A stretch of DNA of 64,000 nt from Chloroflexota bacterium (GTDB taxonomy: Bacteria; Chloroflexota; Anaerolineae; Anaerolineales; Villigracilaceae), in assembly GCA_021414245.1 (NCBI GenBank), contig JAIOOU010000010.1:1-64000 (forward strand), given 5' to 3'. Positions 1-64,000 of this stretch are shown here, piece after piece. The translations under genes and the position numbers were made by a program. Numbering within the stretch: position 1 is the stretch's first letter; the number at the start of each line of letters is the position of its first letter. Below the pieces are notes generated by a model. That model was not told the DNA's origin. It saw only the letters and a list, made by a program, of their open reading frames with translations, and did no database searches.

Positions 1-70
1 ATTTCAAAAAAACCACTTTTCAGCGAATATATTTACTTTTACAACTATGAGAGAATACAATTGAAAACAA

Positions 71-101
71 GACAGACACCTTACGAAACCAGGTGTCTGT
101 C
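71..101 (-). terminator. Rho-independent terminator downstream of the malic enzyme gene
   Basis: The arms 71-81 and 91-101 (GACAGACACCT and its complement) form a perfect 11-bp stem with a 9-nt loop. On the minus strand the stem is followed by a T-rich run (TTGTTTTC). It lies about 70 nt beyond the malic enzyme stop codon. The rest of bases 1-171 is AT-rich and I see no gene in it. Confidence 0.7.
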
Positions 102-171
102 CTTCTAACTCGTGAGCGCTTTCTTTTTGTGTCTGCCTTACAGGGGTCAATTCAGAAGGCCGTCTTTTTAT

Positions 172-1521
172 TTATTCATCCACATACGGGACATAATCCG
201 CGCGGGCAATGCCCTGCTTGATGGCCGTCTCTGCGACGGCGCGCGCCACGGCCCGATGCACCTTCTTATCCAGCGGGCTGGGGACCAGCTCGCCGGGCGG
301 GGTCATTTCAGCGATGACATGCGCGGCAGCCAGCAGCATCTCGTGTGTGATGCGCGGCGCGTTGGCATCCACTGCACCGCGGAAAATGCCCGGGAATCCC
401 AGCACATTATTCACAGACTTTCCATCCGCCGCAAACGCCGCGCCGTGTTCCATGGCAACATCCGGATCGATCTCGGCATTCGGGTTGGACAGGGCAAGGA
501 TGATCTGTCCCTTGCGGACCATCTCAGGCTTGATCAAATTCGGCGCACCGGTGGTGGCCACCACAATGTCACAGGTTGCCATGATCTCCTTCAAGTTGGA
601 TTTTTTGCCCCCGGCTTTTTCAAACCTGTCCAGGGCCTCGGGACTCAAGTCCGCGCCATACACCGCATTCCCGGTCAGGCGCATCATCATCTGACCGATG
701 GCATGCCCGGCCGCCCCAAGCCCGATCTGCCCGATAACCGCCTTTTTCAGATCCGTGCCTGTTTCACGGGTGGCAACCAGCAAGGCGGCGGTGCAAACCA
801 CCGCGGTCCCATGCTGGTCGTCGTGCAGGACGGGAATATCCAGCATGGCCTGCAGTCTTTCCTCGATCTCAAAACAACGCGGTGCGGAAATGTCCTCCAG
901 TTGAATGGCCGCGAAGGTCGGCGAGATGGCTGCAACCGCGGCAATGATCTCTTCGGTATCCTTGGTGTTCAGTAAAATGGGAATTCCTGAAAGCCCGACC
1001 AGGGTTTCCATCAGCATGGCCTTGCCTTCCATCACGGGCATGCCCGCCAGCGGACCGATATCGCCAAGTCCGAGCACCGCCGTGCCATCGGTGACGATGG
1101 CCACCATGTGACTGATGCTGGTATACAGGCGCGCCATGGACGGGTCTTTGGCGATCTTCAAACAGACCTCCGCGACACCCGGCGTGTATACGCGGCGCAG
1201 CGTGGTCAGGGAATCGATCGGATAGCGCGAGCGGATGGCAATCTTGCCCTTTTGATGAAGTTCCAGCACTTCATCGCGCACCTGGATGACGAGCGTGCCC
1301 TCATTCCTGCGCATGGCCTCCACGATCAAATCGATATGCGCCTCATCCTCTGCGGAAATGGTGATGTCACGCACCACATTTTGAGAGGTCTCCGTGACAA
1401 GCACCAGACTGCCGGTGTGCCCGCCCGCATCGGCAATGGCGGTCAACAACCTGGCCAGCACCCCTTTTTTCTGCAGGTTTCGAACACGCACCGTACGGAT
1501 CAATTTTCTTTCCCAGGCCAT
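172..1521 (-). CDS. NAD(P)-dependent malic enzyme with N-terminal ACT domain
   Basis: Malic enzymes decarboxylate malate oxidatively to pyruvate, linking the TCA cycle to pyruvate in the cytoplasm. Residues of about 1-80 form an ACT-like regulatory domain (VRVRNLQKKGVLARLL, then alternating strands and helices). This is followed by the malic N-terminal domain with RVYTPGVAEVC, the DGTAVLGLGDIGP stretch and the EDISAPRCFEIE metal-site region, and a Rossmann NAD-binding domain with IGLGAAGHAIG. The product is about 449 residues. I chose the ATG at 1521 because AAAGGAGTT lies just upstream; an in-frame ATG at 1545 would add 8 residues but has no ribosome binding site. The ACT domain suggests allosteric control by a small ligand, perhaps an amino acid, which is inference. 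Cofactor preference cannot be read from the sequence with confidence. The gene is monocistronic between two terminators. Confidence 0.93.
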   Translation of the reverse strand: MAWERKLIRTVRVRNLQKKGVLARLLTAIADAGGHTGSLVLVTETSQNVVRDITISAEDEAHIDLIVEAMRRNEGTLVIQVRDEVLELHQKGKIAIRSRYPIDSLTTLRRVYTPGVAEVCLKIAKDPSMARLYTSISHMVAIVTDGTAVLGLGDIGPLAGMPVMEGKAMLMETLVGLSGIPILLNTKDTEEIIAAVAAISPTFAAIQLEDISAPRCFEIEERLQAMLDIPVLHDDQHGTAVVCTAALLVATRETGTDLKKAVIGQIGLGAAGHAIGQMMMRLTGNAVYGADLSPEALDRFEKAGGKKSNLKEIMATCDIVVATTGAPNLIKPEMVRKGQIILALSNPNAEIDPDVAMEHGAAFAADGKSVNNVLGFPGIFRGAVDANAPRITHEMLLAAAHVIAEMTPPGELVPSPLDKKVHRAVARAVAETAIKQGIARADYVPYVDE

Positions 1522-1589
1522 GGATAACTCCTTTCGATCATTCATCTGCGCAAAACGCGAAGATGCTTTCTTTATTCATTTTAACGTAA

Positions 1590-1621
1590 ATGCCGCGAAC
1601 AGATTCAATAATTCGCGGCAT
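1590..1621 (-). terminator. Terminator after the moaA-HAD operon
   Basis: ATGCCGCGAA (1590-1599) pairs perfectly with TTCGCGGCAT (1612-1621) around a 12-nt loop. It starts only 6 nt after the HAD stop codon on the minus strand and is followed by a TTTACGTTAAAAT stretch. Confidence 0.6.
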
Positions 1622-1626
1622 GGGTT

Positions 1627-2346
1627 TTATGTCAACAGCCCGGGCAGATCGGCAAAGGACCGGATGACGCTGCAATCCGCGTCGGGGAAGAGCCGGCTCG
1701 GGTCGTAAAGAACAGGCATCAGTCCCGCACGACGCGATCCAACCACATCGGCAAAATAATTGTCGCCGATGTAGGCCGTCTCCGGCGCGGACGTCCCGGC
1801 CATTTCGAGAGCCCGTTCAAAGATCAGTGTATCGGGTTTATAGGATTGCACCTGACCGGCTGCCAGGACAAAATGAAAATAGGCATCCAGCTTCAACCTG
1901 CCCAATTCCTCCTGAAACGGATCGTCGCGGTTGGAAACCACACCCAGCCGATACCCGTCCTCCTTCAAAGCTGCAAGCAGCACATGAGCATCCGGTGGCA
2001 CATGCACCTCGGGTTTATAGGAGGTATCCATGTGCCTGGAGACCTGCGGCGCCAGATCATCCGCATCGGATTCGGACAGCCCCAGGGCCAGCAGGCGCCG
2101 CCGGGCAAAATTCAACCAAAAGGCCTTCAGGTCACCGTTGAATTTTTTATTATCGGCCTGCACCTCCGGCGAACTCGCAAAATAGCGGTGCTCCCAATGT
2201 TCGGCACGAATGCGATCCTGCTCGGAAATATCCACGCCAAGGTCACGAATGTATTTCACAAAAACCTCCCCGCCAGAGGGGAGGTGATGACGGAGGGTCC
2301 CATCCAGATCGAACAGGACCGCTTTTATTTTATTGGAAGAATTCAA
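1627..2346 (-). CDS. HAD-superfamily phosphatase-like hydrolase
   Basis: The protein (239 residues) carries the haloacid dehalogenase signatures: motif I DLDGTL near the N-terminus with the nucleophilic Asp, motif II VVSNRDD, a conserved Lys in YKPD, and motif IV GDNYFADVVGSRRAG. A helical cap occupies the region between motifs I and II, so it is probably a subclass I phosphatase of a small phosphometabolite. The substrate is unknown. Longer in-frame ATGs exist, but they lie inside moaA. The TTG at 2346 has GGAGAG five bases upstream and leaves a 35-bp gap to moaA, so I take it as the start. It sits directly downstream of moaA and is probably cotranscribed; a link to molybdopterin synthesis is not implied by the family. 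Confidence 0.85.
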   Translation of the reverse strand: MNSSNKIKAVLFDLDGTLRHHLPSGGEVFVKYIRDLGVDISEQDRIRAEHWEHRYFASSPEVQADNKKFNGDLKAFWLNFARRRLLALGLSESDADDLAPQVSRHMDTSYKPEVHVPPDAHVLLAALKEDGYRLGVVSNRDDPFQEELGRLKLDAYFHFVLAAGQVQSYKPDTLIFERALEMAGTSAPETAYIGDNYFADVVGSRRAGLMPVLYDPSRLFPDADCSVIRSFADLPGLLT

Positions 2347-2381
2347 AATGCTCTCCGTTTTGGATTTAAAAGGGGATGACC

Positions 2382-3386
2382 TTACCCCCCGATATGGGAC
2401 ATTTCCACTTTGGGCAGGGAGGTCGTATTTTCGGAACGCAGTTCGGAATAGCGGTCGGCCCGCTTGCCCCATACCCGGGCGATCTCCCGTGAAAGTTCCT
2501 CATCCGTGGCACCGCCGCGCAGCATGTCGCGAAAATCATGACCTTTGATGGCGAACAAACAGGTGTACAGTTTGCCTTCGGCGGAAAGGCGGGCGCGGTT
2601 GCATGTACCGCAAAAGGCCTGTGTTACGGAGGCGATCACACCCACCTCGCCGCTGCCATCCTTGTAGCGCCAGCGTTCAGCCACTTCACCCTGATAGTTC
2701 GCGTCGAGAGGCTCGACAGGCATTTCAGCATTGATCATTTTGATGATCTCCGCCGCTGGGACCACATCGTTCATGCGCCAGCCGTTGGAATGACCCACGT
2801 CCATATATTCAATGAAACGCAGGATATACCCCTTTTCACGGAAATAACGGGCCATCGGCAGGATGCTGGATTCATTCAGCCCGCGCTTGACCACCATATT
2901 GACCTTGACGGGAGTCAGGCCGGCTTCAGCGGCGGCATCCATGCCGGCCAGCACGTTCTCGACGGCAAAGTCCACATCGTTCATGGCTTTGAAGACCTGA
3001 TTGTCAAGGGAGTCCAGGCTGACCGTGACCCGCTTCAATCCGGCTTCTTTGAGGGCGCGCGCCTGTTTGGCAAGCAGGGCCCCATTGGTGGTCAGGGTCA
3101 GGTCAAGATCCGGGATGGAGGACAGCATCGAGATCAGCAGATGCAGGTCACGGCGAACGAGGGGCTCACCGCCGGTCAAACGGATCTTGCGGACCCCATG
3201 GGAGGCAAAGATGCGCGCCAGCCGTGTGATCTCTTCAAAGGTCAGGATCTGATCGCGCTTCAGGAATTGATAATCCGGGCCGAAAATCTCCTTGGGCATG
3301 CAATATACACAGCGGAAGTTGCAGCGGTCGGTGACGGAAATCCGCAGGTCGCGCAGGGGTCGATTAAGAGTGTCTATCAGGGTCAT
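2382..3386 (-). CDS. moaA: GTP 3',8-cyclase MoaA (radical SAM, molybdenum cofactor synthesis)
   Basis: MoaA is a radical SAM enzyme that converts GTP to the cyclic intermediate leading to cPMP, the first step of molybdopterin synthesis. The N-terminal cluster motif is visible as C22-x3-C26-x2-C29 within [11 protein letters not shown]. The C-terminal second 4Fe-4S cluster motif is [18 protein letters not shown], and the protein ends in the characteristic Gly-Gly needed for activity. Length (334 residues) is normal for the family, and [11 protein letters not shown] is intact. Other moa genes are not present in the window. Transcription probably starts at the extended -10 box at 3435-3440; the HAD gene follows 35 bp downstream. 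Confidence 0.97.
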
Positions 3387-3434
3387 GGTGATTTACCGGT
3401 GAAAATACCTTGTAAATGGGTCATTGGTCCACGC

Positions 3435-3440
3435 ATTATA
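3435..3440 (-). promoter_or_regulatory. Extended -10 promoter element of moaA
   Basis: Minus-strand TATAAT is preceded by TGT, the TGn extended -10 signature. It lies about 48 nt upstream of the moaA start in the divergent intergenic region. Confidence 0.5.
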
Positions 3441-3469
3441 ACAATAATATATGAGACCGATCCGTGTGA

Positions 3470-3498
3470 TTGACGGGGGATGGTACCCGTGCTATCAT
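3470..3498 (+). promoter_or_regulatory. Sigma-70-type promoter of the PIN-TRAM gene
   Basis: TTGACG (3470-3475) and TATCAT (3493-3498) are separated by exactly 17 bp, close to consensus. The predicted transcript would carry a leader of about 35 nt with GAGGAG before the ATG at 3539. Confidence 0.65.
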
Positions 3499-3538
3499 CG
3501 TTTATTATCATTTATTTCATTTATTTCGAGGAGTTATT

Positions 3539-4618
3539 ATGAGTTTTGAATTTATTTTACGCATTATTGGAATGTTCGTTCTTGCGGTCGCCGGCGGATA
3601 TTGGGGATTCGACGTCGCAGTAGCCAATCCATCCACAGATCCTTTCAGCACCACGATGATCTTCGGCCTGGTGGGAGCCCTGACCGGCCTGATTCTCACG
3701 CCCTACTTTACCACCCGCCCGGCCCGTTACCTGCGTTCCCTCCTGGGACGTCTGGCCGCTGAAAGCCTGTTCGCGGCACTGACCGGACTGATCGTCGGCC
3801 TGTTGATCGCAGCCCTGCTCGGTTTCCCACTTTCGCTTTTACCCAAGCCCTTTGGAGAAGTCCTGCCTTTCATTGGCGTCCTGGTCTTTTCCTATCTGGG
3901 GATCTCACTTTTCGTCATGCGTCAGGGTGACATCATGGGACTGTTGAGCGCATTAAGCGGGCGCGGCGAAGGCGGTGGTTCATCTGCCTGGACAAACCTT
4001 AACCGCAACATCTTACTCGACACCAGCGTGATCATTGACGGCCGCGTGGCGGACATCGCCAAAACGGGATTTTTACCCGGGACCCTGCTCATCCCGCGCT
4101 TCGTGCTGAACGAGCTTCAATATATTGCCGACTCCCCCGACGGTCAGCGCCGTCAGCGCGGACGACGCGGCATGGAAGTGCTAGCCGAACTGCAAAAGCT
4201 CCCCAACATCCTGGTCCGCATTTCGGACATCAATGTGGACGGCGTGCGCGAAGTGGACGACAAGCTGATCGTGCTCGGCAAACAGTTGAAGAGCCCCGTG
4301 CTGACCAATGACTACAACCTGAATCGCATCGCCGAACTGCAGGGTGTGACCGTGCTCAACATCAACGAGCTGGCCAACGCCGTCAAATCCGTGGTTCTAC
4401 CGGGCGAGGCCCTGCGCATCAACATCATGCAGGAAGGCAAGGAACACAGCCAGGGGGTGGGCTACATGGAAGACGGCACGATGGTGGTGGTGGAAAACGG
4501 CAAGGATTACATCGGCGAGTACATGGACGTGAACATCACCAAGGTGCTGCAAACCGCTGCCGGCCGCATGATCTTCGGCCGCGTGGACGAGGAAGCTGCT
4601 GCAAAGAAAAAGAAGTAA
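3539..4618 (+). CDS. Membrane-anchored PIN-TRAM domain protein (putative ribonuclease)
   Basis: The protein (359 residues) has about four N-terminal transmembrane segments in residues 1-130 (FILRIIGMFVLAVAGGYWGF, MIFGLVGALTGLILTPYF and others). A PIN domain begins at ILLDTSVIIDGRVADI and carries the acidic residues expected for Mg-dependent nuclease activity (D in LLDTS, E in LNELQYIAD, D in VLTNDYNL). A C-terminal TRAM/OB-like region holds GYMEDGTMVVVENGKDYIGE. This architecture is that of the YacL/PilT-like family found in Gram-positives and Chloroflexi. RNA cleavage is a family inference and the in vivo target is unknown. The start at 3539 is set by GAGGAG; an upstream in-frame start at 3470 would overlap the promoter. 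The lysine-rich tail AAAKKKK may bind nucleic acid. Confidence 0.88.
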   Translation: MSFEFILRIIGMFVLAVAGGYWGFDVAVANPSTDPFSTTMIFGLVGALTGLILTPYFTTRPARYLRSLLGRLAAESLFAALTGLIVGLLIAALLGFPLSLLPKPFGEVLPFIGVLVFSYLGISLFVMRQGDIMGLLSALSGRGEGGGSSAWTNLNRNILLDTSVIIDGRVADIAKTGFLPGTLLIPRFVLNELQYIADSPDGQRRQRGRRGMEVLAELQKLPNILVRISDINVDGVREVDDKLIVLGKQLKSPVLTNDYNLNRIAELQGVTVLNINELANAVKSVVLPGEALRINIMQEGKEHSQGVGYMEDGTMVVVENGKDYIGEYMDVNITKVLQTAAGRMIFGRVDEEAAAKKKK

Positions 4619-4636
4619 ATTATCCTTGTGGACAAT

Positions 4637-4668
4637 GAACAGGGCGCGCAGGCCGCGTCCTGTTTTTC
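4637..4668 (+). terminator. Terminator after the PIN-TRAM gene
   Basis: AACAGGGCGCG pairs with CGCGTCCTGTT (one mismatch) and is followed by TTTTTCT. It lies 18 nt after the stop codon. Confidence 0.65.
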
Positions 4669-4703
4669 TCTAACCATCCCTTTCATCAATATTCATCTGT
4701 GGT

Positions 4704-4709
4704 TAAAAT
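4704..4709 (+). promoter_or_regulatory. -10 box placed directly before cysS (near-leaderless start)
   Basis: TAAAAT ends 6 nt before the cysS ATG and there is no Shine-Dalgarno sequence between. Initiation at the usual distance would give a leaderless or nearly leaderless mRNA. Confidence 0.45.
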
Positions 4710-4715
4710 AAACTC

Positions 4716-6113
<1,398 letters not shown>

Positions 6114-6121
6114 TTGCTTTC

Positions 6122-6153
6122 ACAGGGACACAGCGCTGTGTCCCTGTTTTTTT
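6122..6153 (+). terminator. Terminator after cysS
   Basis: A perfect 26-nt palindrome (6122-6147, arms ACAGGGACACAGC and complement) is followed by a run of seven T. It lies 8 nt after the cysS stop. Confidence 0.85.
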
Positions 6154-6159
6154 ATCTAG

Positions 6160-6165
6160 TAAAAT
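6160..6165 (+). promoter_or_regulatory. -10 box of rlmB
   Basis: TAAAAT immediately follows the cysS terminator and ends 9 nt before the rlmB ATG. No ribosome binding site is visible between them. Confidence 0.4.
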
Positions 6166-6174
6166 CAGTCTCAT

Positions 6175-6900
6175 ATGAAAGAATTCATTTATTCCCGCAA
6201 TGCAGTCTATGAAACCCTGCGCGCGAAACGCAGACAGGTCTTTTCCATCGAGATCGGCGAAGGGGTGCAGGACAAGGGCAGGATCGAAGACATCCTCAAG
6301 CTGGCAAAGGAACAGAAGGTCAAGGTCAGCCGCGTGCCGCGTCCCAAATTGGATAAGGTGCATCAAAACAATCAGGGGGTTGTAGCCGAGGTCAGCGGAT
6401 ACCCCTATTCGGATGTGCTCGATATTCTGGAATGGGCAAATGGCGAACTGCCTTTTATTCTGATGTTGGATTCCCTTCAGGACCCGCAGAATTTCGGCAC
6501 CCTCATCCGCACCGCGGAGGCGCTCGGCGTGCATGGCGTGGTCATTCCCACGGCCCGTTCCGTGGATGTGACCCCTGCGGTGGTCAACGCCTCCTCCGGC
6601 GCGAGCGAGCACATGCTCATCGCCCAGGCAAACCTGTCCCAGACGATCGACGCGCTCAAAGAGAATGACATCTGGATCGTTGGATTGGACCAGGCCGGGG
6701 CGGAGATCGAAGCGGGCTCGCGTCACCTGAAAGGCGCATTGGGACTTGTTGTCGGTTCGGAAGGCGAAGGGCTGCATGACCTCGTCCGAAAGAAATGCGA
6801 CATCGTTTTGAAACTGCCCATGAAAGGCAGGATTGAATCATTGAACGCCGCGGTCGCGGGGTCCGTGGCGCTCTATCTAGCGTATCTATCACGTTCGTAA
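6175..6900 (+). CDS. rlmB: SpoU-family rRNA 2'-O-methyltransferase (RlmB-type)
   Basis: TrmH/RlmB-type SPOUT enzymes methylate a ribose 2'-OH of rRNA; RlmB acts on G2251 of 23S rRNA. The protein (241 residues) has an N-terminal substrate-binding domain beginning FIYSRNAVYETLRAKRR, with HQNNQGVVAEV. The SPOUT domain shows motif 1 DSLQDPQNFGTLIRTAEALG, motif 2 VVGSEGEGL and motif 3 LPMKGRIESLNAAVAGSVALY, which form the knotted SAM site. The exact rRNA position is a family inference, since TrmH paralogues look similar. It follows cysS, an association common in bacteria. GH1 lies 33 bp downstream and could be cotranscribed. Confidence 0.92.
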   Translation: MKEFIYSRNAVYETLRAKRRQVFSIEIGEGVQDKGRIEDILKLAKEQKVKVSRVPRPKLDKVHQNNQGVVAEVSGYPYSDVLDILEWANGELPFILMLDSLQDPQNFGTLIRTAEALGVHGVVIPTARSVDVTPAVVNASSGASEHMLIAQANLSQTIDALKENDIWIVGLDQAGAEIEAGSRHLKGALGLVVGSEGEGLHDLVRKKCDIVLKLPMKGRIESLNAAVAGSVALYLAYLSRS

Positions 6901-6933
6901 AGGCGCGTCGCGACGCGTCCAACAGGAGAAGGA

Positions 6934-8259
6934 ATGCCTCAAGCAACCTATCATTTTCCAAAGGGATTTTTATGGGGGACGGCAACCGCTTCGCATCAGG
7001 TGGAAGGCAATAACACGAACAATAACTGGCATGCCTGGGAGGAAGCGGGACACACCGTGCACAAATCAGGTGCTGCTGCCGATTGGTGGGGTGGACGCTG
7101 GCGCGAGGACTTCGACCGCGCCGCTGAAACGGGTCAGAACGCGCACCGCTTCTCGGTCGAATGGAGCCGCATCCAGCCCACACCCGACAGCTGGGATGAG
7201 GAAGCCATCGAAAAATACCGCGCCATGCTGCGCGGACTGAAGGAACGAAACATGACCGCGCTGGTCAGCCTGCATCATTTCACCGATCCTTTGTGGGTGA
7301 CCGAACGCGGCGGCTGGGAAAACGGCGAGATCGTGGCCTTGTTTGAAAGGTTCACACGCAAGGTCGTGGATGCGCTGAAGGAATATGTCACCCTGTGGTG
7401 CACGATCAACGAACCGAATGTCTATGCGTTGAGCGGCTATGTGCAGGGTGTATTCCCGCCCGGAAAGCAGGATCTGAAATTATCCATGCGCGTGCTGGGC
7501 AACATGATCCGCGGACATGCCGCCGCCTATCGCGCCATTCATGAATTACAACCCGAAGCACGTGTTGGATATGCCTTGCATTACCGCCCGATGGTGCCGC
7601 GCATTTCGTGGTCACCACTGGACAGGCTCATGCGCAACATCCGCTACAGCGGACTCAACATGGGCTTTCCCTCCGCCATCTCCACCGGCGTGATGAGATC
7701 CCCTGTGGGCAATCAGAGCATTCCGGAAGCCAAAGGTACGCAGGACTATCTGGGCTTGAATTATTACTCGGTGGACACCGTCTGGTTTGACATCACCCGC
7801 CCGGGCGAGTTGTTTTCCAACAGCGGTTATCCCAAAGATGCCGACATGAGCGACACAAACTTCCTAGCCAATATTCCTGAAGGCCTCTTCAATTCCATCA
7901 AATGGATCGACCGCACCTATCCCCATCTGCCGATCATCATCACCGAAAACGGCGTGGAGGACTCCGATGATCACATGCGTCCGCGTTACATCGCGCAGCA
8001 CCTTCACCAGGTCTGGCGCGCGGTCAATTTCAACTGGCCGGTGAAGGGTTACTTCCACTGGTCCCTGGTGGACAACTTCGAATGGGAGCGCGGCTGGACC
8101 CAGCGCTTTGGTCTGTGGGGACTCGACATCGACACGCAAAAAAGAATCCGCCGCCCGAGCGTGGACTTTTACGCCGGGATCTGCAAGGAAAACGGCATCT
8201 CTTCCGACATGGTGCAAAAATATTGTCCGGAAGTATTCGACAAGCTTTTCCCATCATAA
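6934..8259 (+). CDS. Glycoside hydrolase family 1 beta-glycosidase
   Basis: GH1 enzymes cleave beta-glucosides or beta-galactosides by a retaining mechanism. The N-terminus FPKGFLWGTATASHQVEG is the family signature, with the substrate-binding Gln-His pair. The acid/base Glu is E160 in TINEP and the nucleophile is E338 in ITENG; the C-terminal WSLVDNFEWERGW motif for subsite -1 is intact. Length is 441 residues, normal for a single-domain cytoplasmic enzyme, and no signal peptide is seen. GGAGAAGGA precedes the ATG. The short gap to rlmB contains a 14-bp GC-rich palindrome (CGCGTCGCGACGCG) of unknown role. Substrate specificity cannot be fixed from the sequence. No sugar transporter is adjacent. 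Confidence 0.95.
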   Translation: MPQATYHFPKGFLWGTATASHQVEGNNTNNNWHAWEEAGHTVHKSGAAADWWGGRWREDFDRAAETGQNAHRFSVEWSRIQPTPDSWDEEAIEKYRAMLRGLKERNMTALVSLHHFTDPLWVTERGGWENGEIVALFERFTRKVVDALKEYVTLWCTINEPNVYALSGYVQGVFPPGKQDLKLSMRVLGNMIRGHAAAYRAIHELQPEARVGYALHYRPMVPRISWSPLDRLMRNIRYSGLNMGFPSAISTGVMRSPVGNQSIPEAKGTQDYLGLNYYSVDTVWFDITRPGELFSNSGYPKDADMSDTNFLANIPEGLFNSIKWIDRTYPHLPIIITENGVEDSDDHMRPRYIAQHLHQVWRAVNFNWPVKGYFHWSLVDNFEWERGWTQRFGLWGLDIDTQKRIRRPSVDFYAGICKENGISSDMVQKYCPEVFDKLFPS

Positions 8260-8273
8260 GAAGGCACGCTATT

Positions 8274-8312
8274 AAAAGGTGTATGAAGAGTATTCTTCAT
8301 ACACCTTTTTTG
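8274..8312 (+). terminator. Terminator after the GH1 gene
   Basis: A 16-bp perfect stem (8274-8289 with 8294-8309, core GGTGTATGAAGA) with a 4-nt loop is followed by a T-run. It lies 15 nt after the stop. Confidence 0.9.
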
Positions 8313-8367
8313 TTTTGCCCTGACGATAGAAAAGAAACTTTGTTCTACTATGATAAAATCGTTTTCT

Positions 8368-10494
8368 ATGACACACGCCGAACAAATCGCATCCCAACTC
8401 AATGTCAAGCCGTCACAAGTGACGGCGGTTATCAATCTATTGGATGAAGGCAACACGGTTCCCTTCATCGCCCGCTATCGCAAGGAAATGACAGGCTCTC
8501 TGGATGATGAGCAAATTCGCATCATTGCCGATGAGCTCGTCCGCCTGCGCGGACTCGACGAACGCCGCGTTTCCATCCTTGCCTCCATTGAAGAACAAGG
8601 CAAACTCACCGACGAATTACGCGAGAGCATCAATGCCGCCGTCACCATGACAGCGCTTGAAGACTTGTACGCCCCCTACAAAAAGAAACGCCGCACGCGC
8701 GCCATGGCGGCCCGTGAAAAGGGATTGGAACCACTGGCTGAGTTAATTCTCAAGCAATCCAACAGCGGTTCTCCTGAACAACTTGCAAAGAAATTCCTCA
8801 ACGAGCAAGTGGCAGACATCGAAGAAGCTTTACAAGGCGCACGCGATATCGTCGCTGAAATGATCAGCGAAAATGCAAATGTCCGTGCGGCCACCCGTGA
8901 GAAGGCACTCAAGTTTTCCACGATCCGCTCCGAAAAGATCGCGGACGCCGCCGATGAAAAACGCGTGTATGAAAGTTATTATGATTTCTCCATTCGCACA
9001 GACCGCCTCCTGCCGCACCAGATCCTGGCGCTCACTCGCGGCGAAAAGGAAGGCGTGCTGCGTGTGCATGTGGATGTTCCCGAACGCGATTGGCTTGACG
9101 CAGTGCAATCCGAATTCGAGCAGGATATCATCAGCCCTTTCGCGGATCAACTCGCGCTTGCCATTCAAGACTCTGCTGAAAGACTGCTGCTGCCTGCCAT
9201 CGAACGCGATGTCCGCCGCGAGAAAGGTGAGACCGCCGACAATCATGCCATTCAAGTCTTCGCCACCAACCTGCGCGCCCTGCTTGGACAGGCTCCGCTT
9301 GCGGATCAAGTTGTGCTTGGCATCGACCCCGGCTTCCGTACCGGCTGCAAAGTCGCTGTCGTGGACGCCACTGGCAAACTGCTCGACACCGGCACGATCT
9401 ATCCGCACGAGCCGAAGAACGACTGGAAGGGTTCGATCAACACCCTGCAGGACATGATCAATCGCCATCACGTCACACTCATCACCATTGGCAACGGCAC
9501 CGCTTCACGCGAAACCGAAAAGCTTGCTGCTGAACTGACCAGCCATGCGCCCAAGACAAAATATCTCATCGTCAATGAAGCGGGCGCATCGGTCTACTCC
9601 GCATCTTCCCTTGCCCGTCAGGAATTCCCCGATCTCGATGTCACCATTCGCGGCGCAGTGTCCATTGCCCGCCGCGCACAAGACCCGCTCGCTGAACTCG
9701 TTAAAATCGATCCCAAATCCATCGGCGTGGGCATGTATCAGCACGATGTCGATCAAACCGCGCTCACGCACGCGCTTGACGGTGTTGTCGAAAGCGTGGT
9801 CAACAGCGTCGGTGTGGATGTCAACACCGCCAGTTCCGCGCTGCTCACGCATGTCGCAGGCATCGGTCCAAAACTTGCCACTAACATCGTCACTCATCGC
9901 GACGCGAACGGCCCCTTCAAAACCCGCGCCGCGCTGCGCAAAGTTGCCGGGCTGGGGCCCAAGGCATACGAACAAGCCGCAGGCTTCATGCGGATTCGAA
10001 ATGGAGCAAACCCGTTGGATGAATCAGCGATCCATCCCGAGTCTTACGAAATCGCGGAATCCATTCTCGCTCGCGCCGCACTGACAACTGATTCGCCAAT
10101 CCATGAGCGGATTATTGCGCTGGAAGCGCTCACTGCGAAAATCTCACTCGAAACATTGGCCGGGGATTTAAACTGCGGCGTGCCCACGCTGAAGGACATC
10201 CTCGAACAACTTGTCCGCCCGGGCCGTGACCCGCGCTCCGACACCCCTGCTCCCATCCTGCGCTCGGATGTGCTCAAAGCCGAAGACCTGCTGACCGGCA
10301 TGCAGCTCAAAGGCACCGTCCGCAACGTGGTGGACTTCGGCGCCTTCGTCGACATCGGCGTCAAGCAGGACGGCCTGTTACATCGCACGCAGATCCCCAA
10401 TGGCACCGTCCTCAAAGTGGGAGACATTATCGACGTGGAGATCCAAAAGATCGAAGCCGAACGCGGGCGCATCGGGTTGGGCTGGGCGAAGTAA
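8368..10494 (+). CDS. tex: Tex-family RNA-binding transcription accessory protein
   Basis: Tex proteins bind nucleic acid through an S1 domain and are associated with transcription elongation and RNA processing. Visible in order are: a helical N-terminal region with the signature LLDEGNTVPFIARYRKEMTGSLDDEQIR; a YqgF/RNase H-like domain (VLGIDPGFRTGCKVAVVDATGKLLDTGTIYPHEP, split here only by description); helix-hairpin-helix segments (LLTHVAGIGPKLATNIV, LRKVAGLGPKAYEQAAGF); and a C-terminal S1 domain (GMQLKGTVRNVVDFGAFVDI). About 708 residues is slightly shorter than E. coli YhgF. The start is uncertain: an ATG at 8350 adds six residues, but it overlaps a TATGAT-like box, so I prefer 8368. Neither has a clear Shine-Dalgarno. 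The APH kinase gene follows after 8 bp. Confidence 0.95.
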   Translation: MTHAEQIASQLNVKPSQVTAVINLLDEGNTVPFIARYRKEMTGSLDDEQIRIIADELVRLRGLDERRVSILASIEEQGKLTDELRESINAAVTMTALEDLYAPYKKKRRTRAMAAREKGLEPLAELILKQSNSGSPEQLAKKFLNEQVADIEEALQGARDIVAEMISENANVRAATREKALKFSTIRSEKIADAADEKRVYESYYDFSIRTDRLLPHQILALTRGEKEGVLRVHVDVPERDWLDAVQSEFEQDIISPFADQLALAIQDSAERLLLPAIERDVRREKGETADNHAIQVFATNLRALLGQAPLADQVVLGIDPGFRTGCKVAVVDATGKLLDTGTIYPHEPKNDWKGSINTLQDMINRHHVTLITIGNGTASRETEKLAAELTSHAPKTKYLIVNEAGASVYSASSLARQEFPDLDVTIRGAVSIARRAQDPLAELVKIDPKSIGVGMYQHDVDQTALTHALDGVVESVVNSVGVDVNTASSALLTHVAGIGPKLATNIVTHRDANGPFKTRAALRKVAGLGPKAYEQAAGFMRIRNGANPLDESAIHPESYEIAESILARAALTTDSPIHERIIALEALTAKISLETLAGDLNCGVPTLKDILEQLVRPGRDPRSDTPAPILRSDVLKAEDLLTGMQLKGTVRNVVDFGAFVDIGVKQDGLLHRTQIPNGTVLKVGDIIDVEIQKIEAERGRIGLGWAK

Positions 10495-10502
10495 CAGGGA
10501 AC

Positions 10503-11399
10503 ATGCACCTGCCGGATTCTTTTACCGCAACGATCAGGAGCGTCTTCAAAAAGGACGGCGAGAAATTTCTCGCTGTCCTTCCTTCTTTAATGGATGAAGT
10601 CTCCCAGCGCTGGGGGCTGTCGGATATTCAACCCGTGCCCAATTTATCCTTTCACTTTGTGGCTTTTGCACGGCAAAACAGCGGGGAGGTCATCCTAAAG
10701 ATGGGAATCCCCAGCCATGAGTTGACCAGTGAAATACTGGCGTTGAAATTATTCAACGGCGATGGCGCGTGTCAATTGCTCGAATCCGATGAGGAGCGCG
10801 GCTTCCTGCTGCTGGAAAGACTCAAACCCGGAAGGATGCTCTCCGAACTGGAGGATGACGATGAACGCACCCGGATCGCAGCCGATGTGATGAGCAGGTT
10901 GTGGCGGGAAGTTCCGCAGGAAAACAACTTTATTAAATTATCCGACTGGTTTGACGGGTTGAAGAGGATCCGTCCGCATTTCAACGGCGGGACGGGGCCA
11001 TTCCCGAAGGAACTGCTGGAACGCGTTGAATCCTTTTTGCCCGATCTGTTCACTGACAAAAATATCAAACTAATCCACGGCGATTTTCATCACTTCAACA
11101 TCCTCTCCTCCGAACGCGGCTGGCTGATCATCGACCCGAAGGGAGTCGTTGGACCTGTTGGATACGAGGTGGGTCCGCTCATGATCAACCCGTGGAACCG
11201 CATTTCGGACGGAAATAGCTTCAAGGTCCGGGCAGAGAGGCGGGTGAGCATTCTCTCTGAAAGATTGGGCTGGGAGCGCGAAAAAATCATTAAGTGGGCA
11301 ACCGCTCATGCCATCCTTTCGGCATGGTGGAGCATTGAGGACGACATGGACGGAGAGTACTCCCTGCAGTGCGCGCAGTTGTTCTCAGGGCTTAAATAA
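10503..11399 (+). CDS. APH-superfamily (streptomycin 6-kinase-like) phosphotransferase
   Basis: The protein (298 residues) shows the aminoglycoside/hydroxyurea phosphotransferase fold. The catalytic loop is HGDFHHFNIL with the conserved His-Gly-Asp and Asn, and the metal-binding Asp lies in IIDPKGVVGPVGYEVGPL, the pattern of the streptomycin 6-kinase/APH_6 family. The N-lobe has FHFVAFARQNSGEVILKMGIP with the ATP-binding Lys. It starts 8 bp after tex and ends at a terminator, so it is probably cotranscribed with tex. Antibiotic resistance is only a family possibility: many chromosomal homologues act on unknown small molecules, and no other resistance gene is nearby. A homoserine-type or fructosamine-type kinase is a less likely alternative. 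Confidence 0.85.
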   Translation: MHLPDSFTATIRSVFKKDGEKFLAVLPSLMDEVSQRWGLSDIQPVPNLSFHFVAFARQNSGEVILKMGIPSHELTSEILALKLFNGDGACQLLESDEERGFLLLERLKPGRMLSELEDDDERTRIAADVMSRLWREVPQENNFIKLSDWFDGLKRIRPHFNGGTGPFPKELLERVESFLPDLFTDKNIKLIHGDFHHFNILSSERGWLIIDPKGVVGPVGYEVGPLMINPWNRISDGNSFKVRAERRVSILSERLGWEREKIIKWATAHAILSAWWSIEDDMDGEYSLQCAQLFSGLK

Positions 11400-11400
11400 T

Positions 11401-11429
11401 ACGACCTCCCAAAAAGGGAGGTCGTGTTT
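11401..11429. terminator. Bidirectional terminator between the APH kinase and the small membrane peptide
   Basis: ACGACCTCCC (11401-11410) and its complement (11416-11425) form a perfect 10-bp stem with a five-A loop. It lies between two convergent genes, 1 nt after one stop and about 12 nt after the other. Confidence 0.75.
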
Positions 11430-11440
11430 CACAAACTACA

Positions 11441-11590
11441 TTACATTCCAAGTACACTAAGAATAGCGTAAGCGAGGGCTAACCAAGGAGCCGCAACACC
11501 AAGGACAGGAACGAAGGTCGCAAGACCAAAGCACACGAAAAACAACCACATACACCAACCGGAAATTGTTTTGGGGAACGATACTTTCAT
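11441..11590 (-). CDS. Small hydrophobic membrane protein, 49 residues
   Basis: I do not recognise this protein. It has a short basic N-terminus (MKVSFPKTISGW) followed by two hydrophobic segments, about residues 12-27 and 31-48, separated by a Pro-Val turn, so it probably forms a membrane hairpin. The ATG at 11590 has GGAGAG 6-7 nt upstream on the minus strand, which supports it as a real gene. The longer open frame back to 11698 has no ribosome binding site and would run into the ABC transporter start. It is divergent from the ABC exporter genes and convergent with the APH kinase gene. It may be a stress or transporter-associated small protein, but that is speculation. Confidence 0.65.
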   Translation of the reverse strand: MKVSFPKTISGWCMWLFFVCFGLATFVPVLGVAAPWLALAYAILSVLGM

Positions 11591-11682
11591 TTTACACTCT
11601 CCATGGTAGTAGATTTTGGCCGGCCTAACGACCTGCCTGAATATGATAACCCCGCACCGATTAATAGGTTGCGAAACCCGGA

Positions 11683-11691
11683 TGGTACAAT
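11683..11691 (+). promoter_or_regulatory. Extended -10 promoter directly before the first ABC exporter gene
   Basis: TGG followed by TACAAT (TGn extended -10) ends 6 nt before the ATG at 11698. The predicted transcript starts at or next to the initiation codon, and there is no Shine-Dalgarno. Confidence 0.5.
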
Positions 11692-11697
11692 TAAGCA

Positions 11698-13461
11698 ATG
11701 TCTTCCCTGAGCATTCCCGCAGAATTCACTTTACACCGTAAAAATTCCTATAACCGGAGTTCAGCCAACCGCTGGGTCATCTCTCACGCGCGCCCTTACG
11801 CCTGGATCATCCTCATGATCATCATCGGGGCGGTCGGCAATGCCGCCCTGGCGGCCTACGTCCCGGTGCTGACCGGCGACGCCTTCAACGCCATGACCAG
11901 GTCCACGCCGGACACCTCGGTGCTCCTGCCCCTGGCCCTGACCATCGGCATCTCCCAGATCATCCGCGGCATCCTGCAGCTTGGACGTAACTTTGGCGCC
12001 GAGCTCATGGCCCAGCGCATGGAACGCGACATCCGAGACGAGCTGTATCTGTCCCTGATCGGCAAGAGCATGACCTTTCACAACCTGCAGCCCGTCGGCG
12101 ATACGATGGCACGCGCCACGAACGATGTTCGCGAGGTGAACTTCATGTTCAACCCCGGCGTGAACCTGGTGGTGGGTTCGTTCATGTTCATTCTGATGCT
12201 GTTCTTTGCCGCGCCGCGTTATCATCCGGCGCTGCTGCTCACCCCCACAATCTTCACCATCATCTATTTTATTGGCCTGGCGCGCTACCTGAAAACACTC
12301 GCGCCCATTACAGACGAGGTACGCGCCACCTTCGGGGATATGAACACCCATCTCTCGGAATCGCTGGATGGCGTCGAGATCATGAAAGGGGCGGCGCAGG
12401 AGGGCGCGGAGGTCGATCGTTTTGTGATCAATGCCCGCCGCGTACGCGACGCTTTTGTGAGACAGGGCGATCTCGAAGGACGCTACATCGCCATGCTCCT
12501 GCTGGGCACCGCCTATGCGGGCGGACTGGTCCATGCGCTTTTGCTCTTCCGCGCGGGCGCCATTGACCTGGGTGCGGTGATCGCATACTTTGGGCTTCTG
12601 CAGCTTTTGGGTTTCCCCACCTTCACAGCCACCTGGGCCTATTCACAGATCTCCTCGGGACTTTCCAGCGCCCGCCGCATTCTGGAACTGATCAACCGCG
12701 AATCCAATCTTGACCAAAACGCATCCGGCCTGACCTCCAGCATGCGCGGCGAGATCGAGTTTCGCAATGTCTCCTTCGCCTATCCGGATACAGAACCCGT
12801 TCTCCAAAATATATCCTTCAAGGTCAAGCCCGGACAGACCGTTGCCATCGTCGGGCAGACCGGCGTGGGCAAGACGTCCCTCGTCAAACTGATCAACCGC
12901 ACCTACGACGTGACTTCAGGCCAGGTCCTGGTCGACGGGGTGGATGTGCGCGAGTGGAACCTGGCCGCCTTGCGCGAGCAGATCTCGATCATCGAACAGG
13001 ACATCTTTTTATTCTCGCGCTCCCTGAGTGACAATATCGCCTTCGGCAAGCCCGGCGCGACCAAAGATGAGATCATCGCCGCATCCATTGCCGCACAGGC
13101 ACACGATTTCATCCTGGATTTCGACCAGACCTACGGCACGATTGCCGGGGAACGCGGTGTGACCCTCTCGGGCGGACAGCGCCAGCGCATTGCCCTCGCG
13201 CGTGCCTTCCTGACCGATCCGCGGGTGCTTGTGCTGGATGACTCCACCTCCGCCATCGACTCGGCCACCGAGGACAAGATCCAGCGCGCCATCTCCAATG
13301 CTGCGCGCGGACGCACCACCTTCATCATCACGCACCGCCTTTCGCAGATCCGCTGGGCGGACCTCATCATCGTCTTCCGCAAGGGACGCATCGCCGCCCT
13401 GGGCAGCCATGATGAATTGATGAAGACCTCCGAAGCATATTCGAGAATCTTCAGAGACTGA
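11698..13461 (+). CDS. ABC exporter half-transporter A (permease-ATPase, degenerate Walker B)
   Basis: The protein (587 residues) has six transmembrane helices in residues of about 30-320 and a C-terminal ATPase domain. The Walker A is GQTGVGKTS, the Q-loop region is IIEQDIFLFSRSLSDNIAFG, the signature is canonical (LSGGQRQRIALARA), and the H-loop is ITHRLSQI. The Walker B reads LVLDDSTSAID, with Asp where the catalytic Glu should be. With the next gene, whose signature is altered but whose Walker B is normal, it forms the expected pair for an asymmetric heterodimeric exporter of the TM287/288 or BmrCD type. Its substrate may be a drug, lipid or peptide and cannot be told from the sequence. 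The mRNA is probably leaderless. Confidence 0.93.
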   Translation: MSSLSIPAEFTLHRKNSYNRSSANRWVISHARPYAWIILMIIIGAVGNAALAAYVPVLTGDAFNAMTRSTPDTSVLLPLALTIGISQIIRGILQLGRNFGAELMAQRMERDIRDELYLSLIGKSMTFHNLQPVGDTMARATNDVREVNFMFNPGVNLVVGSFMFILMLFFAAPRYHPALLLTPTIFTIIYFIGLARYLKTLAPITDEVRATFGDMNTHLSESLDGVEIMKGAAQEGAEVDRFVINARRVRDAFVRQGDLEGRYIAMLLLGTAYAGGLVHALLLFRAGAIDLGAVIAYFGLLQLLGFPTFTATWAYSQISSGLSSARRILELINRESNLDQNASGLTSSMRGEIEFRNVSFAYPDTEPVLQNISFKVKPGQTVAIVGQTGVGKTSLVKLINRTYDVTSGQVLVDGVDVREWNLAALREQISIIEQDIFLFSRSLSDNIAFGKPGATKDEIIAASIAAQAHDFILDFDQTYGTIAGERGVTLSGGQRQRIALARAFLTDPRVLVLDDSTSAIDSATEDKIQRAISNAARGRTTFIITHRLSQIRWADLIIVFRKGRIAALGSHDELMKTSEAYSRIFRD

Positions 13462-13524
13462 TTTTCAACAATTTGTCCAAACGGGCCCTGGCCTGCTGGA
13501 CATGGAAAATAGGAAAGAGAATTT

Positions 13525-15336
13525 ATGGGTTTCTTTGCCGGACTGGACGACGAAAAATACGACCGCCAATATACCGACCGGGTCCTGACCAGCCGTATTG
13601 TCGGCTTCTTCAATACGCAGGTCAATCGGCTTTTGATCTCTTCGGTCATCATCATTATTCTTGCCATTATCGGGGCGGCCCTGCCCGTAATCGTCAGCCG
13701 CATGGTGGATATGCTCAGCGAGCGACCCTCTCTGCAGGCCATCACCCTGGTGGGACTGACCCTGATGGGAGTTGGAGTCGGCTTGTGGGGACTGAACTGG
13801 GCGCGGCGGAGTCTGATCGTGCGCGCAGTCGGGGATGTGGTCCTCGAGCTGCGCAAGCGCGCCTTCCGCGCCGCCGCCGAGCACGACCTCTCCTTTTACG
13901 ATCAATTCTCGTCAGGCAGGATCGTCTCGCGCATCACCTCGGACACGAACGACTTCGGGCAGCTGGTGGTGATCATCACCGATGTGGTTTCGCAAATGAT
14001 CCAGGCCATTATTCTGGGAGTGGTGCTCTTCCGGACTGAATGGCGCCTGTCTCTGCTTCTCCTGTCATTCATGCCGTTCATCTTCGGGGTGGCAGCCGGC
14101 TTTCGCGCGCTGGCGCGCGTGGTCACCAAACGCGGCATGAAAGCCATGGCGGATGTCAACGCGGCCATCAAGGAAACCATCAGCGGCATCTCGATCGCCA
14201 AAAACTTCCGCCAGGAAGACAGCATCTTCAAATCCTTCGACGAGTCGAACCAGCAGTCCTATCAGGTCAACATCCGGCGCGGTTTTGTGCTTTCGCTGGT
14301 CTTCCCCACATTGAATGCCCTCTCGGGAGTTTTTGTCGGCATCCTGATCTATGCGGGCGGCATGAGCGCCGAGCAGGGTCTGGTCAGCATCGGCGCTTGG
14401 TATCTGTTCATCATGAGCCTGGACCAGTTCTTCTTCCCGGTTCTGAACCTGACTTCATTCTGGGCGCAAATCCAGGGAGGTCTCTCAGCCGCAGAAAGAG
14501 TCTTCGCCCTGATCGACGCGGATCCGAATGTCGTTCAGAAGGAAAAGCAGGATGTGCCGCGGCTGAAAGGCGAGATCAAATTTGAAAATTTCGATTTCAG
14601 TTATACGGATAAGGAACCGATCCTGCGCAACTTCAATCTGGTCATCCGACCCGGGGAGACTCTCGCCCTGGTCGGGCACACAGGCGCGGGCAAATCCTCC
14701 ATCGCAAAATTGATCGCGCGTTTTTACGAATTTCAGAACGGAAATCTATGCATAGACGGGCGGGACATCCGCACCTTCGACCTCGGCCAATATCGGCGCC
14801 AGTTGGGGATCGTTTCACAGGTGCCCTTCCTTTTCTCCGGCACGGTGGCGGATAACATCCGCTACGCCGCGCCCGGCGTGCCGGAAGAGGAGATGCTCAA
14901 GCTCGCCAAAAAGATCGGGGACGGGGAATGGCTGGAAACCCTGCCGGACGGCCTGCACACCGAAGTCGGCGAACGCGGAAACCGCCTGTCCATGGGCCAG
15001 CGCCAGTTGGTGGCTTTGATGCGCGTGCTCGTCCAGAATCCCGCCATCTTCATCCTGGATGAGGCCACCGCCAGCATTGATCCCTTCACCGAATGGCAGA
15101 TCCAACAGGCGCTAAATCTCATCTTGAAAAACACGACCAGCATCCTGATCGCACACCGCCTGTCCACGGTCAAAGCCGCGGACCGAATCGTGGTCATGCA
15201 AAAAGGCACGATCATTGAGGAAGGCAGCCACGACGGGCTGTTGACCCGCGGCGGTCACTACGCTGAACTGTACAACACTTATTTCAGACATCAAAGCCTG
15301 TCTTATGTAGAACAAGCCAGAGAGATCATTAAATAA
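13525..15336 (+). CDS. ABC exporter half-transporter B (permease-ATPase, canonical Walker B)
   Basis: This is the second half of the exporter (603 residues). Six transmembrane helices lie in residues of about 35-325. The ATPase domain has Walker A GHTGAGKSS, Q-loop SQVPFLFSGTVADNI, Walker B FILDEATASID with the catalytic Glu, and H-loop IAHRLSTV. The signature is LSMGQRQL, with Met replacing the second residue of the usual LSGGQ. In a heterodimer its Walker A/B would pair with the canonical signature of the first subunit, giving one active site and one degenerate site. It lies 63 bp downstream of the first gene in the same direction and ends at a strong terminator. AGGAAAGAG precedes the ATG. 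Confidence 0.93.
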   Translation: MGFFAGLDDEKYDRQYTDRVLTSRIVGFFNTQVNRLLISSVIIIILAIIGAALPVIVSRMVDMLSERPSLQAITLVGLTLMGVGVGLWGLNWARRSLIVRAVGDVVLELRKRAFRAAAEHDLSFYDQFSSGRIVSRITSDTNDFGQLVVIITDVVSQMIQAIILGVVLFRTEWRLSLLLLSFMPFIFGVAAGFRALARVVTKRGMKAMADVNAAIKETISGISIAKNFRQEDSIFKSFDESNQQSYQVNIRRGFVLSLVFPTLNALSGVFVGILIYAGGMSAEQGLVSIGAWYLFIMSLDQFFFPVLNLTSFWAQIQGGLSAAERVFALIDADPNVVQKEKQDVPRLKGEIKFENFDFSYTDKEPILRNFNLVIRPGETLALVGHTGAGKSSIAKLIARFYEFQNGNLCIDGRDIRTFDLGQYRRQLGIVSQVPFLFSGTVADNIRYAAPGVPEEEMLKLAKKIGDGEWLETLPDGLHTEVGERGNRLSMGQRQLVALMRVLVQNPAIFILDEATASIDPFTEWQIQQALNLILKNTTSILIAHRLSTVKAADRIVVMQKGTIIEEGSHDGLLTRGGHYAELYNTYFRHQSLSYVEQAREIIK

Positions 15337-15377
15337 AAAATTGGGTCATCAGACAAATGCTGATGACCCAATTTTTT
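15335..15377. terminator. Bidirectional terminator between the ABC exporter and trkA-like genes
   Basis: AAAAATTGGGTCATCAG (up to 15352) pairs with CTGATGACCCAATTTTT (15360-15376) around a 7-nt loop. With A-runs on one side and T-runs on the other, it works for both convergent genes. It overlaps the end of both reading frames. Confidence 0.9.
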
Positions 15378-16080
15378 ATTGGGAAATTTTCCTTCCAGCA
15401 TTCTTTTCCGGAACAATGGAAGATGACAGCAGCTCGGCAAGCTTTTGCGCGCCCTCCGGACTGGCCACGGCAATAATCTCGTCGAATTCCTTTAGCGTGC
15501 TGTCGCCGCGCGGCAGGGTCATGACACCATCGCGAATGATGGCGGCGATCACGCAATGCTCGGCCAGGTCCATTTCCTTGAGCTGAACACCAATGGCTTT
15601 TGCGCCCGCAGGCACCTTTTCCTCCACAACCGCATATCTGCCTTTGCGGATCTTGAAGAGGGTCATCATGTCACCAAGGGACATTTCCTCCTGAATTAAA
15701 TGTGCCAGCACATCCGCCTGATTAAGGGAAACATCCACATGAAATTTTTCGTCGAACAGCCAGGCGTTATTCGGGTTGTTCACGCGTGCGATCGTGCGCG
15801 GCACATCGAACATTTTCTTGGCCAGGAAACTGATCGCTAGGTTCATCGAGTCATCGCTTGTGACCGAGGCAACCACATGCGCCTCGCGTATACCGACCGC
15901 CTCCAACACGGCCGGGTCAATCGGATTGCCCTCATAGATCACTTCCGTGGGCAGCTCCTGGTGCAAGAGGGAAAGCAGGTTGCGACGGTTCTCGACCAGC
16001 CGCACCTTGTATTTTTCATTGAGAAGCAAGCTTGCCAGACGCGCCCCGGTGCGTCCACCGCCAGCGATTAAAACATACAT
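15376..16080 (-). CDS. TrkA-type RCK potassium channel/transporter regulator (second of two)
   Basis: The protein (234 residues) has an N-terminal RCK_N Rossmann domain (MYVLIAGGGRTGARLASLLL, GxGxxG-type) with the acidic residue for the NAD ribose in VRLVENRR, and a C-terminal RCK_C domain starting near VVEEKVPAGAKAIGVQLKEM. RCK proteins gate K+ transporters in response to nucleotides; some RCK_C domains bind c-di-AMP in Gram-positives (known for KtrA). The ATG at 16080 follows the preceding gene's stop codon by one base, with GGAGGCC upstream, so the two are translationally coupled. The longer open frame (start 16227) lies inside the preceding gene and is rejected. No TrkH/KtrB pore protein lies next to it; its neighbours are KimA-type transporters. 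Confidence 0.88.
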   Translation of the reverse strand: MYVLIAGGGRTGARLASLLLNEKYKVRLVENRRNLLSLLHQELPTEVIYEGNPIDPAVLEAVGIREAHVVASVTSDDSMNLAISFLAKKMFDVPRTIARVNNPNNAWLFDEKFHVDVSLNQADVLAHLIQEEMSLGDMMTLFKIRKGRYAVVEEKVPAGAKAIGVQLKEMDLAEHCVIAAIIRDGVMTLPRGDSTLKEFDEIIAVASPEGAQKLAELLSSSIVPEKNAGRKISQ

Positions 16081-16081
16081 G

Positions 16082-16744
16082 TTAGGCCTCCACTTTGCCG
16101 GCCAGCAGGGCGGTAAATTCACTGATGCCGTCGTAGGTACTGCTGATGTTGAGCATGTCTCCAGTTTGAAGAACAGTCTCCGGGGCGGGAAGAGCCGAAC
16201 GGCCAGCCCGGGTAAGAGCCACTGCATGGCATAATTTCAGGGGAGCCATTAATTCCCCGAGCGTGCGCCCATTCCATGTTTCCGGGATGCTGATCTCATA
16301 CACTTCCACTTCACCGTTCCCGGCGGAAAAAACAACCCTTTGTGACGGATTGATCAGCAATTCCTCCACCCGTTGGGCCCCCCAAAACGTGGAGCTCACG
16401 GTCTGCAAACCAAAGGATTCGATGACCGAACGCAGGTTTGGGTCATAGTTGCGCGCCACCACCACCGGCACATGATAATACGTGCGTGCGGTATGAGCCA
16501 CGACTGCATTGAGCGTATCCGAGTTGGTTACAGCAGCAAGACCATCCGCCTCTTTAATGCCGGCGCGGTCCAGCACGTTCTCCGCCAACCCTTCCCCTTC
16601 GAGGGTGCGTCCACGAAAATCGGGGTGCAGGCGGTTAAATGATTCCCTGTTGCTGTCCACCACGGTAACGTGATGGCCGCCTTTAAACAAGCGGAAGGCC
16701 AACTCCGCGCCCACGCGGCCGCATCCAACAACAATTAAATTCAT
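16082..16744 (-). CDS. TrkA-type RCK potassium transport regulator (first of two)
   Basis: The protein (220 residues) begins with MNLIVVGCGRVGAELAFRLF, the RCK_N nucleotide-binding loop, followed by VTVVDSNRESF with the ribose-binding Asp. The RCK_C domain covers about residues 135-215 (VEVYEISIPETWNGRTLGEL). It is a paralogue of the downstream RCK protein, and two such proteins in tandem often form hetero-assemblies. Its ribosome binding site AAGGAG overlaps the stop codon of the upstream KimA gene (GAG TAA), which couples their translation and argues for joint function in K+ homeostasis. Confidence 0.88.
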   Translation of the reverse strand: MNLIVVGCGRVGAELAFRLFKGGHHVTVVDSNRESFNRLHPDFRGRTLEGEGLAENVLDRAGIKEADGLAAVTNSDTLNAVVAHTARTYYHVPVVVARNYDPNLRSVIESFGLQTVSSTFWGAQRVEELLINPSQRVVFSAGNGEVEVYEISIPETWNGRTLGELMAPLKLCHAVALTRAGRSALPAPETVLQTGDMLNISSTYDGISEFTALLAGKVEA

Positions 16745-16749
16745 AAGGC

Positions 16750-18726
16750 TTACTCCTTGTGTCCTTCGTGCGAATGAATTGATTCATGCACGTGATAGGG
16801 TACATCCGTAACGACGACCCCGTGTTTGTTTAAAAGTTCGCTGCGCAAAACATTCGCTGTCTGCATGTGCAGCAGATTATGCCATCGTTTTGATGGGATA
16901 AATTGAGGCACCACCACTGTGATGGTCTCGTTGGACTGGCGATTCGCAATGACAACCTGTAAATATTCGAGCAGGGGTTCGATGAAAAGCCGATATGGCG
17001 AATCGAGGATAACCAGACGGGTCCCCTCCCCCCAGGTGATCCACTTCTTTTGGACCTTCTCGGTTTCAGCGGCATCCAGGGATATATGCACCACCGTCAC
17101 ATCGTCGGAAAGCAGGCGGGCATAGCGCAGCGCATCCATGGTGCCTTGATGCACCCCGCTGATCGGCATGATCACGCGATGACGGGTCTGCCGCGTGGGA
17201 TTGCCTGAAAAATCCTCGAGTGAAAGGCTGCGGGCAAGTCCCTTGTAATGACGGTGAATGGTAAAGAAGATCATGACCAGTACTGGCGTAAGGATAAGCA
17301 CAAACCATGCGCCTTCCCGGAATTTGGTAATCGCAAAAACGAACATCACCACCAGGGTGCAAAATGCACCAAAACCATTGACCAGCATCTTGGATTTCCA
17401 CTTGCCGTCAAAACGCAGAACCGAACCGCGTTCGACAATCTCTTCCCCATCCTTGAGGCGGCCGATTTTCAACCAACGACGTGCCATGCCAAATTGAGAT
17501 AAAGTGAAGGAGAGAAACACACCGATGGCGTACAGCGGGATCAAAAGTGTCACACTTGCCTTAAAGGCGATGATAAGCAGGGATGCAATAATGGACAATG
17601 TAATGATGCCATTTGAGTAGACCAACCGGCTCCCGCGAAAAGTTAACTGGCGGGGGAGAAAGCCGTCACTGGCAGCCAGGGCGCCCAAACGCGGGAAATC
17701 TGCAAAGGCGGTGTTGGCTGCCATGATCAGGATCACCGTGGTTCCCCAGATCGTGGCAAGATAAGGCAGGCCGCGCCCGTCAAAGACAGTACGGGCGAGC
17801 TGCGAAATAATCGTTTCTTCCTCTGAAAACACCGCGCCGATCTGTCCGGTCAGGTGCGAAATGCCAAGAAATAACGAACCTAGAATCACCGACATCCAGA
17901 TCAGGGTAATGCCCGCATTACGACTGCGCGGCTCGTTGAATGCTGTAATCCCATTGGAGATGGCCTCCACTCCGGTCAACGCCGTGGTGCCATTGGCAAA
18001 AGCGTGCAAAATCAAAAAGGCTGTAATTCCCGATACGTTATGCATAATGGCCTGGGAAGGCGGATCAATCACAGTTCCGAGGGAGCCCGAGAGGCCCCGG
18101 ATAAGACCAATCCCAACCGTAATTAACATCATGACAATAAAAAAATAGGTTGGAACCGCAAAAGCCGCGCCTGATTCTTTTACCCCTCGCAAATTAACAA
18201 GCATGATCAGGATTACCGCGCCAATGGCGATCTCGACGCGATACGGATCCATCGCTGGATAAGCAGAAACGATCTGCGCCACGCCGGATGAAACCGAGAC
18301 CGCCACAGTAAGGATGTAATCTGTGAGCAGGGCCGCACCCGCCATCTGGGCCGGCAATTCACCCAGATTATCACGCGAGACAATATATGCACCGCCGCCG
18401 CCGGAATAGGCATGGATGGTCTGCTGATAGGAAATGGTCACGATTGCCAGCAGGACAACAATGGCAATCGAAATTGGAAATACATAACCGAAGGCAAGTG
18501 TGCCGGCCGCCGCCAGCACGCCCAGAATCTCCTGGGTGGCATAGGCCGTGGAAGAAAGCGCATCGGACGCGAATACAGCCAGACCAACAGCCTTGCCAAT
18601 CGTTTGGTGCGGCGCATCAGCAGTGGAAAGGGGCCGTCCGATCATCCAGTGGCTGAGGGAACGCGGTGGTGTGTAGTCGCTTTCGCGGTGCATGATTTCG
18701 GTTTGATTATTTTCAGGGGTTAACAT
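16750..18726 (-). CDS. KimA-type APC potassium/proton symporter (paralogue 1)
   Basis: This large APC-superfamily permease (658 residues) has about 12 transmembrane helices and a C-terminal cytoplasmic domain of about 170 residues. The segments IGKAVGLAVFASDALSSTAY, ALTGVEAISNGITAF and LIPLYAIGVFLSFTLSQFGM match the Bacillus KimA (YdaO) family, as I recall it. KimA is a high-affinity K+ importer inhibited by c-di-AMP. The C-terminal region with RHRVIMPISGVHQGTMDALRYARLLSDDV is the KimA cytoplasmic, USP-like domain. I chose the ATG at 18726; a GTG at 18735 is the alternative. An amino acid permease is the generic annotation but the KimA match is better. The two RCK genes follow immediately and are coupled to it. 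Confidence 0.85.
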   Translation of the reverse strand: MLTPENNQTEIMHRESDYTPPRSLSHWMIGRPLSTADAPHQTIGKAVGLAVFASDALSSTAYATQEILGVLAAAGTLAFGYVFPISIAIVVLLAIVTISYQQTIHAYSGGGGAYIVSRDNLGELPAQMAGAALLTDYILTVAVSVSSGVAQIVSAYPAMDPYRVEIAIGAVILIMLVNLRGVKESGAAFAVPTYFFIVMMLITVGIGLIRGLSGSLGTVIDPPSQAIMHNVSGITAFLILHAFANGTTALTGVEAISNGITAFNEPRSRNAGITLIWMSVILGSLFLGISHLTGQIGAVFSEEETIISQLARTVFDGRGLPYLATIWGTTVILIMAANTAFADFPRLGALAASDGFLPRQLTFRGSRLVYSNGIITLSIIASLLIIAFKASVTLLIPLYAIGVFLSFTLSQFGMARRWLKIGRLKDGEEIVERGSVLRFDGKWKSKMLVNGFGAFCTLVVMFVFAITKFREGAWFVLILTPVLVMIFFTIHRHYKGLARSLSLEDFSGNPTRQTRHRVIMPISGVHQGTMDALRYARLLSDDVTVVHISLDAAETEKVQKKWITWGEGTRLVILDSPYRLFIEPLLEYLQVVIANRQSNETITVVVPQFIPSKRWHNLLHMQTANVLRSELLNKHGVVVTDVPYHVHESIHSHEGHKE

Positions 18727-18779
18727 TATTCTCACTTGGGGTAATACATGGTTCTGACTTTATGTTACAAACGGACGTG

Positions 18780-18785
18780 ATTATA
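18780..18785 (-). promoter_or_regulatory. -10 box upstream of KimA paralogue 1
   Basis: TATAAT on the minus strand lies within ACTATAATCACG, which is also found upstream of the second KimA gene (20806-20811). It lies in the 85-bp gap between the two transporter genes, so the downstream genes may have their own promoter. Confidence 0.5.
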
Positions 18786-18811
18786 GTACAAATCCATTTT
18801 TACAACACTGT

Positions 18812-20761
18812 CTAAGGAATTTGATAGGGGACATCGGTAACGACCACCCCCGGTCTGGAAAGCAGTTCCTTGCGGAGCATATCCGCTGTTTGCATGTGCA
18901 GCACATTGAACACCCGTTTGGATGGAATAAATTGAGGGACCACGATTGTGATGGTCTCGTTGGGCTGCCGGCTGGAAATGATCTCTTCAATATAACCCAG
19001 CAGGGGTTCCAGGAAGAGACGATACGGAGAATCCACGATCACCAGACGCATCGCCTTTCCCCATGTGCCCCACTTCCGCTGGATTTTTTCCGTCTGAACA
19101 GGCTCCATGGAGACATGCACTGCAGTGACATCATCCGACAACATGCGGGCATATCTTAATGCGGCCAATGTTCCCTGATGCAGATTACTGATGGGGACAA
19201 TCACACGGTGGCGGCCTTGATATGGCGGAGGCTCACCATAATTTTCGAGCGACAGGCGTTTGGCCAGCGCGGAATAATGCCTGTGAATGAAGGTGAATAC
19301 ACCGATGAGGATGGGGATCAGAATTAATACAATCCACGCACCATCCCGGAATTTTGTGACGGCAAAGACAAGCATGACAATGGCAGTGCAGATGGCGCCA
19401 AAACCGTTGCTGACCATCTTGTAAAACCAGCCTTTTTCATATCGAAGCGGATGTACAGATACGGAAGCCGGTGCATCAGGTTGAAGCCTGCCAACCCTCC
19501 ACCAACGACGCGCCATGCCCGTCTGTGCCAGTGTGAAAGAAAGGAATACACCTATGGCATACAGAGGGATCAGGCGGGTGACACTGGCCTGGAACAGGAC
19601 AATCAATACACTTGCCATACCGGCAAGCGAGGCGATACCATAGGAGTATACGAGTCGGCTACCGCGATAGGTTAGCTGGCGGGGCATAAAGCCATCCTGG
19701 GCAAGCATTGCACTGAGGCGCGGAAAACCGGCGAAGGCAGTGTTGGCAGCCAGGATCAGGATCACTGTGGTAGCCGTGATGGTCAACAGATATAGGAGAC
19801 CGCGCCCGGTAAAAACCGTACGGGCTAATTGGGAAATCACAGTTTCGGTTTCAGAAGGAATGGCATGGATCGAACGCGTCAGGAACGAAATTCCGAGGAA
19901 CAAAAACCCAAGGATAAACGCCATCCAAACCAGGGTAATCCCGGCATTACGGGACCGTGGTTCCTTGAAAGCCGTAATCCCGTTGGAGATGGCCTCCACT
20001 CCTGTCAAGGCAGCCGTACCACTGGAAAAGGCATGCAGGAGGAGAAAAGCTGTAACACCATTGATTGGTGTGCCGAAATGTTCAAGTTCCGGCGGATCAG
20101 ATACTGTTCCCAACAAACCCAAAGCCCCACGGACCAATCCTGTTCCAATCGCAACAAGCATCATCAAGATAAAGAAATAACTGGGAAAGGCAAATGCCGC
20201 GCCCGATTCCTTCACCCCACGCAGGTTTATGATTGTGATCAGGAATATGCATGCGATCGAAATAGGCACACGAAGGGAAAACAATTCCGGATAGGCGGAT
20301 ACGATTTGAGCAACGCCCGAAGAGATCGAGACTGAAACCGTGAGGATATAATCGATTAATAAGGCGGCTGCGGCGATCAGCGCCGGAATTCTCCCAAGAT
20401 TGTCAAAAGCCACGATGTAGGCTCCGCCGCCATCAGGGTAGGCATGAATAATCTGTTCGTATGAAACAACAACGATCGCGAGCAAGGCAATAATGACAAT
20501 GGAAATCGGAAAAACATATCCAAAAGCGATTGTGCCGGCAGCGGCAAGAATCACAAGGATTTCCTGCGTGGCATACGCTGTGGATGAAAGAGCATCAGAT
20601 GCAAAGACCGCCAAGCCAACAGCCTTGCCAATGGTCTGATGGGGTGCATCAGCAGTTGCAAGGGGCCGGCCGATCAAATAATGGCTAAGGTCCCTGGGCG
20701 GTTGGTAATCTGTTGTTCGCTGAATAAAGGGGGTGGACTTGTTATCTTCAGGGTTAATCAT
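18812..20761 (-). CDS. KimA-type APC potassium/proton symporter (paralogue 2)
   Basis: This is a second KimA-like permease (649 residues), collinear with paralogue 1 along its whole length. It shares IGKAVGLAVFASDALSSTAYATQEIL, quoted here as a shared stretch, and IPLYAIGVFLSFTLAQTGMARRW, and the C-terminal soluble domain with RHRVIVPISNLHQGTLAALRYARMLSDDV. Many substitutions, including DGGGAYIV for GGGGAYIV and different loops, show an old duplication, not an assembly artefact. The start at 20761 (MINPEDNK) aligns with MLTPENNQ of the paralogue; an upstream in-frame ATG at 20776 is less likely. A -10 box lies 45 nt upstream, just after the sensor kinase stop codon. Transport of K+ is a family inference. 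Confidence 0.84.
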   Translation of the reverse strand: MINPEDNKSTPFIQRTTDYQPPRDLSHYLIGRPLATADAPHQTIGKAVGLAVFASDALSSTAYATQEILVILAAAGTIAFGYVFPISIVIIALLAIVVVSYEQIIHAYPDGGGAYIVAFDNLGRIPALIAAAALLIDYILTVSVSISSGVAQIVSAYPELFSLRVPISIACIFLITIINLRGVKESGAAFAFPSYFFILMMLVAIGTGLVRGALGLLGTVSDPPELEHFGTPINGVTAFLLLHAFSSGTAALTGVEAISNGITAFKEPRSRNAGITLVWMAFILGFLFLGISFLTRSIHAIPSETETVISQLARTVFTGRGLLYLLTITATTVILILAANTAFAGFPRLSAMLAQDGFMPRQLTYRGSRLVYSYGIASLAGMASVLIVLFQASVTRLIPLYAIGVFLSFTLAQTGMARRWWRVGRLQPDAPASVSVHPLRYEKGWFYKMVSNGFGAICTAIVMLVFAVTKFRDGAWIVLILIPILIGVFTFIHRHYSALAKRLSLENYGEPPPYQGRHRVIVPISNLHQGTLAALRYARMLSDDVTAVHVSMEPVQTEKIQRKWGTWGKAMRLVIVDSPYRLFLEPLLGYIEEIISSRQPNETITIVVPQFIPSKRVFNVLHMQTADMLRKELLSRPGVVVTDVPYQIP

Positions 20762-20805
20762 ATGGACACAATACACGTCCCAAATTTTTACATGGGCAAG
20801 GCGTG

Positions 20806-20811
20806 ATTATA
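20806..20811 (-). promoter_or_regulatory. -10 box upstream of KimA paralogue 2
   Basis: Minus-strand TATAAT within ACTATAATCACG, in the 65-bp gap between the sensor kinase and the transporter. The 12-base match to the element before paralogue 1 suggests duplicated promoters. Confidence 0.5.
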
Positions 20812-20826
20812 GTCCGAATCCAGGTT

Positions 20827-23800
20827 TTAGACAGGCTTGGATTCTTTCGGTTGTGCAAGGGGAATCTGCAAAAAGAAGGTGCTTCCGCCGCCCGGCGTGC
20901 TTTCGACCCATACTCGTCCGCCATGATTGGCTGCAATGGACTGGACAATGGCAAGCCCCAGGCCGGAACCGGGCTGGGCGCGTGCCTCGCGCTGTTTGCC
21001 GCGATAGAACTTTTCGAACAGCCGTGGCAGGTCCTCGGCCAGAATGCCAAAGCCGGAATCTTCCACCGCGAGGGTTAGAAAACCCGGCTGCGACGATGTG
21101 CGAATGATCACACGTCCATTCTCAGGCGTGTATTTGATGGCATTCTCCACAAGGTTGTAAACAGCCTGATGCAGCAACGCCTGGTCTGCTTCCACGGCAT
21201 GAGGCATGTCTTTGGAAAGTTCCACACTCAAACTGATATTCTTTTGGGCGGCCTGCAATTGCAAAGCACTGGTTACCCGCTCCAGGATATCCAGCACGGT
21301 CACACGCTCAACCTCCAGCCCCACACCCAGGTCGATCCGGCCCAGGTCAAGCAGGTTGTTGACCAAACGGGACATATTTTCCACACCCGAGATCATCTTC
21401 TTCACATAACCGCGCTGTTGATCGTTCAATTCGCCGACCATTTCGAGCATGGTGGCATACCCGCGCATCAGGGTCAGCGGGGAGCGCAGGTCATGGCTGA
21501 CCGTGGCAACGAACTCGGATTTCATCGTATCCAGTTCCTTAAAATGGGTCACATCGCGCATAATGCACACGCGCCCGATCTGACGGCCCTCCACCATGAC
21601 TGAAGAAGCAGTGGCGAGGTAGGTTCGCTGGTCCGCCAGAACGATCTCGGCGGATTGATTTTCCGTGGTGGTGCTTTGCAACAGCGCCAGCAGGGACCGG
21701 ATTTTCACGACTTTTTCCGTTTGCATGCCAATGCCGGTATTTTTATGTTCTGCCTGACCCAAAGCCACCGCAGCAGCACGATTGGTCAACAACAGCCGGT
21801 TGCGATGATCGGTCACCAGTACGGGGTCAGGCGTGGAATTAAGAATGGCTTCCAGTTGCCGGCGTGAGGCTTCCACATTCAAATACAGGTGGGCATTGGC
21901 AACCGCGAGTGCGGCCTGCCCGGCCAAAGTGGTCACAAAGCGCACGTCGGCATCCGAGAACATGCGCGGCTGTTCAAAAGCGGCCCATACAACGCCATAG
22001 TAACGGTTCTCATGTTTTAAGGCCACGGCCAGTATAGCCAATGGCTGCGTCATGGATGGGTCAAGATCAAGTTCGCGTGAACGGGTTAGATTCGGCAGAA
22101 CGATCCGGTCCTGACTTTGGGCAAGGATGAGAATCTGATCATCAAGATGAACGTATTTGTCTTTTGCAGAGCCAAGAGCAAAACGGGACGGTAACTCCAC
22201 AAAAGTATCGGGCAGGATACTGGGTGAAAGTACCACACTAACCGAACTGGCACCCGTCGCAAGAATCGCATCAAGAACCGGCTTTACAGCATCCTGCATC
22301 TCCAGGCTGGAGGCCACACCCTGACTGACCCGCAGCAGACTGTTGATCTCTTCCAGGCGGGCCTGCAGACTGGCGCGCATTTTTTCAAAGGCGCGGCGCA
22401 GCTGCCCGACTTCATCCACTCCCTCCACCTGCAGGGGATGATCGAGATTTCCCTGTGCAATCCGGTTGGCTTCCGCAGCCAGGCCCTGCAGGGAACCCGT
22501 TACCACGCGCAGCGCGATACGCAAAACAACCAGCGCCACAAATGCAAGCAGGATGATCATCAGAGATAGGGGCAGGGCAATATTCAGCGCAAGTTGTTGA
22601 GCCTGTTGAGCCGGCACCGTCAAGACGATTGCCCAGGGACGTCCCGGTATCGGCTGGTAATACACAAGTTGACGGGTGCCATCCGCGGCCGTGTCATCAT
22701 ACAGGATCGGGTCCGCACTGCGCGGGCCGTTATAAACCGCCGTCCGCTGGGTCGCATCCGAGTGATAGATCATGCCGTTATTTTCATCCAGCAAAAAGCC
22801 CGCCCCGCCAAGGGTTTTCATGTTGTTGATATTTTCGATCAGGGGCAGGGTGAGAGGATTGGTCTCAAGAGTTGTGCGTCCAACGAGGATTCTGCGCACC
22901 TGCTGGCCGGAGTCACCCGTTACCGCGACCAAAAAGGAAATTCGAGCCGACCCCCCCGCCGATGAAGCAGGGATGGAATAGATCTGGGTTAATACGCCGC
23001 CGGAAGCAAGAGCCAGTCCGGCTTCTTCAGAGGGATTCAGTTTGGCACTGGCTGTTTCAGGGTAACCAGCCAGTGGGCTTTCACCACTGACATCAAACAC
23101 AAACATCTCATCAAAATAAGGAGCTGCTTGAACTTGCGAGCGCAGGATGGATGTCAGTTCCCCCCCGGAGGCAGTCAATAATCGCGGGTCAGAAGCCAAC
23201 TGCACGGCCAGATTCTGGCCCGTTTCGAGAAAGAACGGCACACTTTGGGCGGCGGAGGTACCCGCACTGGAAAGCCGATCTGCTAGCATTTGACGTGCCG
23301 CGCGGCCGGCCACAACCCAGTCCCCGACCAATAAAGTCAAAAGCAGGATGGCGATAAAAGTTCCAACCGCGAAGATGAAACGCGCCTCAAGGCTCATTTC
23401 GCCCGGCGATGGCTGCAAGGGCTGTTTCCCACCCCAGGCATCCGGGAAGGCAAACAAAACGATCTGCGCAACCACCCCACCCACAAGCACTTCGCCGCCA
23501 AAAGCGAGAGCCACCACACTCATGTTGCTCAACGCAAAATCCAACCGTGCCGTGGCGGGCACGGAGACGTCCAGGCCCCACTGCGTGAACAGCGCGCTGA
23601 TCACATAAAACAACAAGTGCAACGGAATTAACAACAATGCGCCAACGACTGGCTGGCGCAGGAAACGATATGCAGGCGTACGGTATCGCTGGCGCATGTT
23701 GATCGCGAACCATGCGCCCATAAAGGCAAATTCAATAACCGAAAAGAAGGAGTAGGTGTCCCAGGTGCCGCGCACAAGACCGGCGAGCGCACCCAGAATG

Positions 23801-24138
23801 GCCGCTCCAAACGGTCCAAGCAAAGCGCCGCCCAACAACACGGGAATGGCCGAAAAAACCATCAGGGCCGAGCCGGGTGCATTGGCGGGCACCCCGGGTG
23901 GAGGTCGGGTGGATGCGGAGGAAAGCCGCAAGCCGATGAACAAGGCGGCCAGAACGGTCAGGATCAAAAAGAAAAGAAAAAATCCCCACTGACGTCCCTT
24001 CCACGCCGGCTGATAGATCCGCCATCGAGAAAACCCATAAGAGAACACCCCCAACAGAAGCATCCACACGACCCAACCGGGCAGGGTTGGAAATGCCAGA
24101 AAAGCCACACCGGAAAGGAGTGTGAAGAAAAAATTCAT
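20827..24138 (-). CDS. Large hybrid-sensor membrane histidine kinase (multi-TM, Cache, HAMP, GAF, PAS, HisKA, HATPase)
   Basis: The protein (1103 residues) has about seven N-terminal membrane segments (residues 1-290) and then an extracytoplasmic Cache-like sensor (about 300-520; LLTASGGELTSILRSQVQAA, FLLDENNGMIYHSD). Another membrane helix follows, then a HAMP domain (LQGLAAEANRIAQGNLDHPL), a GAF domain ending VTTLAGQAALAVANAHLYL, and a PAS domain (ILNSTPDPVLVTDHRNRLL). The kinase core has H-box SHDLRSPL (His near 882), N-box NLVENAIKY, G1 DSGFGI and G2 GSGLGLAI. There is no receiver domain and no adjacent response regulator, so its partner is elsewhere. The sensor kinase precedes two K+ transporters and two RCK proteins in the same direction; a role in ion or osmotic sensing is inferred from position only. 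Confidence 0.93.
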   Translation of the reverse strand: MNFFFTLLSGVAFLAFPTLPGWVVWMLLLGVFSYGFSRWRIYQPAWKGRQWGFFLFFLILTVLAALFIGLRLSSASTRPPPGVPANAPGSALMVFSAIPVLLGGALLGPFGAAILGALAGLVRGTWDTYSFFSVIEFAFMGAWFAINMRQRYRTPAYRFLRQPVVGALLLIPLHLLFYVISALFTQWGLDVSVPATARLDFALSNMSVVALAFGGEVLVGGVVAQIVLFAFPDAWGGKQPLQPSPGEMSLEARFIFAVGTFIAILLLTLLVGDWVVAGRAARQMLADRLSSAGTSAAQSVPFFLETGQNLAVQLASDPRLLTASGGELTSILRSQVQAAPYFDEMFVFDVSGESPLAGYPETASAKLNPSEEAGLALASGGVLTQIYSIPASSAGGSARISFLVAVTGDSGQQVRRILVGRTTLETNPLTLPLIENINNMKTLGGAGFLLDENNGMIYHSDATQRTAVYNGPRSADPILYDDTAADGTRQLVYYQPIPGRPWAIVLTVPAQQAQQLALNIALPLSLMIILLAFVALVVLRIALRVVTGSLQGLAAEANRIAQGNLDHPLQVEGVDEVGQLRRAFEKMRASLQARLEEINSLLRVSQGVASSLEMQDAVKPVLDAILATGASSVSVVLSPSILPDTFVELPSRFALGSAKDKYVHLDDQILILAQSQDRIVLPNLTRSRELDLDPSMTQPLAILAVALKHENRYYGVVWAAFEQPRMFSDADVRFVTTLAGQAALAVANAHLYLNVEASRRQLEAILNSTPDPVLVTDHRNRLLLTNRAAAVALGQAEHKNTGIGMQTEKVVKIRSLLALLQSTTTENQSAEIVLADQRTYLATASSVMVEGRQIGRVCIMRDVTHFKELDTMKSEFVATVSHDLRSPLTLMRGYATMLEMVGELNDQQRGYVKKMISGVENMSRLVNNLLDLGRIDLGVGLEVERVTVLDILERVTSALQLQAAQKNISLSVELSKDMPHAVEADQALLHQAVYNLVENAIKYTPENGRVIIRTSSQPGFLTLAVEDSGFGILAEDLPRLFEKFYRGKQREARAQPGSGLGLAIVQSIAANHGGRVWVESTPGGGSTFFLQIPLAQPKESKPV

Positions 24139-24145
24139 CGATGGA

Positions 24146-24151
24146 ATTATA
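24146..24151 (-). promoter_or_regulatory. -10 box directly before the sensor kinase
   Basis: Minus-strand TATAAT ends 7 nt before the kinase ATG, in the 24-bp gap after the acyltransferase gene. This would give a leaderless or near-leaderless transcript. Confidence 0.45.
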
Positions 24152-24162
24152 GCTCCAAATAA

Positions 24163-24909
24163 TTACGATTGAAGGGAGGTGGGTGTTTGGGATTTGGTGC
24201 TGGAATAGGCGCCTTGATATTTTTCCGGAAGCAGGTCCGCCAACGCCTGCATGATCTGACGCGTGCCCAAAGCCACCGCATCCTGCCGACCCTCTGCCTG
24301 CCCGGCCAACTGGAAGATTTTCCCGGCCTTTACATGGACACGCGCCCGCCGAAATTTTTTCATCCGCCCGTAGACATTTTCATTTTCCGTGCCGGTGATG
24401 GCGATCGGCATAATGGGCACGCCGGATTTATAAGCAAGGAAGGCCGCACCGCCGGTACCTTCCTCGAGCGCACCGGTCAGCGAATACCGGCCTTCCGGGG
24501 CGATGACGATCACACGCCCCTCTCTGAAGCCATTTAACGCGGCACGCAACGCGCGGGTATCCGCCTGTCCGCGATGCAGCCAGATAATCCCGTACCCATC
24601 GATCAATTTCCCAAGGATGGGCAGGTCGTACAATTCGATCTTGCCAAGCGCATCGGGAGGAAATGGAAGCGTGGAGATCAGGGCTGGCACATCCGAATCA
24701 CCCAGATGATTAATGACCACCATGAGTGGTCCCGACTGCGGGAAATTCTCCATCCCCTCGAACGTGACATGCAGGCAGATCTTCGCGACAAGTTTAAGGA
24801 AACGATGCGAGAAATTTCGGAAGGCACGCCGCGCGGGAGTCAGCTTTGGCAGACGGGTTAATTCAGGCCGCCAGATCTCGCTGACCGGCTTCGGAAGAGG
24901 ATCATTCAT
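24163..24909 (-). CDS. PlsC-type 1-acylglycerol-phosphate acyltransferase (downstream copy)
   Basis: Lysophosphatidate acyltransferases add the second acyl chain in phospholipid synthesis at the membrane. This protein (248 residues) has the catalytic HX4D motif as NHLGDSD, the glycerol-phosphate binding motif APEGRYSLTG, and the conserved VPIMPIAI segment. The N-terminal amphipathic helix region FRNFSHRFLKLVAKICL probably anchors it. It lies 21 bp downstream of a second, only distantly similar PlsC-type gene. The pair may acylate different positions or lipids; specificity cannot be assigned. Other acceptors, such as glycolipids, are possible given the nearby glycosyltransferases. Confidence 0.88.
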   Translation of the reverse strand: MNDPLPKPVSEIWRPELTRLPKLTPARRAFRNFSHRFLKLVAKICLHVTFEGMENFPQSGPLMVVINHLGDSDVPALISTLPFPPDALGKIELYDLPILGKLIDGYGIIWLHRGQADTRALRAALNGFREGRVIVIAPEGRYSLTGALEEGTGGAAFLAYKSGVPIMPIAITGTENENVYGRMKKFRRARVHVKAGKIFQLAGQAEGRQDAVALGTRQIMQALADLLPEKYQGAYSSTKSQTPTSLQS

Positions 24910-24930
24910 TGGGCTGCGGCTCGACCTGCG

Positions 24931-25629
24931 TTAGATCGATGATGGCTGGATTGCCTGTCCCACATAGACGCCATGATACTGCTCAGGCAGCAAACCCGCG
25001 ATATGCCGCATCACCAGGTCGGCATTGACCTGACGGGCTTCCCTGCGCTGTGCGCCCTTTTGTGTGATCGGAGGAAAAACGATCGGCTGACCGATGCGCA
25101 TTTCAAGCTGCGGCTTTTCGCCACGCCTGGCGCGCTGCCAGAAATCATCCGTGGTGCCCACCAGGCCGACAGGAACAACAGGAACCTGCGCATGCTCGAT
25201 GATATAGCCAACCCCGGGCATGGCTCGTTTCATGGCCGGTTCGTGGGAACGTCCGCCTTCAGGGGCGATGACCAGCGGACGGCCCTGCTGCAGGATCGCC
25301 TGGATCTTATCGAGCAGCACACGGTCGTAATCCCCGCGATGAACGGGAACCACTCCATAAAGGGAAAGCAGGGTGCCCTGTCCCTTCTTTTCAAAGACAT
25401 CCGCCGCACCGATCACTTCCGGCTGTCGGGGCCAGAAACAAACCACCAGCGGCGGGTCGAAGATCGAAATATGATTCATGGCAATGACGTAGGGTCCGCG
25501 TGACGGAACGTTTTCCAACCCCGCAACTTTTACCCGTCCCAAAATATTGAACAGGGTCCGTATCCCGAAACGCAGATACAGGCGATTGACCCGAATATAA
25601 AGGGGAATCCGGTAACTTTTTATCGCCAT
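24931..25629 (-). CDS. PlsC-type acyltransferase (upstream copy)
   Basis: The protein (232 residues) has the acyltransferase HX4D motif as NHISIFD, motif II PVHRGDYDR, motif III APEGGRS and motif IV VPVVPVGLVG. It belongs to the 1-acyl-sn-glycerol-3-phosphate acyltransferase family. It sits between cytidylate kinase (40 bp upstream) and the other acyltransferase (21 bp downstream). The cmk-plsC order is common in bacteria and links CDP supply with phospholipid synthesis. The start at 25629 has GGGCTGAA nearby as a weak ribosome binding site. Confidence 0.9.
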   Translation of the reverse strand: MAIKSYRIPLYIRVNRLYLRFGIRTLFNILGRVKVAGLENVPSRGPYVIAMNHISIFDPPLVVCFWPRQPEVIGAADVFEKKGQGTLLSLYGVVPVHRGDYDRVLLDKIQAILQQGRPLVIAPEGGRSHEPAMKRAMPGVGYIIEHAQVPVVPVGLVGTTDDFWQRARRGEKPQLEMRIGQPIVFPPITQKGAQRREARQVNADLVMRHIAGLLPEQYHGVYVGQAIQPSSI

Positions 25630-25669
25630 AATTCAGCCCGCATCATTTTTCACACCGGATAAAAGACGA

Positions 25670-26353
25670 TCATTTACATAATGCAAGCACATTGGCAAAG
25701 ACCTGTTCCACATCCAGTTTATCCGAATCAATGATGACCGCATCTTCCGCTGGCCGCAGCGGCGCCACGGCTCGGGTGGAATCGATCCGGTCGCGTTCAA
25801 TTACCTTCCTGAGGATCTCATCGTAATCGGCCTTGTCACCACGGGCGATCATTTCATTAAACCTGCGTTTGGCGCGTTCCTCGGCGCTTGCATCCAGATA
25901 AACCTTGAGGTCCGCCTCCGGCAGGACAACAGTCCCGATATCACGGCCGACCATGACCACCCTGCCGCGCATGCCAATGCGGCGCTGCTGCTCGGAAAGG
26001 GCTTTTCGCACACCAGGGTAGGCCGAAACAATGGAAACATTCCCGTCCACTTCGTCACCGCGCATATCCCAGGTGACATCCTTTTCGGCGATGATCACAT
26101 CGCAGGCGCGCCCGTCGTTCTTCGAGGGCGGGCGGATATCGATCTGCGCTTGTTGAGCCAGTTCCGTGATGGCTGCCTCATCCCGCAGGTTCATGTCCTG
26201 CTGCAACCCAATCCATGTAATGGCCCGGTACATGACCCCCGTGTCAAAAAAAAGATAACCTAATTGATCGGCAAGTTTCCGCCCAAGCGTGGACTTGCCT
26301 GATGCAGCAGGACCATCGAGCGCAATGATGGAGGGTGGGGATGTTTTTGTCAT
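25670..26353 (-). CDS. cmk: Cytidylate kinase
   Basis: The enzyme phosphorylates CMP and dCMP with ATP in the cytoplasm. The P-loop is ALDGPAASGKSTLGRKLA at the N-terminus, followed by FFDTGVMYRAITW, which contacts the nucleobase, and the characteristic VGRDIGTVVLPEADLKVYLDASAEERAKRR. The NMP-binding insert contains DVTWDMRGDEVDGNVS, typical of bacterial Cmk. The length of 227 residues is normal. The ATG at 26353 is preferred over an in-frame TTG five codons earlier. It is followed by two plsC-like genes. Confidence 0.96.
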   Translation of the reverse strand: MTKTSPPSIIALDGPAASGKSTLGRKLADQLGYLFFDTGVMYRAITWIGLQQDMNLRDEAAITELAQQAQIDIRPPSKNDGRACDVIIAEKDVTWDMRGDEVDGNVSIVSAYPGVRKALSEQQRRIGMRGRVVMVGRDIGTVVLPEADLKVYLDASAEERAKRRFNEMIARGDKADYDEILRKVIERDRIDSTRAVAPLRPAEDAVIIDSDKLDVEQVFANVLALCK

Positions 26354-26405
26354 GAGGATAGCCGCCAAATACAGGGATTTTTATTTTTGATCGGTCAGGG
26401 CCGCA

Positions 26406-28112
26406 TCAGGGTGCGGAGGGAGCGGGTGAGTCCAGGAAAAGATCTTCGCGTGCCCACAGGATGATGGTCTCGCCGGATTGCGGCATTTCCCGCAGGGTGA
26501 CCCAGCGGACCCAATCCGCAGATTGGGCATCGTTCCATAAAGGGGTCTGACGCCAGGAAAAATCCTGCCCTCGGTAGGCGGAGACCAGGACCGGGTCTAT
26601 TTCAAAAGGGGTGATGACAAGATAAGGCGAACTGGATACATCCAGGGACTTGGCCTTGATCACCTGATGATCACGCAACGCCCATTCCAGTGCCGCGGAA
26701 TTCAATCCTCCGGTAATAACCACCGGCGCAGCATCCTCATGACCCAGTCCCCAATCCGAGACATCATTGACAGTGGCTTCCAAAATATCCGCCTGCAGGG
26801 GCATTTCCGGCAGCCACCACATTTCGGGATTGTTTAGTCCGCGCAGACCCGCCGCACCGAGGGTGCCGCCAAATCCGAGCACACCCAGTCCAAGCGCCAA
26901 TCCCCAGGTTCCACCCAGCCGGGCAACCCGTCCGGACCAGCCGGCTGCAACCAGAATGAGACTCAATACGATCAACAACAAAATCCCGATCAGAATCCAA
27001 AAACCTGTAATGAATTCACGGGAGTCCTGTGGATGCCAAACCAGGCCGGAAAAATTGATCCATGCAAAGACCCAAAGGAAGGCAGTCAGGGCGATCACAC
27101 CGGCCACTTCGGTTCGCTCCTGATCAAAGATATCCACATAACGAACGAGTTCCAGGGCAGCCAGTGCCACTAGTGGAATGAGGGTCCATGCCAGATCGGT
27201 AACCTGACGGGACGGTGCAAAAATGGCCAAAAGCAGCGAAATCAAAAACCAAATGCTCAACGGAATAATGCGAACACTTGCCTTGCGCCAGCCGCGCACG
27301 ATCGCAAATAATGCCAGCAGCAGAGTCAACGGCTGATAAACAATCATGGACAATAACAACCTGCCGGCCCGGACATTGGATGGGATCAACCAGGTATCCA
27401 CAAAGGCCTGAATGGACGAAAGGGCTGCGCTGATCCCATTGGGGACGATGAAAAAGAGTGTGCCAGCTGCAAGAAAGGCAGCTACAAAGGGAAGGGCTGC
27501 CTCGCGAAGGGATTGCCGAAGATCAAAGGTGGAACGTTCGGAGTCTTCAGAGACAATACGGGGCTTGACCGCCTGCATGATGGCCCAGGTGATGCCAAGC
27601 CCAAGCAGGCCCGTCCAAATGGAAGGTCCGCTCAGGAAAGCCAGTGCCGAAAACACACCGGCAGGTCCTGTTTTCCTTTCAGTGAAAAATTCCCAGGCCA
27701 CGATCAGGAAGAGGATCGCAAGGATGGGACTGGCCGCCTGACGGGAGATGGCGGTCAAACCGGGGTCGACGGCAATAAAGAAGGCCAGGATCAGGCCCGG
27801 GCGTGGTTTGATGCGGTTCGATAACCGGGGAACAAACACCAGGGCGCTGCCTGCCAGGGCCGGGATGAGTCGCGCAAGGAAGTTCGTCCCGCCGCCGTTG
27901 ATAAAAAACAGGATCGAAGTCGAAAGAATATATAAAGGGTGGGGACTCAATGCGGGCTTGAGGCCCTGTGCAATCTGAAGAGCCTGCAAGGCGGAGGCCG
28001 CCTCGGCGTCCGTAAGAGGCATGGCCCCCAGATGGGTGAGCCGCAAGCCAAGGGCGAGAAGAAAGGCCAATGTGTAAAACAGGCCTTCATGTTTGAAATG
28101 TCGGTAGGTCAT
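26406..28112 (-). CDS. GT39-like integral membrane glycosyltransferase
   Basis: The protein (568 residues) has about ten to twelve hydrophobic helices. The first extracytoplasmic loop contains LTDAEAASALQAL, an acidic pair at the place of the GT39/PMT Asp-Glu motif. The helix IPALAGSALVFVPRLSNRI and SRQAASPILAILFLIVAWEF fit PMT_2-type mannosyltransferases. The C-terminal 110 residues form an outward soluble tail (MWWLPEMPLQADILEATVND and on). GT39 enzymes use polyprenyl-phosphate sugars to glycosylate proteins or lipids outside the membrane. The exact donor and acceptor are unknown. It is the first gene downstream of the DUF2298 protein in a long minus-strand glycan block. Confidence 0.75.
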   Translation of the reverse strand: MTYRHFKHEGLFYTLAFLLALGLRLTHLGAMPLTDAEAASALQALQIAQGLKPALSPHPLYILSTSILFFINGGGTNFLARLIPALAGSALVFVPRLSNRIKPRPGLILAFFIAVDPGLTAISRQAASPILAILFLIVAWEFFTERKTGPAGVFSALAFLSGPSIWTGLLGLGITWAIMQAVKPRIVSEDSERSTFDLRQSLREAALPFVAAFLAAGTLFFIVPNGISAALSSIQAFVDTWLIPSNVRAGRLLLSMIVYQPLTLLLALFAIVRGWRKASVRIIPLSIWFLISLLLAIFAPSRQVTDLAWTLIPLVALAALELVRYVDIFDQERTEVAGVIALTAFLWVFAWINFSGLVWHPQDSREFITGFWILIGILLLIVLSLILVAAGWSGRVARLGGTWGLALGLGVLGFGGTLGAAGLRGLNNPEMWWLPEMPLQADILEATVNDVSDWGLGHEDAAPVVITGGLNSAALEWALRDHQVIKAKSLDVSSSPYLVITPFEIDPVLVSAYRGQDFSWRQTPLWNDAQSADWVRWVTLREMPQSGETIILWAREDLFLDSPAPSAP

Positions 28113-28119
28113 AGGGTCA

Positions 28120-28125
28120 ATTGTA
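28120..28125 (-). promoter_or_regulatory. -10 box directly before the GT39-like gene
   Basis: Minus-strand TACAAT ends 7 nt before the ATG at 28112, with no ribosome binding site between. It is one of several such arrangements in the window. Confidence 0.4.
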
Positions 28126-28172
28126 ATCGGTTAAATTGAGGGAGACACGCCGGTCCTTTAGGGCGGATGCCG

Positions 28173-30749
28173 TTATTGTTGCGGCACTTCGTAAATCACC
28201 ACGTCATTTTTCTGAAAGATGGGCTTAAGATGGGTCTGGAATTTCTGTTCGTTGACCGGCAGGGTTGAGCGTTCCGTGGGACCTATGTAAATATAACGAA
28301 TGTTGTATTGTTTAATGATCAACTGTGCCTCCTCCCAGCGAAGAGTGGAATAAAGTTTTTTGATGTCGTCCCGGCGGGTACCCTGTGGACCGTAGCCGCC
28401 GCGCCACTGGTCTTCATGACCCGGCCAGCCCAGCACCGTTTGCAGGCCTGTATAAGCAGATATGCGCGCATATTCGCTTTGATAGCTGTCGCCGACAGCC
28501 TCGGCGATCACGCCGTCCGGAACGGTGCGCAGGAACTCGATCGCAGCAGCCTCATCCGGGTTGTCACGTTTGATACGGTCAAAGTCATCCAAAGTAAAAC
28601 CAAAAGATGGATTAAAGTTGTTGGTCTTTGTAAGCAGTCCCAGGGCCGGATACAACAATCCGGAAAAAATCACAAGGCTGATCAGGATGCGGAAACCCGT
28701 ATGGAAAGCGCCGCGGCGCAGGTTTTGCAGCAAATGGACCGTGGCAAATGCCGCCGCGAGACTCCACAACATCCAGGCCTGGTAATAGAACTTGAAGACG
28801 GTATTAATCCGATAGCCAAAATTATCGCGCAGGTAAACAAAATCAGGGATCAAAACAAGCAGGGTGCCCAGGGTCAGGATGAGGAAAATAAAACGGGTCG
28901 GGGTCTGACCGGGGGAAGATTCACCATCAGATGCGGGTGCCGGCGAAACAGGGTTTTCAATCCCACGGTCCCGCGCGAACAAAAGGGAACTGGCCGGGAT
29001 CAGAACCGCAAGCAAGGTGATCAGACTGCCAATGTAACTTAACCTGCGCAGGGAGGTCGCGGTGAAAAACTGTGAGGCAGTCAGTTTTTGGGATGCCAGA
29101 AAATTAACGACAAAATCTTTTTCGGTATAGGAACCGATCCAGGCGATCAACCAGGAAGAGACCCACAACAGAAGTGCAAAACCCAACCCAAGGGATAAGC
29201 CAAGTTTCCAATTCGAGGGGATTTTTTCAGCGCGCCATGCATACATCAGATAGGCAAAGATCGGAATCAGCAGGGTTCCCCACATGACCCACAAGTGCAT
29301 GCCGCGCGTGGGATACATGAGATTGGGCAGGATTCCGCCAGCCTGGGACGAGAAACCCAGATAGAAGGGGAGATATAACAGGATCGAAAGAATGCCGAGC
29401 GGCAGGGCAAAAACGAGCAGGTCTTCCAGGCGTTCCCAACGCCAGCCATCCTCACTCGCGCGCCAGATGACATAGGCAGCCACGATCAGGGTCGCACCAA
29501 CAAGAATATCCCAGGTATTGAGGAAGGCCAGGCCCCCAATGACAAGGGCCGAAAACAAAAAGCCCGCGTAATTGATATGCAAACGCGCGCCAAACAATTT
29601 GATGGTACCGCGCCAGCCGCCCAAAAAGAGATTCAAAGCCACTGCGATGGCAAGCAAATTGAACGGGATCGCAAGCACATGCGGGTGAAGGTCGCCGAGC
29701 AGGAAGGAGAAGAATGGGAATTCATCGATCACTTCCAGAGGCTGTTTCAACATGTCGTAATCCTGAAGCACGCGCGAGGAACGCCACCACCACAGGTACC
29801 GGTCGGACATGAATTGTTCGTTGAACCACTGGCCGATCGCCCCAAGGTACCACAGGGAACCTCCAGTTTGTTTTTCAGTCATCCACCAAAAACCGAGGCG
29901 CTGCCATAATCCGCCCGGCAGAACATGAGAAGGAGGCAGGGACAATTCCTTCATATCCAGCCAGGTCCAGAATCGGCTGGTGGTGTATTGACCCGCATCC
30001 GCGTTCCTTGCCCAAAGGAATCCGCGGTGATGCAGCACTTCCAGCAGGGCACCGAAATTGGAAACCAGCAGAAGGAAAAGCGGGGCGAGCAGGGAATTTT
30101 CAACCTTCGCCTTGCGCGCGGCACTTGAAACGGGATGTGGAAGCAGGTTGTACAAAATCCCATAAGCGCCGATCGCCCCCAACGCAAAGATGAGCGAGGT
30201 CATCAGATTATGAGCCATGCTGCCCGGAATGCCGGACACACGTGCCAGCATGGCAGTCATTACATAGCCAAAGTAATAATAGGAAATGGCATAACCGGAA
30301 AGCCAGGGATCCTGCGGAGGGAAGACAGGCGAACGCAAAATGCCATTGATGAAAGCCAGCTCCATCGGCCTTTCCGTACCGTTCAATTCCGGGTTGGCCG
30401 AACGGACAAAAGCCAGAAAGGCAAAGGCAACAAAAAATATGATTTCAGTGGTTACAGCAAGCGAGGTGTTCTCTTTCAGAAAATCGAGAATCGACTTTTG
30501 GCGTCCGGCTGCAGCCCAGGCACTGATCCCGATCAGCAGGGCCAAAGCCAGCAGGACTCCACCCATGTCATTTTGCGCAACGCCCAGCGAGGCAAGCAGC
30601 CAGAAGATATATCCCCAGACCAGCAGGCCCGCAGCACGTGACAGGGTGTAACCTTTGTCCGCGAGGGCGGGGAATAGAAAATGGACCAGCGGAAAAGTCA
30701 GCCAGCCGAGCAGGGTCAAAATGAGATACCAGGTGATGAATGCGGTCAT
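28173..30749 (-). CDS. DUF2298 (Chlor_Arch_YYY) multi-pass membrane protein
   Basis: The protein (858 residues) has about sixteen membrane helices. The hallmark is ERPMELAFINGILRSPVFPP, then DPWLSGYAISYYYFGY, containing the Tyr-Tyr-Tyr triplet that gives the family its name in Chloroflexi and Archaea. Near the C-terminus, FRYRINTVFKFYYQAW-like text (here NTVFKFYYQAW), GWPGHEDQWRGGYG and the final soluble tail with YNIRYIYIGPTERS are typical too. Distant similarity to oligosaccharyl or GT39-type transferases has been suggested for such proteins from topology; activity is undefined. Its operon neighbours are GT39 proteins and a GT39-DUF2298 fusion, which supports a role in surface glycan assembly. 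Confidence 0.86.
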   Translation of the reverse strand: MTAFITWYLILTLLGWLTFPLVHFLFPALADKGYTLSRAAGLLVWGYIFWLLASLGVAQNDMGGVLLALALLIGISAWAAAGRQKSILDFLKENTSLAVTTEIIFFVAFAFLAFVRSANPELNGTERPMELAFINGILRSPVFPPQDPWLSGYAISYYYFGYVMTAMLARVSGIPGSMAHNLMTSLIFALGAIGAYGILYNLLPHPVSSAARKAKVENSLLAPLFLLLVSNFGALLEVLHHRGFLWARNADAGQYTTSRFWTWLDMKELSLPPSHVLPGGLWQRLGFWWMTEKQTGGSLWYLGAIGQWFNEQFMSDRYLWWWRSSRVLQDYDMLKQPLEVIDEFPFFSFLLGDLHPHVLAIPFNLLAIAVALNLFLGGWRGTIKLFGARLHINYAGFLFSALVIGGLAFLNTWDILVGATLIVAAYVIWRASEDGWRWERLEDLLVFALPLGILSILLYLPFYLGFSSQAGGILPNLMYPTRGMHLWVMWGTLLIPIFAYLMYAWRAEKIPSNWKLGLSLGLGFALLLWVSSWLIAWIGSYTEKDFVVNFLASQKLTASQFFTATSLRRLSYIGSLITLLAVLIPASSLLFARDRGIENPVSPAPASDGESSPGQTPTRFIFLILTLGTLLVLIPDFVYLRDNFGYRINTVFKFYYQAWMLWSLAAAFATVHLLQNLRRGAFHTGFRILISLVIFSGLLYPALGLLTKTNNFNPSFGFTLDDFDRIKRDNPDEAAAIEFLRTVPDGVIAEAVGDSYQSEYARISAYTGLQTVLGWPGHEDQWRGGYGPQGTRRDDIKKLYSTLRWEEAQLIIKQYNIRYIYIGPTERSTLPVNEQKFQTHLKPIFQKNDVVIYEVPQQ

Positions 30750-30794
30750 GAAATCTTTCAGAGGGCACGCTCCGATTACGGAGCGTGCGTGAGG

Positions 30795-31151
30795 TCATGC
30801 CAAAGGGGGGAGAATGAATTTTCCGGAAGGGTCAGGCCCAAAGTCCAGGACCGAAGCGACCGCCGACAAATTGATGGGGCCGAAGATGTGAGGAAACAGA
30901 TCGGATTCGGAAATACCCGGGGTGGGAGATCCGGCAGGCGGTTCCCACTTAAGCCCGGGCTTGAGTTGGGTTTCATCAAGCTTCAGCAAAACAAGATCTG
31001 TTCGTCCGCGATAAAACGCATTCGCGACATGCAGGACCTGTTTCTCAGTGGAGCAGTGAATGAAACCTTCCGTGCCCAGGCTCGGCGCAACATATTCACC
31101 GCGCGCCTGGGCATCAGCCCATTCGGCGCGGGAGGTAATGTGCAGGATCAT
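30795..31151 (-). CDS. DUF952 family protein
   Basis: This small cytoplasmic protein (118 residues) matches DUF952: MILHITSRAEWADAQARGEY, then GFIHCSTEKQVLHVANAFY, DLVLLKLDETQL and FPHIFGPINLSAV. The conserved His and Cys in GFIHCS and the HIFGPIN motif are present. The family is related by fold to glutathione S-transferase-like or ADP-ribosyl-binding proteins in some reports, but its function is not established. Its ATG overlaps the stop of the upstream 1627-residue gene by four bases (ATGA), so it is translated from the same mRNA. GAGGTG lies upstream of the ATG. Confidence 0.88.
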   Translation of the reverse strand: MILHITSRAEWADAQARGEYVAPSLGTEGFIHCSTEKQVLHVANAFYRGRTDLVLLKLDETQLKPGLKWEPPAGSPTPGISESDLFPHIFGPINLSAVASVLDFGPDPSGKFILPPLA

Positions 31152-34100
31152 GGCAGCACCTCATAGATGGTGGTGTGGTTCTCGTGATAGACCACCTTCC
31201 AGTATTTGCCGTTGAACTGCTCGAACTTCGCCAGGCCGTCCGGAGCACCGGCAACCACTGGATAGAGATTGCGTTCAAGCTGGCCGACAACAATATACTT
31301 AACCTGATATTTTTTCAGGAAATCACGTGTGAATTGAATATCGGCAGAATTGTAAAATGCGGAGACTTCATCCACACGGTGCTGCACATCCACGGCCGCG
31401 AAACCACGCTGCTGGCGCTGGTGCCAGTTCCAGCCGACGACACCCGGCAAGCCGGTATAGATCGTCATGCGGGTGCACCAACGGTATTCACTGCAATTGC
31501 CCTCCACAAGAACCGGCGAACCCTGGACGTTTTCCTGCAGCCAGCGGATGGCATTGTAATCTTCGCCCAGGTCCATCACCTCGCCATCCCAATGCTGGGA
31601 GGTCTTCATGTAGGTCATGCTGTCAAACGAATGCGGCGCCTCGCGGTTGAGTCGGTCGCTGATCTTGTCAGTGGTGGCCGTCAGAGTGAAGAGAAAGGCC
31701 CCTGCGAACAATCCATATAGACCCACCTGGTAAATGGTGCGCCAGCGCAGGCGCCAGAACGGGAAGACATCAAACAGCCAGCCGAAAGCGGCGGCAGCAC
31801 TGACCGCGAAAAGCATCCAGGTTTGCAAATATAGTTTGAAGACGGTGTTCATGCGGCCGATATCGCCCACCAACACCACCACTTCCACGGCCAGGGTCAG
31901 CACCAGCCCCGTACCCACCATTAATAATATGCCGCGTTTCACGTCCGGCATATCCGGGCGCAGGATCAGGACCCCGGCCCAGGCTGCAAGCGGCAGGGCC
32001 AGCCAACTGATGCGCACGCCCTCCACGGCAAAATAAGCCAGCAGGGCAATGATCACAGCCAGGCCGAATTCGATCAAGACGGAATACTTGCGCAGCCTGT
32101 TCAAATGCGAAACCGGTGTGGAGGCCATCCATTCGCGTGTTTCCCAGGCCATCCAGGCGACAATAATAAAAAGGAACAGTCCCCATTGGGTCAGATAGGA
32201 GGAGATCGGCGTGTGAGACCCCATCCACGGATTCACTGCGCCGTAGTCAAGGCTGTACCATTTGGTGAACGGGGAGTAAAGCAGCGAACCCAGGGCGTAC
32301 AGGAAACCCACCCCGCCGACCGAAACAAGAATGCGTCCCAGCCAGTCCGGCAGATTGAACCGGTTGTTCCATTCGACATTTCGATAGAGCGTATACATAA
32401 CTGCCAGAGCCGCCAGCGGGAAGAAGGTATACAGGTCCCAGGTATTGGTGGGACGCAATGCACCGATGATCAACGCACCCACCCCGAAGGTGGCGGCCCA
32501 TTCCGCACGCGACATTTGCGCCCGTGATTTGATAAAGGATACGGCCCAGGCAATGATAAACAAGGTCAATGGCATGGCGATCATGTGCGCATGCATGTCA
32601 CTGTACAGGAAGGTAAAGAGCGGAAATTCCGTGATCGGCTCCACATCGTTGGGTGCCGGGATCACACGACTGGGGATCCAGTACCAGTCCCCAGGGCCGA
32701 TCGGCAATTGAGCACTGCCAAGAGTCAGAGCAAAGCCTTTCAATGCCCAGATCCATTTTTGAATGAAGTTAACATCCACAGGCACCGTGCCGCCTGGCGC
32801 GGCCACACGGATAAAACTGTTGAACAGCAAACGGATCGTCCCGAGATTGCCGAGCAAAACGGTCATTGTGGAGGCCGCCAGACCGGAAACCATTCGCAGG
32901 TCCACGAAGGGAGGCCTTTCGCCGTCTTCCGCCGGGCGCAGGCTGTCCAGAATATTCCAGCCGATCGCAAACGCGCCGATCCCGATCAATGCAAACCAGG
33001 TGGGCAGAATAAAGTTATAGGCAATGGACGGCACCACGCCGAGCAATTTCACCGGCGTACCGACCAGCACAAACCCATAATAATAGTAATTGATATAACC
33101 GCCCGCGTACCACGGATCATAGGGCGGGAAACTCGTACTCTTCAAGACGGCATTGAAATACGAAAAGTCCATTGGCCGCTCACCGCCCTTGGATGGATGC
33201 CAGAGATCCGGATTGCCGAGCCGGATGAGCAGGTCGATCAGGAAGAAGACAAGGAACAGGATCTCCACCAGCACGAAGAATCTGCGATTTGAATTCCAAT
33301 CCTCTTTGAACTGGTCCTTGCGCATCATCCACAAGCCGATGCCTGCCACTGCGACAAGAACAAACGCCACGCTGATGGAGGCTCGCGAATAGGGGATGCC
33401 GACCGAACCAGCCATCCAGGAAAGCCAGGCAAGCAACGCCAGCCCCACAATGCGTCCAAGCGGATAGGAATATTGACGAATCCCCGGCAGGGTCAGCCGC
33501 GCAATCGGATAGGCAAAAAGCCCAAGAATAAACACAAACCCATACCAGATCAGAACACCGACAAGCGGATATTTGTTCTGGATCCAGTCGTAGCTAAACA
33601 ACTGCTTCCATGTGCCGCCGGCGCGCTGCTGCACAAGGCGGGCATCCGGAAGCATAAGGTCTTTAAAATTATTTGCATCCTTCGGCAGCAGATGGGGAAC
33701 GTTGGTCAGGTCCACGGCACCCAGCACGGACTGCAGTTTTTCCGCATCAAAATCGGCAGTCTTTTTAAAGATCAAGACCTTGGGATGATCATAAAATGTA
33801 AAGGCTTCCTCGGCGGACCCGTCGTTGATCACCAATGGACCGAGCGTCGGGTATCTCTCAAAGACCTGCACCAGTTCAAAACCCAGAAGGCCCTGATATT
33901 GACCGGGCTGTGCGAACCGGTAGCATTGAATGATGTTTTCCCCGACCGGACAACCAAGCAGATCGCGGTAATACAAAGTCGTCAGCGGATATCTTTCCGG
34001 CAGGCGCGTGATCTGCGCATACTGATGGTTGGTGGGAATGACGATATAGTCCGACTTGCTCAACACGTCCACAAACCGGGCAAGCTTGTCGGGATTATCG

Positions 34101-36031
34101 TCCCAGTACACCTGCAAATTCAGATCGCCGCGATACATGCCGCCAAAAGGATCATAGCCGTCAACCCGGAACGGCAGCCCCCAGTCGTAATCGGTCTCAT
34201 TGGCAATGCCCGCGCCGCTTAATACGAGACCATTCCCCTGCGTTTCAATCTTCAAAATATAGGAGCGCCCGACACTCAACGGAACCGCGTGATCGAAAGG
34301 GAAGGTTACTGATGGTCCGCGCGAGTCTGTGGAAGATGCGAAATCCACAAGCCGGGATGAGCTGGCCAATGCAGCATCCGGGGCATCTGTAGAGAACAGG
34401 GACACCATTACGATCGAAGGTGAAAGACTCGCGTCAATGGCATGTCCGAACACGATTTCGGAAACCAGTCCATCGCGGTTAGGGGAAAAGGGAATGGAAT
34501 ACGGCGCACCGGCCTGAATAACCGTGTCCCCCGGGACGGAAAGAGGCTGGTTATAAAATCCATCTCCGCCTGTTCCAATATGAACATTCACGGGACCCGG
34601 TGCATTTTGAAAAAGCCAGCGTGAAGCAGCCATACGCGCCTCGTCACGCAGATAAATACTCTGAAATGCAAAGGCCCAGATCGTTGTGGCCGCCAAAACA
34701 ACCACACCCAGCACCGCAGCGGTGACCTCGAATGCCCTGGAATGCATCTTTTCACTTTTCAATTTCGGCAGTTCGAACAGAAACCAGGCGGCCATCATGC
34801 ATAAAAGCGGATAGACCGGGAGTTGATAGCGCATGGTCGGGTTGAATTGCATGGACTGCCACGTAAAATAAAACGCGGTCCAGCCCCACAAGAGCAGATG
34901 TTTCCATTCGCCTTTGACAATGCGCCAGCCCATCAACAGGAAACCTGCCCAGGCAAGGATTCCAAGCGGAAGTCCCAAGCCCCAGACCGTCAAATTGGCG
35001 AAGGAATACAAATGTGTACGCCGCGCCCATTGCAGGTTCCACGGCAGGTCCGAATCCGGCGATGCCTGTCCGCGTACTTCACGGATGTTGGAGATCCACT
35101 GCGGGTTAAGACTCAATCCATTGAAGGCATAAGGCTGAAAGATCCGAAAGGAGATGATCGTAACGATCCCGCCCGCCACCAGACAAATGGCGATCAGCTT
35201 CAGGAAATCGGCATTCATCTCCTTTTTATTCGACAGATAACGAACAGCAAAGGCGCCCGGCAGCATGAACGCGAGCGCGGTGGCATTGATCTTGGAAGCC
35301 ATTGCCATGCCAAGCATCAACCCAAATCCAACACTCAAAAGGAAAAGGGGATGGGTCAATACGCGCAATACATAGGGCCTGGCTTTAGGCTGGGGCTCAT
35401 CCTCCGAAACAGGCGGATCAACCCGCTCGCGCACTTCCGAAATCCCCACTGCAAACAGGATCGCCAGGAACATGAATAGGTTTGTAAACAGATCGGTGGT
35501 GAAAAAGTGGGATTGCTGGATCTGCATGACAGCCAGCGAGGAAAACGTTGCTGCAAACAGGGCAATTCGCCGTCCATACAGCCCCGAAACGATCAGGTAC
35601 AACAAAAATATCGTGAATAGATCGGCCAGCGCGGACATTTCGCGCGAAAAATATTTTATGGATTCCAATCCGTCACTGCCGATCATCTCGGCCACCGAAC
35701 GGACGATTACCATCGGGAACGTACCGTATACGAAAAACGAGTATCCGCTGTTGTATGGATTGAGGGTGGATGTGGCCGTGTCGAAATATTCCCCAAGGGT
35801 CATCCAGCGTTTTAGATCCTGCGGGCAGGCATCCACGGGCACATTCGGAGTCTCGCAGACATGCGCCCGCATGCTTCCCAATACTCCACTCAGGAACAAT
35901 TCATCCGGATGTTGATGGTATCCCTCCCCCCATTCCACCCCGCCAATTCGGAGGTACCCGGCCAACAGCAGGACCAGAATAAAAAGCAGGTCGTACAGCC
36001 ATGTGCGTTTTTCGTTTTTAATGTTTTCCAT
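31148..36031 (-). CDS. GT39-DUF2298 fusion membrane protein, 1627 residues
   Basis: This very long protein joins two families. The N-terminal half is a GT39/PMT-like glycosyltransferase with YHQHPDELFLSGVLGSM (the Asp-Glu motif of the first loop), FSREMSALADLFTIFLLYL and further helices, and then an outward domain of about 350 residues (about 470-830, PVNVHIGTGGDGFYNQPLSV onward). The C-terminal half is a DUF2298 domain with ERPMDFSYFNAVLKSTSFPP and DPWYAGGYINYYYYGF. About 25 membrane helices are expected. The fusion is strong evidence that GT39 and DUF2298 proteins act together. The ATG at 36031 is preferred to an upstream TTG. It overlaps the DUF952 gene by 4 bp and lies in the glycan block. 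Confidence 0.87.
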   Translation of the reverse strand: MENIKNEKRTWLYDLLFILVLLLAGYLRIGGVEWGEGYHQHPDELFLSGVLGSMRAHVCETPNVPVDACPQDLKRWMTLGEYFDTATSTLNPYNSGYSFFVYGTFPMVIVRSVAEMIGSDGLESIKYFSREMSALADLFTIFLLYLIVSGLYGRRIALFAATFSSLAVMQIQQSHFFTTDLFTNLFMFLAILFAVGISEVRERVDPPVSEDEPQPKARPYVLRVLTHPLFLLSVGFGLMLGMAMASKINATALAFMLPGAFAVRYLSNKKEMNADFLKLIAICLVAGGIVTIISFRIFQPYAFNGLSLNPQWISNIREVRGQASPDSDLPWNLQWARRTHLYSFANLTVWGLGLPLGILAWAGFLLMGWRIVKGEWKHLLLWGWTAFYFTWQSMQFNPTMRYQLPVYPLLCMMAAWFLFELPKLKSEKMHSRAFEVTAAVLGVVVLAATTIWAFAFQSIYLRDEARMAASRWLFQNAPGPVNVHIGTGGDGFYNQPLSVPGDTVIQAGAPYSIPFSPNRDGLVSEIVFGHAIDASLSPSIVMVSLFSTDAPDAALASSSRLVDFASSTDSRGPSVTFPFDHAVPLSVGRSYILKIETQGNGLVLSGAGIANETDYDWGLPFRVDGYDPFGGMYRGDLNLQVYWDDNPDKLARFVDVLSKSDYIVIPTNHQYAQITRLPERYPLTTLYYRDLLGCPVGENIIQCYRFAQPGQYQGLLGFELVQVFERYPTLGPLVINDGSAEEAFTFYDHPKVLIFKKTADFDAEKLQSVLGAVDLTNVPHLLPKDANNFKDLMLPDARLVQQRAGGTWKQLFSYDWIQNKYPLVGVLIWYGFVFILGLFAYPIARLTLPGIRQYSYPLGRIVGLALLAWLSWMAGSVGIPYSRASISVAFVLVAVAGIGLWMMRKDQFKEDWNSNRRFFVLVEILFLVFFLIDLLIRLGNPDLWHPSKGGERPMDFSYFNAVLKSTSFPPYDPWYAGGYINYYYYGFVLVGTPVKLLGVVPSIAYNFILPTWFALIGIGAFAIGWNILDSLRPAEDGERPPFVDLRMVSGLAASTMTVLLGNLGTIRLLFNSFIRVAAPGGTVPVDVNFIQKWIWALKGFALTLGSAQLPIGPGDWYWIPSRVIPAPNDVEPITEFPLFTFLYSDMHAHMIAMPLTLFIIAWAVSFIKSRAQMSRAEWAATFGVGALIIGALRPTNTWDLYTFFPLAALAVMYTLYRNVEWNNRFNLPDWLGRILVSVGGVGFLYALGSLLYSPFTKWYSLDYGAVNPWMGSHTPISSYLTQWGLFLFIIVAWMAWETREWMASTPVSHLNRLRKYSVLIEFGLAVIIALLAYFAVEGVRISWLALPLAAWAGVLILRPDMPDVKRGILLMVGTGLVLTLAVEVVVLVGDIGRMNTVFKLYLQTWMLFAVSAAAAFGWLFDVFPFWRLRWRTIYQVGLYGLFAGAFLFTLTATTDKISDRLNREAPHSFDSMTYMKTSQHWDGEVMDLGEDYNAIRWLQENVQGSPVLVEGNCSEYRWCTRMTIYTGLPGVVGWNWHQRQQRGFAAVDVQHRVDEVSAFYNSADIQFTRDFLKKYQVKYIVVGQLERNLYPVVAGAPDGLAKFEQFNGKYWKVVYHENHTTIYEVLP

Positions 36032-36105
36032 ATTAATTCCGGACCGCCTCGTCAAGGAATCGCCAGGGGATCAATTCATGGTCCCATGCAATCCCAAGGA
36101 TCGGA

Positions 36106-38259
36106 CTATTGCCCGATCCTCAACACCATAAAGTCCTTGTCGGCATAACTGGAAGTATAGCGGCTGAAGTCCCCGTTGGGATAGAGAACTTTAAGAGCTT
36201 TCTCAGTTTCCACATCTTCGAGTTTATAAATGATCAACTTCGGACCGGGTATATTAACGGTGGCGGCAAATCCCTCGGGCCAGAGCGCAAAGTCCCGATT
36301 CGGGATCCCCGCCCATACCCCTGGCAGACGCGTATCCACCCAGTATGGGAAGGGCACGATCCAGACCGTATCGGTCTCGCCATATTTATCGCGAAACTCG
36401 CTGATCAATTTGCCCATTTCAGAAGTGTTCCAGGCGCCGTTCCTGAATTCCACATCGAATTGATGGAAAACCAGATCGTAATTTTGATAAGCGGAAGCGG
36501 CGAACAACAGCCCGGTCAAGGCATAGGCGAAAATAACCCGCTTCTTTTCCGCGCCCAGGCTGGATACAAACCCATCCAGTGCCAGCGCACAGATAACGAA
36601 AACCACCACCGCCGCACCGCCCGTTCGATTCAAGGAGGGGTTTTCGTCCGGAAAGGCAAGCGAGAGGACGGATGGCATCAATAAAATTGGAATGGAAATC
36701 AGCAGGAAGATGTCGCGCCAGTCACGTTGACGGATGTAACGTGCGATCAAAAGAATGAAACCGATCGCAAACAATGCCGCGGAGACCACGTCCAAGGCCG
36801 GGCGGCCGGGCACGGAATGCACCCAGATCCCGCCATTGTCCCAATTGAACATCAACATTCCCTTCCATAAATTCGAGAGGAAGATCTGCCAGGCGGGACC
36901 AGGCAGTGCCGTTTCAGCCGAGGTCAGGCGGGTCATCGCACGATACCCGAAAATCTCCGGATTCGACAGCACATATCGAAAGAGCGGGATGAAGATGAAC
37001 AGCGAAGTGACAATAACGATCACCAGCCACCACAAGGCCTGCTTGTGATTTTCCCTTGAACGGAGATGCAAGGCATAGATGCCAAAGGCCACCACTACGA
37101 GAATGGGGGCCATGCGGAAGGGACTATATCCATGCAAACCCATGCCAAGGAAAAATCCGGAGAGCAGGAAATCATTCCGGTTATGGGTACGCAGGCCGCG
37201 GAGAAGGTAAAAAAGAGTGGGTGCAACAAAGAGGGGATATAAAGGAAAGCGCAACCCGATGCGAGAGATCACATTCGGCCAGTAGGCGATCCCAAACAGG
37301 AAGAGTGCAAACAATCCCACTCTTTTTCCGCCATACTCCCTGCCCAACAAATAAACATATGGGATGGTGAGAATCCCGATCAGGGCAGTGCCCAATTTGA
37401 GGCTTATAAAGGTAAGGCCCGTGCCAAAGACCTTGGCAACCAGCAGAGTCCAATACATTTGAAAGGCTTCACGGCCGGTATTGCGGGGGAAGAAAACCTT
37501 ATATTGACCCTGGGTGATGTCATACACATCCAGGATCTTTTCGGCATGGTCACTAAAAGGTTCGGCGGGGACGGAAGTGGTCCGATACAATCGGAAAAAC
37601 AGCGTAATGGCAAACAAACAAATGACAAGCACGCTCCACAGGATCCTGTTCCTGCGTGCCTCCGGGCTGTTATCCTGTTCAACCTTCGGGACTTTGATCC
37701 ACAGGCCGTAAAAAAGAGCGGCAATCGCGAGGAGCCAGAGCAGGGTATTGGTAAATGTGAAAACCCCTTCCCCGAAACTCCAGAAGGCCGCCGCGGCAAA
37801 CCCAATCGAAAGCAAAAATGGGACGAGACGCGTGCTCAGATCATCGGAGGTTTGCCATGCAACAGGCAGGGCAGGCAAATGCCATTCGTTCTTTAAATAC
37901 GCCCAAATGCAAATACCGGCTGCCAGGACATACAAGGCAATGGCAATGTTGACCTGTCGGTTTTGCGGCTCCAACAAGACCTGCCCGCCAAGGGCCAGGA
38001 CCAGAGCCACAATGGAACGCCACGGAAAATAGGAGACGCGTGCGGGCTCCTCAGGCGCGGGCTCCTGGATATATTGTTGGGCAACTTCATTTGCAAGTGC
38101 ACGGTCAAGTTCTTCACGCCGGCGTGCATCCCAGAGTGAGCGGATAAAATTAATAAAAGAAGCCCGGTCCCTGGTGACAGACTTATAAAGATCCAGGACT
38201 GTGGGTTCCTGGGATTCAGGCGACGGGTCAGTGGGAGGAGTGTGTATTTGATTATCCAT
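36106..38259 (-). CDS. GT39-like membrane glycosyltransferase with cytoplasmic N-terminal extension
   Basis: The protein (717 residues) begins with about 75 hydrophilic residues rich in Pro, Glu and Arg, and then has some twelve membrane helices. After a block of four helices, a loop with EPFSDHAEKILDVYDI carries the acidic Asp/Glu pair of the GT39 active site, followed by NTGREAFQMYWTLLVAKVFG and GVKRVGLFALFLFGIAYWPN-like text (GGKRVGLFALFLFGIAYWPN). The last 120 residues form an outward soluble tail (FRDKYGETDTVWIVPFPYW). It probably transfers a sugar from a polyprenyl carrier. It lies 74 bp upstream of the fusion gene and 16 bp downstream of the methyltransferase gene, in the same operon. 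Confidence 0.82.
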   Translation of the reverse strand: MDNQIHTPPTDPSPESQEPTVLDLYKSVTRDRASFINFIRSLWDARRREELDRALANEVAQQYIQEPAPEEPARVSYFPWRSIVALVLALGGQVLLEPQNRQVNIAIALYVLAAGICIWAYLKNEWHLPALPVAWQTSDDLSTRLVPFLLSIGFAAAAFWSFGEGVFTFTNTLLWLLAIAALFYGLWIKVPKVEQDNSPEARRNRILWSVLVICLFAITLFFRLYRTTSVPAEPFSDHAEKILDVYDITQGQYKVFFPRNTGREAFQMYWTLLVAKVFGTGLTFISLKLGTALIGILTIPYVYLLGREYGGKRVGLFALFLFGIAYWPNVISRIGLRFPLYPLFVAPTLFYLLRGLRTHNRNDFLLSGFFLGMGLHGYSPFRMAPILVVVAFGIYALHLRSRENHKQALWWLVIVIVTSLFIFIPLFRYVLSNPEIFGYRAMTRLTSAETALPGPAWQIFLSNLWKGMLMFNWDNGGIWVHSVPGRPALDVVSAALFAIGFILLIARYIRQRDWRDIFLLISIPILLMPSVLSLAFPDENPSLNRTGGAAVVVFVICALALDGFVSSLGAEKKRVIFAYALTGLLFAASAYQNYDLVFHQFDVEFRNGAWNTSEMGKLISEFRDKYGETDTVWIVPFPYWVDTRLPGVWAGIPNRDFALWPEGFAATVNIPGPKLIIYKLEDVETEKALKVLYPNGDFSRYTSSYADKDFMVLRIGQ

Positions 38260-38275
38260 AGGGGTGGGGGATTTT

Positions 38276-39091
38276 CTAATTCCTGCGGGCTATATAAAAT
38301 GTATATGCTCCATTGGGATGCTCCGGAGACTCCACAAACCTGCGCAGGAACTGTTCGGTAAAATACAAATTCCAGCGGGTGGGCGAGAGGATCCAGCGTT
38401 TAAAAAGAAAATGCACTACCAGACTCGGCAGACCAAAATAATGGCCCCATTCTAACACGCGCAAGGCCTGCGGCGAAAAATAATGCCACCAGCGCACGAG
38501 GGTAAATCCGTTCGCTTCGAGACGTGCCTGCCAGACGGATGGATCGTCACAATGATGATGACGCGAGATTTTGTTGAAGAATGCCCGGTATGCATTTCCC
38601 AAAAAGCGCAGGCCGATCGCATCCAGAAAATTACTGACAGAAAGTGTCGGCAAAAAGTTGTGGTTCGGCACACAAAAAACAAAAGGGGCGCCGGGCTTGA
38701 GCACGCGCCCGGTCTCCTTCACCACCTGATCCAGATGAGGGATGTGTTCCAGCACGGAATTCGAAAAAGCAGAGGCAAAATACGCATCCGAAAACGGCAT
38801 GCCGCCGCCGTCTGCCTCGACCAGCACATCATACTTTTGGTAGGGCTTCGCTTCGTGGATCGGCCCATGCCAGGGATCGAGGCCGACATCGATATTGTGA
38901 TCAAAGGTCAGGGCCGCAAAATTTCCGTCGCCGCAGCCCACATCCAGGGTCGGGGAGGGCAGGTCAATATCCTGGTAATAGGCACTTTCCACCGCGCGTA
39001 AAAATGCACGGAAATACGGAAGGCCGCTCAAGTGCAGGAAGAGGAAGTCTTTTGGTTTTTGATCTTCGGTTTTGGGTTGCTGGTGATTCAT
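38276..39091 (-). CDS. Class I SAM-dependent methyltransferase
   Basis: The protein (271 residues) has SAM motif I LDVGCGDGNFAAL and downstream motifs VEADGGGMPF (acidic residue for adenine binding) and SNSVLEHIPHLDQVVKETGRVLKPGAPFVF. This is the methyltransferase_11 pattern. The C-terminal 100 residues are hydrophobic and basic and may sit at the membrane, as in enzymes acting on lipid-linked glycans. The ATG overlaps the stop of the upstream GT4 gene by 4 bp. Methylation of a surface sugar is inferred from context; the substrate is unknown. Confidence 0.88.
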   Translation of the reverse strand: MNHQQPKTEDQKPKDFLFLHLSGLPYFRAFLRAVESAYYQDIDLPSPTLDVGCGDGNFAALTFDHNIDVGLDPWHGPIHEAKPYQKYDVLVEADGGGMPFSDAYFASAFSNSVLEHIPHLDQVVKETGRVLKPGAPFVFCVPNHNFLPTLSVSNFLDAIGLRFLGNAYRAFFNKISRHHHCDDPSVWQARLEANGFTLVRWWHYFSPQALRVLEWGHYFGLPSLVVHFLFKRWILSPTRWNLYFTEQFLRRFVESPEHPNGAYTFYIARRN

Positions 39092-40245
39092 CGCTTCATA
39101 AGCCTTTGAAATAGATTTTCATATTCTTGCGCAATAGAATCAGGGTTGTAGGATTTCCTGATCGATTCGACATCCCCCCGATATTTTTGCGGATCATCCA
39201 ACACGGCCAGAATTGATTCTGCCAAAGAGACCGGATCGCCGATTTTGGAGACCACTCCCATGCCGTGCATTTGGACAGGCCTGCGCACTCCAGGCAGGGC
39301 CGAGGGAACGCTCGGCACGCCGTTCATCATCGCTTCGATCTGCACCAGACCAAAGGCTTCGGTGGAATTAAGGGACGGCACTGTGATCACATCGAGGTTC
39401 GGATATAACGAAGCCAGTTGGAGAGGGTCAAGATTGCCAAGAAATGTCCAGTGGCCTGAGATTTCATATTCTCGTATTTGAGCGCTCAGGCGGTCGAAGT
39501 AAGCCTGTTCCCCCATGACATTTTCATGCTGTCCCGCATACAGGACCTGCGCATCCGGATATTTTTTCAAGACCGCCGGCAGGGCCTCCAACAGAATCTC
39601 CACCCCTTTTTCAGAAGCAAACCGGGTCACCATGCCAATGACTGGCTTGTGTTGCCTTGTGCGATGCTTTTCAGCGAAAGCGGAAACCGCTTGAGGTGTT
39701 GGAAGCGGCAATTCGACCGGTGGCAGGATCGGGGTCAGTTTTGATGCGTAACGCGAAAGATAGGGTGAATGATCGGCGTAATCCCGGGTGTAGGTCACGA
39801 TGTGATTCGCAAGGCGTCCCGCCATGTTGTTCTGAAAATCCACAACGAAATTCACAAGACGGTTAAACCAGGTACGCTGAAGAAACAAGTCGCAATGATA
39901 AGTCAGGACCACCGGCTTGCCGAAGAGACGGGCGCGGGCGGCGACGCCGGGCGCGTCAAATTGCGGAAGATGCAGCTGGACCACATCGTGCTGTGCAACA
40001 AGTTTGGTGGCGACGAAACCAAAGGTCGGAGCGATCACGCCCTTGCTAACCCTGGCGGCCACCGGCACACGAATGACGCGCACGCCTTCCATCATCTCTT
40101 CACGGGGAAGGGAGGGGTCATACTGGGTGGTCATCACGGTCACTTGATGTCCGCGCCTGACAAAGGCCCGTGCAAGACGTTCCGCATAGATGGTGAGACC
40201 GCTGGTGTGCGGACGATAATAGGTTAGAACAGTAAGTATTTTCAT
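39088..40245 (-). CDS. GT4-family glycosyltransferase (GT-B fold)
   Basis: The protein (385 residues) starts with MKILTVLTYYRPHTSGLTIY, the Gly-containing acceptor loop of GT4 enzymes. The C-terminal donor domain has PVIGMVTRFASEKGVEILLEAL and the retaining EX7E motif in NSTEAFGLVQIEAMMNGVP. It transfers a sugar from a nucleotide donor at the cytoplasmic face, probably onto a lipid-linked precursor. It is the first gene of the long minus-strand glycan run; a -10 box lies just upstream and the methyltransferase overlaps its 3' end by ATGA. Confidence 0.92.
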   Translation of the reverse strand: MKILTVLTYYRPHTSGLTIYAERLARAFVRRGHQVTVMTTQYDPSLPREEMMEGVRVIRVPVAARVSKGVIAPTFGFVATKLVAQHDVVQLHLPQFDAPGVAARARLFGKPVVLTYHCDLFLQRTWFNRLVNFVVDFQNNMAGRLANHIVTYTRDYADHSPYLSRYASKLTPILPPVELPLPTPQAVSAFAEKHRTRQHKPVIGMVTRFASEKGVEILLEALPAVLKKYPDAQVLYAGQHENVMGEQAYFDRLSAQIREYEISGHWTFLGNLDPLQLASLYPNLDVITVPSLNSTEAFGLVQIEAMMNGVPSVPSALPGVRRPVQMHGMGVVSKIGDPVSLAESILAVLDDPQKYRGDVESIRKSYNPDSIAQEYENLFQRLMKR

Positions 40246-40257
40246 AACGCGCTGGCT

Positions 40258-40263
40258 ATTATA
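40258..40263 (-). promoter_or_regulatory. -10 box of the glycan operon
   Basis: Minus-strand TATAAT ends 12 nt before the GT4 ATG at 40245. This is the likely promoter for the run GT4, methyltransferase, GT39, GT39-DUF2298, DUF952 and DUF2298. Confidence 0.5.
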
Positions 40264-40385
40264 ACGCTAGAAATTGTACAGACATATTTTAGAGTCCTGA
40301 AATACAGAAACTTTGTTCCGTTTTACGGTGTTTTAAACAATAGATTTACCTCAAATCCGTTTACCCAAACAAGGAGAGAATAACA

Positions 40386-40796
40386 ATGGCAACAAAAAAA
40401 GCACCATCCAAGGCAGCGGCTGCATCCTCGAGCTCTGCATCATCATCCAGCAATGACATGAACGCCATGTGGAAATGGCTGTATGTCGGAGGCGTCCTGG
40501 TGGCATGTCTCGCCAGCGCTCTCAACTTCACCGCCGCAGACCCCTACCTGGGCTGGGCGCTGACGCTGATCGGCATCCTCGTCGCCATTTTCTATTTCGA
40601 CACCGCCGATTTCATGAACTTCGGCCTGCGCTACCTGATCGTGCTCGCTGTGGCTGCGGCCGCCCCCCTTGCCAGCCTGCCTGCCGTCGGTGGTTTCCTC
40701 TCAGGTTTCTTCAACGGCTTCGCAAGCTTCCTCGGCCCGGTGGTTTTTACCATGGCCATCCTGTTCTTCTGGAAGAAATATTTCGGAAGCAAGTAA
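40386..40796 (+). CDS. Small four-helix membrane protein with Ala/Ser-rich N-terminus
   Basis: I do not recognise a named family. The first 25 residues are low-complexity (Lys, Ala and Ser, MATKKAPSKAAAASSSSAS), then come about four hydrophobic segments (WLYVGGVLVACLASAL, GWALTLIGILVAIFYF, YLIVLAVAAAAPLASL, FLGPVVFTMAILFFW) and a basic end (KKYFGSK). The 136-residue gene has a strong AAGGAGAG ribosome binding site and its own terminator, so it is likely expressed well alone. The layout, a charged tail and compact helices, resembles small abundant membrane proteins seen in Chloroflexi. It is divergent from the glycan operon. Confidence 0.8.
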   Translation: MATKKAPSKAAAASSSSASSSSNDMNAMWKWLYVGGVLVACLASALNFTAADPYLGWALTLIGILVAIFYFDTADFMNFGLRYLIVLAVAAAAPLASLPAVGGFLSGFFNGFASFLGPVVFTMAILFFWKKYFGSK

Positions 40797-40807
40797 TCGT
40801 CTGAAAA

Positions 40808-40838
40808 AAGAGCCGCCGATCTCTCGGCGGTTCTTTTT
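40808..40838. terminator. Bidirectional terminator between the small membrane protein and the SDR gene
   Basis: GAGCCGCCGA pairs with TCGGCGGTTC around TCTC and is flanked by A-runs and TTTTTAT. It serves two convergent genes. Confidence 0.85.
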
Positions 40839-41865
40839 ATTTAAATAGTTCCATGTTTCCCTGCACCCAGTCGAATAATTTCTGCACACCCATTTCCACA
40901 TCGATGCTGGGAGACCAACCCAGATCCTTTGCGGCCTTGCTGATATCGGCATAGAAAACACGCTGGTCGCCAGGACGCCAGTCACCGCGCGCCACTTCAA
41001 TGCTCTCGCCGATCAATTTTTCAAGCTTCGGGCCGAACTCCGCCCAGACCGACATCACGTTCCGGGGTCCGCCGCCCAGGTTATAGACCTGTCCTGCCGA
41101 GACATCGATGTTTTTGATGGCCAGATCATAGGCGTTCAGCAGATCTTCGACATGCAAAATATCGCGGACCTGTTTCCCATCCCCGTAAATGGTGATGTTG
41201 CGTCTCATGACCGCGGCGATGATGAACCAGGCCACCCAGCCCTGATCCTCGATGCCGAACTGGCGCGGTCCGTAAATGCAGCTCTGGCGCATCACCACGG
41301 TCGGCAGGTCATACATGCGGGCATAATCGCGCACATATTGATCGCCGGTGCCCTTGCTGCATCCGTAAGGTGAATGAAAATCGAGGGGCTGGGTCTCCGG
41401 GCAGCCGTTGATCAGGTCCCTGTATCGCCAGCGCGTCTTTTCCTCGGTCAACTCGACATCGTCCATGCCGCCATAGACCTTGTTCGTGGACGCATAGATA
41501 AAAATGGGTTTTCTGCCCGACAAACGCGCAGCCTCGAGCACATTGAACGTGCCCAGCGCGTTGGATTCAAAGTCATCCCGCGGATTGACGACCGAGGTGG
41601 TCACCGCGACCTGACCGGCCAGGTGCACGATCACATCCCACCGTTTGGCTGCTTCGGCAATTCGATCGGCATCACGCACATCCCCAACGACCACGTCGAA
41701 CGCCTTCTCTCCAAATTCCTGTTTCAGCCATTCCAGATTACGCGGCGCCCCGGCCCGCGCAAAATTATCATAGATGGTGACCTTCTCGCCGCGTTTGAGC
41801 AAACGGTGGACGTAATTCGAACCAATGAACCCGGCACCGCCGGTGATAAGATATTGTTTTGCCAT
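40837..41865 (-). CDS. NAD-dependent SDR epimerase, CDP-paratose 2-epimerase-like
   Basis: The protein (342 residues) is an extended short-chain dehydrogenase with TGGAGFIGSN at residues 8-17 and the catalytic YxxxK in HSPYGCSKG. The segments HLAGQVAVTTSVVNPRDDFE, YASTNKVYG and QVRDILHVEDLLNAY closely follow Salmonella CDP-paratose 2-epimerase (RfbE/Tyv), more than UDP-galactose 4-epimerase. It may make a CDP- or other nucleotide-activated deoxysugar for the glycan block 1 kb away. The sugar is uncertain because no CDP-sugar 4,6-dehydratase is in the window. AAGAGGTG precedes the ATG. The UPF0104 gene lies 103 bp upstream and could be cotranscribed. Confidence 0.85.
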   Translation of the reverse strand: MAKQYLITGGAGFIGSNYVHRLLKRGEKVTIYDNFARAGAPRNLEWLKQEFGEKAFDVVVGDVRDADRIAEAAKRWDVIVHLAGQVAVTTSVVNPRDDFESNALGTFNVLEAARLSGRKPIFIYASTNKVYGGMDDVELTEEKTRWRYRDLINGCPETQPLDFHSPYGCSKGTGDQYVRDYARMYDLPTVVMRQSCIYGPRQFGIEDQGWVAWFIIAAVMRRNITIYGDGKQVRDILHVEDLLNAYDLAIKNIDVSAGQVYNLGGGPRNVMSVWAEFGPKLEKLIGESIEVARGDWRPGDQRVFYADISKAAKDLGWSPSIDVEMGVQKLFDWVQGNMELFK

Positions 41866-41968
41866 GGAATTTTCACCTCTTGTTATTGTTTAATACCGAC
41901 TGCAGGCATTCCAAAAACAATTTGTCATTACTCAGAGTCAGCTCGTGGTGGAGCACGAGAAACATGAT

Positions 41969-42970
41969 CTACTTTTCCTCGACCTGCTCTTTGCTTCTCA
42001 GATTCATCAGTTGCAGGTACACGCCGGAAAGGGTCTGTCCCTCGCGCATGAATCCGATCCCGCCAATGATGCCGCTGTTCAAATAATTGTACAACCGTGC
42101 GGTGAGTGCCACCGCGAAGGATGTGGACTGATCATTCGTAAAGAGGAAGAGCGCGGTGCTAACCGCTCCTTCAAAAGTGCCCACGCCGCCCGGCAGGGCC
42201 GGGATGGCGCCACCGAAAGCGGCTGCGCCCAAAATGAACAAGGCCCACACCGGCTGTGCCTGCGGAAAGAAGGCCAGAATTATCAGGTAATATGCCACCA
42301 AAGCCATCAACCAGTTTATGGTCATATAAAACAAAAAGCGGATGAACAGCCAGCCGTCGGTAAGAACACCCAGGCCGTCCAAAAACGACTCAAGAAAGCT
42401 GCCGCCGAATTTTTGCAGAAAGGGCCAGCGTACACCCAATTTATGAAAGGTGTCGAGAGCCCATTTATTGTTGCGGGCCAGCAGGTACATCACGACCAGG
42501 CCGAAGATCATCACGGCCCCGACAATATATCCGATCCGTGCGGAATCCGGCGAATCCGTCACATATGGCAGGGCCCCCAGCAGAATCGCCGCCGAAAAAA
42601 CCAGATCCACCACGCGCTCGATGATGATGGTGGGCAGGATCTCACTGAAGGCCATCCCCGATTTGCGGCTGAGCAGGAAGGCGCGTCCCACCTCGCCAAG
42701 CCGGAAGGGCAGGAAGGTATTCAGCAAATACCCCTCGCTCGCGGAAAAAAGCACATCCATATATTTTGGCTTGTCGCGCATTAAAGTCTGCCAGACCTTG
42801 GCGCGCATAAACATCCATGAAAACGAGAGCACCACCGACCCGGACAGAATGCGATAATCCGCATGCCGGATCGCATCCCACATGGCTTGAAAATCAACGA
42901 AATACAGGATCGCCGCAATCAAGGCAATACTGACCAATGCACCGGGAATTAAACGCTTTGCATCTTTCAT
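41969..42970 (-). CDS. UPF0104/AglD-type flippase-like membrane protein
   Basis: The protein (333 residues from the chosen start) has about eight membrane helices and matches the lysylphosphatidylglycerol synthase transmembrane (LPG_synthase_TM) family without the catalytic soluble domain. Features are FLLNTFLPFRLGEVGRAFLLSR, IIERVVDLVFSAAILL and GGAIPALPGGVGTFEGAVS. Members are thought to move lipids or lipid-linked sugars across the membrane. It is plausible in the glycan context. The ATG at 42970 has GGTG upstream; an in-frame ATG at 42982 lies 2 nt after a long hairpin and has no ribosome binding site. The lepA gene is upstream. Confidence 0.82.
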   Translation of the reverse strand: MKDAKRLIPGALVSIALIAAILYFVDFQAMWDAIRHADYRILSGSVVLSFSWMFMRAKVWQTLMRDKPKYMDVLFSASEGYLLNTFLPFRLGEVGRAFLLSRKSGMAFSEILPTIIIERVVDLVFSAAILLGALPYVTDSPDSARIGYIVGAVMIFGLVVMYLLARNNKWALDTFHKLGVRWPFLQKFGGSFLESFLDGLGVLTDGWLFIRFLFYMTINWLMALVAYYLIILAFFPQAQPVWALFILGAAAFGGAIPALPGGVGTFEGAVSTALFLFTNDQSTSFAVALTARLYNYLNSGIIGGIGFMREGQTLSGVYLQLMNLRSKEQVEEK

Positions 42971-42984
42971 CTTTTTCACCATCT

Positions 42985-43026
42985 TAATTTAACGGGGGCG
43001 GGGCAATCCCGCCCCCGTTAAATTAA
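42985..43026 (-). terminator. Long GC-rich hairpin at the end of lepA (terminator or mRNA-stability element)
   Basis: Arms 42985-43003 and 43008-43026 pair over 19 bp without mismatch around a 4-nt loop, with AACGGGGGCGGG at the core. The lepA stop codon lies within the stem. There is no clear T-run afterwards on the minus strand, so termination is not certain; it may cap the lepA mRNA and separate the expression of the next gene. Confidence 0.65.
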
Positions 43027-44822
43027 TCGTCATCCAGTTTCAACACAGCCATGAAGGCATCCTGCGGGATCTCCACACTGCCGACCATCTTCATGCGTTT
43101 CTTGCCCTTCTTTTGTTTCTCGAGCAGTTTCTTCTTGCGCGAGATGTCACCGCCATAACATTTTGCAAGAACATCCTTGCGCGTGGCCTTGACGTTCGCG
43201 CGTGAAATGATCCGCCCGCCGGAGGAAGCCTGAACGGCCACATCGAACAACTGACGCGGGATCAGCTCCTTGAGTTTGGTAATGAGGCGCTGTCCCTTGT
43301 GAAAGGCATCCTTCTCGTGAACAATGGCTGCCAGTGCATCGACCGGTTCGCCGTTGACCAGGATCTCCAGTTTCTGCAATTTGTCGGCGCGATATTCGAG
43401 GAATTGATAATCCAGCGAGGCATACCCCTTGGTACGTGACTTTAACAGGTCAAAGAAATCAATGATGATCTCGGCAAGCGGGATTTCAAAATCAAGCTGC
43501 ACCCGGTGAGGGGCGGGGTATTCCTGTTTCTTGAAAATGCCGCGGCGCTTGGTGACCAGTTCCATGATCGGGCCGTAATAATCGGTGGGCGTGATGATCT
43601 CGATGTTCATCCATGGCTCGCGCACTTCCAGGATCTTGCTGGGGTCGGGCAATTCAGCGGGTGAGTCGACGGTCACCACTTCATCCTTGATCATCAGGAC
43701 TTCATATTCGACCGAAGGCGCGGTAAAAAGCACATCCAGGTCATATTCACGCTCGATGCGTTCCTGAATGATCTCCATGTGGAACAAACCGAGAAATCCC
43801 GCGCGGAATCCAAAACCCAGAGCCTGCGAGGTCTCGGGCTGGAACGTTAATGAAGCATCGTTGAGCTGCAATTTATCCAACGACTCACGCAGGGTGGTGT
43901 AATCATCCGCTTCGACCGGATAGATGCCTGCAAAAACCATCGGCTTGGGGACATGGTAACCCGGCAAGGCCTCTTCAGCAGGCGCAGACGCGAGCGTTAT
44001 GGTATCGCCCACACGACATTCATGCACGGTCTTAAATCCGGTGGCGATATAGCCCACTTCACCGGAACCAAGCACATCCACAGGTTTCATGCCCGGGGCA
44101 AAGATGCCGATCTCCACGGGACGCAGGTCCAACTTGGTGGCGAGCATGCGCAGCACATCCGTGGATTTGATCCTGCCTTCCATGATGCGGACGTACGCGA
44201 TCACACCTTTATATGAATCATAATGCGCGTCAAAGATCAGCGCGCGGACCGGTTTATCATCCACATCCCTGGGGGGCGGGATGCGTTTTACAACCGCCTC
44301 AAGGACCTGGTCCACATTCAAGCCCTCCTTTGCCGATATGCGGATGACCGAATCAGGGTCGACGCCGAGCAGGCTGCCCACATCTTCAGCCACCTCATCG
44401 GGACGGGCCGAAGGGAGATCGATCTTATTGATCACCGGAACAAGTGTCAGGTCGGCATCGAGCGCCTGATAAAGGTTTGCGAGAGTCTGGGCTTCGATCC
44501 CCTGCGTTGCATCCACCACCAAAATCGCGCCTTCACAGGCCTTCAACGCGCGGCTGACTTCGTAACCGAAGTCCACATGGCCGGGCGTGTCAATCAGGTT
44601 CATTTCATATTTTTGATTGTCCTGTGCGGTATAAAACATGCGAACCGCCGAGGATTTGATCGTGACGCCCTTTTCGCGCTCGAGATCCATGCTGTCGAGG
44701 GCCTGTTCGGTCATGTCGCGCTCGGAGATCGCGCCTGTTAATTGAAGCAGGCGGTCTGCCAGCGTGGACTTGCCGTGGTCAACATGGGCGATGATGCAAA
44801 AGTTACGGATATGGTCGGTCAT
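43023..44822 (-). CDS. lepA: Elongation factor 4 (LepA), ribosomal GTPase
   Basis: LepA/EF4 is a translational GTPase that acts on stalled or back-translocated ribosomes. The G1 motif is [10 protein letters not shown]3 is [13 protein letters not shown]4 is NKIDLPSA and the effector region has [20 protein letters not shown]. The unique C-terminal domain has [22 protein letters not shown] and the ending [16 protein letters not shown]. Length (599 residues) is exact for the family. The gene ends in the strong hairpin above. GAAAGAAG upstream of the ATG is the likely ribosome binding site. Confidence 0.98.
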
Positions 44823-44934
44823 ACTTCTTTCAAAAGTTCGATTCTGTTTCGGATTTTTTTGGAATGCCCTGATTTGCTTAAAAACTTGTATTCAACACCA
44901 TTCGGGCGGAGGAAAGTATACCCGATTAAATAAA

Positions 44935-44967
44935 GAGACAGTCACCGCATGCAAGGGTGACTGTCTC
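44935..44967 (-). terminator. Terminator after the TIR protein gene
   Basis: GAGACAGTCACC (44935-44946) pairs with its complement (44956-44967) around a 9-nt loop. On the minus strand it is followed by TTTATTTAATC. The stop codon of the TIR gene lies 14 nt upstream. The GAGACAGTC core recurs at 60618-60652. Confidence 0.8.
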
Positions 44968-44980
44968 AACGGATGTTCTG

Positions 44981-46567
44981 TTATTTCCTGGCGGGAAACC
45001 AGCGCGGCAGATCCCGTTTATTTCGGAAGATCGCCGCCCCCGTCACCAGGATCCCGAGGAAGTAGATAACATAGCCCAGGTTGGAAAAACTTAAATAAAT
45101 GTCACTTGTATCGTATCCATCGTCCGCCATTTGCAGCAAAATACTTTGATCCATTATGTTTTGCCATAACAGAAGGACCCCCAGGATGACAATCCCCACG
45201 CAAATGGACCGGAAACTGGAAAAAAGGCCTTTCCGGCTGGTTAATCCGCGGACCATGAGCAAAACAAGCCCGGTGAACATGACCATGTTCACGATGAACC
45301 AGATCATTGTGGATGTGTACTGTTCATCAGTGGCGTTATACATGGCGTCCGAGCCGAAAATATAATCTATGGAGGAACCGATGTTGATCACACCGATAAG
45401 GATGATAAAGTAGAAAAGGGCGGTGATGACCGGCGAGTAAACGGTTTGATTGCTGACCGGCCTCATCCCCAGGGCCTTTAGCAATTCTTTGGGGGTGGAC
45501 AGCAGCTGGGCGATCGTATCCAGGCCGCGCACACCGGGGCGAAAATCGATCCACTGGATCTTGGAGAGCTTTTCCGCAATATTGTCGTTGGTTTGAATCA
45601 AAATAGGAAAGACCATCTGGGTTGTCGGAACCGCCTCGGTGTCCGATTTGAAACGTGAGATTAATGCGAAGACCGCTTTCGCATCCTGAATTTTTTCCAC
45701 CTGCGGATGGCCGTACTTCTTCAGGGTGTTGATCAGGTCCCCGGCAATAACACGATCCTGAACCGCATAGTCCACATAAAATGGGACTGGGGCGGGGTTC
45801 TGGATCTTGGGGTCATGCGGATTGATGTATTTCGGGATGATGGCCTCGGGCCTGCCCCACCTTTGCATGGCTGGCGAACGCAGGATGAAAAGCAGCACCA
45901 GCCCAAAAACCAGTCCCAGTCCCACATATACATCCAACGTATCATCATCATAAACGACCAGGGAAATCAGGGAAGCGATCGGCAATGCCCATAATGCAGT
46001 CTGCACTTGGGTGAAATTAAACTTGCGCCGGTAGATTAAATAAGGCAGGGGAACCAATACCCATGGAATGAAAATAGTCCAGATCTCTGAAAGCGACAAC
46101 AATGCCACGAACACACTTACCGCGATGGCTGTCCATACGATGAACGGTGCCTTGAAACCGGTCTCGGGCACGGGATGCTCCTCCTGGATTGGGTTTTCCA
46201 ACTGGAAGAATAACTCCTTCAATCCGGCTTTATAACTTCCGCGGAAATCCACCCACTCGAACTTTTCCAGCTCCTTGGGCAGGTCCACTGCTTCAAAGAT
46301 CAAAAGAATTACACGCTGTTTCGTATCCAAAAAATGATGCCATTCCGAAGTGACGTATTTCGACGCCAGCGCCGCCCTGGATACCACCAGCAGGACCGTA
46401 TCCGAATCATTCAAGCCCTTTTCGATCTGCTCCCCCCACGGCGCACCGGGTATAAGAGCACGATAATCCAGCCAGACGGTATATTTTTGGGCCTCAAGTT
46501 TGCTGACCAGATCATCAACAAAACCAAGTTCACGGCGTGAATAACTCATAAAAATGTTTTTCGTCAT
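44981..46567 (-). CDS. Membrane protein with an N-terminal TIR domain and a second, degenerate TIR-like domain
   Basis: Residues 1-135 form a TIR_2-type domain: NIFMSYSRRELGFVDDL, YTVWLDYRALIPGAPWGEQI, VLLVVSRAALASKYVTSEW with a candidate catalytic Glu at 75, and EWVDFRGSYKAGLKELFF. After about four membrane helices (about 145-245), residues of about 255-365 repeat the same order with weak similarity (VDYAVQDRVIAGDLINTL, AVFALISRFKSD, IQWIDFRPGVRGLDTIAQLL) but without the WLD box and Glu, so this copy is probably inactive. About four more helices follow. Bacterial TIR domains are often NAD-cleaving immune effectors or signalling enzymes; activity here is inferred. It is divergent from the SPFH gene, has AAGGAGAGG before its ATG, and ends at a terminator. 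Confidence 0.86.
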   Translation of the reverse strand: MTKNIFMSYSRRELGFVDDLVSKLEAQKYTVWLDYRALIPGAPWGEQIEKGLNDSDTVLLVVSRAALASKYVTSEWHHFLDTKQRVILLIFEAVDLPKELEKFEWVDFRGSYKAGLKELFFQLENPIQEEHPVPETGFKAPFIVWTAIAVSVFVALLSLSEIWTIFIPWVLVPLPYLIYRRKFNFTQVQTALWALPIASLISLVVYDDDTLDVYVGLGLVFGLVLLFILRSPAMQRWGRPEAIIPKYINPHDPKIQNPAPVPFYVDYAVQDRVIAGDLINTLKKYGHPQVEKIQDAKAVFALISRFKSDTEAVPTTQMVFPILIQTNDNIAEKLSKIQWIDFRPGVRGLDTIAQLLSTPKELLKALGMRPVSNQTVYSPVITALFYFIILIGVINIGSSIDYIFGSDAMYNATDEQYTSTMIWFIVNMVMFTGLVLLMVRGLTSRKGLFSSFRSICVGIVILGVLLLWQNIMDQSILLQMADDGYDTSDIYLSFSNLGYVIYFLGILVTGAAIFRNKRDLPRWFPARK

Positions 46568-46785
46568 GGACCTCTCCTTATAGGGAATGGGGAACCTTGT
46601 AATTACGGAACAAAACCCGCCGGCTCGATTTTAGGTTCGTATTTTACATCCACAGCCCCAAAACATGCCAAAATAACCCCAAAGAGTGCGTGCAGCCTTT
46701 CACACAGTACGGATAAATGGAGCAACCCGGAATTGCAAAATCCGTAATTAACACTGTGTGCATTTCAGCGCACAAAGGAGAGAAA

Positions 46786-48750
46786 ATGTCAGGTTTACCC
46801 ATATTTTATTATGTAATTGCAGCACTGGTGATTTTATTTGTTTTGTCGGGCATACGTTTCATTCCCAATAACCGGATCGGTGTTATTGAAAAGCGCTTCA
46901 GCGGCAAAGGTTCCGTGAAATCGGGCTTTATCGCGATGAACGGCGAAGCCGGCTACCAGCCGCGCATCCTGCGCGGCGGCCTGCATTACCTGATGCCCAT
47001 CCAGTATGTTGTCCATACCATGCCCTTGGTGACGATTTCCCAGGGCAAAATCGGTTACATATTCGCCCGCGACGGCAAACAATTGGACCCCGCCCAGGTC
47101 CTGGCTTCCAACGCCAGCGTCACCGACTTTCAGGATGTGGAGGGTTTTCTGAAAAACGGCGGACAGCGCGGTCCACAACGTCGTATTTTGCGTGAAGGTA
47201 CCTATGCTTTCAACCTGGTACAGTTCATCGTCATCACGGAGGAAAGAATTTACACCCTGCCTCTCAGCCGGGAGGAAGGCGACACCATTCGCAGTATGGC
47301 GGAAGTGATCGCCCAACGCGGCGGCTTTCGCCCCGTGGTGATCAAGGACACGGACGATACAATCGGTGTGGTGACCGTGCATGACGGACCCTCGCTTGCA
47401 CAGGGCGAGATCATTGCCCCAGTCGTCGGTGATGAGCCCGCTCAGGCAGAGACCTATCATAATAAATTCCAGGATGCAGATAACTTCCTGCGCGCCGGCG
47501 GCCAGCGCGGACGACAGTTGCAGGTATTGGTCGAAGGCACGTACTATGTCAATCGCTTGTTCGCGACTGTGGAAACAATTCAAAAAACGGTCATTGAAGT
47601 CGGGAATGTGGGGGTGGTCGTTTCCTACACGGGGGAAGCAGGCTCAGACCTTTCCGGCAAGGAATACAGGCACGGTGAGCTGGTCTCGAAAGGGAACCGC
47701 GGTGTGTGGAGCGAACCCCTCCTGCCCGGCAAATACGCCTTCAATACGTATGCGGGCAAGGTGGTCTCCGTCCCAACCACCAATATCATTCTGAAATGGA
47801 TTCGCACCGAAGCGGGCGCACATCGCTATGATGAAAACCTGACCGAGGTCTCACTGATCACCAAGGATGCGTTCGAACCGTCCCTGCCGCTTTCGGTGGT
47901 GGTGCACATCGACTATCAAAAAGCCCCGCTGGTGATCCAGCGTTTTGGTGACATCAAAAAACTTGTGGAACAAACCCTTGACCCGATGGTCTCCGCCTAC
48001 TTCAAGAACGTCGGCCAGACTCGCACCCTCATCCAGCTTTTGCAGGACCGCAGTGCGATCCAACAGCAGGCCAGTTCCGAAATGAAGGAAAAGTTCGCTC
48101 ATTACAACCTCGAGCTTGAGGAGGTCTTAATTGGCACACCCTCCTCCCCGGAAAACGACACCCAGATCGAGACGATCCTGAACCAGCTGCGCTCGCGCCA
48201 GGTGGCCGAAGAACAGGTCGAGACCTACAGTCAGCAGGAAAAAGCTGCGGTCAAGGAACGTGAACTGCGCGAAGCTCAATCCCGCGCCCAGATGCAAACA
48301 AGATTGACCGAAGCCGAATTGAACATCAACATTCAAACGGACCAGGGCAAGGCTGAGTACCAGCGGTCCATTCAACAGGCCCAACAGATCCGCGCGCTGG
48401 CCGAGGCCGAAGCCGAAAAGATCGCCCGCATCGGTATCGCACAGGCGTTAGCCACTGAGGAACAGGTTCGCGCATATGGCGGGCCGCAATTCCAGGTGAC
48501 CCAGCAGGTGCTGACCCGCTTTGCCGAAGCCATTCAAACCTCCGGCGTGGATGTGGTCCCGCGTGTGGTGGTTGGCGGCAACAACACCGAAGGCGGAAGC
48601 ACCTCCAGCAATGTGATGGAAGGGCTGTTGACCATGCTGTTATCGGAGCGTTTCGGCGCCACGGGCAGCGAATCCGCCCAAGCCCCGCGCTCTCCCGAAG
48701 CAGATGCCCTGCGGGCGCAGATCCGCAAGGACATGGAGAAGAAGAAGTAA
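46786..48750 (+). CDS. SPFH/band 7 flotillin-like membrane scaffold protein with N-terminal repeats
   Basis: The protein (654 residues) has one N-terminal transmembrane helix (IFYYVIAALVILFVLSGI) followed by four related beta-rich units in about residues 55-340; their shared pattern is Gln-Arg, then Leu-x-x-Gly-x-Tyr-x-x-Asn (ILRGGLHYLMPIQ, ILREGTYAFNLVQF, VLVEGTYYVNRLF, LLPGKYAFNTYAG). The SPFH domain follows (VEQTLDPMVSAYFKNVGQ), then an Ala/Glu coiled-coil stalk (EQVETYSQQEKAAVKERELREA, split over about 70 residues) and a tail with FGATGSESAQ. Flotillins organise membrane microdomains. AAAGGAGAG precedes the ATG at 46786; the longer open frame to 46717 has no ribosome binding site. It is transcribed away from the TIR gene over a 218-bp gap. 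Confidence 0.86.
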   Translation: MSGLPIFYYVIAALVILFVLSGIRFIPNNRIGVIEKRFSGKGSVKSGFIAMNGEAGYQPRILRGGLHYLMPIQYVVHTMPLVTISQGKIGYIFARDGKQLDPAQVLASNASVTDFQDVEGFLKNGGQRGPQRRILREGTYAFNLVQFIVITEERIYTLPLSREEGDTIRSMAEVIAQRGGFRPVVIKDTDDTIGVVTVHDGPSLAQGEIIAPVVGDEPAQAETYHNKFQDADNFLRAGGQRGRQLQVLVEGTYYVNRLFATVETIQKTVIEVGNVGVVVSYTGEAGSDLSGKEYRHGELVSKGNRGVWSEPLLPGKYAFNTYAGKVVSVPTTNIILKWIRTEAGAHRYDENLTEVSLITKDAFEPSLPLSVVVHIDYQKAPLVIQRFGDIKKLVEQTLDPMVSAYFKNVGQTRTLIQLLQDRSAIQQQASSEMKEKFAHYNLELEEVLIGTPSSPENDTQIETILNQLRSRQVAEEQVETYSQQEKAAVKERELREAQSRAQMQTRLTEAELNINIQTDQGKAEYQRSIQQAQQIRALAEAEAEKIARIGIAQALATEEQVRAYGGPQFQVTQQVLTRFAEAIQTSGVDVVPRVVVGGNNTEGGSTSSNVMEGLLTMLLSERFGATGSESAQAPRSPEADALRAQIRKDMEKKK

Positions 48751-48760
48751 GCACCAATCA

Positions 48761-48803
48761 ACATAAAAAAAGCCACCACTTTACGTGGTGGCTTTTTTTA
48801 TGT
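48761..48803. terminator. Bidirectional terminator between the SPFH gene and the small membrane protein gene
   Basis: A 19-bp perfect stem (48761-48779 with 48785-48803, core AGCCACCAC) with a 5-nt loop and A/T runs at both ends separates two convergent genes. Confidence 0.92.
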
Positions 48804-48804
48804 T

Positions 48805-49314
48805 TTAAAACATTAAGTATCGAGCTGATGCCATAAAAATCATGGCCAGGAACATGCTGGTCACATGAATAGGAGATACTCTTTTTATTCTTTTCTGGAT
48901 TGCCTGGATTTGGGCAAGTTGATCCGTTGTTGGCTTTTCCTGAATCTGCGCCCCGATCCGGCCGAGCCTTGCATTGCCATTCCCGAAGATGGCGCCGGAC
49001 ACGAAGGCAATCAAGCCAAAGCCTGCTCCAATGCCAAAACCAATTCCGGCAGAAGATCGCATCCATGAAGATGAAAAACCATTTGAATCGATCCAGTAAA
49101 GCATGCTGCCGGCAAGTATGGCTGTTACAGCGGAAATCGTGATAAAAATATGAATACGCAAGGTATTGGTCAAATATTGTGCAAACCTTTGTCCAGCCTC
49201 GGCCGTGGCTTCAATCCCGCGCCCAATGAAAAGAGACATCAGGATGGCGCTGCCTCCCCAAATGATCGCTGCAACAATATGGAGTAACCTTAACACGAGC
49301 ATAATAAAGTTCAT
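48805..49314 (-). CDS. Four-helix integral membrane protein, possible CopD/DUF2269-like
   Basis: The protein (169 residues) has four hydrophobic segments: LVLRLLHIVAAIIWGGSAIL, IHIFITISAVTAILAGSMLYW, GFGIGAGFGLIAFVSGAIFG and HVTSMFLAMIFMASARYLMF. The first contains a buried His-x6-Trp pattern like CopD/DUF2269 proteins, but I cannot assign a family firmly. A strong AAAGGAGAAG ribosome binding site precedes the ATG. It is divergent from a tetR gene over a 104-bp region holding a long palindrome, so it is the likely target of that repressor. A role in efflux or membrane stress would fit but is not shown. Confidence 0.78.
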   Translation of the reverse strand: MNFIMLVLRLLHIVAAIIWGGSAILMSLFIGRGIEATAEAGQRFAQYLTNTLRIHIFITISAVTAILAGSMLYWIDSNGFSSSWMRSSAGIGFGIGAGFGLIAFVSGAIFGNGNARLGRIGAQIQEKPTTDQLAQIQAIQKRIKRVSPIHVTSMFLAMIFMASARYLMF

Positions 49315-49350
49315 CTTTCTTCTCCTTTGACCTATAGAAGTGATTAATGA

Positions 49351-49403
49351 ATATCATACTTATATTGAATAAAGTTATACTTTATTCAATATAAGTATGA
49401 TAT
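49351..49403. promoter_or_regulatory. Operator: perfect palindrome with 24-bp arms between the tetR and membrane protein genes
   Basis: Bases 49351-49374 and 49380-49403 are perfect inverted repeats with a 5-nt spacer (TTATA). Each arm contains ATACTT and an AAG-type half, so two overlapping TetR sites may be present. The TATAAT box at 49401-49406 abuts it on the tetR side. A transcript through it could also fold as a hairpin. Confidence 0.8.
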
Positions 49404-49406
49404 AAT
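49401..49406 (+). promoter_or_regulatory. -10 box of tetR overlapping the operator
   Basis: TATAAT ends 12 nt before the tetR ATG at 49419 and its first three bases lie within the operator. This gives a very short leader and supports autoregulation. Confidence 0.55.
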
Positions 49407-49418
49407 AGAATTCAGAGA

Positions 49419-50078
49419 ATGTCAAGACCCATGATGAAACAAAACCCACCCAAGAGAAATTATGATTCCCGGCGGCGGAAAGCCCAGGCTCTGGAAACAC
49501 AAAGTCAAATTCTCGAGGCTGCCAAAAGCCTGTTTTTTGATCGGGGATATGTCGGGACCTCGATAGAATCCATCGCGCAAAAGGCGGGCGTTGCCCCCGA
49601 GACCATCTACTCCGTATTCGGTAGCAAACGAGCGATCCTCTCACGATTGGTGGACATATCTGTTGTTGGTGACGATAACCCCATTCCCCTGCTGGCGCGT
49701 TCTTATATTCAGGAAGTTGAACTGGAACAGAATCAACACCGCCAAATTCAAATGTTCGCAAAACGAATACAAATCATCATGTCAAATGTGGCGCCACTTT
49801 TCGAAGTCATGCGCAGTGCCGCAAAAATGGAACCTGAGATCGATGCGTTACTAAGAAAATACCTGGAAGGTCGCATTCAGGGAATGGGTCATTTTATAGA
49901 CTGCTTGAGTGCCAATGGAAAATTGCAGGACAACTTAAGTAAACAAATGGCGGTTGAAACAGTCTGGGCGCTGACAAGTGCGGAAATTTACAACCTGTTC
50001 ATTGTGGACCGCAGTTGGCCGGGTGAAGAATACGAGGCCTGGCTTGCGACAACACTTACCAGGCTGTTACTTCCTTAA
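49419..50078 (+). CDS. TetR-family transcriptional regulator
   Basis: The protein (219 residues) has an N-terminal basic stretch (residues 1-25, KRNYDSRRRKAQALE) and a TetR helix-turn-helix in residues of about 28-75 (ILEAAKSLFFDRGYVGTSIE, GVAPETIYSVFGSKRAILSR). The C-terminal helical ligand-binding domain is of the TetR_C_33-like kind with ETVWALTSAEIYNLF. It controls genes by dissociating from DNA on ligand binding. The adjacent 53-bp palindrome, with the divergent membrane protein gene beyond, fits the usual arrangement of regulator and target. The ligand is unknown. The ATG at 49431 is a possible alternative start. Confidence 0.93.
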   Translation: MSRPMMKQNPPKRNYDSRRRKAQALETQSQILEAAKSLFFDRGYVGTSIESIAQKAGVAPETIYSVFGSKRAILSRLVDISVVGDDNPIPLLARSYIQEVELEQNQHRQIQMFAKRIQIIMSNVAPLFEVMRSAAKMEPEIDALLRKYLEGRIQGMGHFIDCLSANGKLQDNLSKQMAVETVWALTSAEIYNLFIVDRSWPGEEYEAWLATTLTRLLLP

Positions 50079-50083
50079 ATAAA

Positions 50084-50111
50084 ACAGACCGACACGTTGT
50101 GTCGATCTGTT
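50084..50111. terminator. Bidirectional terminator between tetR and aconitase
   Basis: ACAGACCGACAC pairs with GTGTCGATCTGT with one C-A mismatch around a 3-nt loop. It lies between two convergent genes, 5 nt after tetR and 12 nt after the aconitase stop. Confidence 0.55.
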
Positions 50112-50123
50112 ACCTGACAATCC

Positions 50124-52820
50124 TTATTTCATCAGATTTCTCAGCACCGTGTGCAGGATGCCGCCATTGCGGAAGTAATTGACCTCCACATCGGTATTCA
50201 ACAATACTGTCGCTTTGAACTCGATCACTTTTCCATCGGATTTCCTGGCCTTGACCGTGATCTCGCTTTGCGGCTTGATCTTGTCGTTCAGCCCTTCGAT
50301 GGTAAACAGCTCGCTTCCATCCAGACTGAGGGACTCGGCGTTTTGTCCCTGGGTGAATCTCAGCGGAAGCACGCCCATGCCCACCAGATTCGAGCGATGA
50401 ATGCGTTCGAACGATTCGGCGATGACAGCCTTCACACCCTGCAGCATGGGTCCTTTCGCAGCCCAGTCACGGCTGGAGCCTGTGCCATATTCTTTTCCTG
50501 CAAGCACAATGCTGGGGACGCCTGCTTCCTTGTACTTCATGGCGGCATCAAAGATGGACATCTCCGTGCCATCAGGTTGATGTTTGGTCCAGTTGCCTTC
50601 CCTGGGTGCCACCATCACATTCTTTAAACGGATATTTGCAAAGGTGCCGCGCGCCATGACCAGGTCGTTGCCGCGTCGCGTACCGTATTGATTAAAGTCC
50701 TTGGGCTGGACGCCGCGTTCCTGCAGGAATTTTCCAGCCGGGGAATCCGAGGCGATGTTGCCGGCCGGGGAAATGTGGTCTGTGGTAATGGAGTCACCAA
50801 AGACACCCAGTACACGCGCATCCTTGATGGGCTGAATGGAGGGACTGGCAAGGGTCAGGGTTTGGAAATAAGGAGGGTGATGAATATAAGTCGAGTCGTC
50901 GTTCCATTCGAACAAGTCGCCTTCCTTGACCTTGATCTCCTTCCACATGTCAGAGCCGGAGAATACATCGGCATACTTGGCCTTGAACATTGACGCTTTG
51001 ACGTTGGTCTCGATCGCTTCGCTGATCTCCTGCTGGCTGGGCCACAAATCCCTGAGATATACAGGCTGATTATTTTTGTCCGTGCCAAGCGGCTCCTTGT
51101 TCAAGTCAATATCCACCGTGCCCGCCAGAGCATAAGCCACCACCAGGGGGGGCGAAGCCAGATAATTCGCCTTCACGAGCGGATGCACGCGTCCTTCAAA
51201 GTTACGGTTGCCGGAGATGACCGCAGCCGCCACCAGGTCGGAACCGGTCACAGCCTTGGCAACTTCGCCGGGCAGAGGACCCGAGTTTCCGATGCAGGTT
51301 GTGCAGCCATAGGCGATCACATTGAAACCAAGTTTGGAAAGCGGGTCGATCAGTCCGGCATTCTTCAGATATTCGGTCACGACCAGGGAGCCGGGCGCAA
51401 GCGAAGTCTTGACATAGGGTTTGACGTTCAAGCCCTTTTCCACAGCCTTCTTTGCGACCAGTCCCGCAGCGATCATGACGGAGGGATTGGAGGTGTTGGT
51501 ACAGGAGGTGATGGCCGCAATGACGATCGCGCCGTGCTTCATCTTTTGGGAGCCGCCATTCGTCCCGAAGGTGGCCTCGCGATTCAAAGCTTCCCCGGAG
51601 AGTTCATAACCGCGGTCTTTTACCGGCGCAGTCAATGCTTTTTCGAATACGTCCTTCATATCGGAGAGGGCCACACGATCCTGCGGACGTTTGGGTCCTG
51701 CCAGGGAGGGCACCACGGATCCTAGGTCCAGTTCGAGCGTATCGGTGTATTCCGGGTCTGGCATGCCGGCCTCATGGAAAAGCCCCTGGGCACGCATGTA
51801 AGCTTCGGTGCGATCCACCACCTCGTCCGGCCGGCCAGTTAGACGCATATAGCGAAGCGTCTCTTCATCCACAGGGAAATACCCCATGGTGGCGCCGTAT
51901 TCGGGGGCCATGTTCGCGATCGTGGCGCGGTCCGTCAGGGACATATTGGCAAGACCTTCGCCATAGAACTCGACGAACTTGTCGACCACGCCTTTCTTGC
52001 GCAGCATCTGGGTGACGGTCAACACCAAATCCGTGGCGGTGACCCCTTCACCAAGCCTGCCGTAAATTTTGAAACCGATCACATCAGGCAGCAGCATGTC
52101 CATCGGCTGGCCGAGCATGACGGCTTCCGCTTCGATGCCGCCCACGCCCCAGCCCACCACACCCAGACCGTTGATCATAGTGGTGTGCGAGTCGGTGCCT
52201 ACGACGGTATCGGGGAAGGCAAGCACGTCCCCTCCATCGACCTTGGTCATTACAACTTCGGCGAGATTCTCAAGATTGACCTGGTGCACAATACCCGTCA
52301 TGGGCGGTACCACGCGGAAATTGCTGAAAGCCTTTTGTCCCCACTTAAGGAACTCATAGCGTTCGCGGTTGCGGGTGAATTCGACCTCGGTATTACGGTT
52401 GAGGGCGTCTGTCGTGGCGAAAAAATCCACCTGCACGGAATGATCAATGACCAGGTCGACGGGCACGAGCGGATTGATCTTCTTCGGGTCGCCGCCCAGG
52501 CGGGCGACTGCGGCGCGCATGGCAGCCAAATCCACCACGGCGGGCACGCCGGTAAAATCCTGCATGACCACGCGGCTAGGCAAAAACGGAATGCCGGGGC
52601 GGGCGCCTTTGGGGGACCAGGCGGCGATGTTCTTCACATCGGCTTGCGTGATCTCATTGTCATTGCACTGACGCAGGGCGGCTTCCAAAACAATGCGGAT
52701 GGAGAAGGGCAGTTTGCTGAGTTTGGTCAGGCCGGCCTTCTCGAGCGCATCGAGGCGGAAGATGACGTATTGCTTCTTTCCCACTTTTAACACGTCACGG
52801 GACTTAAACAGATCTTGCAT
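50124..52820 (-). CDS. acnA: Aconitate hydratase
   Basis: Aconitase isomerises citrate to isocitrate in the TCA cycle using a 4Fe-4S cluster. The protein (898 residues) is of the AcnA/IRP type. The cluster-binding cysteines are in [19 protein letters not shown] (one) and [12 protein letters not shown] (two). The active site [10 protein letters not shown] lies in the swivelling C-terminal domain, and [16 protein letters not shown] in the N-terminal domain. The ATG at 52820 is preceded by AAAGGAG; a longer open frame to 52877 is rejected. Upstream lies a leader with alternative hairpins, suggesting control at the RNA level. Oxidation-sensitive function is known for the family. Confidence 0.97.
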
Positions 52821-52876
52821 AGGATACTCCTTTGGTGATGAGGATTTCGCAGACCGCTTTGCACGGCCCACACTCA

Positions 52877-52934
52877 CACCACAACTTTGAAGAACTCAAA
52901 GGAGCGCCTTTGACATCCTTATTTCCATGTGGTG
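52877..52934 (-). promoter_or_regulatory. Acn leader RNA element with mutually exclusive hairpins
   Basis: On the minus strand the leader has an outer stem CACCACA/TGTGGTG (52877-52883 with 52928-52934), and inside it TCAAAGG-CGCT-CCTTTGA (52896-52913), which competes with CTTTGA-GTTCT-TCAAAG (52885-52901). The pieces are 57-114 nt upstream of the aconitase ATG. I recognise no known riboswitch family. Confidence 0.5.
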
Positions 52935-52974
52935 GGGTTCTTATTCAGATGTCATTGCTTCGAATGACATGAAC

Positions 52975-54015
52975 TCACAATTTTAATTCCTTGCGGAGCA
53001 GGTCGACCAGCTTCTTTTTCTCGGCATCCTTCAAGAACGAGGACTCGGCAGCCAGCAGGACGGATTTCTTCAGGTCGTCCAGTGAAACTTTCAGGTCATC
53101 GCAAACATGTTGATATTCATGCGCAAGGGTGATACGCGAAACACTCGGATCGTCGGTATTGACCGTCACCTTCAAGCCCGCGGCCAGCATGCGCGGCAGG
53201 GGATGATCCAGCAGGGACTTAACCACACCGGACTGGAAATTGCTGGTCACACATACTTCAAAGATCGCGGCGCGTTCCCGCGCCAGAGCGGTCACATTCT
53301 CATCTTCCAAAACCCGCACGCCATGACCAATCCGCTCCGCGCCGAGATTCTCGATCGCGTCACGCACGTTCTCCGCCGGTCCCCACTCGCCCGCGTGGAT
53401 CGTAATATGCAAACCAGCCTGCTTGGCTTCCTTGAATATGTCACGGAACGGATCGGATTTGAACTCCGCCTCGTTCCCGGCCAGGTCCAGGCCGAGCATG
53501 CCATCATTAATATGGTCTGCGGCCAGCCAGGCCACCTGCTCGGCAAGTTCCGGGCTTTCGTGGCGGTTGACCGAGGCGATCAACCCGACCTTGATCTTGT
53601 GTTTTTTACCAGCTTCCATCGCGCTGGTGGTGACCCAATCCATCACATCGTGCAGGGGGAATCCCTCGGCGCGGCTGAGAGCCACCGGGGTAAAGCGCAG
53701 CTCCAGGTAACGGACATTATCCTTGGCCGCATCCTCGACCGCCTCACGGGTGACACGGTGAATGACATCCGGCGATTTGTAAAAAAGACGCAGGGTCTTG
53801 AATTTATCCAGGAAGTTTGTGAAGGTCATCGGGTCCTGGTCCTGCACCTGCACCAGGCCACTTAAATTGAACATGCTCGCAGGGACCGTCACACCGTGCA
53901 GGCGGGCAATGTCGAGCATGGTCGTCAAACGCAAAGAACCTTCCAAATGGCGGTGTAATTCCACCTTTGGAATGGAAAAATATTGATTAACCGGTACGGT
54001 TTCGTCGGGTAACAA
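52975..54015 (-). CDS. add: Adenosine deaminase
   Basis: The enzyme deaminates adenosine to inosine in purine salvage, in the cytoplasm. The metal ligands are H21 and H23 in KVELHRHLEGS; TIHAGEWGPAENVRDA, IGHGVRVLEDE and NTDDPSVS supply the other zinc ligands and catalytic Glu and Asp. The length (346 residues) fits the family. The initiator is TTG at 54015 with GAGG upstream; there is no other in-frame start before the catalytic motif. It begins 14 nt after the SecA stop and is probably cotranscribed. Confidence 0.96.
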   Translation of the reverse strand: MLPDETVPVNQYFSIPKVELHRHLEGSLRLTTMLDIARLHGVTVPASMFNLSGLVQVQDQDPMTFTNFLDKFKTLRLFYKSPDVIHRVTREAVEDAAKDNVRYLELRFTPVALSRAEGFPLHDVMDWVTTSAMEAGKKHKIKVGLIASVNRHESPELAEQVAWLAADHINDGMLGLDLAGNEAEFKSDPFRDIFKEAKQAGLHITIHAGEWGPAENVRDAIENLGAERIGHGVRVLEDENVTALARERAAIFEVCVTSNFQSGVVKSLLDHPLPRMLAAGLKVTVNTDDPSVSRITLAHEYQHVCDDLKVSLDDLKKSVLLAAESSFLKDAEKKKLVDLLRKELKL

Positions 54016-54029
54016 TCTGCCTCTAAAAT

Positions 54030-57000
54030 TTAGTGACGTTTTCTCTTCTTTTTATTACCGCCGAGTTCGATCTTTAAATCGCCGGGTGCCGTCACACTTT
54101 CGTTGGTCTCGATCGGAGTGATCTCGATCCGCCTCGGGCGGGCCGCAAAAGCGCGGCCGATCACTAGACTGCGCACGTCCTCCAGCAACTGCTGGAACAT
54201 CTCGGACGCACGTCCTTTATATTGTACCAGTGGGTCCCGTTGAGCGTAAGCCTCGAGACCAATGGAAACCCTCAGGGCCTCCACCTTGGTCAGGTATTCC
54301 ACCCACAACTCGCTGAACGCGCTTAATAGGAGCTGGCGATGGACTTCATTAAGGACATATTTGCCGATCGCCTCGACCAGCAGGGCGCGGTCAGACTCGC
54401 TCAGGCCTGCCGCAGATTCATTGAGGCGACTCTCCCCGAAGGCGATACGTGCGGCGGGGCCGAAATCCGCGAGTTTCGAGGCATTTTGACTCAGGCGCGA
54501 ATATTCACTTTGACCCCAGGTGGCGCGCAGGGTTTCCTCGGCCGATTCGAGGTGATTCATCACCTCTTCATCAATATCTTCAGCCTGACGGTTTTCCAAC
54601 AACTGCGCCGCCAGGAAAATATAGGAGAAACGCATGAATAACTGCTTGACCTGTTTGTGCGTTCTCTGGTCAAAAGTGGAACGCGTACCCTGGGACAAGG
54701 TCAACAGCAGACGCAGTTTGCCGGTCTCGGTATCCACGGATTCGCGCTGGAGCAGGGCCTCCATGTCGCGTTCGATCTGGGCGTTCAACCGCTGACGTTT
54801 GTTTTCCAATCCGGTTTGCACCGTTTGCAGGATCACATCGGCCAGGTCGTCCCAATCCGAAGGCATGGGACTGGGCCAGGGCAATTGCTCGCCGATGCGG
54901 TTCTGGATGGCGCCGATCAGACGGCCCGCGTTTAGGGCGGTCAACTGCTGGGCAACCATTTCCTGGACGTCTTCCTTGATCGAATCAGGGTCGTCGCCCA
55001 ATGTGCGCATCATTTCATTATTTAATTTCAGGGGCAGGCGCACGAGCGCGCCGATCTCCTCAACGATCTTCTGGGGACGGGGCACTTCCTCGAGATCACG
55101 CAGACCTTCAAAATAGGCATCCAGGGCATCATCGCGTTCGCTGACCTGCAGGTCCAACGCTTCGCGGGTCTTCTCGATCTGCGATTCGATCGCGCGCAGG
55201 TTATGTTCGCTTTCGGCCTGAATCGCTCTCGAGATCACATCCAGGGTCGAAGTCCGCACGTCGGAGGTGATCTGCCCCAGAATTAATTTAAAGCTGTAGG
55301 AGGGAAACAATCCGTCCTGTGCATCAAAGGGAGGCTGGACCTGATCGAGCCAGGCCAGCAATTTCCACGGACCTTCTTCATCGGCCAGGCCAATATCAAT
55401 GCGCTTGGTGATCTCATCCTGGAGCATGTCGGCCACATCTTCGCTGAGGTCTTCCTTGACGAAGATGCGGTCACGCTGGGTATAGATTTGCGAACGCTGC
55501 TGGTTGAGCACATCGTCATACTCAAGCAGGTGTTTGCGGACATCGAAATTCGCGCCTTCCACCCGGGTCTGCGAGCTTTCGATGATGTTGCTGACCAGGC
55601 GCACTTCCAGGGGAAGCGCCTCATCCACCTTGAGACGTTCCATCATCCCGCTCACCTGTCCGCCGCCAAACATGCGCATCAGGTCATCTTCCAGCGAGAG
55701 ATAAAAACGCGACGAACCGGGGTCACCCTGACGGGCAGCGCGGCCGCGCAACTGGTTATCGATGCGGCGTGCTTCATGCCGTTCCGAACCGACCACGTGC
55801 AGGCCGCCCAATTCCTTTACACTTTCCATCTCTTCAAAATATTGCAGGAAAAGTTTCACTTCGCCTTCGTAAATTCCATATTGCGAAGGCTCAACTTTAA
55901 GCAGGGCCTGGCGGCGTTCCTCAAGAGTCATGTCAAACGGGTCGTTGTAGCCCGCCTTGCGCAATACGCGATGCACGGCCGAGATGACTTCCTCCGCCAG
56001 CTCACCACCCAGTTTGATATCCACACCGCGGCCGGCCATGTTGGTGGCAATGGTCACCGCGCCAAAGGCGCCCGCGCCGGCGATGATCTGTGATTCTTCC
56101 GTATGCTTGCGCGCATTCAAAACCTGATGAGGCACCCCGCCCATGATGACCGCCTTCAGGCGCGGACCGGATTCCTCCGGCAAATTCAACTCTTCAAGCA
56201 GGGTCTTCAAGTTGCCCGGTTCCTCCGGGTTGATGCTGGTCAGGCCGTGCGGCTTGATGAAGTTGCGCAGCCCATCAGGGGTGATCTTTTCAATGGGCTC
56301 ATTGAACGGGGTGAGTTCGGCGATCAAACGACCGTCCTCTTCCAGGTCTTTGGCCTTCATATAAGCCCGCCGCACGAGAGTCACCTGCAGTAAACGGCGA
56401 ACAGGCTCGGGTTTGAGTCGACCCGAGAGCCGGTCTGATGATTCCACCGAAGTGGTGCCCACCAGCATCGGGCGTCCGAGCGTGTGATAACGGATGATCT
56501 CCGTCACAATGGCGCGCAATTTGGCTTCGGCGGTGCGATAGATCACATCCGGATAATCTTTTCTGCGAAAGAAGATCTTCCCATCCGCATCGCCGCCCTT
56601 GGCTGTGTAATAGGAATATTGATAGCCTTCATCGTCCCTGGCCTTTTGCTCGATCAAAGTCGCATCGGCGCGCAGGGACTGGTATTCAAGGTTTGTGGGG
56701 ACGGGAGCCACTTCGATCTTATAGATCTTGCTGAATTCCTCCGCCTCGGTCAACGCGGTGCCGGTCATGCCCGCAAGTTTTTTGTACATACGAAAATAAT
56801 TTTGCAAAGTGATCGTGGCATAGGTCACGTTCTCGGGCTCGACCTTGACGCCTTCCTTGGCCTCCACTGCCTGATGCAGGCCATCGCTCCATCTGCGGCC
56901 CGGCATCTGGCGGCCGGTGAATTCGTCCACGATGACGACTTTGCCGCCCTGCACAAGATATTCCTTGTTGCGAATGAAGAGGAACTGCGCGCGCAGGGCC

Positions 57001-58025
57001 TGTTCGAGGAAGCCGGTCAGGCGGGCCTGCTCCGGGGTGAGGTCTTCGGGTCGGTCGGGATCGAGGAGCGGCTGGCCCAAAAGGGCTTCCACGTGGCTGA
57101 CACCAACTTCGGTCAGCGAGACGTTGCGGTCCTTTTCATTGATCTCGTAATCTTCAGGCCGCAACTGCTTGACGACCTGTGCCATGACCGTATACGTTTC
57201 CAGATCACCGGAGGAGGGACCGGAGATGATGAGCGGAGTACGCGCTTCGTCGATCAGCACGTTATCCACTTCATCGACGATGGCAAAATAATGACCACGC
57301 TGCACGCGATCGCTTAATCTCATGGCCATGTTATCGCGCAGATAATCAAAACCGAATTCGGAGTTCGTGCCGTAGGTGACATCCGCGTTATAGGCTTCGA
57401 CGCGGTCCACCAGGCGCAGGTGGCGCTGGTCTTCATGCGGAGACTCTTTTTCAAAGTCAACAATAAAGGCTTTCTTGCCGTTCTCGGTGGCTGCGGCCAT
57501 CTGCAGCACGCCCACACTTAATCCCAGCATGTGGAAAATGGGAGCCATCCAGCGCGCATCGCGGCGGGCCAGATAGTCATTGACAGTGATCAAATGGATC
57601 CCGCGCCCGGTCAGCGCATTGAGATAGATGGGCAGGGTCGCCACCAGGGTCTTGCCTTCACCGGTCTTCATTTCCGCGATGGAACCGCGGTGCAGAACCG
57701 CGCCGCCAATCATTTGTACATCATAGTGCCGCAGGCCGATTGTGCGCTTGGAGGCCTCCCGCACGGCTGCGAAGGCCTCGGGCAGCAATTCATCCAGGGC
57801 CACCTGCAGGGACCGGGCTTGTTCCTTCTCGTCCAGCCCTTCGATATTTCCAATCAGATCCGCCAGGCGCGCCTTGAATTCATCCGTTTTTGCGCGCAAA
57901 GCCTCGTCACTTAACGCCTCGAATTGCGGCTCGAGCGCGTTGATCTCGACTGCAAGTTCGCCCAATTGTGAAACGGTCTTCTTTGTGGGGTCACCACTGA
58001 ATAATTTTACGAAGTTCTTAAGCAT
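54030..58025 (-). CDS. secA: Preprotein translocase ATPase SecA, unusually long (1331 residues)
   Basis: SecA drives post-translational protein export through SecYEG. The first 600 residues carry the helicase core: Walker A MKTGEGKTLVAT (about 119-130), DEVD in the Walker B region, and TIATNMAGRGVDIKLGG in NBD2. Normal SecA is 800-900 residues. Extra length comes from an insertion of about 90 residues in NBD2 between SSDRLSGRL and GVPHQVLNARKH, and from an enlarged C-terminal half with coiled segments (about residues 860-1300). The usual C-terminal zinc motif CxCxSGxxxxxC is absent; the end is basic (GGNKKKRKRH). GGAAAGGGA precedes the ATG and an extended -10 lies upstream. A fused regulatory role for the extra domains is inference. 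Confidence 0.95.
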   Translation of the reverse strand: MLKNFVKLFSGDPTKKTVSQLGELAVEINALEPQFEALSDEALRAKTDEFKARLADLIGNIEGLDEKEQARSLQVALDELLPEAFAAVREASKRTIGLRHYDVQMIGGAVLHRGSIAEMKTGEGKTLVATLPIYLNALTGRGIHLITVNDYLARRDARWMAPIFHMLGLSVGVLQMAAATENGKKAFIVDFEKESPHEDQRHLRLVDRVEAYNADVTYGTNSEFGFDYLRDNMAMRLSDRVQRGHYFAIVDEVDNVLIDEARTPLIISGPSSGDLETYTVMAQVVKQLRPEDYEINEKDRNVSLTEVGVSHVEALLGQPLLDPDRPEDLTPEQARLTGFLEQALRAQFLFIRNKEYLVQGGKVVIVDEFTGRQMPGRRWSDGLHQAVEAKEGVKVEPENVTYATITLQNYFRMYKKLAGMTGTALTEAEEFSKIYKIEVAPVPTNLEYQSLRADATLIEQKARDDEGYQYSYYTAKGGDADGKIFFRRKDYPDVIYRTAEAKLRAIVTEIIRYHTLGRPMLVGTTSVESSDRLSGRLKPEPVRRLLQVTLVRRAYMKAKDLEEDGRLIAELTPFNEPIEKITPDGLRNFIKPHGLTSINPEEPGNLKTLLEELNLPEESGPRLKAVIMGGVPHQVLNARKHTEESQIIAGAGAFGAVTIATNMAGRGVDIKLGGELAEEVISAVHRVLRKAGYNDPFDMTLEERRQALLKVEPSQYGIYEGEVKLFLQYFEEMESVKELGGLHVVGSERHEARRIDNQLRGRAARQGDPGSSRFYLSLEDDLMRMFGGGQVSGMMERLKVDEALPLEVRLVSNIIESSQTRVEGANFDVRKHLLEYDDVLNQQRSQIYTQRDRIFVKEDLSEDVADMLQDEITKRIDIGLADEEGPWKLLAWLDQVQPPFDAQDGLFPSYSFKLILGQITSDVRTSTLDVISRAIQAESEHNLRAIESQIEKTREALDLQVSERDDALDAYFEGLRDLEEVPRPQKIVEEIGALVRLPLKLNNEMMRTLGDDPDSIKEDVQEMVAQQLTALNAGRLIGAIQNRIGEQLPWPSPMPSDWDDLADVILQTVQTGLENKRQRLNAQIERDMEALLQRESVDTETGKLRLLLTLSQGTRSTFDQRTHKQVKQLFMRFSYIFLAAQLLENRQAEDIDEEVMNHLESAEETLRATWGQSEYSRLSQNASKLADFGPAARIAFGESRLNESAAGLSESDRALLVEAIGKYVLNEVHRQLLLSAFSELWVEYLTKVEALRVSIGLEAYAQRDPLVQYKGRASEMFQQLLEDVRSLVIGRAFAARPRRIEITPIETNESVTAPGDLKIELGGNKKKRKRH

Positions 58026-58047
58026 GATATCCCTTTCCAGAAAAGGG

Positions 58048-58056
58048 ATTATAGCA
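58048..58056 (-). promoter_or_regulatory. Extended -10 promoter of secA
   Basis: Minus-strand TATAAT is preceded by TGC (TGn). A leader of about 20 nt contains CCCTTT/AAAGGG and the ribosome binding site. Confidence 0.55.
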
Positions 58057-58368
58057 TGGGAGATATTATGGAAAATTTGAGTTTTATTAATGTTTAAACG
58101 GGCATTTTCAGCCTGTATTCCTTATCAGAAACGAACGTTTCATACGCATCCCGCCATTAAAATATCCGGGTGCGCTTCAACCGGATCACCCCCATGAGGT
58201 TGAAGCGCACCCTATCCCCTTTACCCCTGCACCGAACCTAAATGGAAGAAAGGGCATTCCATTTATTTGCAAAACCGACACCGAGTACATTGTAGACATT
58301 CCCTGGCCGTCGTTCAATAGACAAATGTCCTGTTAGACAGGCATTTGTACTGAATTTGGCCTCAGGCC

Positions 58369-58397
58369 TTGAACCGCGGCGCCTTTTTTGTTACTCT
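58369..58397 (+). promoter_or_regulatory. Candidate promoter of the response regulator
   Basis: TTGAAC (58369-58374) and TACTCT (58392-58397) are 17 bp apart; the -10 box is weak. GAGGAAAC lies just before the ATG at 58418. The -35 box abuts the GGCCTCAGGCC palindrome (58358-58368). Confidence 0.4.
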
Positions 58398-58417
58398 TTA
58401 TGCACTCATGAGGAAAC

Positions 58418-59101
58418 ATGGATAAAAAAATACGCGTGTCCATATTGGACGATCACCAAAGCATCGTGGACGGATATGTATACCGGCTGGACAAGGACCC
58501 GCAGATCGAGGTGGCGGCCACCCTTAATTTCGGCGAGGATCTGGAACCGGCTCTGGCAAAACATCCCACGGATGTCCTGCTGCTGGATGTAAACGTTCCC
58601 GCCTCGGCCGGGAATCGCAATCCATACCCGATCCTGTATGTCGTTCCCAAATTACTGCAAATCTACCCGCATCTCAACATCCTGGTCATCAGCATGCACG
58701 CTGAACGCGGCTTGATCCGGGCCGTGATGGAGGCGGGGGCCAGCGGATATATTCTGAAGGACGATCAAGCCACGATCAAGGATTTGGGAAGCGTAATCAA
58801 ATCCATTGCCGCGGGCGGGGTGCATTTCAGCCAGATGGCCCTTGACCTGTACAGCAAACATTTATTCAGGGAAAACAACAGCCTGCCCACCCCGCGTCAA
58901 CTGGAGGCGATCTCCCTGTGTGCAGCCTACCCGGACAGCACAAGCATGGAACTCGCCCAAAGGATGAACATCAGCAACTCAACGGTGCGCAACCTGCTTT
59001 CAGCCGCATATTTAAAAATGGGTGTGCGCAGCCGTGCCGCAGCCATCGCAAAGGCCCGACAGATGGGATGGATCACCCCAAATCAGCCTGAACCTTCGTA
59101 A
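58418..59101 (+). CDS. NarL/FixJ-type response regulator with LuxR-like DNA-binding domain
   Basis: The receiver domain (residues 1-125) has the acidic pair D11-D12 in ILDDHQS, the phosphoacceptor D57 in LLLDVNVP, and Lys in SGYILKDDQAT. The C-terminal helix-turn-helix (about 155-215) contains LPTPRQLEAISLCAAYPDS, then RMNISNSTVRNLLSAAYLKM, a LuxR-type domain with some variation from the usual L(T/S)xREx core (PTPRQLE for ..REXE). It is likely phosphorylated by a kinase elsewhere; no kinase adjoins it. The gene is followed by its own terminator, and by PDZ-like and diguanylate cyclase genes. Confidence 0.9.
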   Translation: MDKKIRVSILDDHQSIVDGYVYRLDKDPQIEVAATLNFGEDLEPALAKHPTDVLLLDVNVPASAGNRNPYPILYVVPKLLQIYPHLNILVISMHAERGLIRAVMEAGASGYILKDDQATIKDLGSVIKSIAAGGVHFSQMALDLYSKHLFRENNSLPTPRQLEAISLCAAYPDSTSMELAQRMNISNSTVRNLLSAAYLKMGVRSRAAAIAKARQMGWITPNQPEPS

Positions 59102-59126
59102 TTCCGTCCATTCCTCGGCGAGTCCA

Positions 59127-59160
59127 CCCCCAGGGCCTTGCAAGCCCTGGGGGTTCCTTT
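59127..59160 (+). terminator. Terminator after the response regulator
   Basis: CCCCCAGGGC pairs with GCCCTGGGGG across a short loop, followed by TTCCTTT. It lies 26 nt after the stop codon. Confidence 0.8.
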
Positions 59161-59235
59161 AAAAAATCATGGGCTATAATCATGTCTGACCCCGTACCAA
59201 GATCAACCAAAAGGCCATCCCTGTGAAAGGGTGAC

Positions 59236-59637
59236 ATGCAAAAAGATCTTCATCATCATCGCTGGACCATTGCTAAAGTCTCCCTGTCTGTGTTTGTGCT
59301 TTTCATACTATTGTTTTTCACCTACGGGATCTTCGTGTGCACGCCCTATATGGGTTTTTTGTTTAACCCTCCGGACGGAAAAATTCTTTCGGTATATGTT
59401 GCGGACAGCAATCTCCATACCCTGCAGACTGGGGATACCCTCATTCAGGTGGGTCCCATTTCGTGGCACGATTTTTATGAAGACCGCAGACAGGATCTTT
59501 TTGAAGGCTTAAGACCGGGGGATATCGTAAACATTACCGTCCAACGCGCACACCTGATCGGCGCGGACCTTCACATCCAGCCGGCACCGGATACTGGGAC
59601 AACAGTTCATGTAAGCTGGACCCGTCCCGCAGAGTAA
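59236..59637 (+). CDS. Orphan membrane-anchored PDZ-like protein
   Basis: The protein (133 residues) has a short His-rich N-terminus, one hydrophobic segment (KVSLSVFVLFILLFFTYGIF), and a PDZ-like region of about 70 residues: VCTPYMGFLFNPPDGKILSV, LHTLQTGDTLIQVG, then LFEGLRPGDIVNITVQR. This PDZ form is often fused to the sensory N-terminus of histidine kinases and cyclases in Anaerolineae, as I recall. Here it stands alone and is followed by a diguanylate cyclase after 24 bp, so it may be a detached sensor part or a partner of that cyclase. It is preceded by AAAGGGTG, a fair ribosome binding site. Confidence 0.7.
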   Translation: MQKDLHHHRWTIAKVSLSVFVLFILLFFTYGIFVCTPYMGFLFNPPDGKILSVYVADSNLHTLQTGDTLIQVGPISWHDFYEDRRQDLFEGLRPGDIVNITVQRAHLIGADLHIQPAPDTGTTVHVSWTRPAE

Positions 59638-59661
59638 AATATGGAATAACAGGAATTAACA

Positions 59662-60528
59662 ATGCGTCTTTTAGCCAATCTTGAAAGACAAAACAAGCCG
59701 CTCCTTGTTTTTATTGGGTTTGTTTTAATCGGTGTCATCGGCTTGATCGATTACGCGACTGGAGCAGAATTCGCCTTCTCAGTATTCTATATGCTCCCAA
59801 TCTCCCTTGTGACCTGGGCTACTGACCAGCGCTCTGGCCTGCTGGCTTCAATCACCAGCGCGGCAATCTGGTTTGCCGCCGATATCACGACGGCGCACTC
59901 CTATTCCTCCCCCTTTATCCCGATCTGGAATTCGCTGATCCGTCTGGCGTTTTTCGTGATCATCACACTGCTGCTGTCTTCCTTGAAGCGTTCGCTCGAA
60001 TTGTCGCACACGGATTTCCTGACCTCCGCAGGCAACGCGCGCTTTTTTTACGAGATCGCACAAATGGAGATCAATCGCCTGGAAAGAACCCGGCGTCCAT
60101 TCACAGTGGCCTATATTGACCTGGACAATTTCAAGTCTGTAAACGATCAATTTGGGCATGCGGCGGGCGACCAGGTGTTAATCGCTCTGGTAGGCGCGAT
60201 CCGAAACATGGTCCGCAAGACCGATCTGGTGGCCCGGCTGGGCGGAGACGAATTTGCAATCTTGTTCCCGGAGACCGACCAGGAATCCGCACGGGTCATT
60301 TTCAACAAAGTGCAGGATTCGTTTTTGAAGGTCATGCGCCAGAAGGGCTGGCCCGTGACCTTTAGTGTCGGGCTTCTGACCTGCCTGACTACGCCAGATA
60401 CCAGCCAGGAACTGGTGAGAGTGGCTGACCGCTTGATGTATACCGCCAAGGCCGACGGGAAGAATACGGTTAAATACGCTGCATATCCGGATGGGTCAAA
60501 GAGAGAAAGTTTTATATCTGTTGATTGA
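59662..60528 (+). CDS. Membrane diguanylate cyclase (GGDEF domain)
   Basis: The protein (288 residues) has about five transmembrane helices in residues 1-110 (LLVFIGFVLIGVIGLIDYATG, FSVFYMLPISLVTWATDQR and others) and a GGDEF domain in about 115-280. GGDEF itself is residues 194-198 with the exact catalytic sequence, and the inhibitory I-site RKTD (185-188) is five residues upstream, so product inhibition by c-di-GMP is expected. HTDFLTSAGNARFFYEI starts the domain. It follows the PDZ-like gene by 24 bp and is probably cotranscribed. The opposite HD-GYP gene (60686-62158) may break down the product. Confidence 0.92.
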   Translation: MRLLANLERQNKPLLVFIGFVLIGVIGLIDYATGAEFAFSVFYMLPISLVTWATDQRSGLLASITSAAIWFAADITTAHSYSSPFIPIWNSLIRLAFFVIITLLLSSLKRSLELSHTDFLTSAGNARFFYEIAQMEINRLERTRRPFTVAYIDLDNFKSVNDQFGHAAGDQVLIALVGAIRNMVRKTDLVARLGGDEFAILFPETDQESARVIFNKVQDSFLKVMRQKGWPVTFSVGLLTCLTTPDTSQELVRVADRLMYTAKADGKNTVKYAAYPDGSKRESFISVD

Positions 60529-60617
60529 TGCGGAAAATCCATTAATTCGATCTGCACTGTCAGGCTATATTTTGTAAAAAAAGGGGAGACTAATACATGC
60601 CAGGCATCTGCTCTTAC

Positions 60618-60652
60618 AAAGAGACAGTCCCTATAAAGGGACTGTCTCTTTG
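60618..60652. terminator. Bidirectional terminator between the diguanylate cyclase and HD-GYP genes
   Basis: AAAGAGACAGTCCC (60618-60631) pairs with GGGACTGTCTCTTT (60638-60651) over 14 bp. It lies between convergent genes. Its GAGACAGTC core also occurs in the terminator at 44935. Confidence 0.88.
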
Positions 60653-60685
60653 TTTACTTCGTATTCAAGGATGGGATTCCTGTAT

Positions 60686-62158
60686 TTAACCAAACATGCT
60701 CAGGAAAACAGGTGTGATGGCCGGGTCGAAATGAATCCCGGACTGGTCGCTGATGTATTTCATGGTGTCCGTCTGGGACCAGGCGGAACGGTATGGGCGC
60801 TCGGAAGTGAGCGCATCGTAGACATCCACCAGCGAAAACAGGCGTGCAGCCAGCGGAATATCCTCTCCGGCCAGATGGTCGGGATAGCCGGAACCGTCCC
60901 ATTTCTCGTGATGAGAACGAGGAATGGCCAGAGCGGGCACCAGATGTTCGATGGGCGAAAGCAATTCGACTGCGATCAACGGATGGCGGCGCATGACCAC
61001 CCATTCCTCCTCGTTCAACGGGCCGGGTTTGAGCAGGATATTATCCGGAATGGCCACCTTGCCAATGTCGTGCAAAACAGCGCCGCGGCAAATGTGACCG
61101 AGCTCGGGCTGCGAAAAACCCATGCGGCCGGCCAGCTGATAGGTCAACTCGGTGACGCGGCGGGAGTGTTCCTCGGTTTCCTTATCACGCAGGTTAATTG
61201 CACGCGACCAGCCCTCAATGGTCTTGTCGTAGGCCATGGTCAGCTCGAAATTGGCTGACTGCAAATTCTTGAAGAGCATGGCGCTGTCGATCGCGATCGC
61301 AGCCTGGCCTGCCAGCATGTTCATGAAGTTCAGCCAGTCCACATCTGATTCAAGGAGGGCGCGATGGAAGATTTCGAGCACACCCACCGGCTGTCCCTTC
61401 GCGAAAAGCGGCACGGCATAATAGGCCCTGAAATCCTCCTCGGCCAGCATGGGCGAGCGCAGGAAGGATGTCTTGCGGGTTCTCAAATTGGGAATGTAAA
61501 AAACCTTGCGTTCCGAAACTGACTTTCCGGCGTACTCTTCGCCGATGCGCAGGCGGGTGTACTGCAAAGCCGGAGTGTTAAAGCCCGAGCCAGCCGCGAA
61601 CTCAAGGTATTCAGTATGCGGATCAAACAGCAGGATGCAGGCCGCATCGATCTGGAGCTGCTCGCGAACGTGATCAAGGATCACAGCCAGGGTGGCGCCC
61701 AGGTCCAGACCGGACGTGATTGCCAGATCAATGGAACGCAGGGCGGCCAGTTTGTTGAGTTGATGTTTGATCTTTTCTTCGGATCGTTTGTAGCGCGTAA
61801 TATCCCGCACGAACATGATGCTCTGGTCGTTATTGACCGAGACCAGGCGGGCTTCATACCAGCACTTGCCGGCAGGGGTGGGCAGATAATATTCAACAAA
61901 ACTGACCTTGCTGCCCGCACGCAGCTTGCTCAACACGTCGGCAATGCGCCTGCCTACTGCCGGGGGCAGGACATCCTGCATTCTGCGCCCCAAAAATTTC
62001 TCCGGAGGCACGTACAGGTGGGTCGTATTGCCGGCCTTGTAATCCAGAATCATCCCGTCTGCATTCATGACAAACAACAAATCATTAAAAGCCTGGAAGA
62101 CGGCATCCAGTCTTTGATCGGAATCAGGCAGGTTTCGCAGGGAAAATTCTGTGATCAT
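60686..62158 (-). CDS. PAS-GAF-HD-GYP phosphodiesterase
   Basis: The protein (490 residues) has a PAS domain (about 15-130; VFQAFNDLLFVMNADGMILD, VSFVEYYLPTPAGKCWYEAR), a GAF domain (about 145-305; ALRSIDLAITSGLDLGATLA, FFAKGQPVGVLEIFH-like text), and an HD-GYP domain (about 310-480). The latter has VLHDIGKVAIPDNILLKPGP, HHEKWDGSGYP and the Asp-Val-Tyr-Asp-Ala-Leu segment. HD-GYP enzymes hydrolyse c-di-GMP. No membrane segment is present, so it is soluble. It is the last gene of the peptide cassette, 70 nt after the 92-residue gene, and may be cotranscribed. Confidence 0.93.
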   Translation of the reverse strand: MITEFSLRNLPDSDQRLDAVFQAFNDLLFVMNADGMILDYKAGNTTHLYVPPEKFLGRRMQDVLPPAVGRRIADVLSKLRAGSKVSFVEYYLPTPAGKCWYEARLVSVNNDQSIMFVRDITRYKRSEEKIKHQLNKLAALRSIDLAITSGLDLGATLAVILDHVREQLQIDAACILLFDPHTEYLEFAAGSGFNTPALQYTRLRIGEEYAGKSVSERKVFYIPNLRTRKTSFLRSPMLAEEDFRAYYAVPLFAKGQPVGVLEIFHRALLESDVDWLNFMNMLAGQAAIAIDSAMLFKNLQSANFELTMAYDKTIEGWSRAINLRDKETEEHSRRVTELTYQLAGRMGFSQPELGHICRGAVLHDIGKVAIPDNILLKPGPLNEEEWVVMRRHPLIAVELLSPIEHLVPALAIPRSHHEKWDGSGYPDHLAGEDIPLAARLFSLVDVYDALTSERPYRSAWSQTDTMKYISDQSGIHFDPAITPVFLSMFG

Positions 62159-62228
62159 TTTTTGGCAACCACATCATGCACGGACTTGAAAAGGCGCGGG
62201 AATCAAATGCCTGTCAATTCTCCACGGA

Positions 62229-62507
62229 TTAATACGTGCTGCTCAGAGAACGATTGACCTGCTTGGCCAGGTCGGAAAGCGAATTGGCCCGAATGGAGAC
62301 GATCAGGTCGCGTTCCTCGCGGGTAAGGGGAAAGGTCTCGCCGAGGTAACCTTTTTGCAGGGCAACCTGCGGGTCCTGAAGCAGCATGGAGCAGAATTGT
62401 TTGTTGACGACAGCGGCGGCAAACACCCGGCTGATCCCGGATGAAACGGTGGCTGTGGATGTGATATTCATCGGCAGGGTATTTTGGAAAGTAAGTGGAG
62501 CGATCAT
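62229..62507 (-). CDS. Small conserved-looking protein with C-terminal helical motif, 92 residues
   Basis: I do not recognise a named family with certainty. The N-terminal third is Thr/Ser-rich (MNITSTATVSSGISRVF), and residues of about 35-85 read as FCSMLLQDPQVALQKGYLG and FPLTREERDLIVSIRANSL, which recalls the leader-like helices of NHLP or Os1348-type peptides of natural-product clusters (Leu-x-x-Asp-Pro, then an Arg/Glu-rich helix). No cleavage site of the Gly-Gly type is seen. The ATG overlaps the DUF5317 stop by ATGA, so it is translated from the same mRNA. A role as substrate or partner of the peptide system is inference from position. Confidence 0.75.
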   Translation of the reverse strand: MIAPLTFQNTLPMNITSTATVSSGISRVFAAAVVNKQFCSMLLQDPQVALQKGYLGETFPLTREERDLIVSIRANSLSDLAKQVNRSLSSTY

Positions 62508-63091
62508 GATTGAACACCTCTAGTCATAAATTGAATGTGAATGGAAGATCCGGGCGCCTGTCGTGCAAGCATCCAAAACGCGCCGAGGGCGATCAAAACG
62601 TCACCGAAGCTGAAGGCAGCCCGGGAGGGGAACCAGGCCGGGGTCAGGAAACGATCCGCAAGCCATTCGAAACGGGTATCCTGCGGGTGCAGGAGAATGT
62701 CCTTTGGGCCGATGCGGCTTCCGGTTTGGACATCCAGAAGTCTCTCCCGGGAAACAAGCTGGCCGGCTGTGTCCGGACTGACCGGCATGAAGCCGCTGTT
62801 GGCCGCCATGACCAGCAGGTTGAGTGCCACACCCCAAATAAGGATGGGCATGCCCGCAGTGCGTCGGTTGAGCCAGGCAAAGATCAAAAGCAGGGCCTGG
62901 GTGGTCAAGAGGCCGGCCGCGACCCAGCCATTGGAAAGTCTTGGAAGGGAAACCACTGTGAACTGCAACAGGAAGGCGAAAAAGGCCAGCCAAAACCAGC
63001 TGAGTTCGGGGATGCGGTAGGGGCTTCCTTGAATTCGCGCCCACAGCCAGCCTGCCAATAATCCACATGCGAGGGAAAGTAATAAGATCAT
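62504..63091 (-). CDS. DUF5317 membrane protein
   Basis: The protein (195 residues) has about five membrane helices, with ILLLSLACGLLAGWLWARI at the start and the family motif NLLVMAANSGFMPVSPDTAGQL near residue 100, then RIGPKDILLHPQDTRFEWLADRFLTPAWFPSRAAFSFGDVLIALG, in which a conserved loop precedes the final helix. It matches DUF5317, known from Actinobacteria and Chloroflexi without a defined function. Its ATG directly follows the stop codon of the 47-residue peptide gene (TAA ATG), and its stop overlaps the next gene. Processing or export of the peptide is a hypothesis from the tight coupling. Confidence 0.85.
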   Translation of the reverse strand: MILLLSLACGLLAGWLWARIQGSPYRIPELSWFWLAFFAFLLQFTVVSLPRLSNGWVAAGLLTTQALLLIFAWLNRRTAGMPILIWGVALNLLVMAANSGFMPVSPDTAGQLVSRERLLDVQTGSRIGPKDILLHPQDTRFEWLADRFLTPAWFPSRAAFSFGDVLIALGAFWMLARQAPGSSIHIQFMTRGVQS

Positions 63092-63235
63092 TTATATACC
63101 GGGGCCACCACCATCCAACGGAGCGCCTGCGCTAACCACCAACATGGCGAGGGCGATAATCGCCAGGATCATTTGGATGTGCTGACGGTTGATCTTTTGA
63201 GCAGAGAAGGCGAGGAGTGTGAGTTTGTTTTTCAT
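63092..63235 (-). CDS. Short hydrophobic peptide gene, 47 residues, candidate signal peptide precursor
   Basis: This frame is below the usual ORF size but is well supported: ATG at 63235, AAGGA about 10 nt upstream, and a stop codon that touches the DUF5317 ATG. The product has a basic N-terminus (MKNKLTLLAFSAQKINRQH), a hydrophobic helix of about 16 residues (residues 22-37, MILAIIALAMLVVSAG), and a short polar tail ending APLDGGGPGI. The VSAG/APL junction resembles a signal peptidase or membrane-protease cleavage site, which would release a tail of about ten residues. I know of no named family. It is the first gene of the cassette downstream of a SARP-type regulator and could encode a pheromone or modulator. 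Confidence 0.7.
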   Translation of the reverse strand: MKNKLTLLAFSAQKINRQHIQMILAIIALAMLVVSAGAPLDGGGPGI

Positions 63236-63280
63236 GGTTTTGATATCCTTTTGATGAATTTGGTTTGTATGATTGCTAAA

Positions 63281-63329
63281 ATATTACACCCCCCCAGGCT
63301 TCAAAACAGGCTTCAAAATGGCCTTAAAA
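63281..63329 (-). promoter_or_regulatory. Candidate SARP-type operator and promoter of the peptide cassette
   Basis: On the minus strand three direct repeats, TTTTAAGGCC (63320-63329), TTTTGAAGCC (63309-63318) and TTTTGAAGCC (63297-63306), are spaced 11 and 12 bp. Ten bases separate the last one from TAATAT (63281-63286), a -10 box. SARP proteins are known to bind such direct repeats over the -35 region, about 8 bp before the -10 box. Confidence 0.62.
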
Positions 63330-63333
63330 TCAA

Positions 63334-63366
63334 CCAAAAAACAGCCCGGTTTGGGCTGTTTTTTGG
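63334..63366. terminator. Bidirectional terminator after the SARP gene
   Basis: CCAAAAAACAGCCC (63334-63347) pairs with its complement (63353-63366) around GGTTT, with A- and T-runs. On the minus strand it ends the SARP gene (stop 18 nt upstream), so the peptide cassette needs its own promoter. Confidence 0.9.
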
Positions 63367-63383
63367 AAAAATCTACATTTTCT

Positions 63384-64000
63384 CTAGATTATGAGCCGTT
63401 GATACAGGTCCCGGGTCTCCTTGGTGGGTGGGAGCCCGAGCTGGCGTTGCATGGTTTGCTCGCAGATCTGATAGGTTCTCATCACGGAAGCACGATCCCC
63501 CAGGCGGTGATAAATCTGCATGGACAGGGAGTAGGCCGCCTCAAAGGTCAGGTTGTAATCCAGGGCGCGCTGGCAGGCAGCCAGGGCCAGCTCGGGCCGG
63601 GCCTGTTTTTGGAAGAGTTCAGCCAAGGCAATCAAGGCCGAGAGGTAGGCCTGACTGAGGCGCTCTCGTTCCAAGCTGGTCCAGTCAGCATAGATGTCCT
63701 TTAAAAAAGGCCCGTGTACAAGATCGACCGCCTTCTGATAAAACTCGGTTTGTTCCCCCAACCTGGTGGACGATCTGGCCCGATCCAGGAAGGATTCAAA
63801 GGCCTCGACATCGTATTCATAGTCCAAGGCATGATTAAAACCATAGTAAATATCGTCAAAGGCGATCACATCCTGGCCGACCGCGCGTCTCAGGCGATAG
63901 ATCTCATTTTTAAATCGAAGTTTTAATTTTTGGGGATCATCCACATCCGGCCAGAGGGCCTCCCCGACCTGTTCCTTGGTGAAGGATTTCCGGCTGGTAA
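63384..64000 (-). CDS. SARP/BTAD-type transcriptional regulator (5' end beyond the window)
   Basis: The frame is open to the end of the window, so only the C-terminal part is seen. Reading from 64000, a winged-helix end is visible (SFTKEQVGEALWPDVDDP, KLRFKNEIYRLRRAVGQDV), typical of OmpR-type SARP DNA-binding domains, followed by a bacterial transcriptional activation domain of tetratricopeptide-like helices (AFESFLDRARSS, LLALACQRALDYNLTFEAAY-like text, YQICEQTMQRQLGLPPTKET). The protein ends right after BTAD, so the DNA-binding and BTAD part is C-terminal; an ATPase or sensor domain may precede it outside the window. SARPs activate secondary metabolite and peptide genes in Actinobacteria. 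Here the cassette downstream carries matching direct repeats. Confidence 0.88.
   Translation of the reverse strand, partial: TSRKSFTKEQVGEALWPDVDDPQKLKLRFKNEIYRLRRAVGQDVIAFDDIYYGFNHALDYEYDVEAFESFLDRARSSTRLGEQTEFYQKAVDLVHGPFLKDIYADWTSLERERLSQAYLSALIALAELFQKQARPELALAACQRALDYNLTFEAAYSLSMQIYHRLGDRASVMRTYQICEQTMQRQLGLPPTKETRDLYQRLII

Follow-up and report, generated by a model that had tools for sequence, protein, structure and literature searches.

The small frame at 63092-63235 (minus strand) of the 64,000-nt window, by which we mean the whole stretch of DNA analysed here (Chloroflexota bacterium, GCA_021414245.1, contig JAIOOU010000010.1), is a real and conserved gene. It belongs to a widespread family of short glycine-rich peptides that sit beside, and appear to be switched on by, a large TPR-containing SARP regulator, and it may therefore be part of an undescribed bacterial peptide signalling system. 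The recurring unit comprises this regulator with a putative NTPase part, a promoter-like region with two 12-bp direct repeats 8 bp from a -10-like hexamer, one or more peptide genes, an optional DUF5317 gene, a gene for a small protein of the Os1348/NHLP type and, often, a gene for an HD-GYP protein. The layout recurs across the class and, less often, beyond it. The promoter anatomy and the association of the genes are well supported by sequence, whereas activation by the regulator, secretion of the peptide, its sensing and the role of DUF5317 are inferred.

The peptide gene and its neighbours

The features of the locus are as follows.

63092..63235 (-), the 47-aa small peptide gene, encoding MKNKLTLLAFSAQKINRQHIQMILAIIALAMLVVSAGAPLDGGGPGI, with a basic N side, a hydrophobic helix and the tail GAPLDGGGPGI
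63246..63252 (-), a ribosome-binding-site-like AAAAGGA, ending 10 nt before the start codon
63281..63286 (-), a -10-like hexamer TAATAT, 8 bp after the repeat box
63295..63318 (-), a putative SARP-type box of two 12-bp direct repeats, TTTTGAAGCCTG
63334..63366 (-), a terminator-like hairpin after the SARP regulator gene (consensus match; 0.7 expected in shuffles)
63384..64000 (-), the C-terminal part of the 1073-aa regulator, the gene running on to contig position 66605, outside the window
62504..63091 (-), DUF5317, a 195-aa membrane protein and an optional member of the module
62229..62507 (-), a 92-aa NHLP-clan (Os1348-like) small protein
60686..62158 (-), a PAS-GAF-HD-GYP protein, a frequent last member of the module

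The initial annotation had described a frame with a ribosome binding site, a hydrophobic helix and a Gly-rich tail, lying behind a SARP regulator and with its stop codon touching the DUF5317 start, and this observation is confirmed. The TAA directly abuts the ATG of the DUF5317 gene, DUF5317 itself is confirmed by profile search (PF17248, E 8e-29), and the gene upstream on the same strand carries a BTAD (SARP) domain. For the peptide, no Pfam family reached its cut-off and no NCBIfam family matched.

Among the 61 closest genomes, own genome included, DUF5317 occurs in 27 genomes and 28 loci, and a homologous short frame precedes it in 28 of 28, one of which (L006; L and G numbers are our labels for loci and genomes) is cut by a contig end and seen as a partial frame. 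The shared core is KINRQHIQ-(TM helix)-GxGAPxDGGG. In an alignment of 28 rows from 27 loci, one locus having two copies, M1, V33, G37 and A38 are invariant and K14, Q21, L29, G35 and P39 are nearly so. Conserved residues are written with different codons (A38 with four, G44 with four), and pairwise dN/dS is below 1 in all 205 usable pairs of 378, those with dS between 0 and 1.5, with a median of 0.29, which indicates purifying selection. The absence of comparable frames in related genomes, or random substitutions including stops, had been named beforehand as grounds for rejecting the gene, and neither was found. It is thus very unlikely that the frame is an untranslated or merely regulatory leader that couples translation to DUF5317; its contact with the DUF5317 start would fit such a role, but its dN/dS, the varying codons of its invariant residues and its presence without DUF5317 speak against it. 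In 28 of 28 rows the N side of the hydrophobic stretch is more positive than the C side, which fits an N-in/C-out orientation.

The regulator carries a BTAD domain at its C-terminus (PF03704, 54.4 bits against a cut-off of 22.1) and TPRs (PF13424, 83.7 bits against 30.1). At the N-terminus NTPase hits were sub-threshold (AAA_16, 22.7 bits, below its cut-off of 32.6), although a GYGKTSLL P-loop is visible in the sequence, and no Pfam hit at E<=0.001 was returned for an OmpR-type DNA-binding domain next to BTAD. In the 61 genomes, a close SARP ortholog (E<=1e-170) is present in all 27 with a confident peptide hit (E<1e-9) and in one more, G033, as a fragment at a contig end. Apart from second pieces of split orthologs, the next matches listed are at E 1e-107 or weaker, the full-length ones at about 26-30% identity. 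The own genome has no close paralog of the regulator, the other four hits having E of about 2e-4 to 6e-4.

The third gene belongs to the Os1348/NHLP clan, since 30 of 30 aligned members match NF038399 at E<=0.01, although the protein of the window scores 28.8 bits, below the NCBIfam cut-off of 40. An 85-aa solved chain, PDB 6lk7, which we take to be Os1348, matches at E 4.7e-5. A fold search with a weak model of the NHLP protein (pLDDT 69) gave nothing significant. DUF5317 gave a confident helical model (pLDDT 93.5), but a fold search found no PDB match at E<=0.001 (best Z 5.9, to an unrelated chain) and a sequence search found no relative in the PDB. We had considered DUF5317 as an LspA-like peptidase because of motif spacing, but this was borne out neither by the order of helices in the model nor by the fold search, although a missing match does not exclude the fold.

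Distribution and composition of the module

Laying out 60 loci showed a recurring order of SARP regulator, peptide or peptides, DUF5317, NHLP-like small protein and HD-GYP protein. The loci were chosen because they held DUF5317/peptide, SARP or NHLP hits, so the counts describe such loci and not genomes at large. Five modules in this set have peptide, SARP and NHLP but no DUF5317 (L114, L116, L123, L134 and L137), the last of which (on contig C7 of G018) is a second, diverged SARP-peptide-NHLP-HD-GYP module in a genome that also has the DUF5317 type (L038). In the same set, L112 has a peptide beside a SARP on the other strand and L121 a peptide-like frame without SARP, while in L128 and L107 NHLP lies before DUF5317. 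In L212, L213 and L218, SARP-NHLP loci, a 162-180-aa protein with a shared '(P)VP(I/V)R..' region follows NHLP instead of HD-GYP.

Coming from the other side, 33 of 40 loci picked by an NHLP hit, our choice and mostly from families without a strong peptide hit, have a SARP C-terminus upstream, and of the 7 without one two are contig ends under 1 kb. Of 20 distant SARP paralogs, 10 have NHLP downstream and the other 10 do not, L204-L208, for example, having unrelated neighbours. A short ORF of 25-110 aa with at least three Gly in its last 14 residues lies in the SARP-NHLP gap in 51 of 52, 9 of 10 and 28 of 33 loci of the three sets (88 of 95 loci), as against 13, 3 and 7 on the antisense strand and 9.1, 2.8 and 11.3 expected in block shuffles. 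Over all 98 gaps, in which L109, L261 and L272 are counted twice, the numbers are 91 of 98 against 24 antisense and 23.4 in shuffles, and 7 gaps have no such ORF by this rule. Gly-tailed ORFs are therefore not rare in the controls, and single cases prove little. The 27-codon frames ending CPPGAPPPGGGGW[SF] before NHLP in L214 and L217, in two genomes, are perhaps a further peptide type or chance.

DUF5317 lies near 66 of the 98 gaps, and many of the 32 without it still have the peptide. Thus, the description of the peptide as locked to DUF5317 holds among the 61 closest genomes (27 of 27) but not beyond them. For the same reason we consider it unlikely that the peptide is a single-pass membrane micro-protein working as a subunit or regulator of DUF5317, even though the overlap or near-contact of the two genes in the genus and their co-occurrence would favour this possibility.

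In genome samples, peptide-HMM hits at E<=0.01 were obtained in 58 of 396 class genomes, some of them in long frames, and we took hits at E 0.001-0.1 inside long frames as chance. NHLP hits were obtained in 175 of 396 class genomes and in 107 of 400 genomes across the phylum, class members included. The named relatives are mostly Anaerolineales MAGs. Of nine loci outside the class (L298, L299, L301-L306 and L308), 3 have a SARP C-terminus upstream on the same strand, 3 have DUF5317 and 2 a Gly-tailed peptide: L298 shows SARP, peptide, DUF5317 and NHLP, L308 shows peptide, DUF5317 and NHLP, and the other seven lack a Gly-tailed peptide by that screen. Outside the phylum, one DUF5317 locus in Clostridia (L315) shows no SARP, NHLP or Gly-tailed ORF by the same screen.

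Promoter anatomy, other boxes and repeat precursors

Between the terminator-like hairpin and the peptide gene lies TTTTGAAGCCTGTTTTGAAGCCTG, 8 bp before TAATAT. A simple scan found no sigma-70 type -35/-10 pair, as would be expected of an activator-dependent promoter. A box with up to 5 mismatches was found in 24 of 28 DUF5317 loci (not in L006, L010, L023 and L028), and in 24 of 24 a TAnnnT hexamer starts exactly 8 bp after it. For SARP promoters, repeats 11 or 22 bp apart have been reported, with the 3′ repeat 8 bp from the -10 (PMC10936776), so the spacing to the hexamer agrees with this description while the 12-bp period in this genus departs from it. In 57 genus genomes, at <=2 mismatches, the box occurs in 32 and a backward-read control pattern in none, and the 13 genus genomes without a confident peptide hit have no box. 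Five genus genomes with the peptide also have no box at this threshold (G003, G004, G030, G034 and G237), but three of the loci concerned that we read have boxes with 3 mismatches (L007, L009, L018 and L026 are such loci).

In 68 loci outside this genus and most of its family, exact 8-mer direct repeats occur at period 11 in 12 loci and at period 12 in 17, against at most 4 for any other period from 8 to 30 and 0.3 or fewer in shuffles. This test left out all of L029-L048 save L036 and L044, as well as ten named loci, because relatives would repeat one event, and some of the repeats it lists look like low-complexity sequence. Box sequences differ between families while the spacing recurs, as expected if each regulator binds its own site.

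The own genome (G000) has three perfect boxes plus one overlapping near-match. One box precedes this operon. Another (L149, contig C14, box at 13653-13676) lies about 130 nt before a 3382-aa frame with RHS repeats, SpvB, Laminin_G_3 and DUF11 domains and a signal-peptide-like start. The third (L148, contig C6, box at 762980-763003) precedes a 223-aa frame without Pfam hits, which is followed by frames that by eye look helicase-, DUF262- and methylase-like. In relatives, boxes precede further giant, secreted-looking RHS/SpvB proteins (L179 and L182, making three genomes of the genus), a CHASE3-HD-GYP protein (L183; L190 looks alike), a histidine kinase (L181), an HU-like protein (L187) and, after a perfect box, a 165-aa protein without Pfam hits that resembles the 223-aa one (L185; ..MAKV[RK]NN..). 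This putative regulon is inferred from boxes alone.

Three distant loci, representing three lineages, have internal repeats instead of the membrane peptide: L209 with four SYPIGGGIGSGPQA-type units, L215 with four NQPRGGGIGTGPLF-type units and L284 with five RTPS[GA]PSGWGG units. Codon columns that vary only synonymously, against those with an amino-acid change, number 5 and 2 of 14, 11 and 2 of 14, and 8 and 1 of 11, respectively. Units kept at the amino-acid level while the DNA drifts suggest that the unit itself is the functional product, as in repeat pheromone precursors. However, the three precursors show no membrane helix or signal sequence by eye, so export is unexplained there. None of the three has DUF5317 near the gap, but neither do many membrane forms. 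Several loci carry two or three whole peptide genes in tandem. Repeated propeptides have been described for Rap, NprR, AimR and PlcR systems (PMC9765709), and tandemly duplicated ones have also been reported (PMC11343458).

Interpretation and comparison with known systems

Our preferred reading, which we hold only tentatively, is that the frame is the small-peptide component of an autoregulated module. The sequence data show the gene, its conservation, the module and the anatomy of the promoter. From the latter and from co-occurrence it is strongly inferred that the neighbouring regulator binds the 12-bp repeats and activates peptide, DUF5317 and NHLP, and perhaps also HD-GYP. By contrast, it is merely inferred that the peptide is inserted N-in/C-out, that its Gly-rich tail (about GAPxDGGGxx) is released outside, and that after re-uptake the tail is sensed by the TPR/NTPase part of the regulator, closing a positive feedback loop. 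The regulator would then switch on other box-bearing genes, among them those for giant RHS/SpvB proteins and signalling proteins. As a guess, DUF5317 would be an optional membrane partner in maturation, transport or immunity, and the NHLP protein a cytoplasmic accessory. Release of the tail is supported only indirectly, by charge topology, whole-gene tandem copies and internally repeated precursors. No dedicated exporter or protease was recognised in the module, and although the genome has oligopeptide-binding proteins and M50 proteases, which would permit re-uptake and cleavage, these are common (11 and 14 of 14 control genomes), so this support is weak.

The interpretation in the initial annotation, that the tail is released and that DUF5317 takes part in its processing, export or sensing within an undescribed peptide signalling system of Anaerolineae, is therefore partly supported. 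A signalling role is plausible, but nothing found here shows such a function for DUF5317, and the more constant partners are the SARP regulator and the NHLP-type protein, the latter of which had not been mentioned. A bolder version of our reading, possible but in our view less likely than not, is a phylum-wide class of peptide quorum sensing in Chloroflexota. In it, short Gly-tailed precursors, either membrane-anchored GAP..GGG tails or 4-5 tandem Gly-rich units, would be pheromones read by giant NTPase-TPR-SARP regulators, with NHLP proteins and DUF5317 as maturation or export partners, and would control giant secreted RHS proteins and HD-GYP/kinase signalling.

In the literature library that we searched, we found no description of the module, and the word DUF5317 occurred in none of its papers. 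Two genome surveys of TPR-receptor peptide signalling deal with Bacillota, and the words Chloroflexi and SARP do not occur in their main texts. The module would give an abundant, mostly uncultured bacterial class a candidate peptide signal, receptor, operator sequence and regulon that can be read from genomes. It also places two families of unknown function, DUF5317 and Os1348-type NHLP proteins, in a concrete setting, and it bears on how small proteins next to large SARPs, such as AfsS, act.

The NHLP neighbour leaves room for a RiPP-like or bacteriocin product, in which the Gly-rich peptide would be a core, the NHLP protein a leader or carrier in trans, and DUF5317 would serve export or immunity. 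Loss of Os1348 lowers antibiotic activity in Pseudomonas sp. Os17 by a mechanism that was left unclear (PMC7726476), and some peptide tails contain Cys (L107, L117, L127, L132, L259, L261 and L276; GGCC, SGCC, CWTC, GGCGCP and the like), which might form disulfides or be modified. Nevertheless, we consider this unlikely, as most peptides have no Cys and no RiPP-modifying enzyme was recognised beside the module in the layouts, in which only SARP, NHLP, DUF5317, HD-GYP and PAS/GAF were screened for by profile. Os1348 lies with predicted modification and efflux genes (PMC7726476), while its clan member here lies with SARP, peptide and DUF5317.

The same wiring exists in AfsR-afsS of Streptomyces, where a large NTPase-TPR-SARP regulator activates the adjacent small-protein gene through direct repeats 8 bp from the -10, and where AfsS acts in a way not yet known (PMC10936776, PMC10972967). 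In the present module, the domain order is reversed, with SARP/BTAD at the C-terminus, the repeats are of 12 instead of 11 bp, the peptide has a membrane helix and a Gly tail, and NHLP, DUF5317 and HD-GYP genes are neighbours. This analogy supports our chief rival explanation, which we find doubtful but not negligible, namely that the regulator responds to another cue and the peptide is an output of the circuit acting in or at the membrane, or in the cytoplasm in the repeat forms. The high conservation of the peptide within the genus would agree with this, and AfsS is not known as a secreted signal. Internal repeats of one Gly-rich unit and tandem gene copies are easier to understand for a released unit, but AfsS too has internal repeats, which would weaken this point.

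Finally, RRNPPA peptide quorum sensing of Bacillota (Rap-Phr, NprR, PlcR and Rgg-SHP) shares with the module a short propeptide, here a putative one, next to a TPR-bearing regulator, with a basic N-terminus, a hydrophobic middle and a C-terminal tail, and some of its propeptides are internally repeated (PMC9765709). The 47-aa peptide, encoded by the next gene after the regulator, falls within the 10-100 aa expected of an adjacent propeptide. In contrast, the regulator has 1073 aa and not the 250-500 aa of the RRNPP_detector criterion (PMC10075063), and the module has a SARP output, a putative NTPase domain and extra operon genes. The module therefore misses one criterion of RRNPPA systems, receptor size, although it may work like one.
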